DNA from: Planctomycetota bacterium
Lineage (GTDB): Bacteria; Planctomycetota; Planctomycetia; Pirellulales; UBA1268
Length of the DNA: 64,000 nucleotides
Assembly: GCA_014238855.1 (NCBI GenBank)
Contig: JABAAH010000005.1
Span: 1-64,000 of the forward strand
Reading direction: 5' to 3'
The number at the start of each line of letters is the position of its first letter. Within the stretch, counting starts at the first letter, position 1. The translations under genes and the position numbers were made by a program. Below are positions 1 to 64,000 of the stretch, in pieces. The notes under the pieces are model-generated. The model searched no databases. It worked only from the letters and a program-made list of their open reading frames with translations, and had not been told where the DNA came from.

Positions 1-25
1 AGAACGGGCAGATGTATCAAACCAA

Positions 26-1048
26 CTAAGGAAGTCTGCCTAACGAGTTCCCATCCATTCGATTGCCGAGGTAGTTGTACACCTCAAAATCAATCGTATC
101 CGATAGGAAGTGAACCCCTGCATCTGCTGTCGATGTTGCAAAAACACCCGGATGATAACTACTTGCACCACTATTCGTGGTACGAACAGAATTGTTTTTA
201 ATCATTGTTGGATCTTCATTAATCGTCGACGAATTTGGGCGAATCGCCGTTGTGACACCCAACTGCTCCTGCCTGTACATTCCTGCCCAGACAGCAATTT
301 CTGGTCGACGCTCGAGCAGCAAGAACGTGTTGGACAGCCCGTCTGTGATGTATTTAAACTCGCACGGGAAATTAAATGCCCAATTAAAAACACCGGGGGT
401 TGATTTCTCACTCGAAACATCATTGTTGTTTGCCCACCACCAGTTTCCATGTCGACTACAGAAACTGTTGGCTGATGCACAATCCGGCGGTCTTGAAGGA
501 AACCCAGATGGACCAAGGCACACGTCGTAGCACCGACCGCCGTGCCGCTTATTGTTATTGTTGTACGTTCCATCCAGCATCTGGCCAGAAAACGCAAATG
601 GATTCGACGGACAGAATTGGGCTGTGTAGATCGGGTCAGCCTGATTGACAGGAGCTAATGCAGTCCAATTCGATACGCTTTGACCAGATTGCTTGGTGCC
701 ACTCGTCTGGGCTACGGTGCCAAAATCCATTTTGTCAAACGTTGTGCTCATCTCAAGAAATGGCATGAGATGGACGACAAAGGTACTCCAACCATTATTA
801 GTACCACCCCCTTTTGCAATCTTCCGATTCGACGCAGTTGGAAGCGATTCATGAGCATCAGCATAGGTGTGCATTGCCAACGCATTCTGTTTCATTTTAT
901 TGCCACACGCCGACCGACGAGCAGCCTCACGAGCCTGCTGCACTGCGGGCAGTAATAGACCGACAAGAACGCCAATAATGGCGATCACAACCAGCAACTC
1001 GATCAGCGTAAAGCCAGACCGATGCCGGAAACCATTTGAAAGTTTCAT
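26..1048 (-). CDS. DUF1559 prepilin-like protein (first copy)
   Basis: 340 aa. The N-terminus has a short basic leader followed by [15 protein letters not shown], the type III (prepilin peptidase) signal with cleavage expected after the Gly and a hydrophobic pilin helix behind it. Next comes [19 protein letters not shown], typical of the DUF1559 family that is greatly expanded in planctomycetes. The C-terminus ends in [16 protein letters not shown], shared in form with the paralogue at 1785-2813. The start is backed by a GGGG stretch about 9 nt upstream. By family it is probably an exported pseudopilin-type surface protein with a beta-rich C-terminal domain; the substrate or partner is unknown. 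It is last in a minus-strand row DUF1559 - lipoprotein - DUF1559. Confidence 0.93.
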
Positions 1049-1131
1049 AGAATTTCCCCGGTAAAGATAAAAAATAAGATCTGATTACAGGGCATCGTCC
1101 CCAACATAAGAATTGCCCCAGAACATATTAT

Positions 1132-1184
1132 GCCTGAATCAGGCCGGCGTGACATCCCGTAAACACATGATGCTGAGGCCTCAG
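1132..1184. repeat. Two short perfect dyads between lipoprotein and DUF1559 gene
   Basis: Two compact inverted repeats lie in the 169-nt gap: 1132-1144 (GCCTGA-A-TCAGGC) and 1173-1184 (CTGAGGCCTCAG, a perfect 12-bp palindrome). Neither is followed by a T-run on the minus strand, so they are not clear intrinsic terminators. They may be an operator or RNA-processing structure between genes of the same strand. Confidence 0.35.
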
Positions 1185-1217
1185 GGAGATGCTTGGGCCT
1201 GTCTTGAAGTTTCAGTG

Positions 1218-1697
1218 TCATTCACTTGAAAGCTGAATGCTGACGTCACCACCAGTTGGTGAAACCGTAATTGAGATATCCGATTCATCAGACAAAGAAT
1301 ATTTTTCCGGAATCAGGCTCTTTGCCGGGATCACTCGACCACGCTTTTCATCTTCTTCAATAAAACCATCGGTCGCACGGATTACAGCGTTGTACTTTCC
1401 AGGCTGGATAATCATTTCGAATCCGCCTGTCGACCGGTCGAAAGGGGACGCCCCTCCACCATTTACTCCGGTTTCTGAAACCAGATTTACATAAGCCTCA
1501 CCCTCACCCTCACAAATAAGCGGTGAACCGTCAAGCATAATCACACCAGTGATTTTCACTTTACCACTTGGCAACTTAGACCCACAGCCAGTCGTAGCCA
1601 TAACAACAAGAACGGCAGTCAACGCCAGAAGTAGTGCTGGCTGAACACGCGCTACGGACACCTTAGAAGTCTCTTTTTGATTCAACATTTTTTTCAT
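1218..1697 (-). CDS. Small secreted lipoprotein, carboxypeptidase-regulatory-like
   Basis: 159 aa. A basic N-terminus and hydrophobic stretch (about residues 20-38) lead to ATTGCGSK, a lipobox-like site with Cys as the probable lipidated residue; the -3 residue is Thr rather than the usual Leu. The remainder (VKITGVIMLDGSPL, later FEMIIQPGKYNAVIRA) looks like the beta-sandwich 'transthyretin/carboxypeptidase regulatory' type common in planctomycete lipoproteins. In planctomycetes such lipoproteins are often next to DUF1559 genes, and here it lies between two of them on the same strand. Its role is not known; a surface partner of the DUF1559 proteins is an inference from position only. Confidence 0.8.
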   Translation of the reverse strand: MKKMLNQKETSKVSVARVQPALLLALTAVLVVMATTGCGSKLPSGKVKITGVIMLDGSPLICEGEGEAYVNLVSETGVNGGGASPFDRSTGGFEMIIQPGKYNAVIRATDGFIEEDEKRGRVIPAKSLIPEKYSLSDESDISITVSPTGGDVSIQLSSE

Positions 1698-1784
1698 AGT
1701 CAGGTTTGAGAAGATTAAAAAAATTATTAAAATCGCTCCCTACCCATGGGCTGTCGGCAGAGGGTGATTTTCGTTCAAAAGAAA

Positions 1785-2813
1785 TTATGGCAACTTGCCT
1801 CTTGCATCACCATCGCCACGATTCCCCAGAAAATTGTAAACCTGGAAGTCAATCGTATCGCTCAGCCAGTGACCGGCTCCGTCAGCAGTCGCTACGCCGA
1901 ATACACCACCAGCGTGCATACTGCTCGCTCCACAGTTATTCGCTCGTTGTGGGTTAGTACCTGCAGAAGTTGTATCGTCTATAAATGAAGAATTTGGCCG
2001 AATTGATGTGGGTGTACCGACCTCAGCACCAAACATTGCAGAGCGTGTGTGTAACCCTGGCCGTCGTTCAATAAGCAACAGAGTATTCGAGGTGCCGTCA
2101 GTGATGTCCTTAAATTCGCACTTAAATTCAAAACTGAAATTAAACACTCCAGGCGTTGAAGTCACCTCCCTAACTGGACTTCCTATCGATGCCCACCAAT
2201 TGCTATTTGCACGGCACCATGCAGCAGTAGCTCCGTTTGGGCAATCCGGTGTCGCCGCAGGAAATCCCACTGGACCAAGCGACACGTCATAGCACCTGCC
2301 ACCTGAGCGTCGATTACTGTTAGTAGCCCGCCCACCAAAATATTTCCCATCGACCGTTCTCCCAGCAAATGAGTCTGGATCCGAGGGACAGAACTGCGCG
2401 GTATAAATTGGATTACCCTGAAAATTTGGTGCCAGCGCTACCCAGTTCGAAGGATTTCCAACGTTACCAGACAATTGATTTTCGCTGAGGTCTAACTGGT
2501 CATAAACTGTGCTCATTTCAATAAAAGGCATCAGCTCAACTGTAAAGGTTTTCCATACACCGTTTGGTGTGGAGCTCCCCTCATTTCTATAATTTGTTGC
2601 AGACGGCAACGACCTGCTGGCATCTGCATAGGAATGCATTGCCAACGCATTCTGTTTCATCTTGTTGCCACAGGCCGACCGACGAGCAGCCTCACGAGCC
2701 TGCTGGACCGCAGGCAACAAAAGGCCAACAAGGACGCCAATGATGGCGATCACTACTAGCAGTTCGATCAGCGTGAAGCCGGACCTTCTCCTCACAACAT
2801 TTGAATGTTTCAT
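1785..2813 (-). CDS. DUF1559 prepilin-like protein (second copy)
   Basis: 342 aa from the ATG at 2813; the open frame extends 8 codons further, but a strong GGAGGAG lies at 2818-2824 (minus strand), correctly placed only for this ATG. The mature start is [19 protein letters not shown], with a prepilin peptidase site and hydrophobic helix, then [24 protein letters not shown], nearly the same as in the copy at 26-1048. The C-terminus VYNFLGNRGDGDARGKLP also matches. The N-terminal coding DNA of the two genes is very similar while the centres differ, which fits duplication followed by divergence of the exposed part. Probably exported and assembled or anchored through the pilin-type helix. Confidence 0.93.
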   Translation of the reverse strand: MKHSNVVRRRSGFTLIELLVVIAIIGVLVGLLLPAVQQAREAARRSACGNKMKQNALAMHSYADASRSLPSATNYRNEGSSTPNGVWKTFTVELMPFIEMSTVYDQLDLSENQLSGNVGNPSNWVALAPNFQGNPIYTAQFCPSDPDSFAGRTVDGKYFGGRATNSNRRSGGRCYDVSLGPVGFPAATPDCPNGATAAWCRANSNWWASIGSPVREVTSTPGVFNFSFEFKCEFKDITDGTSNTLLLIERRPGLHTRSAMFGAEVGTPTSIRPNSSFIDDTTSAGTNPQRANNCGASSMHAGGVFGVATADGAGHWLSDTIDFQVYNFLGNRGDGDARGKLP

Positions 2814-2925
2814 AGCACTCCTCCAAATAAACCACAAAAAAATAGAAAACTTAATGATCTACGAAGAAGATAATTAAATCAATCGTGTAATCACAGGATT
2901 ATGCAAGAAAACCAAGACATAAACG

Positions 2926-4002
2926 TCACTCGCCAAGGCTGCTGTAGGCCTCACGAAGCAGCGTTTCTGTTTCATCCCAACCGATGCATGCATCAGTAAT
3001 CGACACACCGTGTGCAAGAGCTGACCGATCTTGATTGGGAGCCTGCTTGCCAGGATTCAGATTACTTTCCAACATTAGACCAACGATCGATGCATCGCCA
3101 GCGACGCGCTGTTTGAGAACATCTCGCCAGACAATCGACTGACGGCGGTGATCCTTTCCAGAATTTGCATGGCTGCAATCAATAATCACTCGTGGTGTTA
3201 ATCCTGCTTTTTCAAGTTGCGTTCTCGCATCACGAAGCATATCCGGGGAGTAGTTTGGACCTGCTCGCCCACCACGAAGCATCAAAACGCCCCATGGATT
3301 TCCAGCCGTCGATACCACACAGATGCCGCCACTATTATCGATACCTAAAAACGAATGTGATGACTTGGCTGCTTGCATCGCGTCGACAGCAGCTTGTAGT
3401 GAACCGTCTGTTGAGTTCTTAAAGCCAACCGGCATGGACAGACCACTGGCCATCTGACGATGCGTTGGTGACTCGGTAGTGCGAGCTCCAATAGCACCGA
3501 GGACTATTGTGTCAGCAATGTACTGTGGAGTAATTGGCTCCAGAAATTCTGTTGCCGTAAACAAGCCCATGTTTGCAATTTCAATTAAAAGCTCACGAGC
3601 CATACGCAGCCCCGTACCCACATCAAAAGAATCATCAAGGTGCGGATCGTTGATCAACCCTTTCCAGCCAACGGTAGTTCGTGGCTTCTCGAAATAGACA
3701 CGCATCACAACGAGGAGTCGATCTGAAACCTCCTGCGACAGTTTGACTAATTTCGAGGCGTATTCACGGGCACCGTCGAGATCATGAATTGAACAGGGGC
3801 CAACAACGACCAAAAGGCGTTCGTCCTTGCCAGCGAGTACTTTTTCTACCTGCTCTCGACCCGATACAACCGTTGCTGTCGTCGCATCCGTCAGCGGAAA
3901 ATTCGACACCAGCCGAGCAGGTGGCACAAGGGGATCAAGGCTCCGGATACGGACATCAGCCGTAGAAGAACGGCTCTCAGATATATTTGCGTTTTGTTCC
4001 AT
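2926..4002 (-). CDS. 3-deoxy-7-phosphoheptulonate synthase, class I (AroF/G/H type)
   Basis: 358 aa, the usual length of the class I enzyme. It condenses phosphoenolpyruvate and erythrose 4-phosphate, the first step of the shikimate pathway. Visible family motifs are VVGPCSIHD (about 85-93), KPRTTVGWKGLINDP, GARTTESPTHR, DCSHANSGK (about residue 275) and GVSITDACIGWDET near the C-terminus. Which aromatic amino acid inhibits it cannot be read from the sequence. The gene is divergent from pyrG with about 145 bp between their starts. No other shikimate gene is nearby, so it appears to be a lone transcription unit. Confidence 0.95.
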   Translation of the reverse strand: MEQNANISESRSSTADVRIRSLDPLVPPARLVSNFPLTDATTATVVSGREQVEKVLAGKDERLLVVVGPCSIHDLDGAREYASKLVKLSQEVSDRLLVVMRVYFEKPRTTVGWKGLINDPHLDDSFDVGTGLRMARELLIEIANMGLFTATEFLEPITPQYIADTIVLGAIGARTTESPTHRQMASGLSMPVGFKNSTDGSLQAAVDAMQAAKSSHSFLGIDNSGGICVVSTAGNPWGVLMLRGGRAGPNYSPDMLRDARTQLEKAGLTPRVIIDCSHANSGKDHRRQSIVWRDVLKQRVAGDASIVGLMLESNLNPGKQAPNQDRSALAHGVSITDACIGWDETETLLREAYSSLGE

Positions 4003-4035
4003 ACTTTAACTTTACACCACGTCTGCGAACACTAA

Positions 4036-5760
<1,725 letters not shown>

Positions 5761-5806
5761 CTGTTTTCAGTAGGCCCTCTTACTATACCTCTTCACTCAA
5801 ACAACT

Positions 5807-6112
5807 TTGGATGACTCTATGACTGAACCATCGGCTCCATCAAATAACAATGGTCCCATGAAAGCTCCACCGGCTACTTTTGAATTCCTTGCTCAAACAA
5901 TGTTCACGCAGGCCTTGATGGCATTTGGGAAAATTCCGAATCCAATCACAAAAGAAGCACTCAAAAACCTAGATACTGCTCGACATTTTATTGACATGCT
6001 TGAGATGCTTGAAAAGAAAACATCGGGGAATCTTGAAAATGATGAAAAGAAACTTCTTGAAGAAATTCTCCATCAACTTCGAATGACTTATATGGAAGAG
6101 CAGTCCGGTTGA
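5807..6112 (+). CDS. DUF1844 domain protein
   Basis: 101 aa, acidic and helical. The core FEFLAQTMFTQALMAFGKIPNP followed by LDTARHFIDMLEMLEKKTSGNL and EKKLLEEILHQLRMTYMEE is the DUF1844 pattern. No function is established for the family. There are two possible starts, 5807 (MDDSMTEPS) and 5819 (MTEPS); no clear ribosome-binding site decides. It sits between pyrG and folD on the same strand, an arrangement that could mean co-transcription with nucleotide/one-carbon genes. Confidence 0.88.
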   Translation: MDDSMTEPSAPSNNNGPMKAPPATFEFLAQTMFTQALMAFGKIPNPITKEALKNLDTARHFIDMLEMLEKKTSGNLENDEKKLLEEILHQLRMTYMEEQSG

Positions 6113-6230
6113 TCTCGATTGACCTTGACCGATCATTATCCTTATCAAAACAACTCCTCGTGAAATCATCTGCTTGCCCCAACAAGGTTTGCGTGATGCC
6201 TTTCATCATCCTACTGCCGGAGATACCTAG

Positions 6231-7127
6231 ATGACGGCGAAGCAGCTCAATGGCCGAGAACTTGCTCAGAAAATCCAGCAGAATCTTGTACCGCAGGTCG
6301 TGGAAATAACCCGAGAAATTGGTCGACCTCCTCGACTCGTGGTTGTCCTTGTCGGCAACGTCGCTGCCAGTGCGTCGTATGTAAAAAGTAAAGAAGCTGC
6401 AGCAAAACGCGTGGGCATTACGGCTGACATCTTTTCAATTCCGGAGTCAACAACAACCGCCGAACTTGTTGCAACGGTAAAAGCTATTGGCCGCGAGGAG
6501 CACGGACCAGTTGATGGGATTCTCGTTCAGCTACCACTTCCTGATCATGTGGATGCAAGAACTGTACTTGATGCAGTACCGCCTGATCGTGATGTTGATG
6601 GCTTTCATGCAGAGAACGCCGGGTTACTTTCGCAAGGACGCCCCCGCTTTATTCCTTGCACTGCTGCCGGTGTTCAAAAAATGATTCTCGATGCCGGAGT
6701 TGAGACTCGTGGCAAACATGTTGTCATTGTTGGACGTAGTGACATAGTAGGAAAACCATTGGCACTTCTTCTCGCCAGTCGTGGACCTGGTGGCGATGCA
6801 ACTGTGTCTCTGTGTCACAGTCATACCGCCAACTTGAAGGCGATAACACGCCAGGCTGATATTCTCGTAGCTGCTGTTGGTATCCCTCAACTGATCACTG
6901 CCGACATGGTAAAGCCCGGTGGAGTTGTGATCGATGTAGGAATCAATCGCATCCAAGACGGAGACAAAAGCCGGCTTGTCGGCGATGTTGACTACGACAC
7001 GGTCGTCGAGGCCGCAGCGGCGGTGTCCCCCGTGCCTGGAGGCGTTGGCCCTCTCACCGTTGCAATGCTTCTAGAAAACACTGTTCTTGCAGCAAAAGAG
7101 CGAAATAAAGCTCCGTCGGATGGCTAA
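6231..7127 (+). CDS. folD: Bifunctional methylenetetrahydrofolate dehydrogenase / cyclohydrolase
   Basis: 298 aa, standard length. It interconverts 5,10-methylene-, methenyl- and 10-formyl-tetrahydrofolate in the cytoplasm, feeding purine and formyl-Met synthesis. Visible signatures are SYVKSKEAAAKRVGI with the active-site Tyr/Lys, GILVQLPLPDH, the dinucleotide-binding VVIVGRSDIVGKP, and C-terminal SPVPGGVGPLTVAMLLENTV. The chain looks intact. It is third in the row pyrG - DUF1844 - folD, with about 120 bp before it, so it may have its own promoter. Confidence 0.97.
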   Translation: MTAKQLNGRELAQKIQQNLVPQVVEITREIGRPPRLVVVLVGNVAASASYVKSKEAAAKRVGITADIFSIPESTTTAELVATVKAIGREEHGPVDGILVQLPLPDHVDARTVLDAVPPDRDVDGFHAENAGLLSQGRPRFIPCTAAGVQKMILDAGVETRGKHVVIVGRSDIVGKPLALLLASRGPGGDATVSLCHSHTANLKAITRQADILVAAVGIPQLITADMVKPGGVVIDVGINRIQDGDKSRLVGDVDYDTVVEAAAAVSPVPGGVGPLTVAMLLENTVLAAKERNKAPSDG

Positions 7128-7409
7128 ATGAGCGCAGTTTTCGGCTTGTTTTACCTCGGTCTCACAGACTACTCTTCCCACCAATTGTGATCGTCTTTTA
7201 GCAAAGTTAATGCTTTGCGCAAAACGCGCACATTCCGTGATCATCACGAACCTATAGAACATCAAAAGGAGTTGATTCAACGAACTCATTCAGACGAATT
7301 AATTCCAGAGTGAAGTGATACCGTTTCATCAATTCCTGAAATGACTGGCGTGAACGACTCATTGTTTTGATCAACCTTATCCCCCTATCAAAAATACCAA
7401 GCATAGTTC
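7128..7409. other. 282-bp intergenic stretch before the ABC exporter
   Basis: No convincing gene. A 20-codon ATG frame begins directly after the folD stop but has no support. Two small dyads are visible: GCAAAG/CTTTGC at 7201-7218 and the near-palindrome CGTGATCATCACG at 7236-7248, about 160 bp upstream of the exporter start. The latter could be an operator; nothing further can be said. Confidence 0.4.
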
Positions 7410-9359
7410 ATGAACTATTTTCTTCGTGCTCTTCGTGATGCGTCAAAAAGCTGGCCACTGCTTGTCGCGGCATTTCTCTGTTCTGCTGGTGTAGCCGGGC
7501 TGTGGGGTGCCAATATCGCAGCACTTTTTCCAGTCATTGAAGTCACACTCAACGGAGAGTCTCTCCAGACATGGAATGAAAAAAGAATAGCGGACGCTCA
7601 AATAAAACTAGAAAATAATGGTCGAGAAATCCAGCAACTCCGTGATCGTTTAGCTGGTGGTGGCACATCAGAAGCAGAACAACAAAGCATACAAAACAAG
7701 ATCAATACGCTTACGCTTGAAGACAAAGGCGATAAGGCCCTCTTGGCCTCTGCGAGAGCACTGCAACCATGGATCAAAAACTACCTTCCAAATGATCCTT
7801 TCAAGACTGTACTTGTAGTCGTTGTCTTAATCGTCATAAGTACATTCCTAAAACACTGTCTTCTGCTCACCAGCACAATGCTTGTAAGCTTTGTCGCCAT
7901 GGGGATCTCGAGAGACCTTCGAGTTAGAATTTTCAACAAAGCCCTCGAACTCGATCGCGCACAGTTCATGAACCAAGGTTCTGCTGGCTTTATGGCTCAG
8001 GTAACGCACACAGCAGAAATGCTTTCAAGCGGGATTACAACTACTTTTGGTGGGGCAATTACTGAACCGCTCAAAATAATTGCCTGTCTCACTGGAGCTT
8101 TTTGTATTTCGTGGCAGTTAACACTCGCTTGCCTGACCTTAGCGCCGGTCGTTGGCTTCATGATGGTCTGGCTCAACCGTAAAATGAGAAGTGCGTCAAA
8201 AAATATTCTTTCACAGGCTATGGGTTTCCATCATGTCATGCTTGAGGCGCTGAATAATGTGCTTACTGTCCAGGCCTACACTATGGAGCCGTTTGAGCGA
8301 GAACGTTTTCGGGACAGTACAACACAAATGATGAAGATAGGGCTTCGTCATAACTTTTACCGCGCTCTTGCAAACCCAATTACTGAGGTGCTCGGTATTG
8401 GTATGGTGGCAACATCGATTGCCGTTGGAGCGTGGCTAGTCATCAATAAAGAGACTCAGATTTTTGGCGTGACAATGACCGAGCAGCCAATGACTGTCCC
8501 TGGGATCATGGTCTTTTTTGGCATGCTCATTGGCGCGTCAGACCCCGTCCGCAAACTGTCTGGAGTAATAACTGGGATAAATGTTGGCATTGTTGGAGCA
8601 CAAGCGCTCTACCCACTTCTTGATACACCATCAAAGCTGAAAGAAAAATCAAACCCATATTTTCTTCCATCACCGCATAGAGAGATTGCGTTACGAAACG
8701 TCTCTTTCTCTTACGATGGAATCGACACAGTTTTGAAAAACGTCGACGTAACTATAAATTTCGGTGAACGAGTTGCAATAGTTGGGCCCAACGGAGGTGG
8801 GAAAAGTACGCTGATTAACCTCATATGCAGATTCTATGACCCGACAGAAGGCACTGTTGAACTCGACAGCGTACCGCTCACTGCATTAGCAGTGAAGGAT
8901 TTACGGAGACGCATCGCAATGGTTACTCAGCAAACAGAACTTTTCAACGAGACGATCCTGTTCAACATTCGATATGGCCGATGGGATGCTACCGAAGAAG
9001 AAATAGAAGAAGCGGCAAGAAAAGCACGTGCTCACGACTTCATCACTGAATTTCCTGAAGGATACAAAACTAAAGTTGGGCCGAATGGCTTTCGTCTTTC
9101 CGGGGGTCAACGACAAAGAATCGCACTCGCCCGAGCCTTCCTTCGCAATGCTGAAATACTTGTTCTTGATGAAGCGACCAGCCAGATCGACGGAGCAAGT
9201 GAAGAGCTCATTCACGAGGCTCTCTCCCGTTATGTTGAAAATCGTACGGTGATTATGATCACGCACCGACCAAGCACTCTCGCACTTGCTGACTCAATTC
9301 TGGAAGTCGAGAACGGACAAGTAACCAAACGCCCTGCCTCAAGCTATCGAGCAGCATGA
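7410..9359 (+). CDS. ABC exporter, fused permease and ATPase (MsbA/multidrug type)
   Basis: 649 aa half-transporter expected to work as a homodimer in the inner membrane. The permease domain fills roughly residues 1-400. The ATPase has Walker A GPNGGGKST (459-467), signature LSGGQRQR (from 563), Walker B LVLDEA (D587, E588) and an ITHRPS switch His. Between the first and second membrane helices (about residues 45-125) is an extra hydrophilic segment with heptad character (KRIADAQIKLENNGREIQQLRDRL), probably a periplasmic coiled coil, absent from ordinary exporters of this class. The substrate cannot be predicted; lipid or drug export is typical of the family. The stop overlaps the start of the next gene by 4 bp (ATGA), so the two are coupled. 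Confidence 0.93.
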   Translation: MNYFLRALRDASKSWPLLVAAFLCSAGVAGLWGANIAALFPVIEVTLNGESLQTWNEKRIADAQIKLENNGREIQQLRDRLAGGGTSEAEQQSIQNKINTLTLEDKGDKALLASARALQPWIKNYLPNDPFKTVLVVVVLIVISTFLKHCLLLTSTMLVSFVAMGISRDLRVRIFNKALELDRAQFMNQGSAGFMAQVTHTAEMLSSGITTTFGGAITEPLKIIACLTGAFCISWQLTLACLTLAPVVGFMMVWLNRKMRSASKNILSQAMGFHHVMLEALNNVLTVQAYTMEPFERERFRDSTTQMMKIGLRHNFYRALANPITEVLGIGMVATSIAVGAWLVINKETQIFGVTMTEQPMTVPGIMVFFGMLIGASDPVRKLSGVITGINVGIVGAQALYPLLDTPSKLKEKSNPYFLPSPHREIALRNVSFSYDGIDTVLKNVDVTINFGERVAIVGPNGGGKSTLINLICRFYDPTEGTVELDSVPLTALAVKDLRRRIAMVTQQTELFNETILFNIRYGRWDATEEEIEEAARKARAHDFITEFPEGYKTKVGPNGFRLSGGQRQRIALARAFLRNAEILVLDEATSQIDGASEELIHEALSRYVENRTVIMITHRPSTLALADSILEVENGQVTKRPASSYRAA

Positions 9360-9613
9360 ATGCACATGCCCAACAATACCGTATCCCCTGCCCTTCAAGT
9401 CACATTATTTCGGTCCCGGCATCATTGCTCGATGAAGAACTGATTTGCCCTCAATGCAACGTGCGGTTTCTAGCCAAATTCAAAGACAGTCTTGAGCATG
9501 TTGAAGAACAGACTGAGCGTGCGGCCTACCAATGGCTTACAGTCGCGATCAGTACCGCTGTATTACTTATAACAGCCGGAATCATTGCCGTTGCATCGCA
9601 ACTGCTTCAATAA
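9356..9613 (+). CDS. Small zinc-ribbon membrane protein
   Basis: 85 aa, start overlapping the ABC exporter stop (ATGA). The N-terminal half has a zinc-ribbon look, IPCPSSHIISVPASLLDEELICPQCNVRF, with one CP/SH and one CPQC half-site, so metal ligands would be Cys, His and two Cys. The C-terminal half is one membrane helix (about 60-82). Short zinc-ribbon plus helix proteins are common in planctomycetes and their function is unknown. Translational coupling suggests it serves or regulates the exporter, which is inference only. Confidence 0.78.
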   Translation: MNAHAQQYRIPCPSSHIISVPASLLDEELICPQCNVRFLAKFKDSLEHVEEQTERAAYQWLTVAISTAVLLITAGIIAVASQLLQ

Positions 9614-9649
9614 GCAATCGTAGTCACACAGGTACGAGTCCAACGGCAA

Positions 9650-11134
9650 TTATTGATCCACACATTGAGCAAGTCGCTCTTGCCAAACCGCAACCGATCG
9701 TGGTTCATACGTTATTGGATCAAAACTATCTCGCACTACAGAACGCACGCTACGCAAATCTATTTTTCCATTTTCAGCAAGAATCTGTACTAGAAGATTC
9801 CCTATGGCTGTGGCCTCAACGGGACCAGCGATAACCGGCCGATTTGAAGCATCTGCAATCATCTGACAAAGCAACTTATTTTGAACACCTCCCCCAACAA
9901 TGTGTACTCTCCCGACACGTCGCCCAAGAAGCTCATCCAATTCCTGAAGGGTCCACGACACTTTTGCAGCGACACTTTCCAAGGCTGTTCGTATTACTGC
10001 ACCGGTTGATTCCGGGATTAGCTGCTTACTTTGCTTTGCAAGTTCGCGTATCGCCGCGGGCATATCATTTGGAGCCACAAGTGATGCATGGCTTGTGTCG
10101 ATGATCGTTTGAAGTGGTGCTGATTCTGCAGCCAAAGCAGTCAACTGATCCCAGTCCCAATTTTTTCCAGACCTTTGCCAACTGGCACGGCATTGTTGGA
10201 CGATCCAAAGACCACAAAGATTTTTGAGTAGCCTGGTTGTGCCTCCAACACCCCCCTCATTTGTGAAATTATGAGCAAGGCACTCGGGAGTCACTAAGGG
10301 TCGATCAAGTTCTGCACCAACAAGCGCCCACGTTCCAAGGCTGATATAACACCAATCTGGTCGCGATGAGGGTGGTTCAAGTGCTGGAACTGCAGCAACG
10401 GCGCTTGCTGTATCATGCGAACCCGGTAATACGACTCGCACATCTCGTAAACCTGTATCAGCGGCAATATCTGTTCGAAGACTGCCAATTTCATGTCCTG
10501 GCTCGGAGACCTGCTGAAACAAACTTGTAGGAATTCCAAATTGATCTAGAAGATCATTAGCCCATTGGCCTTTCCGAGAATCAAAACATTGAGTCGTTGA
10601 AGCAATCGTTCGCTCATTGGAACGCTGCCCTGAAAGGAGCCAGTGCATAAGATCAGGAATCATTAATAATCGATCTGCAGCTGCGAGGAGTTCTGGCTGA
10701 TCTCGCTTTATGGCAAGAAGTTGATAGAGCGTATTAATCTCTATAAACTGAAGCCCTGTGGCCTCAAACGTTTCTTCCCTAGAAACAGTTTTTGCCGCCT
10801 TTTCAATAAGACCTTTTGTGCGGGCGTCACGATGACACACAGGCTCTGTTAGAAGTGCATCGTTTTTGGTCACGAATGAAAAGTCAACACCCCACGTATC
10901 AACTCCGACACTTCGAATTGCATCATGATGCTGATTAGCAGCCACCCGGAGCCCGTCTAAGACACCACCCCAAAGACCAACAAAGTCCCAGACAAGTTGG
11001 CCACCAAAATTCACCGGTCCATTATTAAATCGATGAAGTTCTTTTAACTCAAGAAGCTTTCCATCGAAAGCACCTGAGACAATGCGACCTCCAGATGCTC
11101 CAAGATCAACCGCTAACGCAACAGTCCGTGACAT
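9650..11134 (-). CDS. rhaB: Rhamnulokinase (FGGY family)
   Basis: 494 aa, normal length. It phosphorylates L-rhamnulose to rhamnulose 1-phosphate. The N-terminus AVDLGASGGRIVSGAF is the FGGY phosphate-binding loop in its RhaB form. Further RhaB features are VDTWGVDFSF, HRDARTKGL, PGSHDTASAVAAVP, ISLGTWALVG and the second-domain HIVGGGVQNKLLCQMIADA. Rhamnose and fucose are common in algal polysaccharides that marine planctomycetes consume. No rhaA, rhaD or transporter gene is adjacent, so the rest of the pathway must be elsewhere. It is followed (minus-strand upstream) by cysH, with no obvious link. Confidence 0.95.
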   Translation of the reverse strand: MSRTVALAVDLGASGGRIVSGAFDGKLLELKELHRFNNGPVNFGGQLVWDFVGLWGGVLDGLRVAANQHHDAIRSVGVDTWGVDFSFVTKNDALLTEPVCHRDARTKGLIEKAAKTVSREETFEATGLQFIEINTLYQLLAIKRDQPELLAAADRLLMIPDLMHWLLSGQRSNERTIASTTQCFDSRKGQWANDLLDQFGIPTSLFQQVSEPGHEIGSLRTDIAADTGLRDVRVVLPGSHDTASAVAAVPALEPPSSRPDWCYISLGTWALVGAELDRPLVTPECLAHNFTNEGGVGGTTRLLKNLCGLWIVQQCRASWQRSGKNWDWDQLTALAAESAPLQTIIDTSHASLVAPNDMPAAIRELAKQSKQLIPESTGAVIRTALESVAAKVSWTLQELDELLGRRVGRVHIVGGGVQNKLLCQMIADASNRPVIAGPVEATAIGNLLVQILAENGKIDLRSVRSVVRDSFDPITYEPRSVAVWQERLAQCVDQ

Positions 11135-11202
11135 TTCGTTTTCTTCCCACCTTCAGAGGCCTAAAATTAGATTATTTTCTGAAAACAATGTTGCCCAGAA
11201 AT

Positions 11203-11859
11203 TTAGATACCGCCACCTTGTTCAAATTGACTCAAATGCAATCCGCATTCTGCTTGTGAATCAACTTTCGTTGGATCAAAATAGTGCCTACAGCTTGGCA
11301 AACTGTGCTTGCGCATGTAATCAGACACATCGTTTTCTGTCCAATTGAATAGTGGCGACACTTTAAGGATACCTCTGGCATCCATAGAAACGATTCCGAG
11401 ATTCCGTCTGTAATTCGTTTCTTCCTTCCGGATACCGCTGATCCAAATTTCAGGCTGCAATTCTTTTAATGCCCGTTGAAAAGGTTCCAACTTCACCTGG
11501 TATTTGAAATCTTCAAATTTTGGATTGTCTGGCACTCCAAAGCTTGCTCCGTGCACTGCTTCACGCCGGGCGGCAGACATTACAGGGTTGTAGACGTGAA
11601 TATTTAATCCAAGTTCTTGTATGAGTTTCTCGGCAACCACATACGAATCTTCCAGATTGTATCCACTGTCTACCCATACTACAGGCACGCTTTGTCTTAT
11701 CTTAGTGACTAAATGCAAGGTGACTGCTGAGTTATACCCAAAGCTTGTTGTCACAACCATTTTTTTATTCTGGTTGATCGCCCATTCAACAATTTCTGTG
11801 GACGTCTTTTCTCCTAAGTGACGATTGATGTCGGCAAGTTCGAGAGCACTTAACTGCAT
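11203..11859 (-). CDS. cysH: Phosphoadenylyl-sulfate (PAPS/APS) reductase
   Basis: 218 aa. It reduces activated sulfate to sulfite with thioredoxin or glutaredoxin. The PP-loop VVTTSFGYNSAVTLHLV matches the PAPS-type loop, followed by VDSGYNLEDSY, WISGIRKEETNYRRNLG and the C-terminal ECGLH with the catalytic Cys. The paired cysteines that bind the [4Fe-4S] cluster in APS reductases are not seen, favouring the PAPS type. The segment before ECGLH (PSCRHYFDPTKVDSQA) is shorter than in E. coli CysH and carries an additional Cys. No other sulfate-assimilation gene is near. Confidence 0.9.
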   Translation of the reverse strand: MQLSALELADINRHLGEKTSTEIVEWAINQNKKMVVTTSFGYNSAVTLHLVTKIRQSVPVVWVDSGYNLEDSYVVAEKLIQELGLNIHVYNPVMSAARREAVHGASFGVPDNPKFEDFKYQVKLEPFQRALKELQPEIWISGIRKEETNYRRNLGIVSMDARGILKVSPLFNWTENDVSDYMRKHSLPSCRHYFDPTKVDSQAECGLHLSQFEQGGGI

Positions 11860-12429
11860 GGTAAAAAACTCACAAGTCTATTTTTTATTGCCGACTGGAA
11901 AACAAGACTGCAATAAAAAATCGATTTCTCCAGTCCCTATAAAGAAAATTGATCTGCACGTTTCGAAGCCAACCAAAAGACAAGTTTAGATTGTTATTTG
12001 AAAAGGCCAGAGCTTAATTATTTATTTTCGAACGGGTAAGCATTTTTCTTGAAGAAACTCTGGCACAACAGAACCTATCCACGTTCTCATTTTAAAAAAG
12101 GCAGCCCAAAAGGCTCAACTTACTTGCCTAATAGTAACTGACAGCAACGCATGTGCACCACAAGTCAAATAAATTCATTCAACTGCCACCTTTCAGTCGG
12201 ATGTCAGTATATCTATGAGGTCATCTATCTGTTTTAGCGAATGTCAAAATAGACCAAGCCTGAAAATAGGCTCATCGAATAGATAAGCCTATTATCGCTC
12301 ATAGGGCCGAGGTAGTAAACATTACGGCACCGGTTCAAAAAATCGACAATGAGCGACCATGCGAACTTCTGTTGCCCTCAGGATGTTGTCCCATGTTGCC
12401 ACGCTCGAATACCGACCCAGGGTTCAAAT

Positions 12430-12472
12430 ATTCATGATGCTATGTCCCCAACATTCATGATGCCGTGCCCCT
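12430..12472. repeat. Direct repeat pair beginning ATTCATGATGC
   Basis: Two 20-nt copies, 12430-12449 and 12453-12472, share an identical 11-nt start and agree at 16 of 20 positions, 23 nt apart. They lie within the dyad-rich gap between cysH and the kinase gene. Confidence 0.7.
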
Positions 12473-12543
12473 AGGCCAGCACGGAATGCCACTTGAGGAA
12501 TAATCTATTACGATCAGATCGGCCTAGCAAAGAGGCCAGGGCG

Positions 12544-12577
12544 TCGTTTTACGAAGAATGCGTTCTTCGTAAAACGA
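12544..12577. terminator. Perfect 15-bp hairpin downstream of the kinase gene
   Basis: TCGTTTTACGAAGAA (12544-12558), loop TGCG, and its exact complement 12563-12577. It starts 28 bp past the minus-strand kinase stop at 12606, where a terminator is expected. There is no T-run outside the stem; the A/T stretch lies inside it. A terminator or mRNA-stabilising hairpin is likely, an inverted repeat of a mobile element is the alternative. Confidence 0.55.
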
Positions 12578-12605
12578 TGTTCATAACACTTCTTTGGAAT
12601 TGCTT

Positions 12606-14087
12606 TTAACCGTTGATACCTGTCAATATTTTAACCCGCTCAAGAAGGTCACTTGCCTTAAATGGCATCGTGACAACCTGCCGAAGGTCATCCTCCACGG
12701 CTTCGGATACCAACTCTTTCTGACGAGCACTGGTAATAAGAAGTGCCGGAATTTTCTTTAAATATGGGTCAGGGGCTAAGGCATTAAATACTGACACTGC
12801 ATCATGTCCGAGTACTTGGCTACTCAGCAAAATAATATCTGCCGGTGGTGGAATTGTTTCAAAACGAGCAAGCGCTCGTTTTGGATTTTCCGTAACCAGA
12901 ACACGAAACCCTTGTTTTGAAAAAAACTGCCGAAGAGAATCCTGTGACTTTCCAGAAACCTCGACAACCATAATTCTTGGCTTCTCAGAGATTTCTGATT
13001 TTAATTCCGTTCTCTCAGTCGCCTTCCGAACCGGTTTTGGCACCTCTTGTGAAACAATTTCGTCACCATCCGCATAGCGGACTTGAATTGGCTTGAGGGC
13101 TTCTTTTACTTCAGCCACGGTCTGGAACCGATGTTTGGGTTTGAGTGTGAGCATTTTGTTCACAATGTCGACGAGATCACGTGGTAGATGAGGTGCGACC
13201 TTGCCAAGAGGTTCGAGATCGGCGTATCGTTTCGGATCAGCTCTCACTGCCCGATCACGTGAATCTTTGAAGACTGATCGGCCAGAAAGTATGAGATAAA
13301 GGAGTGTTCCGAGAAAAAAAATATCACTTCGTACATCATCACCGCGTACACCACCGGCAACTTCCAATGCCGCATATTCAACGGTACGCAACTTCCCGAG
13401 CTCATCTTTCTTTTTCCCTGCAAGCTCTGCAAAACTTGCAAGACCAAAGTCAACGAGCTTTGCACGACCTTTAGCAGATACGAGAACATTAGATGCTTTT
13501 AAGTCACGATGTGTTACGCCTTCGCCATGAGCATATGCCAGAGCATCAATGAGTTGGGATGCCAAATCAATACCGCGAACTACGTCAATTCCTTTCCGAA
13601 TTTTCACGAGCTCTCGGAGTGTCTGTCCTTCAACAAACTCCATCGTAATAAAGCTACCGGCACCCTCTTTTCCTACTTCTTCTATACGTACGATTCCTGG
13701 ATGTCTCAGCATCAGTCCCATCCGGCCCTCTCTCAGAAACAGCTCACACTTCGCTTCATCTGAGGAGAAACGTTTCCGCAGGACCTTCACCGCAAGAATA
13801 TCTCCGGTATCCTGAGCAATGGCTCGGTAGACGCGGGCAAAAGAACCAGCTCCTGCCTGATAGAGAACTTTCGTGCGACCATAAAAAAAGCCTTTTCGAT
13901 AACCATTCCGAAGGCGTTCCCATTGGTAGCCCGTAAGCAATTCTCTCCGAACGCAGGCTGATCCAAACTGTTCTGGCGAAACCTCTTGTGAGCCAAGCTC
14001 CCGCCATACACCTGCTATCTCGGCCGCTTCGATAAGGCCAAGTTCCACGACGGCAGCAGAAACATCCTCGGTTGTAAGAGTCAACAT
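12606..14087 (-). CDS. Ser/Thr protein kinase fused to a degenerate receiver domain
   Basis: 493 aa in three parts. Residues 1-70 are the helical N-terminal segment typical of planctomycete kinases (ELLTGYQWERLRNGYRKGFFYG). Residues 70-335 are a Hanks-type kinase: AGAGSFARVYRA loop, Lys101 in AVKVL, H193-R194-D195 with DLKASN, D213-F214-G215; the APE motif reads ALE (240-242). Residues 370-490 have the receiver fold, but the phospho-acceptor Asp is Ser422 (ILLSSQV), the conserved Lys is Met474 (VTMPF) and one of the two acidic residues is lost (VVEVS). Thus the kinase looks active and the receiver looks unable to accept phosphate. No membrane helix, so cytoplasmic. Divergent from the 1068-aa gene. 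Confidence 0.9.
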   Translation of the reverse strand: MLTLTTEDVSAAVVELGLIEAAEIAGVWRELGSQEVSPEQFGSACVRRELLTGYQWERLRNGYRKGFFYGRTKVLYQAGAGSFARVYRAIAQDTGDILAVKVLRKRFSSDEAKCELFLREGRMGLMLRHPGIVRIEEVGKEGAGSFITMEFVEGQTLRELVKIRKGIDVVRGIDLASQLIDALAYAHGEGVTHRDLKASNVLVSAKGRAKLVDFGLASFAELAGKKKDELGKLRTVEYAALEVAGGVRGDDVRSDIFFLGTLLYLILSGRSVFKDSRDRAVRADPKRYADLEPLGKVAPHLPRDLVDIVNKMLTLKPKHRFQTVAEVKEALKPIQVRYADGDEIVSQEVPKPVRKATERTELKSEISEKPRIMVVEVSGKSQDSLRQFFSKQGFRVLVTENPKRALARFETIPPPADIILLSSQVLGHDAVSVFNALAPDPYLKKIPALLITSARQKELVSEAVEDDLRQVVTMPFKASDLLERVKILTGING

Positions 14088-14287
14088 GGCAAAAGTCCTT
14101 AACCAATAATACCTTGGTCATCGGCTCAATGTCTGAAAATACTTTCCTAAGTTACCTGACTGGCCTGTTTTTCAGACAAAAGACGGACTGTCTGGGCAGC
14201 CCCTCTAGAGCACACCATCGACCGCCTGCTACAAGCCTTATTAGCACTTCATCGCAATAGCGTTCGGTATATCGAGGGAGCCCATAC

Positions 14288-17200
14288 GTGGTTTTACGCC
14301 TACTAGAAAAACCTGGTCAAAATAGCCGGTCACTGGTAGTGCCTCATTTTGTTTTTATGCTTGTTGCTCTGTTTCTTCATAACGCACAGAAACTACTTTC
14401 TTTCCGAGCACGAATAACCAGCCTAGCTATACGAAAAAGCTCTTCTCACAACCCCTGGGGATACCCATGCTTCCAGATGATCTTTCAACTGCAAGCAACT
14501 CAGCAACGATCGTGTTGGCCTGACACTTCTAAAATAGTTTTTTGTTTCTTTGTGGCCTGTCTCATCCTGCAGAATACTTCTAACGGATCTGGTCTGTCAG
14601 AATGCTTTGATGGCCCCACAACAGTAACTACGGTGGCATCACGTCCGGGCCTTCGGGTACTTCAGCAAAGTATTGAAGATGTAAATACTCATGCTGGTGC
14701 TGGTTGTGAAACTATTACCTTACAGACCGACAGAACAACCCTGAGTCGAATATTGTTTCCCGTCCCCGAGTCTATAGTCATCGATGAATTCTCAGCTCAG
14801 GTCTGGGTCCGTTGTGATCATCCATCTGCTCGTCTTGCCTGCCAAATATTACTCCCTGCGTCACAATCTAACGACCAACAACCCGTCCAAGTGTTTGTCT
14901 CAGGACCGCCCTCAGCAACTACTTCACGCTGGCAGCCTCTTATGATCAGCAATGTTCCTGAGATTCTTCGATCACAACTTCCGGCACTCCGAGCACAATA
15001 CGGACCACAAATCAACTTAGACAGTGCAACGATTTGTGGGCTTGCTATTGAAATACCCCTTGGTGCAACTCGCTGCACCGTATCAATCGATGACCTCTCC
15101 GTAGCTGGTTTGATCACAACAGTGGGTTCAGCACAGCGACCAACATCACAATCACCAGTATCGAACTCAGTTCAAAATACTGGAAATATTCCAACGGTTG
15201 ATGATGAAACAGCTGGGCTTGTTCGTGGTGTACTCGAAGTTGATGGGAGACCATTCTTTCCACGCGCAATCGAACACCAAGGTGAGCCGCTTGTGAGACT
15301 TGCTCAATTAGGATTCAACTGCATTCAACTCCATGAGCCAGCCTCGACAAGCCTTTTAGCCGAAGCGGAGCATGCTGGAATCTGGATCATTTGCCCTCCA
15401 CCGGCCTTGCCGGATGTTGACCTGAAAGAGCCAGAAAAACTGCCAGCATTTTCTGAAAAATGGAACCGAGTGCTTCTCTGGGAAATGGGTCGGTCTCTTT
15501 CATCGGAAGATATCCCTCATCTTGCTGAACAGGTGAGACGTCTGCGCATTTGTGACCGACGTCAAGGGAGACCCATTATCGCGTCAGCAGATTCTGGTCT
15601 ACGTGAAATCTCTAGACATCTTGACATGCTTGTTGCGCATCGTGCCGTGCTCGGCACAAGTCTTGAACTCACGAACTATCTGACATGGCTCCAGCAACGA
15701 CCGCGACTCGCTCGACCCGGTACGCCACTGCTGACTACACTATCAACCGAGATAGACTCTCGAACAGCTCTTCAAGCAGCAATGCTTTCAGGCATCGGTA
15801 ACAATGGGCTACCAATCGATGAAGAAAGTCTTCTTGGAGCCGCTTTCACCGCAATTGCAGCCGGCAGTCGAGGTATCTTGTTTAGTTCGACCCGGCCCCT
15901 CACTGGAACCGATACCGAAACAGTCGCACGAGCCGCTGCTGTCCAAACGGTCAATCTTGAACTTGAAACCATAGCTGCGTGGGGGGCCAGTGGGCGATTT
16001 ACAGCCGATGCAGAAACAAGCGACCCAGAAGTACGAGCAATGGTGATTGAAGCATCTCGATCTCGGGTTGTACTTGTTTGGCGATCCGTTCAAGGCGGGC
16101 AAATAATAGCCAGCCATTACCGTGGTGATATTCCACGTCAAGAGCAGCCTTTGAATATTCTCATTCCTGGTATCCCAGAGGCACACCGACCTTGGGAAAT
16201 AACACACAGTACCCTCCGACCATTGCAGCACAGAAGAGTAACCGGTGGTGTTACGATGTCACTCGAAAACTTTCATGCTTCTGCCGTTATTTTTATTAGC
16301 AATGACCCATCTGCGACTGCGCATGTACAGGAATTAGTACGTCGAAACGCACCAACTGCAGCACTTCTTGCCCGCTCTCAAGCATTAAGTGCAATCGCGC
16401 GTAGTAGTCGACTGGCTACTGAGCTTCCACCAGAGGCTCTTGGGCATTTCCCCGTAAGGGAAATGCTCGCCGAGGCTCAGCAAGAAGCACAATACGCTGA
16501 AACTATGATTACTCACGACCCAACGGCTGCTGTAAAAAAGCTTGAACGTGCGCGTGCAATAGCCGGACAATTAGAACGACTCTTTTGGGAACGAGGAGTC
16601 ACTGCAACGGGCTCGATGGTCGCAAGTCCCCTTACTACTTCCTCAGCAACACTTTCAGATCACTGGAGGATGCTCGATGCATTACATTCAACCAATGCGG
16701 GCAAAAACTTGCTGGAAGGCGGCAGAATGGAAGCGATCAATACCCTTTCCAGTACTGGTTGGCGACACTTCGTCCGGCCGACAGAACAAATCAAAGGCTC
16801 AGTTGAGCTTTCAACGCATGCACCAGCCGAGGGACGGAGAAGTTTACGAATCAGCGCAACCGCAATGAATCCAGAAGAAGCACCACTGGTTATTGAAACT
16901 CCTCCGATCTGGATCACAACACCCCCAATTACTCCACCAGCAGGCACACTTCTGGAAATCGTTGCAAAGGTTTGGGTGCCGAATCCTATTCAAGGATCTG
17001 TTGATGGTCTTCTCGTTTTTGATTCGTATGGTGGACCAGCCTTGGCAGAACGAGTCAACAAAACAGACAGCTGGCGACGACTTGTACTCTATCGAATTGT
17101 ACCCCCCGCGCAACCTCAAGAAGCTACTCAATCGCCACCACCTCTTACAGTTACTTTTGCATTAACAGGATTAGGTACTGCTCAGATTGATTCCGTATCA

Positions 17201-17494
17201 ATTCGGCCTCTTTTGCGAAGCCGTCATGAGCCCACAGTGACATCAACAACTGCAGGGATTCGTAGCTTCCCGAAACCCGAAGAGATTCTTAACGGCAATC
17301 AGGTCCAAATGGCACCTACCCCCACGGCACCCTCCAATCCAATAGAGCCAAAATCGACTTGGCCGGGCATGAGTCTTGAATGGCCCACGATGTTGCCATT
17401 CAAGAAGCCAGAACCAACTCCACCACAGGGTCCTTCTGGCAGCACCATTGATCCATTCAAGCGAGCTCGAGGCGTTTCCACGGTACAACCATAA
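14288..17494 (+). CDS. Large secreted protein with a glycosidase-like central region, function unknown
   Basis: 1068 aa from GTG; GAGGGAG at 14274-14280 with a 7-nt spacer supports this start. An ATG at 14477 (residue 64) just before a second hydrophobic segment (about 82-97) is the alternative and would give an ordinary signal peptide. Residues about 100-260 look like a carbohydrate-binding-type beta sandwich (WVRCDHPSARLACQI, TVSIDDLSVAG). From about 310, GVLEVDGRPFFPRAIEHQGEPLVRLAQLGFNCIQL resembles the start of a glycosidase TIM barrel (GH2/GH5-like), but no catalytic Glu pair could be identified. A second beta domain follows (SVDGLLVFDSYGG) and the tail is Pro-rich. I do not recognise a named family beyond conserved planctomycete hypotheticals. 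Confidence 0.8.
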   Translation: MVLRLLEKPGQNSRSLVVPHFVFMLVALFLHNAQKLLSFRARITSLAIRKSSSHNPWGYPCFQMIFQLQATQQRSCWPDTSKIVFCFFVACLILQNTSNGSGLSECFDGPTTVTTVASRPGLRVLQQSIEDVNTHAGAGCETITLQTDRTTLSRILFPVPESIVIDEFSAQVWVRCDHPSARLACQILLPASQSNDQQPVQVFVSGPPSATTSRWQPLMISNVPEILRSQLPALRAQYGPQINLDSATICGLAIEIPLGATRCTVSIDDLSVAGLITTVGSAQRPTSQSPVSNSVQNTGNIPTVDDETAGLVRGVLEVDGRPFFPRAIEHQGEPLVRLAQLGFNCIQLHEPASTSLLAEAEHAGIWIICPPPALPDVDLKEPEKLPAFSEKWNRVLLWEMGRSLSSEDIPHLAEQVRRLRICDRRQGRPIIASADSGLREISRHLDMLVAHRAVLGTSLELTNYLTWLQQRPRLARPGTPLLTTLSTEIDSRTALQAAMLSGIGNNGLPIDEESLLGAAFTAIAAGSRGILFSSTRPLTGTDTETVARAAAVQTVNLELETIAAWGASGRFTADAETSDPEVRAMVIEASRSRVVLVWRSVQGGQIIASHYRGDIPRQEQPLNILIPGIPEAHRPWEITHSTLRPLQHRRVTGGVTMSLENFHASAVIFISNDPSATAHVQELVRRNAPTAALLARSQALSAIARSSRLATELPPEALGHFPVREMLAEAQQEAQYAETMITHDPTAAVKKLERARAIAGQLERLFWERGVTATGSMVASPLTTSSATLSDHWRMLDALHSTNAGKNLLEGGRMEAINTLSSTGWRHFVRPTEQIKGSVELSTHAPAEGRRSLRISATAMNPEEAPLVIETPPIWITTPPITPPAGTLLEIVAKVWVPNPIQGSVDGLLVFDSYGGPALAERVNKTDSWRRLVLYRIVPPAQPQEATQSPPPLTVTFALTGLGTAQIDSVSIRPLLRSRHEPTVTSTTAGIRSFPKPEEILNGNQVQMAPTPTAPSNPIEPKSTWPGMSLEWPTMLPFKKPEPTPPQGPSGSTIDPFKRARGVSTVQP

Positions 17495-17569
17495 CCACTG
17501 ATTGTTCAATTCTGACCATTAATATGAAATAGTAGGCTTTGGTATCAATGTTCTCTTCGGAACGTTTCT

Positions 17570-19822
17570 ATGGAAAAAACTTCTTCATGCTCGTCTAGTC
17601 AACAAGCACCATGTTGCCAACAACATCGCTCTCCTAAAACTACGATACAGCCACAGAACAAAGACCTTGTCTACTTTTGCCCAATGTGCCCCGAGGTCTC
17701 TTCCTCCACACCAAAATCGTGCCCGCAATGCGGAATGCCGCTTGAATCAACTGTTCCAGACACTGCTTTCGCACCCGACTCCGACAAGCCGCTTCTCGAC
17801 AGGGAATTGATCTTTGGACTCATTCTTTTGACTCCAATTCTTATCCTTGCAATGGGTCCAATGCTTGGGCTTTCTTTCGACACTCGGTTGGATGCTCGTA
17901 TAAACCCAGTACTGCAACTTCTTTTCACAAGCCTTCTCATCATCACATCTGGCCGTTCAATTTTCATTCGTGGAATGAAAAGCCTTATTTCTGGCCATCT
18001 CAACATGTTTACGCTGATCACTATCGGCGTGACTGCCGCATATATATTCAGCGTTACAGCCACGCTGTTACCTGGCTTTTTCCCAGAAGAATTCCATGAC
18101 CCTAGAACAAGCCTTGTGCATTCTTTCTTTGACGCCTGTGCGATGATCATTGTGCTTGTCCTGATCGGTGAAACACTGGAAAACCAAGCCCGTATCAAAA
18201 CTGGCAGTGAACTTCGGTCCCTTTTATCACTAACTCCAACGACGGCAAGGCTCATATCGGAGCATGAAGAAAAAGACGTGCCACTAAGTGATATTCATCC
18301 TGGAGACCACCTCCGAGTTCGACCGGGCGAGACAATTCCTGTTGACGGAACTGTACTTGAAGGGACAAGCCTTGTTGATGAATCATTCATAACTGGTGAA
18401 CCGTCACCGATCATAAAAAATAAAAACGACGAGGTTGTTGCGGGAACACAAAATGGTAGGGGAAGTTTCATTCTCATTGCCGAAAAGACGGGCTCAGAAA
18501 CCCTCCTAGCACGAATTATTGCACTTGTCAGATCGGCCCAAAGAAGCAGAGCGCCCGTTCAAAAAATGGCTGATACCGTGGCCAGTGTATTCATTCCAAT
18601 TGTGCTGAGTATCGCACTCGCAACTTTTATCGGATGGTTACTTCTGGGCTCCCACCCATCACTACCTTATGCAATTATTTCGAGTGTTTCGGTTCTTGTG
18701 ATTGCATGCCCATGCGCAATTGGTTTGGCGACCCCTATGTCAATTATTGTTGGGATTGGCCGTGCTGCTCGCGAAGGAATTCTGTTCAAAAACGCAGAAT
18801 CTCTGGAGACACTTGGGCAAAGCAAACGGCTCATGATTGATAAAACCGGGACACTTACAGCAGGCCAGCCGACTGTAACTGATGTCGTATTATTTGGTAA
18901 TCAAACAGAACAGGAAATTCTTTCATTCGCAGCAGCTATTGAATTGAAAAGTGAACATCCAATTGCCACCGCTATTTGCCAAGCGTCTCACAAACATAAC
19001 CTCGCACCCCTTCAGGAAGCAGACACGTTTATTGCCACACCCGGAAATGGCGTTGAGGGAACTGTGGCTGGTAAATTCGTTGGGATAGGCAATGAGGCGT
19101 TTCTCAAACAACAGCAAGTACCCTCAAAAGAATTAGCTAACTTCCAGCAAGCAGCGAAGCCATTTCGCGCAAGTGGTAAGACGATTGCCGGAGTTGTTAT
19201 TAATCATCGTATGGCTGGCTTGCTTGCCATTACTGACCCAGTAAAACCAGGTGCTCATTTAGCCATTCACCAATTGAAACGCCTTGGGATTACCGTCACA
19301 ATGCTGACCGGTGATCATGCTGATAGTGCTAATGTCATTGCACTATCAGTAGGCATCGACCACTATAAGGCTTCGCTTACACCACAGGAAAAACACCTGT
19401 TCATCACGGAATCACATGCTCATGGCGAACAGCCAATAATGGTTGGGGATGGGGTGAATGATGCACCAGCTCTTGCGGCTGCCACTGTCGGCATTGCTAT
19501 GGGAACAGGAAGTGATGTGGCAATAGAGACTGCTGATGTCACTCTTATCCGAGGAGACATACAGCTGCTGCCATATGCAATTCAGTTGAGCAGAACCACG
19601 CTGTTAAACATTAGACAGAATCTATTTCTTGCATTTGTCTACAATAGTTTGGGCATTCCTCTTGCAGCCGGCATTCTCGTGCCAGTGCTTGGCTCCGACT
19701 GGCAAATAACGCCTATTTTTGCTGCTGCTGCAATGAGTCTGAGCAGCGTTTTTGTCATCACCAATGCTCTGCGTCTACGAACAGTACGTATTCGCACTGA
19801 CTCAAACCAACTCTCCTTATAA
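17570..19822 (+). CDS. copA: Copper-type heavy-metal P1B ATPase
   Basis: 750 aa, inner-membrane pump exporting copper or silver. The N-terminus is Cys-rich (MEKTSSCSSSQQAPCCQQH) followed by a short metal-binding domain (HMBD type) with CPMC at 37-40 and CPQC at 51-54; most family members have CPMH at the first site. There is no ferredoxin-like HMA domain. Next are membrane helices, an actuator domain with TGEPSP, the membrane CPC site (C380-P381-C382), phosphorylated Asp424 in DKTGTLT, SEHPIA, and VGDGVNDAPALA. The C-terminus has YNSLGIPLAAG and MSLSSVFVITNALRL, matching Cu+-type pumps. No copper sensor or chaperone gene is adjacent. Convergent with the next gene, 4 bp apart. Confidence 0.94.
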   Translation: MEKTSSCSSSQQAPCCQQHRSPKTTIQPQNKDLVYFCPMCPEVSSSTPKSCPQCGMPLESTVPDTAFAPDSDKPLLDRELIFGLILLTPILILAMGPMLGLSFDTRLDARINPVLQLLFTSLLIITSGRSIFIRGMKSLISGHLNMFTLITIGVTAAYIFSVTATLLPGFFPEEFHDPRTSLVHSFFDACAMIIVLVLIGETLENQARIKTGSELRSLLSLTPTTARLISEHEEKDVPLSDIHPGDHLRVRPGETIPVDGTVLEGTSLVDESFITGEPSPIIKNKNDEVVAGTQNGRGSFILIAEKTGSETLLARIIALVRSAQRSRAPVQKMADTVASVFIPIVLSIALATFIGWLLLGSHPSLPYAIISSVSVLVIACPCAIGLATPMSIIVGIGRAAREGILFKNAESLETLGQSKRLMIDKTGTLTAGQPTVTDVVLFGNQTEQEILSFAAAIELKSEHPIATAICQASHKHNLAPLQEADTFIATPGNGVEGTVAGKFVGIGNEAFLKQQQVPSKELANFQQAAKPFRASGKTIAGVVINHRMAGLLAITDPVKPGAHLAIHQLKRLGITVTMLTGDHADSANVIALSVGIDHYKASLTPQEKHLFITESHAHGEQPIMVGDGVNDAPALAAATVGIAMGTGSDVAIETADVTLIRGDIQLLPYAIQLSRTTLLNIRQNLFLAFVYNSLGIPLAAGILVPVLGSDWQITPIFAAAAMSLSSVFVITNALRLRTVRIRTDSNQLSL

Positions 19823-19826
19823 AACC

Positions 19827-20927
19827 TTACCGAATGCTATTCTTGTAGCTTTTATAAGCAGATCTCTTCCGTTGTCGGCGAAGTTCATATGCTTCCCGTC
19901 TCTCGACGAGTTGCATGACCCGAGCCGAGTTTTCAACATGAACAGATGGATCATCAATCACAAATGGTGTCGACCACGTTACCCCATCATTAAGATTGCA
20001 TGCGTTAAAGAAAAATGAATTCAGTCGTTCTGCACGGAAACTGTAGGGAAATTGACTTGTTAAATGATCTTCAGGTCTCAGGTCATCAATACCTTGTCGA
20101 GCAAAATAATGTACTTGCCCATCGGGTGAAAGTGACATCCCTAGCGTCCACCAACCAAATTGATCTGCCGAGATATCTTTTACTGGAAAATCTATTCCCC
20201 GACGGTCTCCCCTCACTTTGATGAGCGCTGAATCACTCTCCACTCCGCGTGAGGTTTCACTACGGAAGTGAATCCACATACCCGGCCAGTAGGGCTCTAC
20301 AACCGGTGAACTGCCCGACGCAAAGAAACCCCTATTAGGCTCTAGCTTTGTTGTCCGCACCCCTACACGAATTCCAAAATGCGGCCCACTACGATTTTCC
20401 CATTTTTCCGAAGGTGGCAACCAAATCCGTACAACACAGCTAGGGATTTCACTCACCGGGATTTGTGATCCTAGCCGTGTCGTAATTCCACAAATTAAAT
20501 CATCTTGCTGCACTGTACGAGAATATGTCCCGGGGACACCCGAGTGTAATGTTCGTACAAGAAGTGCACGACTACTTTCTGGCAATCCACCCGGTGGAGT
20601 GTCAACAATTTCCAAAAGGTCTGGCTGTCCTCGCTCCGGACCCTCCAGCATTCTTTTATTACCTGAGAATGCCAGTGGACCTCGCGCCTGACCGTCTTCT
20701 TCGCGAGAACTTTTTGGATGATTGTGGATAAAATTCCAACCATCTTCCTCAAAAGTATCACCAAGAAATTCAATTTTTGAACCATTCCCTGGTACCGGCA
20801 CCATCGCGACAGAAGAATAATAGTCTAGTGCAAATGCATTACCAGAGAAAAAAGCAACGACACCAAGCGTGACACATCGGGGTAAAAAGTATTTCATAAT
20901 TCTCATTAGCAGTGATTTAGAAAACAT
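19827..20927 (-). CDS. Secreted protein of unknown function
   Basis: 366 aa from 20927; ATGs at 20906 and 20897 would place the signal peptide (MKYFLPRCVTLGVVAFFSGNAFA) at the very N-terminus and are equally likely starts. After cleavage following FALD the mature chain is rich in aromatic and beta-forming residues (GPHFGIRVGVRTT, YWPGMWIHFRSET, FGWWTLGMSLSPDGQVHYFARQG), suggestive of a concanavalin-like beta sandwich. The C-terminus is basic and helical (ERREAYELRRQRKRSAYKSYKNS). No named family is recognised; it resembles conserved planctomycete secreted proteins. Tail-to-tail with copA. Confidence 0.75.
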   Translation of the reverse strand: MFSKSLLMRIMKYFLPRCVTLGVVAFFSGNAFALDYYSSVAMVPVPGNGSKIEFLGDTFEEDGWNFIHNHPKSSREEDGQARGPLAFSGNKRMLEGPERGQPDLLEIVDTPPGGLPESSRALLVRTLHSGVPGTYSRTVQQDDLICGITTRLGSQIPVSEIPSCVVRIWLPPSEKWENRSGPHFGIRVGVRTTKLEPNRGFFASGSSPVVEPYWPGMWIHFRSETSRGVESDSALIKVRGDRRGIDFPVKDISADQFGWWTLGMSLSPDGQVHYFARQGIDDLRPEDHLTSQFPYSFRAERLNSFFFNACNLNDGVTWSTPFVIDDPSVHVENSARVMQLVERREAYELRRQRKRSAYKSYKNSIR

Positions 20928-21074
20928 CCAAGGCAGAGATCCTGCCGAAACAACGCTTTGAAAATTGTCGGCAAAAAAACACCTGCCAAAACAGTGCTAG
21001 AGATCACAACGTTTCTGTCCGTACAACTCTTGCAAGCCAAACAGAAACTGAAAAATAAAGAAAAAAAAATCTTT

Positions 21075-21800
21075 TTAATGACGCACGTGGCGCCGTCGTG
21101 TGCTGCGCGCTTTCTGATCAAGATCTCGCAGCACTGCAATGCACCGTTCAGCTAATTGAGTTTCGGAAAGACATTCGACTTCATCAGCCGTAATAACTGC
21201 ACCAAAATGCAACCGAATTTGCCCAGGACGTGGAAGCCAATGAAACCGAGGCCAACATTCATACGCGCCAACAATGGCTACTGGTGCGATTGGTACTGCC
21301 GCACGTTTTGCAAGTAAAGCAAACCCTTTTTTCATATCCCCAAGCTGCCCTGATGATGTTCTCGTTCCCTCCGGAAACACAATGACGGCAGCACCTTTTC
21401 GTAGTCTCTGAATTACAGTCCTCATAGCCGTAACGGTCGAGGCATTCCGATCGATTGGAACGGCACCGAGTGCAGCAATTGCATTACCAAAAGGAGCAAA
21501 CTTAAAAAGACTGCTTCGAGCGAGACTCGAGAGTCGTCGGTTTGTGGCAAGACCTAAGAGAAGCGGATCAAGATGGCTCTGATGACTTGAAAGGACCAGC
21601 ACGCCACCAGATTTTGGCAGTGGCTCTACCATTTCTCGACGGAATCCAAACAACGATACGGAAAATATTCGGGACAGAAACCAGACTGTGTCGTACAGCA
21701 ATCTGCCCCACCACTCTTGGTGACTCTCCGTTTTTTTTACAATCTTCGATACCGAAGCCATCGAAGAAGCTATTGTTCTATTTTTTTCAGAAAAACTCAT
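21075..21800 (-). CDS. plsC: 1-acyl-sn-glycerol-3-phosphate acyltransferase
   Basis: 241 aa from the ATG at 21800 (MSFSEKN). A longer frame would begin at 21851 inside cmk, but the shorter start leaves a 7-bp gap to the cmk stop and removes a tail of residues without family match. It makes phosphatidic acid from lysophosphatidic acid at the inner membrane. The acyltransferase HX4D motif is HQSHLD, followed by the FPEGTRTSSG block and VAIVGAYE. A hydrophobic segment near residues 35-55 fits membrane association. It is last in a minus-strand operon with cmk and a GH38-like gene; cmk next to plsC is a common bacterial pairing. Confidence 0.93.
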   Translation of the reverse strand: MSFSEKNRTIASSMASVSKIVKKTESHQEWWGRLLYDTVWFLSRIFSVSLFGFRREMVEPLPKSGGVLVLSSHQSHLDPLLLGLATNRRLSSLARSSLFKFAPFGNAIAALGAVPIDRNASTVTAMRTVIQRLRKGAAVIVFPEGTRTSSGQLGDMKKGFALLAKRAAVPIAPVAIVGAYECWPRFHWLPRPGQIRLHFGAVITADEVECLSETQLAERCIAVLRDLDQKARSTRRRHVRH

Positions 21801-21807
21801 CGACACT

Positions 21808-22485
21808 TCATTTCGGAATGTAATCTGACGTAAGACCACGACCGCGCGCAAGTTCTAATACCTGGTTGACCACATTTTCGAGTGAGAATCCATCTGTATG
21901 AATAATAATTGCATCTTTCGCAGCCTCCATTGCCCCAATGGGCCGATCCTTATCTCCTTGATCTCGCTCAATCTGACTATGCAAAATTTCTTCTATTGAG
22001 TGGCTTTTATCACCATGCTCAATTCTCTCATGATACCGTCGTGCCGCCCGAGCTGATGGCGATGCATCAAGATAAACCTTTAATTCTGCACACGGAAATA
22101 CCACGGTGCCTTGATCACGACCTTCCGTAACAAGATTGAATTTTCTTGATAGCTTTCGCTGCATTGCTGTCATTTCTTCGCGTACCGAAGGGGCATCTGC
22201 AACCGGCCGGGTTGCAGCAGTGACTCGATCAATACGTATCTCTACAGAAATATCTTCACCGTTTAAAAACACCGCTCCACTGAGAAATTGAATATCCAGG
22301 CTTGCAGCCAACTCTGCGAGTGCCTTTTCGTTATCAAGAGCTACATTTCGTTGGAGTGCCGCTAGCGCAACTGCTCGATACATCGCGCCAGTATCCATAT
22401 GACACCAACCAAGCTTGCTAGCAAGAAGTTTCGCAGTTGAGCTTTTACCTGCACCTGCAGGCCCATCAAGTGTGATGATCTTCAC
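21808..22485 (-). CDS. cmk: Cytidylate kinase
   Basis: 225 aa from the GTG at 22485; GGAG lies about 10 nt upstream and the family N-terminus (KIITLDGPAGAGKSSTAKLLA) begins here, whereas the longest frame would start at 22548 inside the upstream gene. It phosphorylates CMP and dCMP. It has the P-loop GPAGAGKSS, the substrate region HMDTGAMYRAVA, LVTEGRDQGTVVFPCAELKVYLDA and the lid ARRYHER. The start overlaps the upstream gene by 20 bp and plsC follows 7 bp after the stop, indicating tight translational coupling. Confidence 0.95.
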   Translation of the reverse strand: MKIITLDGPAGAGKSSTAKLLASKLGWCHMDTGAMYRAVALAALQRNVALDNEKALAELAASLDIQFLSGAVFLNGEDISVEIRIDRVTAATRPVADAPSVREEMTAMQRKLSRKFNLVTEGRDQGTVVFPCAELKVYLDASPSARAARRYHERIEHGDKSHSIEEILHSQIERDQGDKDRPIGAMEAAKDAIIIHTDGFSLENVVNQVLELARGRGLTSDYIPK

Positions 22486-25150
22486 GAAAAATGATCTCCA
22501 AATCGGCCATCTCGTAACGACGAAGCAAGCAATTAATAGCTTTGTCATCGATAACTAACGCACCATCTTTAGCACTATCTTGAGCTTTAGCTTCAGTCGA
22601 TCGTACTTCATGCACTTCACCACTCCGACGAACATGACTTACCTCACGATTAAAATTAAGTTTTATATGGCTCTTGTGCCCACATGACTCAAGCAACCGA
22701 AGGCGTATACCTTTACCCAGTACATCATGTTCTAGGGTAACCGCAGAAACCAGCCGTATATTTGGAGGCAAATCCAATGGCATTGAAGGCAACTGAAGTG
22801 ACTGTTCTGCAGCCCAATAAATCCCAGAATCAATAATGTGTGGCAAATCGATACCGAGAGCGAAATGAAATGACTGAAGCTTACTTGTACAGTTCGTTGT
22901 CAAGACAGTGTCGATCGTGTGTGAACTGCTCTGCACATGCCAGGGATAGCATCCCGTAAAAATCTGTAGGCTACTGGATTGTGTAGAGCCATTCTTTTTC
23001 CTACTCTGTTGATCAACTACAGCTCCTGCACTCACAATTGAAATGAGCCGTGGTGAAAAAATATGCTGCCGCTCAGTCTGTACAAGTTGTGTCTGAATTG
23101 CCCGAAAGATGTCGCAGAAATCATTTTCATTCCAGGCGAAACGACAAGCAAAAAATCGACCAAACGCATCGCCCGAATGAGGCACAAGCGAATGAGCTTC
23201 CTGAGTCGGCTCAATATCAATCGATAACGACACAGCAGCTACATCTGGAACAAGCTGTATTTTTTGCGAGAATCGCGCAAGCACAGAGCCATTTCCATGG
23301 ACAAGCGTTCCGTGGCTCTCGATGCCGTCCCCGCAGTGATCGACGCTGTCGGCCACCATTGCTGAATACTGAATATCTGACGGATGAGAACCAGGCTCAA
23401 TCCAACGAAGAGCCAGTTGTTGTGTAAGCCGATTTCGCTCATCTTTTCGACTGCGAACAGACACAATCCCACCAGTTTTGCCATGGACCCTTACAGCGAA
23501 ACCGTCGGTAGATAGCGTTAACGCATCTTGAGGATTTCGTCGCTTTGTCAACCATCCTCCAAGAAACCTCTCTCTCCATCCTTGGGAGCCATCGGTAGAC
23601 AGTTGCTTCTTTTCAGGATTTAGACAAGATTCTTCTTGAATGCAAAACTGGTTGAGCAACTCTCTATAACGGCTTTGATTTTTTACAAGCCATCGCGACT
23701 CAAACGCAATCATTTCAGACTGTGACACTGTGGTGGTCGTATCAGCTTCACACTCCATCACGGTATTTTTCAATTTTGTGTCAGGTGTAAGACCGACACG
23801 AAAACCATCTCTTTCAAATTCAATCGGAGTGGACAGGTCGGCTGTTTCACTTAAGAGACTTTCTGCAGTACAAAATCGACCAAATACATTTGTCCATGAT
23901 GCCGCTCGGCGTAGCAATACAAACCAGGGGCTCGCAGTAGCTGCATAATGACAAAACATGGTGAGTACTATGTGCTCATGATCCATGGCATCGCTTAAAA
24001 CCGAACTCAACGATAGCACTGCTGCGGAACTACGAGCATCAACTACTTTTGGTTCGAATGCCTCAATTCTATTTTTGCTTTCGTCTTCCCATTGGAATCT
24101 CGATGCACCAGCAGACCGCATAGGAAACCCATCAAAACTTGACCACAATACACCTCGATACCCTAGGCGTTGCAGGATTGGTAACATGACTGAAGCACGT
24201 GGCCCGGCATAACAACCAAAAATCTGAGGCGTCACACCACTAGCTCTTTGACACGCAGCTTTTCCCGCAGCAACATCTTGCTCGATTTGCTCTGGTGACA
24301 GTAATGAAAACGGGAGATTGCTCGACACACTACCCACAAGAGACATAGAACCATCAGCAACCCTACTATGTATAGAGTTCGAGATATTTGACGATCCATG
24401 GAAAGAGTCCATCGTCTCCGTGTCAGCTAATAATGTGAACGGAACTGGAGACAGCAGTTCTTGTTCAAGTGCTGCTGTGGTGTTTCCAGAAAAAAGCACA
24501 AGATCAAGGCACCAGCATTCTACTGGGTAGAAGTGATCTCTCGCAGACTCAAGACACTGAAAAGCCTCTGATAATTTTTCTCCTGCAACTGTTGACTGAT
24601 CTTCTCTCCAAGCTTTCGCTGCTGCGACAACAGCTTCTGGAAATCCTGTCTGCTCTAAAAGTGTGTCCGACCGCATTCGGCTTGCCAATCGCTCGAAAAG
24701 CAAGACCGTAAGGCCGAGAGACCGAAAGTCATCAACAAATGCAACCTGCCACGTTGAAAGTTTTTCTTGTCTTATATCAGCTTGTAGGCTCGTAGAAGTT
24801 TCATTACAAAACAACGCTAATAAATCCAGAAGAAATGTTTCGTTATCATCCTGGTGAAGAAAATTTTGTTGTATATCGGATGGAGGTGAAGCTCCCGTTG
24901 TAAACCGCTCTAAAAGTCCTTCGGGTACAATGCCTACGACTTCTTCCTCATCGGTCCATGGTAAATCCACACTTGCCCAGCTAGGCATCCCATCAGACTC
25001 ACAAAGCACACCAGGGTGCCATGCAATCGTCCAGGCATTCAAAATTGCCGATGCTTCATCATTTTCTAGCCATTCGGATAAGTCTTCGAGCGAATGGCAC
25101 GGAAGAAAAACCTTAATTTTCGGTTGAGAGATTTTTTCAGATTTATTCAT
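22466..25150 (-). CDS. GH38-like (alpha-mannosidase-like) protein, activity uncertain
   Basis: 894 aa, no signal peptide, so probably cytoplasmic. Two parts are seen. The first half contains VTPQIFGCYAGPRASVMLPILQRLGYRGVLWSSFDG and later HEHIVLTMFCHYAATASPWFVLLRRAASW, resembling the seven-stranded barrel of GH38/GH57 enzymes. The second half (ALTLSTDGFAVRVHGKTGGIVSVRSR, and a C-terminal beta domain with GKGIRLRLLESCGHKSHIKLNF and LEIIFRE) resembles the C-terminal domains of alpha-mannosidases. The Asp/His catalytic motifs of GH38 are not clear, so it may be an inactive or divergent homologue. Its 3' end overlaps cmk by 20 bp, an odd pairing for a glycosidase. Confidence 0.6.
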   Translation of the reverse strand: MNKSEKISQPKIKVFLPCHSLEDLSEWLENDEASAILNAWTIAWHPGVLCESDGMPSWASVDLPWTDEEEVVGIVPEGLLERFTTGASPPSDIQQNFLHQDDNETFLLDLLALFCNETSTSLQADIRQEKLSTWQVAFVDDFRSLGLTVLLFERLASRMRSDTLLEQTGFPEAVVAAAKAWREDQSTVAGEKLSEAFQCLESARDHFYPVECWCLDLVLFSGNTTAALEQELLSPVPFTLLADTETMDSFHGSSNISNSIHSRVADGSMSLVGSVSSNLPFSLLSPEQIEQDVAAGKAACQRASGVTPQIFGCYAGPRASVMLPILQRLGYRGVLWSSFDGFPMRSAGASRFQWEDESKNRIEAFEPKVVDARSSAAVLSLSSVLSDAMDHEHIVLTMFCHYAATASPWFVLLRRAASWTNVFGRFCTAESLLSETADLSTPIEFERDGFRVGLTPDTKLKNTVMECEADTTTTVSQSEMIAFESRWLVKNQSRYRELLNQFCIQEESCLNPEKKQLSTDGSQGWRERFLGGWLTKRRNPQDALTLSTDGFAVRVHGKTGGIVSVRSRKDERNRLTQQLALRWIEPGSHPSDIQYSAMVADSVDHCGDGIESHGTLVHGNGSVLARFSQKIQLVPDVAAVSLSIDIEPTQEAHSLVPHSGDAFGRFFACRFAWNENDFCDIFRAIQTQLVQTERQHIFSPRLISIVSAGAVVDQQSRKKNGSTQSSSLQIFTGCYPWHVQSSSHTIDTVLTTNCTSKLQSFHFALGIDLPHIIDSGIYWAAEQSLQLPSMPLDLPPNIRLVSAVTLEHDVLGKGIRLRLLESCGHKSHIKLNFNREVSHVRRSGEVHEVRSTEAKAQDSAKDGALVIDDKAINCLLRRYEMADLEIIFREDHHT

Positions 25151-25466
25151 AACGCACTGTTGGTTGTCGAAAGAATGACTTTCACTCCGTGAAAATTAAG
25201 TACACACGGAGTGGCTCATATACCTACCGCCTAAAAATGAGAACTAAAATGTAACTCATTTTCTGCAATACACGCTGTCACTTCGAGGGTTTTAACAATA
25301 TGTAACGGGTTTGTTTTTTTACCGTTTGACACTAGAAAACATGAATCCATAGAGTTTCTGTATGGTATCCTTCCTAAGTGTAACCTTTAGAGGGTTCCTG
25401 TTCTGATTCCCATTTGATAGTGGGACAGTTTTCCTTTCAATTTCTTTATAAAAAAACGGTTGCGGC
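25151..25466. promoter_or_regulatory. 316-bp divergent promoter region (GH38-like gene / pilM cluster)
   Basis: No gene. The stretch is AT-rich and separates two divergent starts. A TTGACA hexamer lies at 25326-25331, but the -10 at 17-bp spacing (ATAGAG, 25349-25354) is poor, so the promoter assignment for pilM is weak. Confidence 0.35.
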
Positions 25467-27713
25467 ATGGCACGCTCGCGAAACGTCTGGGGTATTGATA
25501 TTGGCAAGTGTGGGCTGAAAGCGCTCCGCTGTAGCCTTTCGTCGCAACAGGGGAAACTTGTCGCAGAGACATTCGATTACATTGAGTACCCGATGCTGCT
25601 TACGCAGCCTGAAGCTGACCCAACGGAACTCATTCGAGATGCACTCGAAGAATTTCTTCGACGCAATGACACTGCCGGAGACACAATTGCAGTTTCTGTA
25701 CCTGGGCAATCCGGACTAAGCAAGTTCATAAAATTGCCACCGGTCGAAGCAAGTAAAATTCCAGATATCGTCACATACGAAGCTCGACAACAAATCCCAT
25801 TTCCTCTCGAACAGGTTGTGTGGAGTTGGCAACGGCTTGAGGGCGGCATTGAGGAGAGCGGCTTTGTTATCGATGCTGAAATCGCTCTTTTTGCAATGAA
25901 ACGAGATCAGGTAACGAAGGCAATCGAGCCATTCAAAGAAGCTGATATTGAAATCGATCTCCTACAGCTAAGTCCGGTGTCTTTAGCTAATGTTGTCATG
26001 TTCGACCAGCTTCCAAAGGCGAGTGAGATTGACCCAGAGGCTCCACCTGCATCGATTGTCTTGGCATCGATGGGTGTTGATACAACCGACCTCGTCATTA
26101 CAAATGGATTAAAAATATGGCAGCGGACAATGCCTATTGGCGGCAATAATTTCACCCGAGCACTTGTGCAAGGGATGCGGATGACCTTCGCAAAAGCAGA
26201 AAAACTTAAGCGTAATGCCGCACGAGCAGATGACCCGAAAAAAGTCTTCCAAACGCTCAGACCAGTGTTTAATGAGTTTGCCAGCGAACTGCAACGTTCC
26301 CTGAACTACTTCACCGGACAAGACAGGACCGCGAAGATTGGCCAGGTTTTGCTCGTAGGCAATGCCGCGAAATTACGAGGCCTAAGTGACTTCCTAGCAA
26401 AACAACTTCAACTGGAAGTACACCGTTTACGTGAATTCAAGTCACTCGAAGGAGAACTCGTTTTAAAGGCTCCCGTGTTTCGTGAAAACCAACTTGGTTT
26501 TTCGACTGTGTACGGACTATGCCTCCAGGGCCTGGGCGTTTCAGGCATCCGAACCAATCTTCTGCCAAGTGATGTTACTCTTGACCGCTTAATACAGTCG
26601 AAAAAACCCTGGGCAGTTGCTGCAATGCTTGGCCTCTTGGTTGCAGCCCTTATCAACTTTTTTGGCATCTACATTGCTTGGAGCAGTTACTCTGAAAATC
26701 TTTTTGCAGACGCTTTCACGCAAGTTGACTCTGTTGTTGGAAAGTCTTCACAGATCCAAAGCAGTCTTCAGCAGGTTCAGGCTGAAGAATTAGAGATTCT
26801 CGACACTCAGCAGCGGCTCTCTCAAATTAGTGACCGTCGGTTTCAGTCACTCGATTTAATTCGTGCTATTGAGTCGATGATACCGCGTGATGAACCAGAC
26901 AAAACAGACACCCCATTACGTGATGCAATCCAAGCAGAGAAAGCAGAAACCACTGACGAAGCCACCGCGTTACCAGTTATTCCTGTTTCAATTAACTATG
27001 ACGAATTGCATATTAATTCTCTCGATTGTCAATATTTCGAAGACCTCTCGACTTGGTTCGAACCTCTCGAAGAAGACTGGAAACGCACCGTCGCTAGAGA
27101 TCAATTTGAAACAAACGATGCGGCTGAAAAAACCCCCGATACGGACGCTGAGGGACAGAGTAATACTCAGGCCGAAGTGGATACTCAGGCCGAAGTGGAT
27201 ACTGAGAGTGAGGCTGATACAGAATCAAATGAGCCTTTAATTGAACCTGAAGAAAGCGATCCAGAAGCTCCTACGGGTGAGGGCTGGGTGGTGCAACTAG
27301 TAGGTCATCATTTTCACAATGAGGATTACCACGCACCATTTGAAGGTCGGACTTATCTGCGCACGACATTGATTGAATCACTACTTGGTGAAAGAGGTGC
27401 GATTGTAACCGTGACCGCTGGCCCAATGGCTGGAGAAAAAGTTTTGCCGAAAGAGATCGGGGTAGGTTTCCCGGCGATTATTGAATCCAGCCCTATCGAG
27501 AATTACTGGCTATCGACAGCCGTTGATAGTGTTGGCGATGACGGGATGGGGATGGGGCCAAGCCGAGGTCCTACGCGAGGACCATCCGGAGAATTATTAG
27601 AAGAAGGATTAGAACTCAAAAAGTATGACTTCATTATTCAATTTGTCTGGCAGCCGAAAACTCCCGGTGCTGTTCAAATAAATTCCAATGGCGAAAATGG
27701 TGATGACTATTGA
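25467..27713 (+). CDS. pilM: PilM-type actin-like ATPase fused to a membrane PilN-like part
   Basis: 748 aa, about twice the usual PilM length. Residues 1-350 are the actin-like PilM domain (VWGIDIGKCGLKALRC, ISVPGQSGLSKFIKLPPVE, VTYEARQQIPFPLEQVVWSWQ, LKRNAARADDPKKVFQTLRPVFNEFASELQRSLNYF). A membrane helix at about 380-405 (PWAVAAMLGLLVAALINFFGIYIAW) and a coiled coil follow, as in PilN. An acidic linker at about 550-600 contains a perfect 18-bp duplication. A C-terminal beta-containing domain ends near a GMGMGPSRGPTRGPSG segment. PilM/PilN form the inner-membrane platform of type IV pili and related secretion systems. It heads a four-gene plus-strand cluster. Confidence 0.88.
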   Translation: MARSRNVWGIDIGKCGLKALRCSLSSQQGKLVAETFDYIEYPMLLTQPEADPTELIRDALEEFLRRNDTAGDTIAVSVPGQSGLSKFIKLPPVEASKIPDIVTYEARQQIPFPLEQVVWSWQRLEGGIEESGFVIDAEIALFAMKRDQVTKAIEPFKEADIEIDLLQLSPVSLANVVMFDQLPKASEIDPEAPPASIVLASMGVDTTDLVITNGLKIWQRTMPIGGNNFTRALVQGMRMTFAKAEKLKRNAARADDPKKVFQTLRPVFNEFASELQRSLNYFTGQDRTAKIGQVLLVGNAAKLRGLSDFLAKQLQLEVHRLREFKSLEGELVLKAPVFRENQLGFSTVYGLCLQGLGVSGIRTNLLPSDVTLDRLIQSKKPWAVAAMLGLLVAALINFFGIYIAWSSYSENLFADAFTQVDSVVGKSSQIQSSLQQVQAEELEILDTQQRLSQISDRRFQSLDLIRAIESMIPRDEPDKTDTPLRDAIQAEKAETTDEATALPVIPVSINYDELHINSLDCQYFEDLSTWFEPLEEDWKRTVARDQFETNDAAEKTPDTDAEGQSNTQAEVDTQAEVDTESEADTESNEPLIEPEESDPEAPTGEGWVVQLVGHHFHNEDYHAPFEGRTYLRTTLIESLLGERGAIVTVTAGPMAGEKVLPKEIGVGFPAIIESSPIENYWLSTAVDSVGDDGMGMGPSRGPTRGPSGELLEEGLELKKYDFIIQFVWQPKTPGAVQINSNGENGDDY
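27163..27198 (+). repeat. Perfect 18-bp tandem duplication in the pilM linker
   Basis: ATACTCAGGCCGAAGTGG occurs twice in a row (27163-27180, 27181-27198), encoding QAEVDT twice in the acidic linker; a third, diverged unit (ESEADT) follows. It is a recent in-frame slippage product. Confidence 0.9.
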
Positions 27714-27775
27714 CACGTTACTAGGTTGGCAAGAGCCTACGTTGCTATTTTCTCGCCCCAAATACGAAAAAAACT

Positions 27776-29170
27776 ATGGTTGAGATTCCCGATGATATCC
27801 GAGGCTACTTGAAGCAGTTGCAGAAGTATCACTTTTGGCTACTGGCATTGCTCATGCCGCTTATCCTTGTACCTTTAGCCTTTACAGCTGATGCAAAACT
27901 CTTGCGCGAGATAGACACTCGGTCATCTGCAGTAAAAGCAAAAATCGACTCGATCAACTCTATTACACGGAAGACCGCAGAGGGGCTCGAAGAATTTGGA
28001 CACCCACAACCAGAGTGGGCAGAACAGATAACCAAGTCAAACGATGCATTACGGGAAGAAATTTTCTCACAATGGAAACATTTATGGGATCAACAAAAGT
28101 CAATTCGAACATGGCCTGCTGAATTAAGAAGTGACTTTTTAAAGGCAATTATTCGATTGAAGCCAGGTAAAGATTTATCTACCCGTTTTCGTGACAGGTA
28201 TCTCAACACCATACGCCGCGTTGTAAAACAACTACCCGAGCGGATTGATTCCCAAGAATCAATGGAGTCCTTGGGGTCTGATAGCGGATTTGGCGGGGGC
28301 GACTTTGGAATGCCTACCGGAGCCGTCGACGACAGTGCGGACCGAACGGTTTTCTGGGATTCAATGGACCAAAGCGAACTCTACCAATCTTTCTACTGGA
28401 CAACTACACCGTCAACCAAGCAGATACTACTCGCACAGGAAGAACTTTGGGCGTATGCGATTCTTTGCGATGTTGTAGTCAAGGCAAACAATCAGTCAGC
28501 TGGTTATCACGATGCAACCATTCCGTACATTAGTCACTTAGCTGTCGGGTATCGTGCCGCCGAAGAAGATCCTGGTGGCCGGAAAGGTGGCCGAATAAAA
28601 ACTACATCAAGCGGGATGGATGATTATATGGGCATGGACATGGGCATGGACATGGACATGGGCATGGATGGGGAAATGGGCAAGCCTCTTAATCCAAGGT
28701 TCGGATCCTCAGTTCAAGGTGACATGGGCATGGATTATGATGAGTTTACGGGAATGCCAATCGATTCTGGTTCTGAGGATAACGATGACGCTCTTTTAAA
28801 TTGGATCTATGTCGATTCAGAGGGTACGCCACTAGATAGTGCTACTGTGGCCGATTCACCGGATACAAAATTTGTTCATTACATTCCCTTTTGCCTTAAA
28901 GGTAAAGTAGATCAGCGAAAACTTGATCTGCTTCTTCGGGCATTCGCAACTATGTCAGTACCAATTGATGTCCGGCAGGTACGAATAAACCCAGACACCA
29001 TGGACTATATGGGCGGTGAAGGGGAAATGATGGGCAGTATGGGGCTAGGACAAGATTCTGAAGACGGCGTGCGACGTTACGACTTAGATATTGAATTACG
29101 AGGGTCAATTGCACTCTCGCAAAGACCTGATGGAACAGCTCTCGGACTAGAAACTGATTCACAGAATTAA
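27776..29170 (+). CDS. Membrane-anchored component of the pilM cluster (PilO-like position)
   Basis: 464 aa. One membrane helix near the N-terminus (HFWLLALLMPLILVPLAFTA, about residues 19-38) is followed by a helical, probably periplasmic domain. This is the topology of PilO/GspM proteins, and the gene holds the position after pilM, but sequence similarity to PilO is not evident. A Met/Gly/Asp repeat at about 281-303 (MGMDMGMDMDMGMDGEMG) and further MG clusters (DMGMDYDEFTGMP, MGGEGEMMGSMGLG) divide it from a C-terminal domain with FVHYIPFCLKGKVDQRKLDLLLRAFATMSVPIDVRQVRI, reminiscent of small PilO-type ferredoxin folds. No clear ribosome-binding site before the ATG. Confidence 0.75.
   Translation: MVEIPDDIRGYLKQLQKYHFWLLALLMPLILVPLAFTADAKLLREIDTRSSAVKAKIDSINSITRKTAEGLEEFGHPQPEWAEQITKSNDALREEIFSQWKHLWDQQKSIRTWPAELRSDFLKAIIRLKPGKDLSTRFRDRYLNTIRRVVKQLPERIDSQESMESLGSDSGFGGGDFGMPTGAVDDSADRTVFWDSMDQSELYQSFYWTTTPSTKQILLAQEELWAYAILCDVVVKANNQSAGYHDATIPYISHLAVGYRAAEEDPGGRKGGRIKTTSSGMDDYMGMDMGMDMDMGMDGEMGKPLNPRFGSSVQGDMGMDYDEFTGMPIDSGSEDNDDALLNWIYVDSEGTPLDSATVADSPDTKFVHYIPFCLKGKVDQRKLDLLLRAFATMSVPIDVRQVRINPDTMDYMGGEGEMMGSMGLGQDSEDGVRRYDLDIELRGSIALSQRPDGTALGLETDSQN
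28628..28681 (+). repeat. Met-Gly-Met-Asp coding repeat
   Basis: Short tandem ATGGGC/ATGGAC hexamers encode alternating MG and MD dipeptides. Repetition at both DNA and protein level suggests expansion by slippage, with the reading frame kept. Confidence 0.85.
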
Positions 29171-29188
29171 ATAAGGAGGATTTCTTTT

Positions 29189-31105
29189 ATGGGACTTCCA
29201 AAAATAAAATTTACAGCTGATGCGATTTGGTCATTCGTGGCAAACCACGGTGAAAAAATACTCGTCACAATCGTGGTCTTGTGCAGTTTGCCGCTTGCAT
29301 GGGGCGGCCTCAATGCCTTGAGGTTAAAGACCAGATCTTCGGCAGAGGAACCAGCTGAGATTATAAGGTTGGCCACCAACGCCAAAAGCTTACTCAGCCG
29401 GCCGTTAAGTCCTAATCAGCAACAAGAGTTTCGCAAAAGCCTACGAGCAACGAATAGCGACCCGGACGCAACATTGGAATCTTGGAATCCTAAAGAAATT
29501 AGCCGTTTGTCGGCCGATGTTGGATTTAATCGTCCACTCCTTGGTGATATACAGAGACGACAAATCCCTGTCATATTTCCTCTCGAGCGCCTCGTTGCGA
29601 CTGCCGGTGTTGTTGCTATTGCTGATCAAGATGAACTTCTTGCTGGAGGTGATCCGTCATTTGCTGGAGGTTTTCCAGAAATGGAAATGATGGATGATCC
29701 TATGGGTTCACAGCCAACGATCATGTCGCCACCAGCAAAAAAAATGCCGTATGTCATTCTCACTGGACTCATTCCTTATCGAAAACAGTTTGATGAGTAC
29801 ATCTCGCTTTATTCGAGAGCAAGTTACCGCAATATGGAACGAGACATCCCGATCTGGCATGATTTTGCAGTTGAACGATTAGAAGTTCGGCCAGGTGGTG
29901 GTGGTGACTGGGAGGTTATTGACTTAGCGAATCTTTATGAGGAGTGGAAAGATACTTGGAGCGGCGCGGCTACTGATACTATCCCCCAGCAGTTTATTCT
30001 TCCTGCCTCACAAAATTTATTTAATCCGGAAGAAGTTCCAATAGGTTATTGGAGCCCCCTCCCAACACTTGCTCTCAAACCGACGCTAACTGGCGTTGAT
30101 TCAATGGGCGGTGACGGCGGTATGAATTCTGGGTCAACATGGGGAATGCGAGCAATCCATCCTTGGGCAAAAGATGAAATGAAAATTTTATTAGAGGACC
30201 AAAAGAAATTGGCACTCGAACAACAAGATGGCATGCAATTTGGTGGGCAGGGAATGGAATCTGGTATGGAATTCGATGGAGGAATGAGCGGGCAAAGCCA
30301 AGGCACATTTAGTCCTTTTAGAGACACCGAAATGGACATGGAAGGGGATGGCATGACCGAGGATTACGACGATAGCATGATGATGGGCTATGGTCCGGAT
30401 GGTGAAAGCATGATGAACGATCTTGACTACCGTCTTTTTCGATTTATCGACACAAGCGTAAAGCCGGGCAGTCTCTACCGATACCGCATTACACTTCGCG
30501 CCTGGAATCCAAACTGGATGCTTCCAAGAAAATTTCTTGAAAATCCAGAATCTGCTGAAGAGCAATTTGTTCAAGCAGCAAGCTCAGAACCCTTCCCAAG
30601 CCTGCAAGCCATGCCTCTCCATGTGCCGGCAAATAATGTCCTCCTCGCTCGACTTTTGTTGAGAGATGAAAAGAAACTGTACGGGCTCGGCGTCAGTGAC
30701 CAAGAACTTCTTGTTCTTGATAGTAATGAAGAATCAGGGAATTTTGAACTTCATTCGATTACCAGCAAACCGGGACAGATCGTGGGAAGCAGAAAAGGAG
30801 CAAGAAAAATTAAACAGTGGAACAATCGTAGAATTTCAGTTCCACCACACAACGTTGACAGTGGCCAGACACTCTTGGCCGTCGCTGGCCAGCAGACAAT
30901 TGATGGCAAAAAACGTCCAGGAAGAGGTTTCACACCACCAGAACCACTCGAAGTCCTTATTGCCGATGCCGCCGGGACTCTCGATATTATTACTGCGGAC
31001 TCATGCGAAGAAACTGTTCGGGAATACCTGCCAACAATTCCGGGGTACCAACCACCGAGGCCGGTTGATCCGTCCATGATGGAAGGAATGGAAATGGGGT
31101 TCTAA
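29189..31105 (+). CDS. Membrane-anchored Met/Gly-rich component of the pilM cluster
   Basis: 638 aa; a strong AAGGAGG at 29173-29179, 9 nt before the ATG, fixes the start 18 bp after the previous stop. One membrane helix at about 27-46 (KILVTIVVLCSLPLAWGGLNAL) is followed by a large extracytoplasmic part. It contains VPYVILTGLIPYRKQFDEY-like and LYRYRITLRAWNPNW blocks separated by Met-rich stretches at about 165-180 and 345-415 (GMQFGGQGMESGMEFDGGMSG, MTEDYDDSMMMGYGP), and ends MMEGMEMGF. No named family is recognised. Position, coupling and topology make it a probable subunit of the same envelope machine. Confidence 0.75.
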   Translation: MGLPKIKFTADAIWSFVANHGEKILVTIVVLCSLPLAWGGLNALRLKTRSSAEEPAEIIRLATNAKSLLSRPLSPNQQQEFRKSLRATNSDPDATLESWNPKEISRLSADVGFNRPLLGDIQRRQIPVIFPLERLVATAGVVAIADQDELLAGGDPSFAGGFPEMEMMDDPMGSQPTIMSPPAKKMPYVILTGLIPYRKQFDEYISLYSRASYRNMERDIPIWHDFAVERLEVRPGGGGDWEVIDLANLYEEWKDTWSGAATDTIPQQFILPASQNLFNPEEVPIGYWSPLPTLALKPTLTGVDSMGGDGGMNSGSTWGMRAIHPWAKDEMKILLEDQKKLALEQQDGMQFGGQGMESGMEFDGGMSGQSQGTFSPFRDTEMDMEGDGMTEDYDDSMMMGYGPDGESMMNDLDYRLFRFIDTSVKPGSLYRYRITLRAWNPNWMLPRKFLENPESAEEQFVQAASSEPFPSLQAMPLHVPANNVLLARLLLRDEKKLYGLGVSDQELLVLDSNEESGNFELHSITSKPGQIVGSRKGARKIKQWNNRRISVPPHNVDSGQTLLAVAGQQTIDGKKRPGRGFTPPEPLEVLIADAAGTLDIITADSCEETVREYLPTIPGYQPPRPVDPSMMEGMEMGF

Positions 31106-31185
31106 AGTATTCCACTGAGGAAAAGCGAGCACTGCTGCTTCACTCATTGACTCACATGGTCAGAACGAAATTGGTCGAAATCCTT

Positions 31186-32520
31186 ATGCAAAAACTTATT
31201 ACAAAAAAAACGAAGCTCTACCGTATCGCGTTGTCCGGAAGCTTCTCGGCCGTGCTGGTATTGAATGCAAGCTTTCTCTACGCACAGGCAGAACCGAAGT
31301 TCAGTCGCCTCTCTCTGCTTGAAGGATCAAGCGAGATGAAGGTTTACAAGAATGACCTTCTGTCTGGAAAGAACTTTACAGAGAAGCATCAACGGTTGCT
31401 TTTGAATGAAGGTCTTCCACAATTATTTCTTGACGGAAATCGGCTCGAACGATCACAAGTTCGCCAACGCCTTCAGAAAAATTTGTTTGATTCAATAAGT
31501 GATCCTGCTGCTTACAAAATTGCGAGGGACTTAGCCGTTACCGAACTTTCAACTTTAGCTCGTAGCAAAGAAATTTCAATCAACGGAAGCATTAATGCAG
31601 CATTGTTTCTTGGAGAACTCAAAGAACAGAAAGGGCTGCTCGTCGCGACAGCTACCAAGCCACTTTCTGAACTCGTTTCTGATGAATCTATCACGCCTTC
31701 CGTACGAATAGCCGCTCTTCTTGGTTTGGGTAACAGGGTGAAAGAAGCGCGACAGTCGGCTAATGGCAGCTCAACAGCGGCAAACGTCGTCCGCATCATA
31801 CCCACAATGGAACAAATTATCACGCTCCCAGCCGAACAAGTACCAGCAATTGCTCGAGACTGGATGCAAGCACGAACCCTTGAATACGCCTCTGATTTAC
31901 TTCCTCTTTTGGGTGATGACTCCCAAAAGCTCACCGAAGTATCAAAAGGTGTTGTTGTAATTACGAAAAACGAGGCACGCTCCATCGACCTCAGAATTCG
32001 ATCTGTTGTCTTTTTGTCTCGTCTAGTGGATACCAACATTGCCTTGCCTACGGCAGACATCATGACCATCACGGATGAACTCGTACGTAAATCACTTCGT
32101 GAAGCTTATGGAACTATTCAAGACAAAAAGTTTGAAGAAGAAATAACTGGCATGGACATGCAGGGTGGCGAAGCTGAGATGATGGGCTTTGATCCAATGG
32201 GAATACCGGTTGAAATTGAAAAAAATTATTTACCAATCACCGCCAACCTTCGGGCAAGTTGGCGACTAGTGAGTCTTGCTGATTCTATGAATCGACTCTC
32301 GGGGCAAATGAATAACGACAAGGAAACCTACGAAAATAACGCAGAACGTCTGCGTGCTTTTGGAGTCAAAATTTATGAAGAGCCAAAAGATACGTCAATC
32401 ATAAGTGCCGTTGAAGAATTTGATCCAGAATCAATAGTTCCTGATGTCGAGAACTCAGAAACCGTCGACCCCGAGAAAGAAACAACACCAAAAAAATTCT
32501 CACCCTTTAAACTCCGATGA
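31186..32520 (+). CDS. Exported helical protein, fourth gene of the pilM cluster
   Basis: 444 aa from the ATG at 31186, which begins a good signal peptide (KLITKKTKLYRIALSGSFSAVLVLNASFLYAQA); a TTG at 31147 would add 13 residues. The mature part is almost all helical with HEAT-like spacing (SVRIAALLGLGNRV, LRIRSVVFLSRLVD, AINGSINAALFLGEL-type units). Near residue 320 it carries ITGMDMQGGEAEMMGFDPMG, the same Met/Gly-rich character as the three genes before it. The C-terminus is acidic then basic. No family recognised. Convergent with ilvB, 11 bp between stops. Confidence 0.75.
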   Translation: MQKLITKKTKLYRIALSGSFSAVLVLNASFLYAQAEPKFSRLSLLEGSSEMKVYKNDLLSGKNFTEKHQRLLLNEGLPQLFLDGNRLERSQVRQRLQKNLFDSISDPAAYKIARDLAVTELSTLARSKEISINGSINAALFLGELKEQKGLLVATATKPLSELVSDESITPSVRIAALLGLGNRVKEARQSANGSSTAANVVRIIPTMEQIITLPAEQVPAIARDWMQARTLEYASDLLPLLGDDSQKLTEVSKGVVVITKNEARSIDLRIRSVVFLSRLVDTNIALPTADIMTITDELVRKSLREAYGTIQDKKFEEEITGMDMQGGEAEMMGFDPMGIPVEIEKNYLPITANLRASWRLVSLADSMNRLSGQMNNDKETYENNAERLRAFGVKIYEEPKDTSIISAVEEFDPESIVPDVENSETVDPEKETTPKKFSPFKLR

Positions 32521-32531
32521 GCCTATTCTTG

Positions 32532-34304
32532 TTACTTCTTGATCAACTCACGAACTGACATCCCGGACGGTATCATCGGTAGCACCTGTTCCTGATATGG
32601 CACTTGCACATCTAAAAGTGCCGGGCCATCAGAATCTATTAGTCTCTTGAGTGCAGATTCCAAATCTTTTTTCTCTGAGACAGTTTCGGCATGCCACCCA
32701 AAGCCCTTGGCAATCGCCACAAAATCTGGGTATCTGGCATCAGGGGAAATGCCATCGCCCTGTCCAGAAGCCTCAGGATTTCCAACAGGGCCAAGGTACG
32801 TGTGTGCTCGATTGCCCTTGAAGAAGCGGTCTTCCCACTGCACAACCATTCCCAGATGTTGATTATTCAACAAGAGCACCTTCACAGGAATATTCTCACA
32901 CGTGCATGTCGCAAACTCTTGGATGTTCATCAAGATGCTGCCATCCCCATCAATATCTATGACAATATCATCAGGACAACCTACTTTCGCTCCCATGGCC
33001 GCAGGGAGTCCAAAACCCATTGTTCCAAGTCCACTTGAAGAGAGCCACGTTCTCGGTCGTCTAAACTTATAAAACTGCGCTGCCCACATCTGATGTTGCC
33101 CGACTCCAACAGCAACAACGGCATTGCGATCTGCGGTTAACCGAGACAATTCTGCAATAGCTTCTTGAGCGAGAATTCCTGGATATGTTTCATCGAATGC
33201 AAAAGGATCTTCTTCTTTCCAACCCGCTATCTTGGCATGCCATTCATCAAGCCCTTCTTCGGGTGGCTCCACAATCTCGTTCAGTTGTGCCAGAGCTTCA
33301 TTGACATCAGCTACAACCGGTATGTGCACTAACTTGTTTTTGTTTATTTCAGATGGATCAATATCGATGTGAACGATAAACCCGTGCTGAGCAAATTCGG
33401 CGACTTTTCCAGTCACACGGTCATCAAATCGAACCCCAACCGCGATAAGCAAATCTGCTTCGTCAACCGCATAATTTGCATACACGCTGCCGTGCATACC
33501 TAGCATGTCAAGGGATCTTGGATCATCACCAGGGAATGCGCCTAACCCCATAAGAGTCATCGTGACCGGGATACCCGTTTTCTCGACGAGTGTTCTTAAA
33601 TTTTCAGAAGCCTCACCAGCAATTACACCACCACCGGCATAAATTACCGGCCTTTTTGCTCTCCGAATTGCAGCAGCTACCTGCGCGATTTGCTCTGAAT
33701 GTGCGCGACGAACTTCAGGGTGGTAGCCCGGCAAATTCATTTCCACATCATAATCTGGCTGGATATTCGTGAGCTGAATGTCTTTTGGAAGATCGACAAG
33801 CACAGGGCCTGGCCTACCAGTAGTGGCAATAAAAAATGCTTCTTTCATCACACGAGGAATATCGTTTGCATCGGTAACGAGGTAGTGATGCTTTGTGATT
33901 CCTCGGCAGACTTCAACAATCGGTGTTTCCTGAAATGCATCCGTGCCAATAACGCTTGTTTGGACCTGCCCTGTGATAGCCACAAGTGGAATGCTATCGA
34001 GTTTTGCATCAGCAATTGCTGTTACAAGGTTGAGGGCACCGGGCCCACTCGTTGCCATACAGACCCCTGGCTTCCCAGTTGTACGGGCGTACCCCTGTGC
34101 TGCGAAACCACCGCCTTGCTCATGACGTGGTAGAATAGTCCTCAGTCGATCACCAAACCGAGTGAGCGACTGATGCAACGGCATGCTAGCGCCACCAGGA
34201 TATGCAAAAATCACCTCAACACCATTACGGATAAGTGATTCTACAACTGCATCGGCTCCACTGATAAGGGATTCATTTCGTGTCTGATCAGGTGCCGTTG
34301 CCAT
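32532..34304 (-). CDS. ilvB: Acetolactate synthase, large (catalytic) subunit
   Basis: 590 aa, normal length. A thiamine-diphosphate enzyme making acetolactate or acetohydroxybutyrate for branched-chain amino acids. The N-terminal domain has [15 protein letters not shown] and the catalytic Glu in [15 protein letters not shown]; the centre has the FAD-linked region; the C-terminal ThDP-binding motif is [15 protein letters not shown] with [12 protein letters not shown]. The small regulatory subunit gene (ilvN) is not adjacent, so it must be elsewhere. It appears as a single gene, convergent with the pilM cluster and divergent from mfd. Confidence 0.96.
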
Positions 34305-34514
34305 CTCTATCGTCCTCTCTTGGTATCTATGAAACTAATCTACGCATTTTTTCCAGTTTACCCTCGTCACTTCATGAAGCCTTGACCATAATTAGGAAAA
34401 GGTTTCTTTCAGTAAACTCGCTCTTCTCAACGATACACGAAAAGAAGCTTCCGGTCAGCTATTCAAACGCCATATTAAGCACTATTTCTTCAAATTACCC
34501 CCTACAATACGACT

Positions 34515-37500
34515 GTGTTAGCTGCTCAGAATGACCGTGAAACCGCATTGTCACCCGTAAGTTCGGGTCAACTGCACCAACTTACCGACGGACTGCGCGA
34601 TCACAATGGTTTTATTGAAGTTCTCGCAAGTCTCAATCAGGGGCACGGTGGGACAATTGGTGGGACATGGGGAGCGGCAAGCAGCCTAGCCGTTGCTGCT
34701 ATTGCATCTGCAAGGGCTCAAGAACAACAGGGACTTATTATCGTCGTTGTTCCGCACGCAGTGGACGCCGATATTTTTGCTGATGACCTCACACTTTTTA
34801 CATCAACAACAATCGATGTTTTACCTGCCATTGAATCCATTGAGAATCTCTCATCAAAACACGAGCCCCAGGCTCCCGACCCGGCTGAAGCAAGACGTCT
34901 AGCGATTGTTAAACGTTTGGTGGAAGACTCCGACACCAGTCCCCGTATTCTCGTGACGTCAATGCAGGCTGTCCTAACTCCACTCCCTGACCCACGACAG
35001 ATTGAGGAAAGTACACGGCAACTCATTCTAGGTGCCACGATTGATCCTCAAGAATTAGCTGAGTGGCTTTCAGCAAGAGGATGGCAACAAGTAGATACGC
35101 TTGACTCTCCAGGCACCTTCGCTCGTCGTGGTGGCATCATCGATCTTTTTGCAACTGATTGGGAACGACCCGTTCGGCTTGAATTCAATGATGATGAGAT
35201 TGATTCACTCCGATCGTTTGATACTATCAGCCAGCGGAGTATTCAGACTTTAGACTCTATTGATCTGACTGCCTTGCAATCGCAGCACACAAATGACAAG
35301 CGGGCATGGCTCACCGACATTGTGCCGCCTAGTACATGGTGGAGCCTTGTGGAACCTCAAGAGCTATCCGATGAGGGCCAACGATTAGTAAATATTCTTC
35401 CAGAACAATCAACACTCAATGCCGCAGACTTGTTTTCTCGTGTCTATCGGTTCCCGTCTATAATTTTATCAGCGATAGCACCTACAAGCCTTGAGACAAC
35501 CGCCCACCTAGCAATTGAAAGCGTCGAACGTTTCACTGGTCAACTTGATCGAGTTTGCCATGAACTCAATACGGTCGGAAAAGACCAGCAGGTTTGGGTT
35601 GTGGCACCCACTGAGGCCGAAGAGAAGCGCCTGAAAGAGCTTCTATCTCCTTCAGCACCTGCTCATGCAGGACGACTTCATTTCATACAAGGCAGGCTGT
35701 CAGCAGGTTTTCGGCTGGTTCCGGAAAAATTTGTTCTTATCTCCGCTGCCGAACTGTTTCGTAGGCACGATTCACCACGAAACAGATTGCCGAAACATCG
35801 GCTCACCAGAACTATCGATACGTTCCTCGACCTTAGGGAAGGTGACTTTGTTGTTCATGTTGCTCATGGTATCGCTCGATATAAGGGCCTGAAACTTTTA
35901 AAGAAACATGGCCGAACTGAAGAATTCCTCGAGCTTGAATTTGCAGAATCGACACGAATATATGTGCCCGCTTCATCAATCGAACTCGTACAGAAATATG
36001 TTGGTGGTGGCAAAACAGGTCCCAAACTGGCAAAGATCGGCGGGACACTATGGACACGTCAGAAAAAAGCAGTGGAAGAAGCAGTTGCTGATATGGCTGC
36101 TGACATGCTGGAAATTCAAGCGATACGAGCAAAGCAGCCCGGTCGGGCTTTTCCTCAGGACACACCTTGGCAAAAAGCTTTTGAACAATCATTTCAGTTT
36201 GACCCAACTCCTGATCAAGTAACAGCCGTTGAAGCAATCCGAGGCGATCTGCAAGAGTTAAAGCCGATGGACAGGCTGCTCTGCGGAGATGTTGGATTTG
36301 GTAAAACTGAACTCGCAATGCGAGCAGCCTTCAAAGTTGCTGAATCCGGTAGCCAAGTCGCTGTCTTGGTGCCCACTACGATCCTAGCGGAACAACATCG
36401 TCGCACTTTTACTGAACGGTTTGCTGAATATCCATTAACTATTCGTGGCCTTTCACGGCTCACATCGACCAAAGAAGAACGTAAGACACTCGAAGGAATG
36501 GCGAGAGGTACTGTTGACATTGTTATCGGAACGCACAGGTTGGCACAGGCGGACATTCATTTCGACAATCTTGGACTTCTTGTTGTTGATGAGGAGCAAC
36601 GATTTGGCGTGGGTGTCAAAGAACGCCTCAAGGCAATGCGTGCCAGCGTTGATGTTCTAACTATGACTGCTACACCCATTCCCAGAACGCTTCATATGGC
36701 GATGTTGGGCATTCGAGACATTTCAAACCTTACAACACCCCCGGCTAATCGGCTTGCAGTCGAAACACGCGTCTGTCGATTCGATGAAACACTCATGCGG
36801 CACGCCATCGACAGAGAACTTGCCCGAGACGGCCAGATTTTCTTCGTTCACAATCGAATTCATGATATTCAAAAGATCGCAAGTAAGATTCGTACGATTG
36901 CGCCTCATATTACTATCGGGATAGCGCACGGAAGGCTCGGTGAAGGTGAGTTAGAGCAAGTTATGGTTGACTTTGTAGCAGGCCGAACTCAATTACTACT
37001 AGCGACAACAATTATTGAAAGTGGTTTAGATATACCAAGAGCTAATACCATTTTCATTAACGAATCCGATCACTATGGACTCGCTGACTTACATCAGTTG
37101 AGAGGTCGTGTTGGACGGTCACACCACAGGGCCTACTGTTATCTGATCGTCAAAGAATCAACACGATTAACATCCACCGCAGCACGTCGCCTTAGAGCAA
37201 TTCAAGAATTCTCCAGCACCGGAGCAGGGTTTTCTCTTGCAATGAGGGATCTCGAAATTCGTGGTGCGGGTAATCTGCTAGGCACGCAACAGAGCGGTCA
37301 TATAGCTGCAGTAGGCTACGAATTGTACTGCCGTCTTTTAGAAAATGCAGTATGCGGCCTTAAGGATCTGCCCTTAAAGGAGCCTCCGCCGGTGAGAATT
37401 GATTTACCAGGAGATGCATGGATCCCCCGGGATTATATAGCCGACCTGAGAACAAAAATTGACTTTTATCGTCGGATTTCTCGAACTATCTCCAACGGAC

Positions 37501-37826
37501 ACGTGAGTGACATTGAAACAGAAATGGGAGATCGCTTTGGACCACTACCGGCAGAGGTGCGACGTTTGCTTGATCTTGCAAGACTACGAATCGCAGCATC
37601 GTCACTAAGTATTGATTCGATTTCAAAACAGCCAGGAATGCTTGTTATTGGTCATCATGATATTCGTCGTATTGAGAAATGGAGGCAGGCGTGTTTGCTC
37701 GTTGGCCAAGAAGTTCGCATCGTTGAAAACAAAACCGTTGTTCTACCTTTACATGAGCGAGATGCTTCAGACGGAGACCGACTATTCCAGACCGTCAAAA
37801 ATATTTTTCGAGTGGAGGAATTATGA
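34515..37826 (+). CDS. mfd: Transcription-repair coupling factor
   Basis: 1103 aa, beginning at GTG. A DNA translocase that removes stalled RNA polymerase and recruits UvrA. Order of parts: a UvrB-like N-terminal region with a degenerate P-loop (GGTIGGTWGAASSL), the RNA polymerase interaction domain (EGDFVVHVAHGIARYKGL), SF2 helicase domains with Walker A LLCGDVGFGKTE (about 588-598), DEEQ box VVDEEQRFGVGVKE, MTATPIPRTLHMA and the RecG-like TRG region (HQLRGRVGRSHHRAYCYL), then a C-terminal TRCF domain. All helicase motifs look intact. Confidence 0.97.
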   Translation: MLAAQNDRETALSPVSSGQLHQLTDGLRDHNGFIEVLASLNQGHGGTIGGTWGAASSLAVAAIASARAQEQQGLIIVVVPHAVDADIFADDLTLFTSTTIDVLPAIESIENLSSKHEPQAPDPAEARRLAIVKRLVEDSDTSPRILVTSMQAVLTPLPDPRQIEESTRQLILGATIDPQELAEWLSARGWQQVDTLDSPGTFARRGGIIDLFATDWERPVRLEFNDDEIDSLRSFDTISQRSIQTLDSIDLTALQSQHTNDKRAWLTDIVPPSTWWSLVEPQELSDEGQRLVNILPEQSTLNAADLFSRVYRFPSIILSAIAPTSLETTAHLAIESVERFTGQLDRVCHELNTVGKDQQVWVVAPTEAEEKRLKELLSPSAPAHAGRLHFIQGRLSAGFRLVPEKFVLISAAELFRRHDSPRNRLPKHRLTRTIDTFLDLREGDFVVHVAHGIARYKGLKLLKKHGRTEEFLELEFAESTRIYVPASSIELVQKYVGGGKTGPKLAKIGGTLWTRQKKAVEEAVADMAADMLEIQAIRAKQPGRAFPQDTPWQKAFEQSFQFDPTPDQVTAVEAIRGDLQELKPMDRLLCGDVGFGKTELAMRAAFKVAESGSQVAVLVPTTILAEQHRRTFTERFAEYPLTIRGLSRLTSTKEERKTLEGMARGTVDIVIGTHRLAQADIHFDNLGLLVVDEEQRFGVGVKERLKAMRASVDVLTMTATPIPRTLHMAMLGIRDISNLTTPPANRLAVETRVCRFDETLMRHAIDRELARDGQIFFVHNRIHDIQKIASKIRTIAPHITIGIAHGRLGEGELEQVMVDFVAGRTQLLLATTIIESGLDIPRANTIFINESDHYGLADLHQLRGRVGRSHHRAYCYLIVKESTRLTSTAARRLRAIQEFSSTGAGFSLAMRDLEIRGAGNLLGTQQSGHIAAVGYELYCRLLENAVCGLKDLPLKEPPPVRIDLPGDAWIPRDYIADLRTKIDFYRRISRTISNGHVSDIETEMGDRFGPLPAEVRRLLDLARLRIAASSLSIDSISKQPGMLVIGHHDIRRIEKWRQACLLVGQEVRIVENKTVVLPLHERDASDGDRLFQTVKNIFRVEEL

Positions 37827-38131
37827 GTGATATTGCTTGTTTCAATCACGACTGATCTCCCAAGAATATCATGCCGCCGTCCTCTATAAATTACCTGCCT
37901 TATCACCCGCATAAAACTAGTAGTTTGCCAAAACTGAAACGAGCACGTCATTCCAAATCCGGCGTCTTCCTTCGGCAAGTCTGCTTCGAATGCTTTTTAA
38001 CCTGATTTAAAAACTTCCCTATGCTCGATGGTACCGCCATCTTCTCTACCTTAACGTCGAAAATATAGTCTTTTTTGAGAGCGTTCCGGTCTGTACAGTC
38101 CTGACGATGCCATGGTGAACCGCGGTGATCA
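37827..38131. other. 305-bp intergenic stretch between mfd and the foldase gene
   Basis: No gene seen. A small GTGAT/ATCAC dyad lies just after the mfd stop. No promoter hexamers or terminator can be named with confidence. Confidence 0.4.
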
Positions 38132-39559
38132 TTGCGTTACCATTTTACTTCTTTATACATCGATATCGTGCATTACTTGAACCAACTTTGTCGTCGCCAT
38201 ATTGCTGTTGCAGTTGCTTTCAGCGCATGCATGACGTGTGCAACCCTTGCCACTGAGTCTGTGCAATCCAGTGCCGAGCCAGAGCTTTTCAAGCCTGTAA
38301 TGCCAACAATTCCTGAGTCAGTATCGAGGCCATCAAACTGGCCAACAAATATTCCAGCAACACTCAGCAAGCATGTTCTCTCCAGTATTCTCGAAAAGCC
38401 CGGCGCTCCTCTTGAACCTGTTGATGAAGATGGAAATCCTTTCGTCAAGAACACTGAAGACAAGCGAGACAAGAACAACTCCGGTAACGTAATACTTGCC
38501 GACTACGAGGAAGTTGAAGATCCTACGAACGCAACAGACTCACATGAGCCTCCTGTCGATGACATACCAGGTATGAAGACTCTCGATATGGCACAGGTCG
38601 TAGCTCGTGTCGGACCAGAGGTTGTGCTCGCAGGAGATTTAATGACTCCCGCGGCATCAGAATGGCTAAACAAGGTTTCTCCTGGACTCGAGCCAGAACA
38701 AGTTGCAGAACTCCGATTGAAAATTTATCAACAGGTCATCAGCCAACACCTTGAAACATTACTGGTTTATGTTGATGCTTGCCGCACGATACCCGAGGAG
38801 AATTTTCCCGAGATCCGTGAAAAAGTGAATGAAGCGTTTGATCAAGAGCAGCTCCCTAGAATGGTTCAAGCAGCAGGAGTCGAGTCTGTCCGTGAATACG
38901 AACAACTTTTACGATCGCAAGGCCAATCACTTGGACGAATGCGAAAAATGTTTTTTGAGAGGGCTCTCGCACAAGAATGGTTACAACAAAATGCGAACAC
39001 TTCTGGAGAGATTCCACATGCAGAGATGATTGCTTGGTATCAGAACCATCTCGATGAATACGAGTTTCCAGCGAAGGCTCAATTTGAACAGATGACTGTA
39101 AAAGTCAATCAGAAGCAACCAAGAAATCAAGCTTGGAACCGACTTGCCGCCATGGGCAATGATGTCCTTAATGGGCGCTCATTTTCAGAAGTCGCAAAGG
39201 AATCCTCTGAAGGGCCTACTGCTTACAATGGCGGTCTCTATGAATGGACCACCCAAGGCAGCCTGGTATCAGAAGTTATCGACAACGCTATTTTCTCTTT
39301 ACCTGTGGGTGAACTCAGTGCAATTCTTGATACTCAGCAAGCACTACATATTGTTCGGGTTCTTGAGCGATCTGATGCTGGACGTACACCATTTGTTGAG
39401 GCACAAGTAGCCATACGGATGAAACTGCGTAGACAACAGCAAGACAGTACGAGAAAAGAATATCTCGATCGCTTAAAAGATCGGACACCAATATGGACTG
39501 TATTTGATGATAAACAGAAAAATACCCGTCTTGCTGAGAATCCATCTACGACCCGGTAA
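38132..39559 (+). CDS. Exported parvulin-type peptidyl-prolyl isomerase (SurA/PrsA-like)
   Basis: 475 aa from TTG; a GTG at 38168 is an alternative start. The signal peptide is CRRHIAVAVAFSACMTCATLA. A low-complexity linker (about 60-150) is followed by a SurA-like chaperone region (EQVAELRLKIYQQVISQHLETLLVYVDACR) and one PpiC rotamase domain at about 300-400 with AKAQFEQMTVKV, FSEVAKESSEGPTAYNGGLYEWTTQGSLVSEVIDNAIFSLPVGELSAIL. It probably helps fold outer-membrane or cell-wall proteins in the periplasm. It stands alone between mfd and gltA. Confidence 0.88.
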   Translation: MRYHFTSLYIDIVHYLNQLCRRHIAVAVAFSACMTCATLATESVQSSAEPELFKPVMPTIPESVSRPSNWPTNIPATLSKHVLSSILEKPGAPLEPVDEDGNPFVKNTEDKRDKNNSGNVILADYEEVEDPTNATDSHEPPVDDIPGMKTLDMAQVVARVGPEVVLAGDLMTPAASEWLNKVSPGLEPEQVAELRLKIYQQVISQHLETLLVYVDACRTIPEENFPEIREKVNEAFDQEQLPRMVQAAGVESVREYEQLLRSQGQSLGRMRKMFFERALAQEWLQQNANTSGEIPHAEMIAWYQNHLDEYEFPAKAQFEQMTVKVNQKQPRNQAWNRLAAMGNDVLNGRSFSEVAKESSEGPTAYNGGLYEWTTQGSLVSEVIDNAIFSLPVGELSAILDTQQALHIVRVLERSDAGRTPFVEAQVAIRMKLRRQQQDSTRKEYLDRLKDRTPIWTVFDDKQKNTRLAENPSTTR

Positions 39560-39722
39560 CAAGGCCTTCCCCGGTAAGATTAGTTAATAACTGAAGCAAA
39601 CCCTCGCCATCAATTGAGGTCGATTGCTGACAAGTCGTTTGAGGACTAAACTAGTTCTCCGTGTGCAATCGGATCGTTAAGCGGCCCGACCGCCGCTCAA
39701 CACATCCTTGGAGCCCCGCCGC

Positions 39723-41063
39723 ATGAGTGCCCCCACAGCCAATTCAATTCGGCCAACACCTTGGCCAGGAACCCATTCTGGTGAGCAGGCAAGCCTTTCT
39801 CTTGAAGGGCAGTCTGTAGAATTACCAGTTATCGTCGGCAGTGAGGGAGAAAAAGCCCTTGATATTTCTCGCCTACGATCAGGAACTGGATACATAACAC
39901 TCGACGAGGGATATGTTAATACCGGTTCTACGACGAGTGGCATAACATTTCTGAATGGTGAAGAGGGTATTCTTCGTTACAGAGGCTACCCAATCGAAGA
40001 ACTTGCCGCACGTTGTGACTTTATCGAAGTTGCTTATCTTCTTATCTATGGGGAGCTTCCAAAAAAACCAGAAATTGATGCTTTTCGGCACTCTTTATCA
40101 AACCACTCGATGATTCATGAGGACATGCGGAGCTTTTATAATGGCTTCCCTCGTGATGCACATCCTATGGCAATTGTTGGCAGTGTTGTTGGTGCGCTTT
40201 CGACGTTTTATCAAGACTCCTTAGATGTCCGTGATCCAAAACAAGTCGAGGTCAGCGTTCATCGTCTCCTTGCAAAACTTCCCACAATTGCTGCGTATAG
40301 CTATAAAAAGTCGATTGGCCAGCCATTCATCTACCCAAGGAATGATCGTTCTTATTGTGAAAATTTTCTTGAAATGATGTTCGCTGTGCCGTGTGAAGAG
40401 TATGAGATCGATCCAGACTTTACTAACGCACTTGAAATGTTACTTATTGTACATGCCGATCACGAACAAAATTGTTCGACATCAACAGTTCGTATGGTGG
40501 GCTCAAGCGATGCAAATCTTTTCGCAAGCATATCTGCTGGTGTATCTGCTCTGTGGGGTCCCCTTCACGGTGGTGCAAATCAAGCATGCGTCCAAATGTT
40601 AGAACAAATTGTGGCGGATGGTGGTAATGTAAAAAAATACGTTGAGCTTGCAAAAAAGAAGGGTTCTGGTTTTCGCTTAATGGGTTTCGGCCACCGTGTT
40701 TACAAGAACTATGATCCACGAGCGACTCTTATAAAAGCAACGTGTGACAAACTTCTAGCGAAAATTGACCGTAACGATCCTTTGTTTGATATTGCCCAGC
40801 AATTAGAAGAAGTTGCTCGGGCAGATGACTATTTTATCGAACGAAAACTTTACCCAAATGTGGATTTTTACTCTGGTGTGATCTATCGCGCTATGGGCAT
40901 ACCCGAGCAGATGTTTACCGTACTTTTTGCAATGGGACGCCTTCCAGGGTGGATTGCGCACTGGATGGAGATGCACCAAAACCCCACCAAAAGAATCTGT
41001 CGCCCACGACAAGTCTACTCAGGTGAGACCTGTCGCAAGTTTGTGCCGCTTGATCAGAGATGA
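39723..41063 (+). CDS. gltA: Citrate synthase
   Basis: 446 aa from the ATG at 39723, with GGAG at 39710-39713 upstream; an in-frame TTG at 39708 is less likely. Condenses acetyl-CoA and oxaloacetate. Visible motifs are GYITLDEGYVNTGSTTSGITFLNGEEGILRYRGYPIEELA, DHEQNCSTSTVRMVGSS, GPLHGGANQACVQML and MGFGHRVYKNYDPRA (catalytic His residues), then PNVDFYSGVIYRAMGIP with the catalytic Asp. The N-terminal extension of about 30 residues is like type II enzymes. The only TCA gene in the window; it would use acetyl-CoA from the beta-oxidation operon. Confidence 0.96.
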   Translation: MSAPTANSIRPTPWPGTHSGEQASLSLEGQSVELPVIVGSEGEKALDISRLRSGTGYITLDEGYVNTGSTTSGITFLNGEEGILRYRGYPIEELAARCDFIEVAYLLIYGELPKKPEIDAFRHSLSNHSMIHEDMRSFYNGFPRDAHPMAIVGSVVGALSTFYQDSLDVRDPKQVEVSVHRLLAKLPTIAAYSYKKSIGQPFIYPRNDRSYCENFLEMMFAVPCEEYEIDPDFTNALEMLLIVHADHEQNCSTSTVRMVGSSDANLFASISAGVSALWGPLHGGANQACVQMLEQIVADGGNVKKYVELAKKKGSGFRLMGFGHRVYKNYDPRATLIKATCDKLLAKIDRNDPLFDIAQQLEEVARADDYFIERKLYPNVDFYSGVIYRAMGIPEQMFTVLFAMGRLPGWIAHWMEMHQNPTKRICRPRQVYSGETCRKFVPLDQR

Positions 41064-41098
41064 TCGTGACAAAATCTCTTTAAGCTTGGATAAACTTT

Positions 41099-41593
41099 TT
41101 ATTTTGGCTTCCCTTTTCCGCGTTTCTGTTTAAAAAATTCTGATAAAAGACTGCTCGACTCCTGCTCAAGGACATGACCCACATGCTCAACCTGATGATT
41201 CAGTCGGTTGTCTTCAAATAGATGGTACAGAGATTCGACTGCACCAGCTTTAGTATCTGATGCCCCCCAGACAACAGCCGGCAACCTTGCCTGGACGATT
41301 GCACCAGCACACATTGGACATGGCTCAAGAGTCACATACAGAATGCAATCAATGAGTCTCCATGAACCTAATGCTGAAGACGCTTGTGTAAGCGCAATCA
41401 TCTCTGCGTGCGCTGTTGGATCTCCCAGTTGCTCCCTCTGATTATGCGCACTGGCGACAATGCGGCCAGCGGCAACTATAACCGCCCCGACAGGCACTTC
41501 ATCTTCCTCGATAGCTTGTCTTGCTTCACGTAAAGCATATTGCATCCACTTCTCATGCTCTGGCTTACTGCTGAATTGATTCTCTGAAAACAT
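41099..41593 (-). CDS. tadA: tRNA-specific adenosine deaminase
   Basis: 165 aa from the ATG at 41593, with GGGAG at 8 nt spacing; the open frame reaches a TTG at 41629 but the shorter form matches the usual length (about 167 aa). It converts A34 to inosine in tRNA-Arg(ACG). The zinc/catalytic sites are HAEM (His ligand and proton-shuttle Glu) and PCPMCAGAI (two Cys ligands). It also has the family start [28 protein letters not shown]. Convergent with gltA. Confidence 0.95.
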
Positions 41594-41811
41594 AGGCCGG
41601 ACTCCCGATGGTTGCTGACGATTCTGCAAAAAACATTCGAGGTAATATCAATAGTATTACCAGAAAAATAATTTCATTATTAAATCCCCCCTGCAAGACG
41701 CACTTCGTTGGACTCCAAAGTCTTTTGCTGGATAAAATATAATATGGATACGTGTAAATACATTAAGACAACCGTCTCATCACAACTCACACACTTCATT
41801 TGGAATTTTTG

Positions 41812-42456
41812 ATGGATGCACTTTTACTACTACTGCGATGGATGCATATTTTTGGTGCAGTAATTCTTGCTGGGGGTCTCTGCTTCACTCGCTTTGCTCT
41901 TCTTCCTGCGTTGGCTGATACCGACGAAAATAGTCGGGAAAAAATACAAGAGAATATCCGGCGAAAATGGCTCCCGTGGGTCATCGTCGGAATAACACTC
42001 CTGCTTGTGAGCGGATTGACAAATTTCCTTCTCTTTAACAACACCGTAAAGTCGCAAGGATGGAGTGATGGTCAGTGGATGAGGCAAACAAGTTATCACG
42101 CTATATTCGGTGTAAAATTCCTTTTAGCCCTAGGGGTTTTCTATTTTGCAAGCGGACTCTTTGGCAGGGGGTCTGGTACAGCATGGATTCGAAGCGATCG
42201 GATGCGATGGCTTGGAGTTACCCTTGGTCTTATGGTTGCCGTAATCATGCTATCTAGCTGGCTTCGGAATCTTCATATGGGGCCAAATCAATCATCCAGT
42301 CTAGAACCTGGTGTATCACTTAGTGTTGAAGCTAAAATGACTGATCCCAATGATCCGAATCGTTACCAAAATTCAGAGGCAGGAGCTGCTTTTCGAAAAG
42401 ATGGTGACTCACAAGCACCCGTTGAATCATCTGACACAAGTAGACCGACTGAATAA
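41812..42456 (+). CDS. Four-helix membrane protein (CopD-like)
   Basis: 214 aa from ATG 41812, with GGAA just upstream; a TTG at 41800 is the alternative. Four hydrophobic helices: LLLLLRWMHIFGAVILAGGLCF, WLPWVIVGITLLLVSGLTNFLLF, FGVKFLLALGVFYFASGLF and WLGVTLGLMVAVIMLSSWL. The HIFGAVILAGG start resembles the CopD/DUF2269 type of membrane protein, but function is not known. The C-terminal 50 residues are hydrophilic. A TATAAT hexamer at 41738-41743 may be its -10 element, though no matching -35 is seen. First of a plus-strand row ending with a kinase. Confidence 0.75.
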   Translation: MDALLLLLRWMHIFGAVILAGGLCFTRFALLPALADTDENSREKIQENIRRKWLPWVIVGITLLLVSGLTNFLLFNNTVKSQGWSDGQWMRQTSYHAIFGVKFLLALGVFYFASGLFGRGSGTAWIRSDRMRWLGVTLGLMVAVIMLSSWLRNLHMGPNQSSSLEPGVSLSVEAKMTDPNDPNRYQNSEAGAAFRKDGDSQAPVESSDTSRPTE

Positions 42457-42486
42457 TTTGCTTACGTTTCCAAGCAGGGCAATTTG

Positions 42487-42654
42487 ATGGATAAAAAAAA
42501 GAAAAAGCGACTTGAAGTTCTTCAGCAGAAAATAACAAAACTCCAAAAACTCTTAGCTGCTGAAAAAGAACAGCCCGATGATCCGGCCGAAGTTCCGCGA
42601 ATCGAAGCAGAGCTTGCGAAGACGCATGAGGAAATGGCATCACTGAAGCAGTGA
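42487..42654 (+). CDS. 55-aa charged coiled-coil protein
   Basis: A short gene: ATG 42487, TGA 42652-42654. The product begins with a run of Lys, then a heptad-like LEVLQQKITKLQKLLAAEK and an acidic helix ending EEMASLKQ, so nearly all helical and probably coiled-coil. It fits exactly between the membrane protein (30 bp before) and the kinase (39 bp after) on the same strand. Codon use and position support a real gene; no function is known. Confidence 0.7.
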   Translation: MDKKKKKRLEVLQQKITKLQKLLAAEKEQPDDPAEVPRIEAELAKTHEEMASLKQ

Positions 42655-42693
42655 TTGACAACGTATTTTATTTTTTTACTGGCTTCATTACCT

Positions 42694-43554
42694 ATGAACA
42701 TCCGTAGCCTACTCGGTCCGTTACTCGGTTTTGGAGCAACTTCCAAAATACACATCTGGCAACGATTCGAACCAATCGGTGAAGGCATTGCTGGAACAAT
42801 GTCTAAATTTTACAAGGTGCATGACAAGGAGTCCGACCACATCGTTGGTCTAAAACTACCTAACATGGACAAGGTTGGTCCAATCGAGGCTCGTTTCAAG
42901 GGATTGAATAAGCCCAGCGAGGGTGAAATTAGCAAATTTATTGAAGGTGATCATGTTGTCAAAACACACGAGTGCGGAAAGACGCACGATGGTGGTCATT
43001 TCATTGTTCAAGACTTTCTCGACGGCACACTGGTTCACTTTCGTTTGAAGCGTGGTGAACCACTGTCACCAGACGACCGAATTAATATGATTGTGCAAAC
43101 TGCGATAGGTGTCGCTACAGTTCATAAAGCTGGATTTGTTCATCGCGACATCTGCCCAAGAAATTTGATGGTGAGTCATTTGGGCAAAACGACCCTCTTT
43201 GATTTCGGCCTCTCTGTCCCTGATAAGCCAGCTTTCCTGAGACCTGGCAACAGAACAGGCACACCGAATTACATGGCGCCCGAAGTGATTAGACGACGCC
43301 AATCTGACCACCGGCTCGATATTTTTTCGTTTGGTGTCACAGCTTACGAAATTTACAGTGGGCAGCTTCCATGGCCGGGAGGAGACGCTCGTGCAGCTCT
43401 AGCTCACGACACACCAGCTCCAGATATTCGTGATGTTGCCAATGGCACACCTGACCGGCTCGCCGATGTCATTATGGACTGCATCAGACCCGACCCCGAT
43501 GATCGACACGACTCAATGGACTTACTATTACAAAAAATGCGGCGTTTAACCTGA
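42694..43554 (+). CDS. Small Ser/Thr protein kinase with atypical catalytic loop
   Basis: 286 aa from ATG 42694; the longer TTG frame at 42655 adds 13 residues with no family match. It is a single kinase domain and little else. The glycine loop is IGEGIAGTMSKFYKV, partly degenerate. Lys54 in VGLKLP pairs with the helix-C Glu. The catalytic loop is H150-R151-D152-ICPRN157, so the usual Lys two residues after Asp is Cys154. D170-F171-G172 and APE (196-198) are intact. It is therefore probably active but with altered catalysis or substrate choice. No membrane anchor. Confidence 0.88.
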   Translation: MNIRSLLGPLLGFGATSKIHIWQRFEPIGEGIAGTMSKFYKVHDKESDHIVGLKLPNMDKVGPIEARFKGLNKPSEGEISKFIEGDHVVKTHECGKTHDGGHFIVQDFLDGTLVHFRLKRGEPLSPDDRINMIVQTAIGVATVHKAGFVHRDICPRNLMVSHLGKTTLFDFGLSVPDKPAFLRPGNRTGTPNYMAPEVIRRRQSDHRLDIFSFGVTAYEIYSGQLPWPGGDARAALAHDTPAPDIRDVANGTPDRLADVIMDCIRPDPDDRHDSMDLLLQKMRRLT

Positions 43555-43670
43555 AAAATTGGGGGCTTGAAGGGACCATGAGGTGATTTACACTAATAAA
43601 TTATGTTTCACGGTTCGAAGCCCTTTGCCCCACATACAATCAAAGTCCTATCTGCTAAGGAATTTCCACT

Positions 43671-43880
43671 ATGACAATGAACAAAAGTCTTCGAGTCCGT
43701 AAAGGTGGTGGTGGCAACCGAGGTGTACTGAGCCGAGCAGAGAGAATTACAAAGCTCAAGAATCTTGAAAAGTGGGAAGATGGTCAGAGCCCTCTCGGCC
43801 TACCAAAAGTCCGCGTTTACAAAATTTCAATGAAGAAGAAAAAAGCTAAGGATGATTCGGAAACGGCTGAAGGCGAATAA
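43671..43880 (+). CDS. PVC-type small basic protein
   Basis: 69 aa, strongly basic, with AAGGA at 43657-43661 and a 9-nt spacer to the ATG. The sequence NKSLRVRKGGGGNRGVLSRAERITKLKNLEKW and the Lys-rich tail match, from memory, the small basic protein reported as a signature of the Planctomycetes-Verrucomicrobia-Chlamydiae group, thought to bind RNA or the ribosome. It is the best single taxonomic marker in this window. Convergent with hemY, 6 bp between stops. Confidence 0.88.
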   Translation: MTMNKSLRVRKGGGGNRGVLSRAERITKLKNLEKWEDGQSPLGLPKVRVYKISMKKKKAKDDSETAEGE

Positions 43881-43886
43881 ATCGTT

Positions 43887-45344
43887 TTAGACATTTTGGT
43901 TACTGCTGCTGGAAATTTGTTTGATTGCTTGGGCTGCAGCTACCTGTCCCGAATGAATTACCTGAGGAATTCCTACGCCCTCGTAAGCACTGCCAGCTAG
44001 TCCAAGTGATGGCAAAATTGCTTCGAATTGTCGAATTCTCTTAATTCTCTCAACATGTCCTAAATTGTACTGCGGCATGGACGTGTGCCACCGGTCCACC
44101 TGAACCATTATTGGTCTACCACACACGCCAAGTGTTGTCTTTAAATCAATCAGAACTTCTTGAAGAACTTCTTCGTCCGTTAGTTCTGCAATGCCTGCAT
44201 CGAGTGCTCCTCCTATAAAAGCGCGAATCAGTACAGAATCCGCTGGTGCTCTACCTGAAAATTTACTACTCGAAAAACTAGCCGCCAAAATTCTTTTACC
44301 AGCAATTCTTGGAACAATCATGCCCGCAGCCGACAGAGGATGTGTTATTTCTTGCCGATGAAAACCAAGTGAGACGATTGCAGCACCTGCAAATTCAATA
44401 TTCCTTAATTCTGCTGAAAGTTCTGAAGATACTGTGGCGAGAATCGGAGAAGCTACCGACGCTGGCACTGCAAGTACAACACCGCTTGCTCGAGCCATTT
44501 GCTTACCAAGGGCAACTTGCCATTCCGCTCCATCATATTGCAGAGAACTCACTTTATCCTGAACAATTTTTACACCTGCACTCCGAAGATGGCTTTCAAG
44601 AGTATCGATTAATGTCTGCATGCCATATTTGAAGGATACGAATTGTCCATAACGAGCACCACTGGCATCACTACTTCCATTCACCTGCGAAATTCTTTTT
44701 TTTTCACCTCGTGTAAGACTACCCCAGTCTTGTTCCATCTTAAAGAATTCCGGACATGCCGCCGCCATGCTAAGCCTACTGGGATCTGCAGTCCAAATAC
44801 CCGAAACTAGCGGCTGAACTAATTTATCAAATGCTTCTTGCCCAAGCCTACGTACGGCAAATGATTCTAGACTTTCATCTGCACATTGTTTTTTTTGCTT
44901 AGGAATAAAACGCTCTCCAGCGACGCGCAAGCGACCGAGGCAAGAAAGAACATTTGACTGTAGAAATGGAACAATTTGTCCCGGTGCAAGAAGCCTAAAC
45001 CCTGGTGGTATAGGTAGAAGGACACCACTATTATTTTTTCGTGGACTCCAAATGAGCGCTCGCCTTGCCTCAGGATGAATGCTCACAAGTTCTTTGGAGA
45101 TGCCGAGCCGTCCAACGAGCTCAATGACTTCCGGACGAACAGAAAGAAAACTATCCGCTGAACGTTCTATAAGCCATCCTTCTCGACTCACCGTTTCAAT
45201 GACACCACCAAGTCGATGCGATGATTCGACAATAGTGACTCGAGGGGTTGGGCTTTGCCGAAGCAACCATTCTGCTGCAGAAAGTCCCGCTAGCCCTCCA
45301 CCGACAATGATTATGTGTTGTTGATTTTTTGAGTGGTTAACCAT
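43887..45344 (-). CDS. hemY: Protoporphyrinogen oxidase
   Basis: 485 aa, FAD enzyme of heme synthesis that oxidises protoporphyrinogen IX (or coproporphyrinogen III, in the coproporphyrin-dependent branch). The N-terminal Rossmann motif is IIVGGGLAGLSAAEWLL followed by VTIVESSHRLGGVIETV, typical of HemY. Also EGWLIERSADSFLSVRP, and the C-terminal FAD part PQYNLGHVERIKRI ... LAGSAYEGVGIPQVIHSGQVAA. No heme-synthesis gene is adjacent, so the substrate branch cannot be settled. Divergent from the TPR gene. Confidence 0.94.
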   Translation of the reverse strand: MVNHSKNQQHIIIVGGGLAGLSAAEWLLRQSPTPRVTIVESSHRLGGVIETVSREGWLIERSADSFLSVRPEVIELVGRLGISKELVSIHPEARRALIWSPRKNNSGVLLPIPPGFRLLAPGQIVPFLQSNVLSCLGRLRVAGERFIPKQKKQCADESLESFAVRRLGQEAFDKLVQPLVSGIWTADPSRLSMAAACPEFFKMEQDWGSLTRGEKKRISQVNGSSDASGARYGQFVSFKYGMQTLIDTLESHLRSAGVKIVQDKVSSLQYDGAEWQVALGKQMARASGVVLAVPASVASPILATVSSELSAELRNIEFAGAAIVSLGFHRQEITHPLSAAGMIVPRIAGKRILAASFSSSKFSGRAPADSVLIRAFIGGALDAGIAELTDEEVLQEVLIDLKTTLGVCGRPIMVQVDRWHTSMPQYNLGHVERIKRIRQFEAILPSLGLAGSAYEGVGIPQVIHSGQVAAAQAIKQISSSSNQNV

Positions 45345-45595
45345 GGTTTATATGGATAAGAAGATATGATTGGCTCGTTGTTTACTCACAACTGTAGCGA
45401 CATCTCAATACATTGGATCATAGCGTAATAGCCTATCTCCCCTAATCTATCGAATGGGGCCACCGATTACGCACCTACAGTGTGGCACCATGTTTTTGGT
45501 CTAGACTCAGTTTCACTCGACTTCTAGTGTTCGATCATCTTTGAGACAGTGGCATTCCTCAGTGTTTGCCGACGTGACTTCGGAGGCTCCAAACC

Positions 45596-47980
45596 GTGAT
45601 CGTGATGCAACGCTTCAGCCAACATTTATTTTCAACGGCTTTTTTCATCGCCTGCATTCATTTTGCTTTTAATACTGAAGCTGTAGAGCAAAAGAATGGT
45701 ACATCGATGCAACTACCCTCATGGGTTGAATCGATTGGGGAGCCCTCCAAAAGCCAAAGTGACGGGACAGCGCCTGAAGAAGCTATTGTTCCAGTAGTAC
45801 AGTCAGCGGTCGAAAGTAAAAATTCTTCTAATTCTTATTCAAGAAAAACAAATACTACTCCACAAATAACACAAGAGCAAATTCCTAGATCAAGGGCTTC
45901 GAGCCAAAGTAAACCAAGTCTCTCCGAACGTGCTGCTCGACTCTTTGACCCGGAAGTTCTGAAAACTGCCTGGAATGATCTTCTTCCAAGCTCAAAAGAA
46001 AAGACTAATACACCTGTTGCAAAAAAGAGTACACCGAAGGATGAAGGGGCTTCCCTCGGGCCAGAGACCAGCATACTTAAACAGGATAAGTCTAATAAAT
46101 CTCCATCATGGCAACGACCACTCGCAGCCGCAAGAAGCCTTCTCCAGGCACCACCAAATGCGAATGAAATATCGGCGATCGAAACCACAGGTGGTTCGAA
46201 CAAGAAATCAAAAGTGATTTCATCTACTCCTGATGAACCTATAGATATTGATCCATTGAACGCCCCGATTGCCGAGGCACCTGATGAAACGCCAACCCTG
46301 GCTATAGACCCAGCAAGTTTTCGCGGAGCATATCCAGGAAAGACGACTCGCGCAGATATCGATAATGAATGGGGCCCGGGTGAGACAATCCCTCGTGACG
46401 ATGGAACAGAGTGTTTCTTTTGGAAAATCGAGCCCTTCGATAGAGTTGCCGTTACATTTCGTGATGGTGTTGTTACGGCAATCCAAATTAAGTTATCGAA
46501 ACCCGTACCAAGTTCGGAACTCGCCAAGCAACTTGAGATTGCAGATCTTCGAACTGTTGCCATTCTTGACGATAATGGTGCAGCGATCGGTCAAGTTTTT
46601 CCTGAGCGGGGCGTAATGTTTAGCCTTGAGACAGGCACAACTTCAGCTACAGCCGTCTTGCTTGAATCGCTTGATCCTGATTCATTTGTGCTTCGTGCAG
46701 AGAGTGAAATGAAATCCTCCGCGGCCTACGCCGTTGCTGATCTCGAATATGCCATCGAGATTGATCCAACACATCTGCGAGCGCATCGTCTGCTTCTCGC
46801 ACTCATGTGTGACGAGGGCCGCTGGCAGACTGCGCTTCAACTGGCCAATACTGCCGAAGAACTTGGGCCCGGGGATGCGTGGACCGGCTTACAACGAGCT
46901 GAGGTTCTACTTAAGCTTGATCGTCCAAAAGAAGCACAATCTGCCATCGATGAACTTATCGAGAGACAAGATGTATCCTCACTTCTTGCATCACAAGCTG
47001 GACGACTTCGAGGACGCATTGAGCTTGGTAAAATTTCACCGGACTACGAACAAACTGTCGACCTGTTTACTGAAGCAATTCGTAAAGCAACGCCGCTTGC
47101 CGAAAGTCGCTCCGAAAACGTTCGTTCTGTAGCACAACAAGTTCTTCTTGACGCCCATCTAGGAACTGCTCAGGCGATTGCCCAAGGAACTTGGCAACAA
47201 AAAAGTCGTGTAATTCCAAAATGGATTAGCCGAGCCAATACAATTGTTGAGAAAATTGACTTAGAAGATCCCAGTAAAGACCGGCTCGAACTTGAGTTGA
47301 CCTGTGGTGCTCTTGCCGTTGCCGCCGGATCAGCAAACGCTATCGAAGCTGTGCCTTGGGTAAAGCGTTTACTTGCCATCAGAGAACGAATGAATGACTC
47401 CGTGACTGATCCCTGGAGAAGAAGACAGATAGATTGGCAAGTTGGCTGTGGCCTCAATGATGCTCTCGAGGCGGCCCGAAAACGTGGTGATGCAGAGGAT
47501 ATGCTCGACAATGCCACGCTCACTGTTGCCTATCTTGAGCGAGGTGCCGAACACCGTGAATTAACGGCCGGAGAAAGACGAGACCTTGGCGATTTGATGT
47601 TCCAGATAGGCATTATGCATAGCCTCCGAAATAGTGATCATGCCACCGCAGTAACCTGGTTCGATAAAACAATTCCTCTCTGGAATCAAAATGAGCAGGT
47701 CGTTCGAGATAATGAACTCGGACGCGTGGGCGAATCTTTCATTAGTATGGCCATTTCTTACTGGCAGGTTGAAAGACGAGATGACGCAATCGACTTGAGC
47801 CGCACCGGAGTTGATTTCATGGTTGAAGCCGTTGATTGTAAAAAACTTGATGAGCAGTCTTTGTCTGTCGCGTACGGAAATCTTGCAACCATGTATGCCG
47901 AGCAGGGTGATACTGACAAGTCACAGGCTTACGCAGAAATGGCTACTCGCGTTGAATCGACAAGTAGCCTCTTACGCTAG
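45596..47980 (+). CDS. Exported TPR-repeat protein, unknown function
   Basis: 794 aa starting at GTG; GGAGG at 45582-45586 with a 9-nt spacer fixes it. A signal peptide (FSTAFFIACIHFAFNTEA) is followed by a long low-complexity Ser/Lys/Pro stretch to about residue 220. Residues about 235-350 form a domain of the type seen in secreted repeat proteins (FRGAYPGKTTRADIDNEWGPGETIPRDDGTECFFWKIEPF, similar in form to SmpA/OmlA-like folds by eye only). From about 370 tetratricopeptide units run to the C-terminus (YAVADLEYAIEIDPTHLRAHRLLLALM, WQVERRDDAIDLSRTGVDFM). It may bind other envelope proteins. Confidence 0.8.
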   Translation: MIVMQRFSQHLFSTAFFIACIHFAFNTEAVEQKNGTSMQLPSWVESIGEPSKSQSDGTAPEEAIVPVVQSAVESKNSSNSYSRKTNTTPQITQEQIPRSRASSQSKPSLSERAARLFDPEVLKTAWNDLLPSSKEKTNTPVAKKSTPKDEGASLGPETSILKQDKSNKSPSWQRPLAAARSLLQAPPNANEISAIETTGGSNKKSKVISSTPDEPIDIDPLNAPIAEAPDETPTLAIDPASFRGAYPGKTTRADIDNEWGPGETIPRDDGTECFFWKIEPFDRVAVTFRDGVVTAIQIKLSKPVPSSELAKQLEIADLRTVAILDDNGAAIGQVFPERGVMFSLETGTTSATAVLLESLDPDSFVLRAESEMKSSAAYAVADLEYAIEIDPTHLRAHRLLLALMCDEGRWQTALQLANTAEELGPGDAWTGLQRAEVLLKLDRPKEAQSAIDELIERQDVSSLLASQAGRLRGRIELGKISPDYEQTVDLFTEAIRKATPLAESRSENVRSVAQQVLLDAHLGTAQAIAQGTWQQKSRVIPKWISRANTIVEKIDLEDPSKDRLELELTCGALAVAAGSANAIEAVPWVKRLLAIRERMNDSVTDPWRRRQIDWQVGCGLNDALEAARKRGDAEDMLDNATLTVAYLERGAEHRELTAGERRDLGDLMFQIGIMHSLRNSDHATAVTWFDKTIPLWNQNEQVVRDNELGRVGESFISMAISYWQVERRDDAIDLSRTGVDFMVEAVDCKKLDEQSLSVAYGNLATMYAEQGDTDKSQAYAEMATRVESTSSLLR

Positions 47981-48044
47981 ACAGTTCTTTTTAGAACAAT
48001 TCTCTCTTCATTTGCGCAACATGTAACTGAGAACGCAACCCATG

Positions 48045-48124
48045 ACGTTAACTGGCAACCACGTGTACTGGCAAATACGTAAACTGGCAAATACGTAAAC
48101 TGGCAAATACGTAAACTGGCAAAA
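48045..48124. repeat. Five tandem 16-bp units between convergent genes
   Basis: Five consecutive 16-bp units of consensus ACGTAAACTGGCAAAT at 48045, 48061, 48077, 48093 and 48109. The last three agree but for one final base; the first two are diverged. The array fills the space between the TPR gene and the minus-strand isomerase gene, ending 3 bp before the latter's stop. A related motif (AAAAACTGGCAAC) lies near 48955. Confidence 0.92.
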
Positions 48125-48127
48125 TCT

Positions 48128-48874
48128 TCAGACAAGTGTTTCAAGCAGCAACCTCATCTTGCGAAGTTCAGCCACTTGATCGACTCCCTCGAGCGGTGGT
48201 AGATGGATGCCGAGCGCTCTGTTATATCCAGCACGACTAAGTTGCGTAGCAATTCTTCCGTATTCGATAGTACCTTTGCCAATCTGTACCTGAAATGCAT
48301 CTGCTCGTGAATCTCGCAGATGGACATGGCAAACATTCGGCAGGATTGAATCCCACGAAGTCGGTTTTTTATGACCATACACTGAGTAACTCGGATCAAG
48401 CGTGACACCCAAACCAGGGACGTTGCGGCAAAGAGAAGCCGTTGTTTCAGCATCTTGTGTCATTCGATCAGATGCAGTCTTCACCCCGACGACCATTCCG
48501 TAAGATGCCGCTATAGCAACAAACTTTCTCAGACGTTCAATCTCCCCATTAAATGGCGTGCCCAACTCAGAGGCTTCAACAACAATCGTGACAATATCGA
48601 GAGTTTTTGCTAATCGACAACACGCATCAAATTTCTCGTATAGCTTGCCATCCTCCGGTGCTGCAAAGGATAACGCAACAGGGCGTAATCGCTGAAGGTC
48701 ACTACAAGCGGCAATCGCAGAATCGCTATTCTCAAGCACATCTGCGGGCTGAAGATGTGTACCGCCTTCATGTATATCAATTTCAACAGCTGTAAACTCA
48801 AGTTCGGCAAGGCGTTCCATCGCCTGATCAAGCGGCAAATTGGGAAAACATTCGGTACTGACACAGACAAACAA
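48128..48874 (-). CDS. Sugar isomerase/epimerase-like TIM barrel protein
   Basis: 248 aa, of the xylose isomerase-like/AP endonuclease 2 superfamily. Early strand FVCVSTECFPNLPLDQAMERLAELEFTAVEIDIHEGGTHL, TIVVEASELG, GMVVGVKTASDRMTQD, GLGVTLDPSYSVYG with metal-ligand-type Asp, and HVHLRDSRADAFQVQIGKGTIEYGRIATQL with the His/Asp pair. This pattern is usual for sugar or inositol epimerases; the substrate cannot be told. Planctomycetes encode many such proteins. It stands alone, divergent from sppA. Confidence 0.85.
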   Translation of the reverse strand: MFVCVSTECFPNLPLDQAMERLAELEFTAVEIDIHEGGTHLQPADVLENSDSAIAACSDLQRLRPVALSFAAPEDGKLYEKFDACCRLAKTLDIVTIVVEASELGTPFNGEIERLRKFVAIAASYGMVVGVKTASDRMTQDAETTASLCRNVPGLGVTLDPSYSVYGHKKPTSWDSILPNVCHVHLRDSRADAFQVQIGKGTIEYGRIATQLSRAGYNRALGIHLPPLEGVDQVAELRKMRLLLETLV

Positions 48875-48919
48875 AATGGATCACTCCTGGTAGACGACAA
48901 CAAAACAAAACTGAACATT

Positions 48920-48933
48920 ATTCTCTAGAGAAT
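48920..48933. promoter_or_regulatory. Perfect 14-bp palindrome in the isomerase/sppA divergent region
   Basis: ATTCTCTAGAGAAT is its own reverse complement; flanking AACATT (48914-48919) and AATGTT (48931-48936) can also pair. It is 46 bp upstream of the isomerase start and about 155 bp before sppA, where a dimeric repressor could act. Confidence 0.45.
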
Positions 48934-49088
48934 GTTAAGGTAGCGATAAATACTAAAAACTGGCAACTTCGAACTGTAACAAGAAGATCTGGTTCGTCTT
49001 GCACTTTGGCCAAAGTTGGCAAAACTGACCATTTATTAGCCGCTTTCTGAACTCGAATGTTAGAAATCTTGTTCCTAGGGAAATAATT

Positions 49089-50132
49089 ATGTCTGATGAA
49101 GTCAATACGGCACACTCACGTGTTGTCCTTGAACAGCCACGCCACTGGAACCGCTGGAAAGGACGCCTCGCATGGATTATCACGAGCATTTCTGTTGTTG
49201 TCGCCATAACCGCTCTTGGAGCGAATGCGGAATACTTTCAAAAAAACCCAAAGGTTATTGAGCACTATCACTCATTATCAAAGGCGGCACGTGACAAAAT
49301 TGCAATCGTAGAAATTCGTGGTGCCATCATGGGAGGGGATGGATTTGCTCGGCATCAGTTAGATCAAGTCAAAGTGGACAACGCCATCCGCGCTATCGTA
49401 CTTCGTGTTGACTCGCCTGGTGGAACAGTAAGTGGGAGTGATGAACTTCATTACCGAATAAAAAAGCTAGCCGCCGAAAGAAATCTTCCTGTTGTTGTGA
49501 GTATGGGTAGTATTGCGGCAAGTGGAGGATATTACGTAGCGATGGCCAACAGTGGTCAAGATGAAATAATTTTCGCTGAGCCCTCTACAGTGACCGGATC
49601 TATAGGTGTAATTATCCCGCATTTTGACTTTTCACAACTACTTAAACGTTTTGAAATCTTAGACGATTCAATTACGAGTGGTCCCCTCAAAGAAATGTTG
49701 AGTGTTACGAAGGAAAGATCTCCCGAACTCGCCAAGCGAGAGCGTGGCATTGTTCAGGATCTTGTTGATGAAATGTTTAATCGGTTTAAAGACATTGTCC
49801 GGAAAGGTCGTCCAAAACTCAATGAAAAAGCTATTGAGGACGTAACTACGGGTCAGGTTTTTACAGCACAACAAGCAATAAAGCTTGGACTCGTTGATAA
49901 AATTGGATTTCTTGAAGATGCAATATCTAGGGCCACAACCCTAGCAGGCTTATCAGAAGATTCCGTACGAGCCGTTCAGTACAAGCAACCACAAGGAATC
50001 TTTGACGATCTTCTTGGCGGTGCCACTCAGGCACGGTCGTTCAATACGCTGGAGATGGTTGTCGAATTGGCTACTCCCAGAGCATGGTATCTCTGCTCGT
50101 GGTGGCCTATGCTTACGACAAACTCTCTCTAG
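49089..50132 (+). CDS. sppA: Signal peptide peptidase SppA (S49 family)
   Basis: 347 aa, the short single-domain form. One N-terminal membrane helix (LAWIITSISVVVAITALGA) anchors it. The protease core has IVLRVDSPGGTVSGSDE, the nucleophile Ser in MGSIAASGGYYVAM, TVTGSIGVI and the conserved SGPLKEM; GQVFTAQQAIKLGLVDKIGFLEDAI closes the core. AGGG lies about 10 nt upstream of the ATG. It digests cleaved signal peptides in the membrane. Its stop codon abuts the stop of the beta-oxidation fusion gene with no base between. Confidence 0.93.
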   Translation: MSDEVNTAHSRVVLEQPRHWNRWKGRLAWIITSISVVVAITALGANAEYFQKNPKVIEHYHSLSKAARDKIAIVEIRGAIMGGDGFARHQLDQVKVDNAIRAIVLRVDSPGGTVSGSDELHYRIKKLAAERNLPVVVSMGSIAASGGYYVAMANSGQDEIIFAEPSTVTGSIGVIIPHFDFSQLLKRFEILDDSITSGPLKEMLSVTKERSPELAKRERGIVQDLVDEMFNRFKDIVRKGRPKLNEKAIEDVTTGQVFTAQQAIKLGLVDKIGFLEDAISRATTLAGLSEDSVRAVQYKQPQGIFDDLLGGATQARSFNTLEMVVELATPRAWYLCSWWPMLTTNSL

Positions 50133-53100
50133 CTAGGCAGAATATCTACGAAGACAGCTTCTACCAAGGTCTGCTAATCGTCTGCAGTCGCCCTCAACAA
50201 GGGCTTTTCCAGCGCAGGTCAAAAGAATCGAACGACACCAGCAGGCTGCTGCATGCACAGAATAAATATCGGCCCGCCTGTCAGCGTAATGTATGACAGC
50301 AAGGCAAGAGATAAAGCCCTGAATTCGATCTGACAGATCAGCAAGAATCAGTTGCTGTTCAGCCAACTTTCTGCCGTGTGTCCTGAGGAGACGATCCGTC
50401 TCAATACTCGCGGCAACAAGGCTGCGGCGAGCCTGAACCGCCAAGGTTCGAAGTTCACTGTCGAGAAGAGCATCATCTTCCTTGGGTGGGAAAAATTGTA
50501 AACTTCGTGAAATTCGCCATTGTATCCAGTCTAGAAACCTTCTCTTCGATGCAAGTGGGTGATGCTTTGCGATGCCCTTGAATAATGCCAATCCAAGTAG
50601 ATCACTTTCACCCTCATATACCCCAGCGGCAAAATGATCATGAAATGAGTCACCGAGCGGGTGCCCTACAAGAAATGCACGCCCTCCATGAATTCCAAGT
50701 GCATCAACTGCCGCCTGACGCAGACAACGGCTTGCAACCACTTTAGCAAGAATGGCTTCAAGTTCTCCTGACCGTCCGTCATCGATTAACGACGCTGACC
50801 AACCAGACAATGCTTCGCAGACAAGTTGAGCTGCCGCCATTCTTCCCAGACGTCCAAGCACTAATTCTCGAGTTTGAATTGGCTGCCCCCAAGTACATCG
50901 TTTTCCGGAATATAAAACTGCTTGCTCCAGCAATAGGCTGATGGTTCCAGATGCCTGTGCAGCCAATGTGACACGTCCACGATTGAGCCCATGCCAGACA
51001 ATTGACATCCCATCTCTTTCCTGGCCATCCGGACCTTTACCAGGACTGAGCACACAAGAAGAATCAATCGTGAATTGTTGGAAGTCCAATGCATTATTGT
51101 GGGCGTGCTTCAGTGGATGAAGTCCATAGCTTTGCAATGTAAAATGAGGGGTATTCGATTGAGGCAGTTGAACTAATACAACAACGGGCTTTTCTTCAAA
51201 AAGGGCGAGGAGCTTAACCAGCCGCCCATACGTCGCTCCAGTTATAAATATTTTTGTTCCAGTGAGTAACAACTGGTTACCGTCATGCTCAAGTCGTGAT
51301 GAAATTCTATGAAGATCGCATCCCGCATCGGGCTCAGTTGCAGCAAAGACGGATAGCGGATGACCTTCAGCCAATTGCGGCGACCAATGTTGCTGCTGGT
51401 CTTCAGAGCCAAATGCGGTAACTGCTGAAACAGCGCCAATTGTTGAGTGAACTGATAACAAACCGGAGACAGTAGGATTGACACTGGCTAAACGTGTAAT
51501 CGATTGCACAAGTTCGATGAAACTACACCCCGATCCACCGTAGACCTGCGGCACAAACAAACCCCACAATCCTGTTTTACTTAGCACCTTCTCAGCAACC
51601 TTTGAAAGCTTGCCTGTTGGTGGTGCTGGTGGGTCGGCTAACGGAGCTGCAGGCATTGGAATGCCTTCGGTTTTATCGTAAAGCTCATCACTATCACGAA
51701 GCTTCTGAATAGCTACTATTGCGTTATCGACAACTCCTGACACCTCGCTGGATAATCCTGCCACCATCCGCTTCGCAGCAAAAGAAAATCCACCTCCATG
51801 CCCCACCGCACTACTTCCTTGCCACAGCGCAGAGTTGAGTCGGCTATCGGTACGTCCACTCTGATGGGCAGAGCCTGAGTCATTGCCTGAGTCATTTTTG
51901 CCTGAGTCATTTTTTTTCATGTCTTTAATAACCCCAACTCTGGGCAGCACCATTTCCTCAGTGCAACCTGCTTGCACTTCAAAAAATTCCATATAGCGTG
52001 AGAAGTTATTAGTAATAACATGACGCTTGATCTTGAAGGATTCTGTTGCTTCTCCATGTGCTACATCGAATGGGTGATCCACGAGTACGAATCGTTTCAC
52101 ACGTAATCGTTTAGGTAAATCTTTCTGCTGTATGCCTATCCTCCGAGAAAACCAACGAAGCACTTTTGGGTGCGACAGCGCTTGACTGCGGCTCCAAACC
52201 TGACAACGAAATCGCTTTAAGACCTCTTTTACCGTAAGTGGCTCAGGTACGATGAAGGCCACGGGCCAAGGAAGGCCTTCGCCTGCTACGCAGACCTGAG
52301 CTACAGCTGGTTCCTCAAGTAGAGCTGTCTCTATATCAGTTGGGGAGAACTTTGTACCGTTAGAAAGTGTCAGAATATCGTTCATTCGTCCAGTAATTCT
52401 CAACTGACCATCTTCATCTATTACACCCGTATCACCAGTTTCTAACCATGCCGTGTTATCGATTGGAAACTCCGTCCCACCCCTCGCTGGGTCAATCACA
52501 GACAACGCCCGACAAGGCGTCCGTACAAAAATCTGTCCCAACTCAAACTCTTTGTCAGAGATTTTAATCTCTATACCTCGTAATGAACGCCCAACGGTAC
52601 CGACTTGCCTACATCGTGGATTCGATACCGCAACAACAGGGCCTGCCTCAGCCAGACCGTACCCTTCAACAAGTGGTACATCGTGTTGCTGAAAAACCCG
52701 AGCTGTCCACTGCCTTAGTGGCGCACCGCCAGAGACGCAAACGCGCACTCGTCCGCCTAATGCATCACAAAGGTTAGTAATTCTCCCTTGCTGAACAGCT
52801 CTTGCCAATCTGTCGTAGAAAATTGGCACTCCAAGAATTGCAGCTGGGGGTGCTTTTTTACACGCCTCGAGAATCTGGCGGCGATCTCGAACAACGTTTA
52901 ATGCACCTCCTCGAACAACTGTTGTATAAAGATCTCCGACCCTTGCTAACGCATGACTCTGCGGCAACCACGAAAGCCGAATATCGTCAGGTTCTTCGAG
53001 AAATTCTACTGCGGACGCAGCTGCATTCATGACGAGTGAACGTTGGCTGTGTACAAAACCTTTTGGTCGACCAGTTGTTCCTGACGAAATAAGCACTGCT

Positions 53101-53633
53101 GCCGGTCCATCAGGGTCACATCTTTGCAATCGTTCAGCAATGCTACGCCGTAGTGAGGCATAGTCTATTCGGCCTGTCGACCAATTGACCTGCACCTCAA
53201 GCAAAGGCAAGTCGTGTTGAGTGAAAGACCGACACCGAATACCTCCTGATAAAATTAATCCACTTGGTTTATATAACTGAAGATGGCTACCCTGTTCTGA
53301 TTGATTTTCTTCAGCATGGAGCGCAACGTGGACAACACCGCTTAAAAGACATCCAAAGTCTACGATCGGCCAAGCAGCAGAATGTGGACCAATGTGCAAC
53401 ACTCGATCACCGGCTGTCATACCAGCGGCTTCTAGTTGTTCTGCAACTGCAACTGACTGCTGAAGCAACTGCCCCCAGTCGAGCTTCTTCCCAGCCAGAG
53501 GATCAATGATGGCCAGATGATCAAAACTTGTATCACACCGTTGTAGCAGGAGTTCAACCAGCGAGGATGGCGTCTCTTCGGTCGTCCAGCTTCTTGATGT
53601 ACCTTCAAATGAGGAATGTAAAGTTTTTTCCAT
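50133..53633 (-). CDS. Acyl-CoA synthetase / acyl-CoA dehydrogenase fusion
   Basis: 1166 aa. Residues about 1-560 are an AMP-forming acyl-CoA synthetase: adenylate motif SSGTTGRPKG (183-192), EGYGLAEAGPVVAVSNP, TGDTGVIDEDGQLRITGRMNDILTLSNGTKFSP. A linker at about 570-600 holds NDSG repeats. Residues about 620-1166 are an acyl-CoA dehydrogenase: FAATEPDAGCDLHRISS, LLLTGTKIFITGA, TIDSSCVLSP, and VYEGESDLLGL, where the Glu corresponds to the catalytic base of MCAD-type enzymes. One chain would thus activate a fatty acid and carry out the first oxidation. It is the last gene of a minus-strand operon with FadB-like and thiolase genes. Confidence 0.93.
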   Translation of the reverse strand: MEKTLHSSFEGTSRSWTTEETPSSLVELLLQRCDTSFDHLAIIDPLAGKKLDWGQLLQQSVAVAEQLEAAGMTAGDRVLHIGPHSAAWPIVDFGCLLSGVVHVALHAEENQSEQGSHLQLYKPSGLILSGGIRCRSFTQHDLPLLEVQVNWSTGRIDYASLRRSIAERLQRCDPDGPAAVLISSGTTGRPKGFVHSQRSLVMNAAASAVEFLEEPDDIRLSWLPQSHALARVGDLYTTVVRGGALNVVRDRRQILEACKKAPPAAILGVPIFYDRLARAVQQGRITNLCDALGGRVRVCVSGGAPLRQWTARVFQQHDVPLVEGYGLAEAGPVVAVSNPRCRQVGTVGRSLRGIEIKISDKEFELGQIFVRTPCRALSVIDPARGGTEFPIDNTAWLETGDTGVIDEDGQLRITGRMNDILTLSNGTKFSPTDIETALLEEPAVAQVCVAGEGLPWPVAFIVPEPLTVKEVLKRFRCQVWSRSQALSHPKVLRWFSRRIGIQQKDLPKRLRVKRFVLVDHPFDVAHGEATESFKIKRHVITNNFSRYMEFFEVQAGCTEEMVLPRVGVIKDMKKNDSGKNDSGNDSGSAHQSGRTDSRLNSALWQGSSAVGHGGGFSFAAKRMVAGLSSEVSGVVDNAIVAIQKLRDSDELYDKTEGIPMPAAPLADPPAPPTGKLSKVAEKVLSKTGLWGLFVPQVYGGSGCSFIELVQSITRLASVNPTVSGLLSVHSTIGAVSAVTAFGSEDQQQHWSPQLAEGHPLSVFAATEPDAGCDLHRISSRLEHDGNQLLLTGTKIFITGATYGRLVKLLALFEEKPVVVLVQLPQSNTPHFTLQSYGLHPLKHAHNNALDFQQFTIDSSCVLSPGKGPDGQERDGMSIVWHGLNRGRVTLAAQASGTISLLLEQAVLYSGKRCTWGQPIQTRELVLGRLGRMAAAQLVCEALSGWSASLIDDGRSGELEAILAKVVASRCLRQAAVDALGIHGGRAFLVGHPLGDSFHDHFAAGVYEGESDLLGLALFKGIAKHHPLASKRRFLDWIQWRISRSLQFFPPKEDDALLDSELRTLAVQARRSLVAASIETDRLLRTHGRKLAEQQLILADLSDRIQGFISCLAVIHYADRRADIYSVHAAACWCRSILLTCAGKALVEGDCRRLADLGRSCLRRYSA
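51873..51911 (-). repeat. Three 12-bp repeats in the fusion linker
   Basis: GCCTGAGTCATT appears at 51873-51884, 51885-51896 and 51900-51911 (plus-strand reading), encoding the NDSG units of the interdomain linker. It marks the joint between the synthetase and dehydrogenase parts. Confidence 0.85.
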
Positions 53634-53820
53634 ACAGCAATCTCATCAAAAAATATCAAGGCGTTCTATGAAACTGAGCGTCGTGCCGAAGATTTCAATA
53701 CGAACCTTTGGTCTACCAACATTATTTATAACTACGTTTGTTTACAAAAGAAAAATCGGGGCTACAGATGAGCTGAATGGCCTGCGTCATTGACAAGTAG
53801 CCTAGGGTTTCTCGAACACT

Positions 53821-55005
53821 CTATTCTACCAACTCAAAGATAACTGCTATCCCCTGCCCAAATCCAATACACATTGTGGCCAAACCCAAGCGAGCATGAC
53901 GGTCACGCATTGTGTGTATAAGTGTGGTAGCAATGCGAACGCCACTTGCTCCGAGGGGGTGTCCTATGGCCAAGCTTCCACCATGAATATTCACAACTTC
54001 ATGATCAAGCTCTAGTTCGTTCATACAAGCAATCACCTGAACAGCAAAAGCTTCATTGAGTTCAGTGATTTCAATTTCTTTTAAATCTATTCCTGAGCGG
54101 CGCAAAACTTTGCGGGTTGCATAGACTGGCCCCAAGCCCATCAAAGCGGGTGACATCCCGACAACCGCGGTACCTACTACACGAACCAGCGGCGTGAGCC
54201 CAAACCGCTTTGCTGCTGCCTCAGACATTACCACCATTGCTGCTGCCCCGTCGCTGAGCGGTGCGCTTGTAGCAGCGGTAACACTCCCAACCTTAGGCAG
54301 AAATGCAGGACGGAGCTGACTCATTAAAGCAAGGCTAGTATCTGGGCGGATCGATTGATCTCGATCAGCTAGAGTGGAAACTCCATCGATAGTCAATCCC
54401 GGGCACTCAACGATTTCCTTCTTAAAAAAACCTGTCTCCGTCGCATGGGCCGCCCGCCGATGACTTTCCAGTGCGTATTCTTCTTGTGATCTTCGACTAA
54501 TACCACGACTTGCTGCGAGATACTCAGCAGTCAAACCCATTGAAAGAACCGCCCGACTAGAACCGGAAAAAGCCCGTGGATGGAAGTCAATTTCAGAATC
54601 CATAGGAAGGTGCTGCATATGCTCAACACCTGCAACAACATGAACGTCTTCGGCTCCAGCCATAATTGAGTGACATGCCTGCGCTACACCTTGCAATGAT
54701 GAGCCACAAAGCCGGTTGGTGGTTGATGCCGCTGCGCTGGTAGGCAATCCGGCTAGCAGGCCGATCGACCGAGCTACATTACCACCCAGTTCACCTCGCT
54801 GCTGGGTCACACCAACAACTACCTCCTCAATATGTTCTGGCAAAACACAGCCCCTTGCAACCGCTTCCTTGACCACAAGCGCACACAGTTCATCGCCACG
54901 AACTTTTCTGAAAACACCACCAGACGAATGGGAACGACCAATTGCAGTTCGGCAACAAGACACAACAACAGGGGTGTTTTCTGGGGGATATTTTCTATTC
55001 TTCAT
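53821..55005 (-). CDS. fadA: Acetyl-CoA C-acyltransferase (thiolase)
   Basis: 394 aa, normal length. It cleaves 3-ketoacyl-CoA with CoA to release acetyl-CoA. The nucleophilic Cys is in NRLCGSSLQGVAQAC, the His in SLAIGHPLGASGVR, and the second Cys in LATMCIGFGQGIAVIFE. It starts 9 bp after the stop of the FadB-like gene, so the pair forms the classical multienzyme unit. Degradative rather than biosynthetic thiolase is supported by this context. Confidence 0.95.
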   Translation of the reverse strand: MKNRKYPPENTPVVVSCCRTAIGRSHSSGGVFRKVRGDELCALVVKEAVARGCVLPEHIEEVVVGVTQQRGELGGNVARSIGLLAGLPTSAAASTTNRLCGSSLQGVAQACHSIMAGAEDVHVVAGVEHMQHLPMDSEIDFHPRAFSGSSRAVLSMGLTAEYLAASRGISRRSQEEYALESHRRAAHATETGFFKKEIVECPGLTIDGVSTLADRDQSIRPDTSLALMSQLRPAFLPKVGSVTAATSAPLSDGAAAMVVMSEAAAKRFGLTPLVRVVGTAVVGMSPALMGLGPVYATRKVLRRSGIDLKEIEITELNEAFAVQVIACMNELELDHEVVNIHGGSLAIGHPLGASGVRIATTLIHTMRDRHARLGLATMCIGFGQGIAVIFELVE

Positions 55006-55014
55006 TCTTCCCTC

Positions 55015-57231
55015 TCAAACATGTTTTTGTGGAACAGGCACCCGTTCTCCCACTGCCGCAAAAGGAAGACCTGAATCAGCATGTGCCAGAAGCCTTGCTG
55101 GTGCCATCATGCGGGGCCCTAAATATTCAAATTGATCCAGTCGCCGCACAACCTCAGTTGCACCGAGGGAATCCCCCCATGCAAGCACTCCGCCACGGAA
55201 TGCTGGAAATCCTAGCGCATGAATAACCGCAAGATCAATGTCACAGCCGTCTCGAACAATACCTTCGTCAAGCACCAAAAGTGATTCAAGCAGCATGGGT
55301 ATAAATAGTCGATCACAAATTTTTTCATCAGTTATCTGTCGCTCAGGCAGACGATATGGCTCGATGACTGTATTTAATTTCTCATTCACAGTATCAATTT
55401 TTGCATCATGCCCCGTGCTGTTGTACTTATAAAATCCACACCCTGTTTTGCGACCTAACCAGCCGGCTTTTACAAGTGCTGGGATGACAGGCGAGGCATC
55501 AATACGATCACCAATGGCATTTGCCATGACGAGTCCGGCATAAAATGCCGTGTCGAGACCAACCATGTCATACAGTTCGAAAGGGCCAAGAGGCATGCCA
55601 AATCGCCGTGAGACTTTGTCGATACGCGCCAGATCGACTCCTTCACGTAACAGTTCTACCGATTCATGCAAATACGGTGTCAGTACACGATTCACGAGAA
55701 ATCCGGGGCTATCCCGAACAACCACAGGAACTTTTTTAAGTCGTTTCGCATGCAGCACAACAGCCGCAACTGTTGAGTCACTCGTATCCGGGCCACGAAT
55801 GACCTCAACCAATGACATCCGCCGAACAGGATTGAAAAAATGCATTCCACAAAATCGAGCTGGATCTGAAAGCGCTGTAGCAAGAGTCGCTATCGGATTT
55901 GTTGATGTGTTAGTACATATAACCGTACTTGCAGAAACTACGGCTTCAATTTCTGCGAGCACTTTTTGTTTAAAATCGGTTCGTTCAGTAACACTTTCCA
56001 CAACAATATCTGAGGCTGATATTGCTGAAAGCTGTGTTGAAGACATAAGAAGGCCAGTGAGCTCACTCACTTTTTTATAATTCGTCTTTTGATAATACCG
56101 ATCCCAGGCAGCTTCCTCGAGAATAGACGGGATGTTTTTTTGAAGCACCTCAGCATTGATGTCAACTAGATTCGTAATAAACCCTGAGCGCAAATGACGC
56201 GAGGTGATACCGGCCCCCATTATGCCCGCACCAACAACAGATGGCTTATTGAATCGCTGAACGGCCACAAACTCTTCTGGAGACTTTTTTATTGAGTCAT
56301 CAAGCCCTCCATCTTTACGATTTCGTTCACTAAGCCGATACACACGGACAAGCTGTTTCGCGACAGACGTCCTTGCCAACTCAGAAAATGCTTTGCTCTC
56401 AAGCGCTGCTGCCTCGTGTACTGACTGTGCAGATCCTTGAACAATTGTTTCCAACACAGCCACCGGGGCAGGATAATTTCCTTTTGTACGACCAGTAATT
56501 ACGGCACCCATCGTAGCTAGTAAAAAATCATGCTCTGGTTTTTCAAGTATTCGTGGCTGTTGTTGTTCGTGACGACGTTTACGAAAACTTTCTGTGCTGA
56601 TTGATTGTTCAAGTAATTGAAGTGCTGATGCTCTTGCTGAACTCGATGACACACAAGCATCAACAAGACCGATGGCTTGGGCTTGATCGCCCGTGACCGA
56701 TTCGCCTGACGCTATCAGTTCGATTGCGGGGCCCGGTCCTATGAGTCGAGGCAAGCGAACAGTACCTCCCCATCCTGGCATAAGCCCAAGTTTCACTTCC
56801 GGCATGCCGAGAACCGCCTTCTGATTCTCGGTCGCAATACGAAAATCACACGCAAGTGCAAGCTCAAGACCTCCGCCTAAGCAAACGCCATCTATAATCG
56901 CCACGCTTGGCCATGACGATGACGAAAACAGTTTCAGGAGGGTGCGCCCCTTGTCACAAAGCTCCATGATTTGAGCGGGTGACTGAGTCCACATTGCATC
57001 AATTCGATCAATGTCAGCACCAGCAAGAAATGAATCTTCTCGACGGGATTCTACAAGAAGACCACGGGGTGGATTCTGCCGCAGAAGGAGAAACATCTGC
57101 GATAGTTCGTCAATAAACAGCCGATTCATTATATTTTGGGTATGGTCAGGTACTTTTATACCAATAGCAGTAAATCCACCGGCTAACTGCTCGATGACAA
57201 AAGTACTGAAAGTAGCTGGTGACTGCGGCAT
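55015..57231 (-). CDS. fadJ: Enoyl-CoA hydratase / 3-hydroxyacyl-CoA dehydrogenase (FadB/FadJ-like)
   Basis: 738 aa from the ATG at 57231 (AGGA 9 nt upstream); the open frame extends 18 codons more. The N-terminal crotonase domain has SFLAGADIDRI and CLGGGLELALACDFRIATE (catalytic Glu region). The middle is the NAD-binding domain, VVGAGIMGAGITSRHLRSGF, with HFFNPVRRMSLVEVI and DSPGFLVNRVLTPYLHE. A second C-terminal 3HCDH domain follows (CDRLFIPMLLESLLVLDEGIV ... GFPAFRGGVL). It does steps two and three of each beta-oxidation turn and is first gene of the operon. Length fits FadJ or FadB; the choice of symbol is uncertain. Confidence 0.94.
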   Translation of the reverse strand: MPQSPATFSTFVIEQLAGGFTAIGIKVPDHTQNIMNRLFIDELSQMFLLLRQNPPRGLLVESRREDSFLAGADIDRIDAMWTQSPAQIMELCDKGRTLLKLFSSSSWPSVAIIDGVCLGGGLELALACDFRIATENQKAVLGMPEVKLGLMPGWGGTVRLPRLIGPGPAIELIASGESVTGDQAQAIGLVDACVSSSSARASALQLLEQSISTESFRKRRHEQQQPRILEKPEHDFLLATMGAVITGRTKGNYPAPVAVLETIVQGSAQSVHEAAALESKAFSELARTSVAKQLVRVYRLSERNRKDGGLDDSIKKSPEEFVAVQRFNKPSVVGAGIMGAGITSRHLRSGFITNLVDINAEVLQKNIPSILEEAAWDRYYQKTNYKKVSELTGLLMSSTQLSAISASDIVVESVTERTDFKQKVLAEIEAVVSASTVICTNTSTNPIATLATALSDPARFCGMHFFNPVRRMSLVEVIRGPDTSDSTVAAVVLHAKRLKKVPVVVRDSPGFLVNRVLTPYLHESVELLREGVDLARIDKVSRRFGMPLGPFELYDMVGLDTAFYAGLVMANAIGDRIDASPVIPALVKAGWLGRKTGCGFYKYNSTGHDAKIDTVNEKLNTVIEPYRLPERQITDEKICDRLFIPMLLESLLVLDEGIVRDGCDIDLAVIHALGFPAFRGGVLAWGDSLGATEVVRRLDQFEYLGPRMMAPARLLAHADSGLPFAAVGERVPVPQKHV

Positions 57232-57414
57232 AGTCGATGATCCTGTTATGACACTTCTCGCAATGAGGCTCCGGGCTAACCGCATTCACTTGCTCGTTCG
57301 ACAAAAACCGCTAGTGTATCGGTGTTTCAAGAGACCACTGGGCCTTTACGAAAACTCCGGTATGTTATTTAAGCAAAATTCTAGATTCGTATCTCTTATA
57401 AATCGGGCAGCTTG

Positions 57415-58038
57415 ATGGATTCAAAACTTGGTGATGCACTCAAATTCGGTCCACGTACACAAATTGTGCTGTGGATAGCCCTCGTTGCGATTGGAGTTTG
57501 CGGGAGGCTTTGGCAACCGGCCTATAGCGTTACTCCATTTGCCGCAATTGGACTTGCTGCAGGCTCTCTTTTTGGTATTTCTCTTGCTGCCGCAGCAGTA
57601 CCTATTGTAGCACTTGCTATCAGTAACTTGGCACTACCAGGATACGGCTCTACTGTAATGGCACTGGTTGTGTACGGATCACTTGCGTGTCCTGTTCTAT
57701 TTGGCAGCCTGATACGTCGCCAAGGGTGGATTGCTCTTATCGGGGGATGTCTTGCATCGTCACTCCTATTTTTCACCACAACAAATTTTGCTTGTTGGGC
57801 GTTAACCTCCATGTACTCCCATACCTTTTCTGGCCTTATTACCTGTTACGTAGCAGCACTGCCATTTTACCGATGGATGCCTGTTGGTGATCTCGTGTGG
57901 AGTATTTCCCTATTTGGTGTTCTTGTTTCGATTGGCCGAATGCACCAAGTATTGCTTTCCACACAGGTCATACCGGTAGCAAGTGGTGCCCCACAAACAG
58001 TGGATCGCTTGACTGAAGAGCAAAGGGGCCGACAATAA
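57415..58038 (+). CDS. DUF6580-type membrane protein
   Basis: 207 aa from ATG 57415 (the TTG at 57412 is equally placed). Five or six hydrophobic helices with the family pattern RLWQPAYSVTPFAAIGLAAGSLFG, ALPGYGSTVMALVVYGSLACPVLFG, NFACWALTSMYSHTFSGLITCYVAALPFYRWMPVGDLVWSISLFGVL. DUF6580 proteins resemble small substrate-binding membrane components of vitamin transporters, but function is not established. Divergent from the beta-oxidation operon; followed by tRNA-Leu. Confidence 0.78.
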   Translation: MDSKLGDALKFGPRTQIVLWIALVAIGVCGRLWQPAYSVTPFAAIGLAAGSLFGISLAAAAVPIVALAISNLALPGYGSTVMALVVYGSLACPVLFGSLIRRQGWIALIGGCLASSLLFFTTTNFACWALTSMYSHTFSGLITCYVAALPFYRWMPVGDLVWSISLFGVLVSIGRMHQVLLSTQVIPVASGAPQTVDRLTEEQRGRQ

Positions 58039-58098
58039 AGCACATCAGGTGTTGGCTTGTGAAAGCCACTTGTCGACACCCGTTTGATCTCACTCTCC

Positions 58099-58182
<84 letters not shown>

Positions 58183-58202
58183 TTTTCCACAAGGTTCATC
58201 TG

Positions 58203-59861
58203 ATGAATGACACGGCTGACAACAGCACTGAGTCTATCCAGCCTCAAACAAGCGATAGCAACCTGTCGTCAGATAAACGCGACGACGTGACTGTATCGCA
58301 GCAGGAACAGGACGCCACCGACAAATCAGCAGATCAAACTCTTGCTGTGCCACCAAAGCGAAGAATCGCAATTGGCACCCAGAGGCCAGATACGGCACAA
58401 CCAGGTGCCGCTTCACGTTACACGTACGTGACATCAGAGCTCCCCTCAAACGCAGCAGACACACCATCGGCGCCCACTGAAGATACTTCTTTAAAATCAA
58501 AAGACGGTGCTGTCGATGGAAAACAAACACGCAAAGATCGTCGGCAAAAACGATCAGGTCGTGATTCAAAAGCTTCAGCATTTACTGATGCCTTACCACC
58601 TCAGAAGCGAGTGAGTATTCCAAACCTACGACAAGATCTTGATGAAGATCTTGAAGATGATTTTGAAGCCGCTCTTGCTGGACTTGAAGTTGAAACATTA
58701 CTCGAGCAAACGTCTGTTATCGATCAGCCCATTGCACCCGGTGCAAAAGTTGAAGGAACCGTGCTTTCAGTTGGCTCCGACACAGCTTTTATCGACCTGG
58801 GGAACCAACGGCAAGGTGCACTTCAGCTTTCTGTACTCATTGAGGAAGGTGATGAAATACCAGAGGTTGGACAGACTGTAGAACTATCCGTGGGAGGACG
58901 GAATGAGGAAGATGGCCTCTATGAGGTCGCTCCCGCAAACCGAGCAGTTGTAGTAGAGGATTGGTCACAACTTGAAGTTGGAATGATTATTGCGGCACGA
59001 TGCACCGGGGCAAACAAGGGTGGGCTTGAATGTGACGTCGCAGGAATCCAAGGCTTCATGCCAATGAGTCTCATTAGTCCATGGAGAATCGAAAGTCCTG
59101 AAGAAATGGTTGGCCAGACACTCGAAAGCCTTGTTACAGAGGTTGTTCCACAGGCCCGCCGCCTTGTTCTATCTCGCCGAGCAGTGATTGAAAAACAAGC
59201 TGCAGATGCGAAATCAGAAATGCTTGAAACGTTAGAGCCTGGTGAAAAAGTTGAAGGGATCGTAAGGTCCATTCGTGACTTTGGTGTCTTTGTAGATATT
59301 GGGAATGGTGTTGAGGGTCTTGTACACATAAGCCAATTATCGTGGGAGCGAGTAGGTGACCCCAGTGAACTTCTTAAAATTGGTCAGCATGTTCATGCCA
59401 TGATCAAAAAAGTAGACAGTAGCACTGGAAAGATTGGTCTTTCGATTCGTGATCTTGTCGAGAGCCCATGGGCAACGGCAGATGTGAAGTACTCGCTTGG
59501 ATCGACGGTGCGAGGGACAGTAAGCCGAATTGCTGACTTTGGTGCTTTTGTCAAACTAGAGCCTGGCATTGAAGGCTTGCTTCATGTTTCTGAACTGGCG
59601 ACCCGACGCATACGCAGCGTCTCTGACGTTGTAAGTGAAGGCGAGCAAATAGAATGTCGTGTCCTTTCTGTCGATCCTGCAGAACAAAGACTGTCCCTAT
59701 CTCTCAAAGCTCTTACAAAAACTTCTCCTGATGAAGATCTCTCCGATCAAGAAAATGACGAGCCAGCCGGTCCAGAAAAGCCACGCAAGAAAAAGAATGT
59801 GACTCTCAAAGGTGGTATCGGGGGGCAGTCAGAGGGCGCTCGATTCGGTCTCAAGTGGTGA
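58203..59861 (+). CDS. rpsA: S1-domain RNA-binding protein, ribosomal protein S1-like
   Basis: 552 aa. The first 170 residues are hydrophilic, low complexity and rich in Asp, Ser, Lys (disordered). Four S1 domains follow: about 180-250 (VEGTVLSVGSDTAFIDLGNQRQGAL), 260-335 (GGLECDVAGIQGFMPMSLI), 348-418 (VEGIVRSIRDFGVFVDIGNGVEGLVHISQLSW) and 433-505 (VRGTVSRIADFGAFVKLEPGIEGLLHVSELA). E. coli S1 has six. The C-terminal tail is basic. It probably acts in translation initiation on the small subunit, although a separate regulatory S1 protein cannot be excluded. Convergent with serS, 4 bp between. Confidence 0.88.
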   Translation: MNDTADNSTESIQPQTSDSNLSSDKRDDVTVSQQEQDATDKSADQTLAVPPKRRIAIGTQRPDTAQPGAASRYTYVTSELPSNAADTPSAPTEDTSLKSKDGAVDGKQTRKDRRQKRSGRDSKASAFTDALPPQKRVSIPNLRQDLDEDLEDDFEAALAGLEVETLLEQTSVIDQPIAPGAKVEGTVLSVGSDTAFIDLGNQRQGALQLSVLIEEGDEIPEVGQTVELSVGGRNEEDGLYEVAPANRAVVVEDWSQLEVGMIIAARCTGANKGGLECDVAGIQGFMPMSLISPWRIESPEEMVGQTLESLVTEVVPQARRLVLSRRAVIEKQAADAKSEMLETLEPGEKVEGIVRSIRDFGVFVDIGNGVEGLVHISQLSWERVGDPSELLKIGQHVHAMIKKVDSSTGKIGLSIRDLVESPWATADVKYSLGSTVRGTVSRIADFGAFVKLEPGIEGLLHVSELATRRIRSVSDVVSEGEQIECRVLSVDPAEQRLSLSLKALTKTSPDEDLSDQENDEPAGPEKPRKKKNVTLKGGIGGQSEGARFGLKW

Positions 59862-59865
59862 TTCT

Positions 59866-61149
59866 TTAGCCGCTTGAGACTGTCATAACACCTTTCCCCA
59901 TCCATGAGACGAGAGCCTCGGGAACCTTCACCGATCCGTCTTCTTGTTGAAAATTTTCTAGAATTGCCACAATTGCTCGACTGATTGCTACGGCTGTCCC
60001 GTTTAGCGTATGCACGAACTGAGTCCCCTTTTCCGTTGGTTTACGAAACCTAATTGCTAATCTGCGAGCTTGGTAATCAGTGCAGTTCGAAGTACTCGTT
60101 ACTTCACCCCACTCACCAGCTTCCCCACGCCCCGGCATCCAAGCCTCGAGATCATATTTGCGATATGCAGGCCCCCCTAAATCACCAGTAGCCGTATCAA
60201 CAACTCTGTAAGGTATTCCTAACCCATCGAAAATTTTGCACTCGAGGTCGAGGAGTTGCTGATGCATAGCATCACTCTGGTCAGGTGCAGTAAAAGTGAA
60301 CATTTCAACTTTGGTGAATTGATGAACTCGATAGAGACCTCTGGTCGCCCTACCGTGAGCACCCGCTTCTGTTCGAAAACAGTGGCTTATTCCACAAAGT
60401 TTTACTGGAAGCTCGTCGCTATTAAAAATCTTTTCAGACATTGCACCAGCTAGTGTTATCTCGGCAGTCGCAATAAGCGACAGGTCGCTATTACCGATGG
60501 AGTAAATTTGAGTCTCAGGCCCCCTTGGCATAAATCCTGTACCCTCGAGGATCGAATCTCGAGCAACGTCAGGAGTCGTCATGACCGTAAAGCCTTCTTG
60601 CATGAGCAAATCAATCACATATTTTTGAAGCGCGAGCTCAAGAAGTACACCATCATTGGTGAGAAAATAAAAACCATGCCCAGCAACACGACTACCCGCT
60701 TCAAAATCAAAAATCTTAAGCTTCTCACCCAATTCAACATGATCCCGAGGCTTAAATGGGAAGGGAGGAATCGGTGCACTACCGCGACGAACTTCTGCTG
60801 CATCCTCTTCGCCACCATGTGGAGCATCGGAATGCGTTAGGTTCGGTATAGACCGCAGGATTTTATCGGATTCTTCAAGCACTTCTGTTTGCTTCGCTTG
60901 AAGAACAGAGGCTTGCTCACGAAGCCGACGACCTTCAATTTTCAGTGGCTCTCTTTCATCCTGAGACACCTTACCGATCGATTTACTGACTCGGCCGGCC
61001 TCTTGATTCAGGCGATCAATATCTAACTGTAATTTCCGACGAAGAAGATCTAACTCAGCAAACTTTTCTACGTCAACAGAAGCACCTCGAAGACGACAGT
61101 TCTCAGCAACGAGATCGATATTGTCGGTAACAAAACGGCGATCGAGCAC
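59866..61149 (-). CDS. serS: Seryl-tRNA synthetase
   Basis: 427 aa, normal class II SerRS. The N-terminal long antiparallel coiled coil that binds the tRNA-Ser variable arm runs about 25-105 (FAELDLLRRKLQLDIDRLNQEAGRVSKSIG ... EVLEESDKILRSIPNLTHSDAP). The catalytic core has LVAGAMSEKI-type region, motif 2 FRTEAGAHGRATRGLYRVHQFTKVEMF and motif 3 NGTAVAISRAIVAILENFQ. All expected parts are present. Confidence 0.97.
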   Translation of the reverse strand: MLDRRFVTDNIDLVAENCRLRGASVDVEKFAELDLLRRKLQLDIDRLNQEAGRVSKSIGKVSQDEREPLKIEGRRLREQASVLQAKQTEVLEESDKILRSIPNLTHSDAPHGGEEDAAEVRRGSAPIPPFPFKPRDHVELGEKLKIFDFEAGSRVAGHGFYFLTNDGVLLELALQKYVIDLLMQEGFTVMTTPDVARDSILEGTGFMPRGPETQIYSIGNSDLSLIATAEITLAGAMSEKIFNSDELPVKLCGISHCFRTEAGAHGRATRGLYRVHQFTKVEMFTFTAPDQSDAMHQQLLDLECKIFDGLGIPYRVVDTATGDLGGPAYRKYDLEAWMPGRGEAGEWGEVTSTSNCTDYQARRLAIRFRKPTEKGTQFVHTLNGTAVAISRAIVAILENFQQEDGSVKVPEALVSWMGKGVMTVSSG

Positions 61150-61256
61150 AAATCTCTCCTATCAAAAAGTTTCGACGGTTGTCTGGGTCATGAAGACTCT
61201 ATACTCAAAGGCAAAGATTTTGAACCTCGACACGAGTTGTAAAGTCCAGACACGTA

Positions 61257-61601
61257 ATGACCCAACCAACTACTGCTGCTGTTCCGGATATTGAGGAAGC
61301 CCCTGTTTTGCGGAAGAAGAGGGCTAAACGACGACAACCTCGCTACCATGTTGTTCTCTGGAATGATGATGATCATACATACCAGTATGTTGTCTCCATG
61401 CTCCAAAAGCTATTTGGTCATCCCTCACCAGCAGGAATCAAAATGGCAACCGAAGTAGACCAACAAGGAAAAGTCATTGTGCTCACTACGACCCGAGAGC
61501 ACGCTGAACTCAAACGCGATCAAATTCATGCTTTTGGTGCAGATAAACTCCTCCGAAGGTCAAAGGGTGCCATGTCGGCGTCGATTGAGCCAGAAGCATA
61601 A
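61257..61601 (+). CDS. clpS: ATP-dependent Clp protease adaptor
   Basis: 114 aa. ClpS delivers N-degron substrates to ClpAP. The core begins RYHVVLWNDDDHTYQYVVSMLQKLFGH, where the N-end rule pocket residues (Asn-Asp-Asp and the Met/Leu side) occur, and ends ERDQIHAFG-like KRDQIHAFGADKLL. The N-terminal 35 residues are basic and disordered as usual. No clpA beside it. A clear intrinsic terminator follows at 61635. Confidence 0.93.
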   Translation: MTQPTTAAVPDIEEAPVLRKKRAKRRQPRYHVVLWNDDDHTYQYVVSMLQKLFGHPSPAGIKMATEVDQQGKVIVLTTTREHAELKRDQIHAFGADKLLRRSKGAMSASIEPEA

Positions 61602-61634
61602 CGAGAGCATACAACACAAAGTAAAGCCAAACAT

Positions 61635-61674
61635 AAATACGGCTCGGATCATTCGATCCGGGCCGTATTTTTTA
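61635..61674 (+). terminator. Intrinsic terminator after clpS
   Basis: A 16-bp stem (left 61635-61650, right 61655-61670; one G-U pair) with loop ATTC, followed by a T-run. GC-rich stem plus T tract is typical Rho-independent form, 34 bp past the clpS stop. Confidence 0.93.
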
Positions 61675-61717
61675 TAATCTCGTAAATGAGTAGCTAGTTG
61701 AGACTTACTAGGTTGTC

Positions 61718-63148
61718 TTAATTCTCACATCCGCATGACGGCTCACACGGAGCCTCACGCCAAACGGTTTTGGGGACACATTTGGTCACGGTGTATGCAA
61801 CCTTCTTCGGAACCATGCGACAAACATCAATGGTTTTCGTGTAATGAACTGGCCGCGTTACACAGTATGGCACTTGCTTTGTCCGCGTCTCTTTCACCAT
61901 CTTGCAAACCTTGTAACACTCTTCACGACATCGCTCTTCACGAACCATTCGGCACACCTGATAGGAGCATGTCTTAACTCGCTGCTCAGGCACCATCTTG
62001 CAAACCTTATACGTTCGTACTCGCTGCTCAGGCACCATCTTGCAGACCTTATAGCAACAGGTTCGCACTCGCTGCTCAGGCACCATCTTGCAAACCTGAT
62101 ATGTTCGTACTCGTTGCTCAGGAACCATCTTGCAGACCTTGTAGCAGCAGGTTCGCACTCGCTGCTCAGGAACCATCTTGCAGACTTTATATGTTCGTAC
62201 TCGTTGCTCAGGAACCATCTTGCAGACCTTGTAGCACGAAGTCTTTACCCGTTGTTCACGAACCATTTTACAGACTTTATAACACTGCTTTTTCACAATG
62301 GTTTCCCGCTCGTAACGGACACAGTCAATGTGTTTTTCACAAATTTCAGGGACCCAAACTTTTTTACAAATTGTTCGTGATGGACATTGAACCTGAATCT
62401 TTTTTACTGGCCCGGGGCGATAACACCGTCTCCCGGAACAATCAGACTCCCAGCAGCCAGGCTGACGAACACACTTGGTAACCACAGGTCCTGGAATCTC
62501 ACACTTCTCAGTTTCCCAATGTCCCTTGCAGACCTTTACTGTTTTTGTATAACGCACTGGCTTGCAAACGGTATGACAAACATCACGCTCTCGTGTTTCC
62601 CACACCGGCTTACATACCGTGTAAGGAATTTCCTTCGTTCGCGTCTCATACACTGGTTTGCACACCGTGTAGCACTGCTCACGAGTCTCGTACACTGGCT
62701 TGCATACCGTGTAAGGAATTTCCTTCGTTCGCGTCTCATACACTGGCTTGCACACTGTGTAAGGGATCGTTCTCGTTCGATTTTCCCAGACTGGTTTACA
62801 TAATGTGTACTCGATATCTCTGAAGCATTGCTCTTTCTCGTAGCGAATACATTTAATTTCCTTCTGCTCCGTAACTTTTTCACACACAGTTTTGTAACAG
62901 GTGTACTGCTTCTTCTCGTAGACAACATCCTTCACAAGCCGAGGTCCGCAGCATGATGAAGCTGCACACGATGGTTCACTGTTTTCGAATTGTGTGCAGT
63001 TCTTACGCGCTCTTGCGAAACTTACCGATGACACTTTTGTTTTTGCATTTTGATAAGTAGCTAACCCGCAATAAGCAGCGTTAACGGCCCTTCCACTTAA
63101 CAACCCCATTGCTATCAACAGCATGGCAGAGACAAAAATCTTTTTCAT
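61718..63148 (-). CDS. Cysteine-rich YTV-repeat protein, probable cell-wall protein
   Basis: 476 aa with 51 Cys (10.7%). A signal peptide (MKKIFVSAMLLIAMGLLSGRAVNA) makes it exported. The first half (about 95-190) repeats YTVCKPVYETRTKEIP-type units; the centre is a different Cys/Pro region (PGPVVTKCVRQPGCWESDCSG); the second half repeats KVCKMVPEQRVRT with spacings of 14 or 16 residues (six copies of MVPEQRV). Such Tyr-Thr-Val motif, Cys-rich proteins are known, from memory, in Rhodopirellula cell walls; the many Cys suggest disulfide cross-linking. Upstream region before rex is otherwise empty. Confidence 0.86.
   Translation of the reverse strand: MKKIFVSAMLLIAMGLLSGRAVNAAYCGLATYQNAKTKVSSVSFARARKNCTQFENSEPSCAASSCCGPRLVKDVVYEKKQYTCYKTVCEKVTEQKEIKCIRYEKEQCFRDIEYTLCKPVWENRTRTIPYTVCKPVYETRTKEIPYTVCKPVYETREQCYTVCKPVYETRTKEIPYTVCKPVWETRERDVCHTVCKPVRYTKTVKVCKGHWETEKCEIPGPVVTKCVRQPGCWESDCSGRRCYRPGPVKKIQVQCPSRTICKKVWVPEICEKHIDCVRYERETIVKKQCYKVCKMVREQRVKTSCYKVCKMVPEQRVRTYKVCKMVPEQRVRTCCYKVCKMVPEQRVRTYQVCKMVPEQRVRTCCYKVCKMVPEQRVRTYKVCKMVPEQRVKTCSYQVCRMVREERCREECYKVCKMVKETRTKQVPYCVTRPVHYTKTIDVCRMVPKKVAYTVTKCVPKTVWREAPCEPSCGCEN
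61979..62280 (-). repeat. MVPEQRV-encoding tandem repeats in the Cys-rich gene
   Basis: The DNA repeats in alternating 42- and 48-bp units (together a 90-bp higher-order unit) encoding KVCKMVPEQRVRTY and KVCKMVPEQRVRTCCY. Units are near-identical at DNA level, so recombination or expansion is recent; a second set at about 62565-62810 encodes the YTVCKPVYETR units. Confidence 0.9.
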
Positions 63149-63430
63149 AATGCTTTCTCTCGCTCTACGATTCCGTAAGAAATTAATCCGTTATTCTTGG
63201 ATACACAGCAGGCACTGACTGATACAAACAGTGGATAGATAGCTTGTACTCTTTAAACTTCGCCCATAAACTCTGCGCAGGACGATTTCTTTTCCGGATC
63301 GTTGTATTTTTTCTATTGTCTCTGGGGTATTACAATCGTTACATCCGGATATTGCACTTGAATCATTTGCGATAATTCATTCCCTCCGGGTAGAGTCGTT
63401 ACTATTCCACTGGGGTCTGGCAGATATTTC
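63149..63430. promoter_or_regulatory. Divergent region between the Cys-rich gene and rex
   Basis: 282 bp, no gene visible. The Cys-rich gene and rex start outwards from it, so both promoters must lie here, but no convincing hexamers or Rex-type operator could be picked out by eye. Confidence 0.4.
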
Positions 63431-64000
63431 ATGGTGACTGAAGACACAAATGAACGCACGCACGAGATGCCTTCGGACGCCACTGTCCCAAAGGTCGTTG
63501 TCAGCAGGATCAGCCTCTATCTTCGAGAACTGCAACGGCTTCAAGTCGCAGGCGAGGACACCATCTCTTCAAGCCAGCTTGGTACTCTTCTCGGGTTTAG
63601 TGATGCCCAGGTAAGAAAAGACCTCGGATTCTTTGGACAATTCGGTTACCCGGGAGTTGGCTACCGTTGTGATGAACTCATTAGAGCCATGCGTGACATC
63701 TTAGGAACAAACCAATCCTGGCCTGTCGTAATGATTGGAGCAGGCAATCTCGGCCAAGCACTTCTTGGATACAAAGGTTTTGGACAACAGAATTTTTCAA
63801 TCGAAGCGGCATTTGATGCAGATTCAAGAAAAATAGGGCGGGTTATCCAGGGCATTCAGATTCAACCCCTCGGTGAATTACCTCAAACTGTCAAAACAAA
63901 AGGGATTCGACTCGGGATGGTTGTTGTCCCTGCTAGTCAGGCGCAAGAAGCAGCCAATGATCTCGTAAAAGCTGGCATTGAGGGCATTGTCAATTTCGCT
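63431..64000 (+). CDS. rex: Redox-sensing transcriptional repressor Rex (cut by window end)
   Basis: First 190 residues of the product; the frame runs open to the last base. Rex represses fermentation or respiration genes and leaves DNA when NADH is high. The winged-helix DNA-binding part is SRISLYLRELQRLQVAGEDTISSSQLGTLLGFSDAQVRKDLGFFGQFGYPGVGY, the Rossmann NAD domain starts VVMIGAGNLGQALLGYKGF, with FDADSRKIGRVIQGI and LGMVVVPASQAQEAANDLVKAGIEGIVNFA. The first 20 residues are variable. Start ATG 63431 is the first in frame. About the last tenth to fifth is missing. Confidence 0.95.
   Translation, partial: MVTEDTNERTHEMPSDATVPKVVVSRISLYLRELQRLQVAGEDTISSSQLGTLLGFSDAQVRKDLGFFGQFGYPGVGYRCDELIRAMRDILGTNQSWPVVMIGAGNLGQALLGYKGFGQQNFSIEAAFDADSRKIGRVIQGIQIQPLGELPQTVKTKGIRLGMVVVPASQAQEAANDLVKAGIEGIVNFA

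Follow-up and report, generated by a model that had tools for sequence, protein, structure and literature searches.

The window, i.e., the whole 64,000-nucleotide stretch of planctomycete DNA analysed here, carries four tightly spaced, co-directional ORFs on the plus strand, with intergenic gaps of 62, 18, and 41 bases. ORF1 (25467..27713, 748 aa) encodes PilM, with an actin-like domain at residues 9-354 and a PilN-like tail. ORF2 (27776..29170, 464 aa) lies in the PilO slot and is composed of an N-terminal anchor, a coiled-coil-like stalk, and a C-terminal beta-alpha-beta-linker-beta domain. ORF3 (29189..31105, 638 aa), which also has an N-terminal anchor, lies in the PilP slot, i.e., at the position of Amuc_1099 in Akkermansia muciniphila. 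ORF4 lies in the secretin slot and reads from a TTG start at 31147 to 32520 (457 aa); the ATG at 31186 (31186..32520) is the better start and leaves a clear signal peptide. Membrane anchors were predicted at residues 383-401 of PilM, 20-38 of ORF2, and 24-42 of ORF3. The only membrane segment of ORF4 was the signal-peptide-like stretch. An initial annotation had described four close, co-directional genes with Met/Gly-rich tracts, and the genes and all the named tracts were found as described. In a promoter and terminator scan, no signals rose above shuffles, and a PHROGs search gave no matches.

A divergent gene adjoins pilM on the minus strand (22466..25150, 894 aa). It was found next to pilM in 16 of 20 own-family loci, 6 of 13 loci of other families, and 2 of 4 loci of another order, and searches of Pfam, NCBIfam, and the PDB gave no match for it. 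Pilus ATPase, secretin, and peptidase genes were not found within the window, as the initial annotation had stated, though two prepilin-like DUF1559 genes are present. The first (26..1048, minus strand; PF07596 4e-33, PF07963 2.2e-8) has the prepilin N-terminal motif and is a candidate client pseudopilin. The second (1785..2837, minus strand; PF07596 8e-35) is pseudopilin-like and shares the motif.

PilM and the two anchored proteins

ORF1 matched the Pfam family PilM_2 (2.7e-31; score 109.2, cut-off 27) and the type IV pilus PilM model TIGR01175 at 134.6 bits, above the curated cut-off of 133. By this curated model, ORF1 is identified as a true PilM. The proposed PilM/PilN-like fusion was upheld as a PilM with a membrane-anchored PilN-like tail, and so was its placement in an envelope machine. 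The match to NF045709, the Amuc_1101 family, covered residues 1-476 (6e-56) and scored 190.4 bits, below the equivalog cut-off of 650, which was reached in none of 118 planctomycete genomes. In an HH comparison made without Akkermansia rows, the ORF1 profile matched Amuc_1101 at P=100% over profile positions 1-472, which run from the actin-like domain across the membrane anchor into the coil behind it; beyond this coil the comparison was not significant. Judged from these alignments, ORF1 is a homologue of Amuc_1101 and not a member of the NF045709 family. A PilM homologue was found in all 118 planctomycete genomes sampled.

Searches for Pfam families gave no matches for ORF2, ORF3, or ORF4. 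Structure models were made from single window sequences, and both models, i.e., ORF2 and ORF4, were poor. In the low-confidence model of ORF2 (pLDDT 50), the C-terminal part is strand-helix-strand-linker-strand. This ferredoxin-like segment (PFCLKGKVDQ...RQVRIN, linker, RYDLDIELRGS) lies at 28883..29107 on the plus strand. Foldseek returned 123 hits for the C-terminal model, none significant (E of 1.1 or worse), among which were PilO of Myxococcus (3jc8) at rank 2, PilO of Pseudomonas, and Amuc_1100 (6kny); the PilO entries were 3jc8, 2rjz, and 5uvr. When a planctomycete-only ORF2 profile was searched against 177,635 PDB sequences, the top match was again Myxococcus PilO 3jc8, weak at E=0.34, and its alignment falls on the strand-helix-strand piece also seen in the model. 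The best local HH alignment of ORF2 with Amuc_1100 covered the same segment and was not significant, and one distant ORF2 member matched Pfam T2SSM at 0.016. PilO was not found in the PDB with a second, smaller ORF2 profile, and HH comparison of ORF2 and ORF3 with Amuc_1100 and Amuc_1099 was negative. A match to Amuc_1100 from another ORF2 profile was discarded as circular, since that profile includes Akkermansia rows; the repeat without these rows put PilO 3jc8 on top. ORF2 is likely PilO-like and is accepted as such because these weak but converging results of sequence and model searches point to the same family and to the same segment.

ORF3 was matched in 53 of 59 related genomes. Its conserved C-terminal part reads beta-rich, and it has two low-complexity linkers. 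Pfam and PDB searches for PilP or GspC gave no match beyond weak fn3-like hints, and the protein could be placed in no known family. By position only, ORF3 occupies the slot of PilP and Amuc_1099.

Operon order and the filament machine of the genome

Gene neighbourhoods were read in loci from 59 relatives, in 118 genomes across the phylum, and in the Akkermansia locus, for which the query was an Amuc_1100 sequence that matches PDB entries 6lad and 6kny. The initial annotation had made its proposal depend on the genes being kept together in other planctomycetes, and this order was conserved: PilM, ORF2, and ORF3 are contiguous in 20 of 20 readable own-family loci, 13 of 13 loci of other families of the order, and 4 of 4 loci from a further order of the same class. 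Outside this class, the profiles often fail to pick up the proteins at positions two and three, which have diverged too far. The Akkermansia order is pilM, Amuc_1100, Amuc_1099, and secretin (amuc_1101-1100-1099-1098). A secretin gene follows ORF3 in four planctomycete loci (L057, L060, L106, and L107), and one lies within 6.5 kb after pilM in 6 of the 16 loci that come from other classes, as well as in 5 of 5 Akkermansia loci. The pilMNOPQ order is complete in Akkermansia and in several planctomycete families. In the window's family, no secretin was found near the cluster; the gene is beside other genes, and in the own genome it lies at the end of another contig.

Because the secretin comes next in Akkermansia and in several planctomycete families, the operon reads pilM(N)-"O"-"P"-Q, where PilM carries PilN as a fused part. 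The suggestion that the last genes are not standard PilO, PilP, or PilQ was therefore not borne out for ORF2 and ORF3, which are the PilO and PilP genes by position. ORF4 is the sole gene that departs from the pilM-N-O-P-Q order, and it fills the slot of the secretin. The four genes are real, but they do not make up an undescribed system of their own.

A complete type IV filament machine, i.e., assembly ATPase, PilC/GspF, prepilin peptidase, prepilins, and secretin, is encoded in the genome. PilM, secretin, PilC/GspF, and prepilin peptidase were found in one copy each in an assembly of 218 contigs that is about 91% complete, so that these "single" copies could be undercounted. PilB-type ATPases and a PilT-family ATPase were also found. 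DUF1559 gave 26 matches in the genome, some of them fragments and two of them in the window, and the family was absent from 14 control genomes. The prepilin methylation motif was present in the one DUF1559 protein that was tested. A comparable gene set, i.e., pilM, pilB, pilC, and pilT with 74 DUF1559 genes, has been reported in Rhodopirellula baltica (PMC2754498).

Because one copy of each core part was found, within the 91%-complete assembly, the cluster must serve the single machine. It is considered probable, at roughly 80%, that the cluster encodes, in diverged form, the inner-membrane platform for the one type IVa-pilus-like machine of the cell, with the last slot refilled by a new helical protein. 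A rival reading sees in the genes a pseudopilus, or a system like that of type II secretion, and not a surface pilus; in it, DUF1559 pseudopilins would form a piston that drives proteins through the secretin. The long C-terminal domains behind the prepilin motif of the DUF1559 proteins fit such a piston, as does the best match of the PilC-like protein, which is GspF. However, the PilT-family retraction ATPase is above its cut-off (372 against 319 bits) and one PilB-type ATPase has an MshEN domain, both hallmarks of pili, and the presence of PilM in the pilM-N-O-P-Q order is the arrangement of type IVa pili (T4aP). The secretion system is a real possibility but a doubtful one.

ORF4 and the Met/Gly tracts

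ORF4 is exported, and its model is all-helical at low confidence (pLDDT 36). It weakly matched alphaRep, an artificial protein of the HEAT type (E=0.15), and gave no match to the HEAT families in Pfam. The protein is probably HEAT-like. Two other identities were rejected. An AvrBs3 match in NCBIfam (0.0026; 15.7 bits against a cut-off of 1000) was judged a spurious helical-repeat resemblance, and similarity to the helical N-terminal part of the secretin, of which ORF4 could have been a remnant, was absent.

ORF4 lies directly after ORF3 in 19 of 19 readable own-family loci; one further locus ends before ORF4. The ORF4 family was matched in 100 of 119 genomes, own family included, and elsewhere in the order the relatives are stand-alone genes in most families. 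These relatives were away from pilM in all 20 loci read outside the family. Stand-alone relatives were often seen near genes that read as histone-deacetylase-like and fatty-acid oxidation-like, names that come from reading the sequences. Since the relatives stand alone outside the family, it is most likely, on this distribution of homologues, that a pre-existing gene moved into the operon as ORF4 in the window's family.

The same stand-alone relatives would also suit a bystander, i.e., a HEAT-like protein with another job that landed behind ORF3 by accident. However, ORF4 keeps its place next to ORF3 throughout a divergent family, ORF3 and ORF4 form one open frame in one locus (L051), which argues for a joint role, and in two others (L127 and L136) 5-6 kb separate the stand-alone gene from the secretin. 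An accidental neighbour is thus considered unlikely.

The Met/Gly tracts lie between domains. The ORF1 tract GMGMGPSRGP (27543..27572, plus strand) is encoded by a GGGATG repeat. The Met/Asp/Gly linker of ORF2 (28616..28681, plus strand) is an (ATGGRC)n array, with 6.8 copies of the hexamer (ATGGRC; ATGGAC) at 28628-28668. The Met/Gly/Asp-rich linkers of ORF3 lie at 30233..30415 on the plus strand. Met density was compared across 196 kb of the own genome, in which there are 134 ORFs of 150 aa or longer: ORF2 and ORF3 ranked highest, with 9 and 8 Met in a stretch of 30 residues, and the others had 5 or fewer. The observed Met clustering was reached in 0 of 2000 composition-preserving shuffles for ORF2, 6 of 2000 for ORF3, 80 of 2000 for ORF4, and 1198 of 2000 for PilM. 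The description of all four products as Met-rich thus holds strongly for ORF2 and ORF3 and weakly for ORF4, whereas Met clustering in PilM is at the level of chance.

In orthologues, the tracts occupy the same inter-domain places, but their length and letters vary freely, so that the tracts, unlike the gene order, lack the conservation on which the initial annotation had made its proposal depend. Composition is Met/Gly/Asp in the window's genus and Met/Gly in four loci (L061, L088, L098, and L101). The main ORF2 linker is Gly/Pro/Ala with zero Met in two orthologues (L094 and L100), and Met is missing from the ORF4 tract in five (L050, L054, L055, L093, and L095). Neither Met spacing nor Met content was conserved in the orthologues. 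By their sequences, the tracts look like repeat-grown flexible linkers and not like a metal-binding trait, and slippage-driven growth of such linkers would account for their free variation. A separate metal-linked envelope complex, defined by tracts that bind a metal such as copper or that bring the proteins into contact with each other, is highly improbable, because metal binding predicts a conserved Met spacing; the extreme Met content of ORF2 and ORF3 and the recurrence of Met-rich linkers in several other lineages speak for it, but Met-free linkers at the same place, free variation of the tracts, and the DNA hexamer array behind the ORF2 tract speak against it. The tempting metal-binding proposal is therefore closed as unsupported, and the cluster merits attention, though not for its Met/Gly tracts.

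Proposed mechanism and relation to known systems

In the pilus-platform reading, the pilM-pilN fusion, the PilO-like ORF2, and the PilP-like ORF3 would form the inner-membrane alignment subcomplex. The cytoplasmic PilM would couple the PilB and PilT ATPases and PilC to periplasmic rods, i.e., the PilN-like tail, ORF2, and ORF3, and ORF3 would extend in the direction of the secretin. As subunits of the filament we infer prepilins of the DUF1559 type. ORF4 may act as an adaptor, secreted and made of helical repeats, that came into the operon of this family where the secretin gene would stand; its most likely partner is ORF3 or the secretin. Between the folded domains, the Met/Gly/Asp tracts would be flexible spacers, presumably grown at least in part by hexanucleotide slippage.

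The Akkermansia locus, MUL2, has been tied to attachment and mucin transport, and the pilus that it is proposed to build would serve to attach the cell and to concentrate substrate (PMC13174399). Work on planctomycetes located gold-labelled dextran on pili-like fibres at the large crateriform structures; dextran and proteins are actively taken up into the periplasm "through unclear mechanisms" (PMC5394234). The Akkermansia pilus proposal and planctomycete dextran uptake may be linked. The machine may be the planctomycete passage for macromolecules across the outer membrane: a retractile DUF1559 filament, on the pilM-ORF2-ORF3 platform with the secretin at the crateriform structures, would catch polysaccharide and pull it into the periplasm, a task in which the MUL2 pilus locus has been proposed to assist in Akkermansia, and ORF4 would be a lineage-specific gate or scaffold at the joint of platform and secretin. 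This proposal is speculative and, taken as a whole, quite unlikely. The platform genes behind planctomycete PilM carry no family name, and the pilus-platform assignment supplies targets for the question of periplasmic uptake.

The cluster shares with the MUL2 locus (Amuc_1102-1098) the order of PilM, anchored protein 2, anchored protein 3, and, outside the window's family, secretin. PilM (Amuc_1101) and secretin (Amuc_1098) are homologous to the planctomycete ones. Amuc_1100, read by eye, and ORF2 both show strand-helix-strand, the last strand being preceded by a low-complexity insert. However, the sequences of ORF2 and ORF3 do not significantly resemble those of Amuc_1100 and Amuc_1099, and in the window's family ORF4 replaces the secretin and the upstream pilin gene is missing. 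With the canonical T4aP set PilM-PilN-PilO-PilP-PilQ, the cluster has in common the gene order, the membrane topology, the PilM family, and the weak PilO match, but PilM and PilN form a single chain, the window's family has its secretin gene at a separate location, and the later proteins are larger, have long linkers, and match no Pfam model of PilN, PilO, or PilP. The GspL-GspM-GspC set of type II secretion belongs to the same architecture class of actin-like and anchored ferredoxin-like proteins, and GspL has its actin-like and anchored parts in one chain. However, the PilT-family ATPase and the TIGR01175 PilM favour the pilus branch. Compared with these systems, the cluster belongs to a diverged version of a machine of a known kind, to which one lineage-specific part, ORF4, has been added.

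Gene divergent from pilM

A gene of 894 aa carrying the motif PCHS(L/F)ED (22466-25150, minus strand) forms a divergent pair with pilM. The same pairing was found in 16 of 20 loci of the window's own family, 6/13 loci of other families and two of four loci of another order. The gene had no matches in Pfam, NCBIfam or PDB searches. It is possibly a functional partner.

ORF4 homologues and linker repeats

Stand-alone homologues of ORF4, the exported helical protein that ends the cluster, lie 5-6 kb from a secretin gene on the same strand at two related loci, i.e., L127 (genome G041) and L136 (G228). At L127, an acyl-CoA acetyltransferase-like gene and a fatty-acid oxidation-like gene are placed between the two. 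At locus L051 (8201-11434, minus strand), ORF3, the PilP-slot protein, and ORF4 are encoded in a single frame of 1077 aa with a (MMPPG)n linker. Within the pilM tail, a perfect 18-base tandem repeat (27163-27203) codes for QAEVDT repeats, a second sign of linker growth driven by repeats.

Pilus-related genes elsewhere

Two DUF1559 prepilin-like genes were located at 26-1048 and 1785-2837 on the minus strand of the window, with a small lipoprotein-like gene between them; the 3.1-Mb own genome contains 26 DUF1559 matches. Directly 3' of this genome's only PilC/GspF gene (contig C66, locus L125), an exported HEAT-repeat protein is encoded (9866-10756; PF13646, 2e-18), a second helical-repeat protein adjoining a pilus gene.
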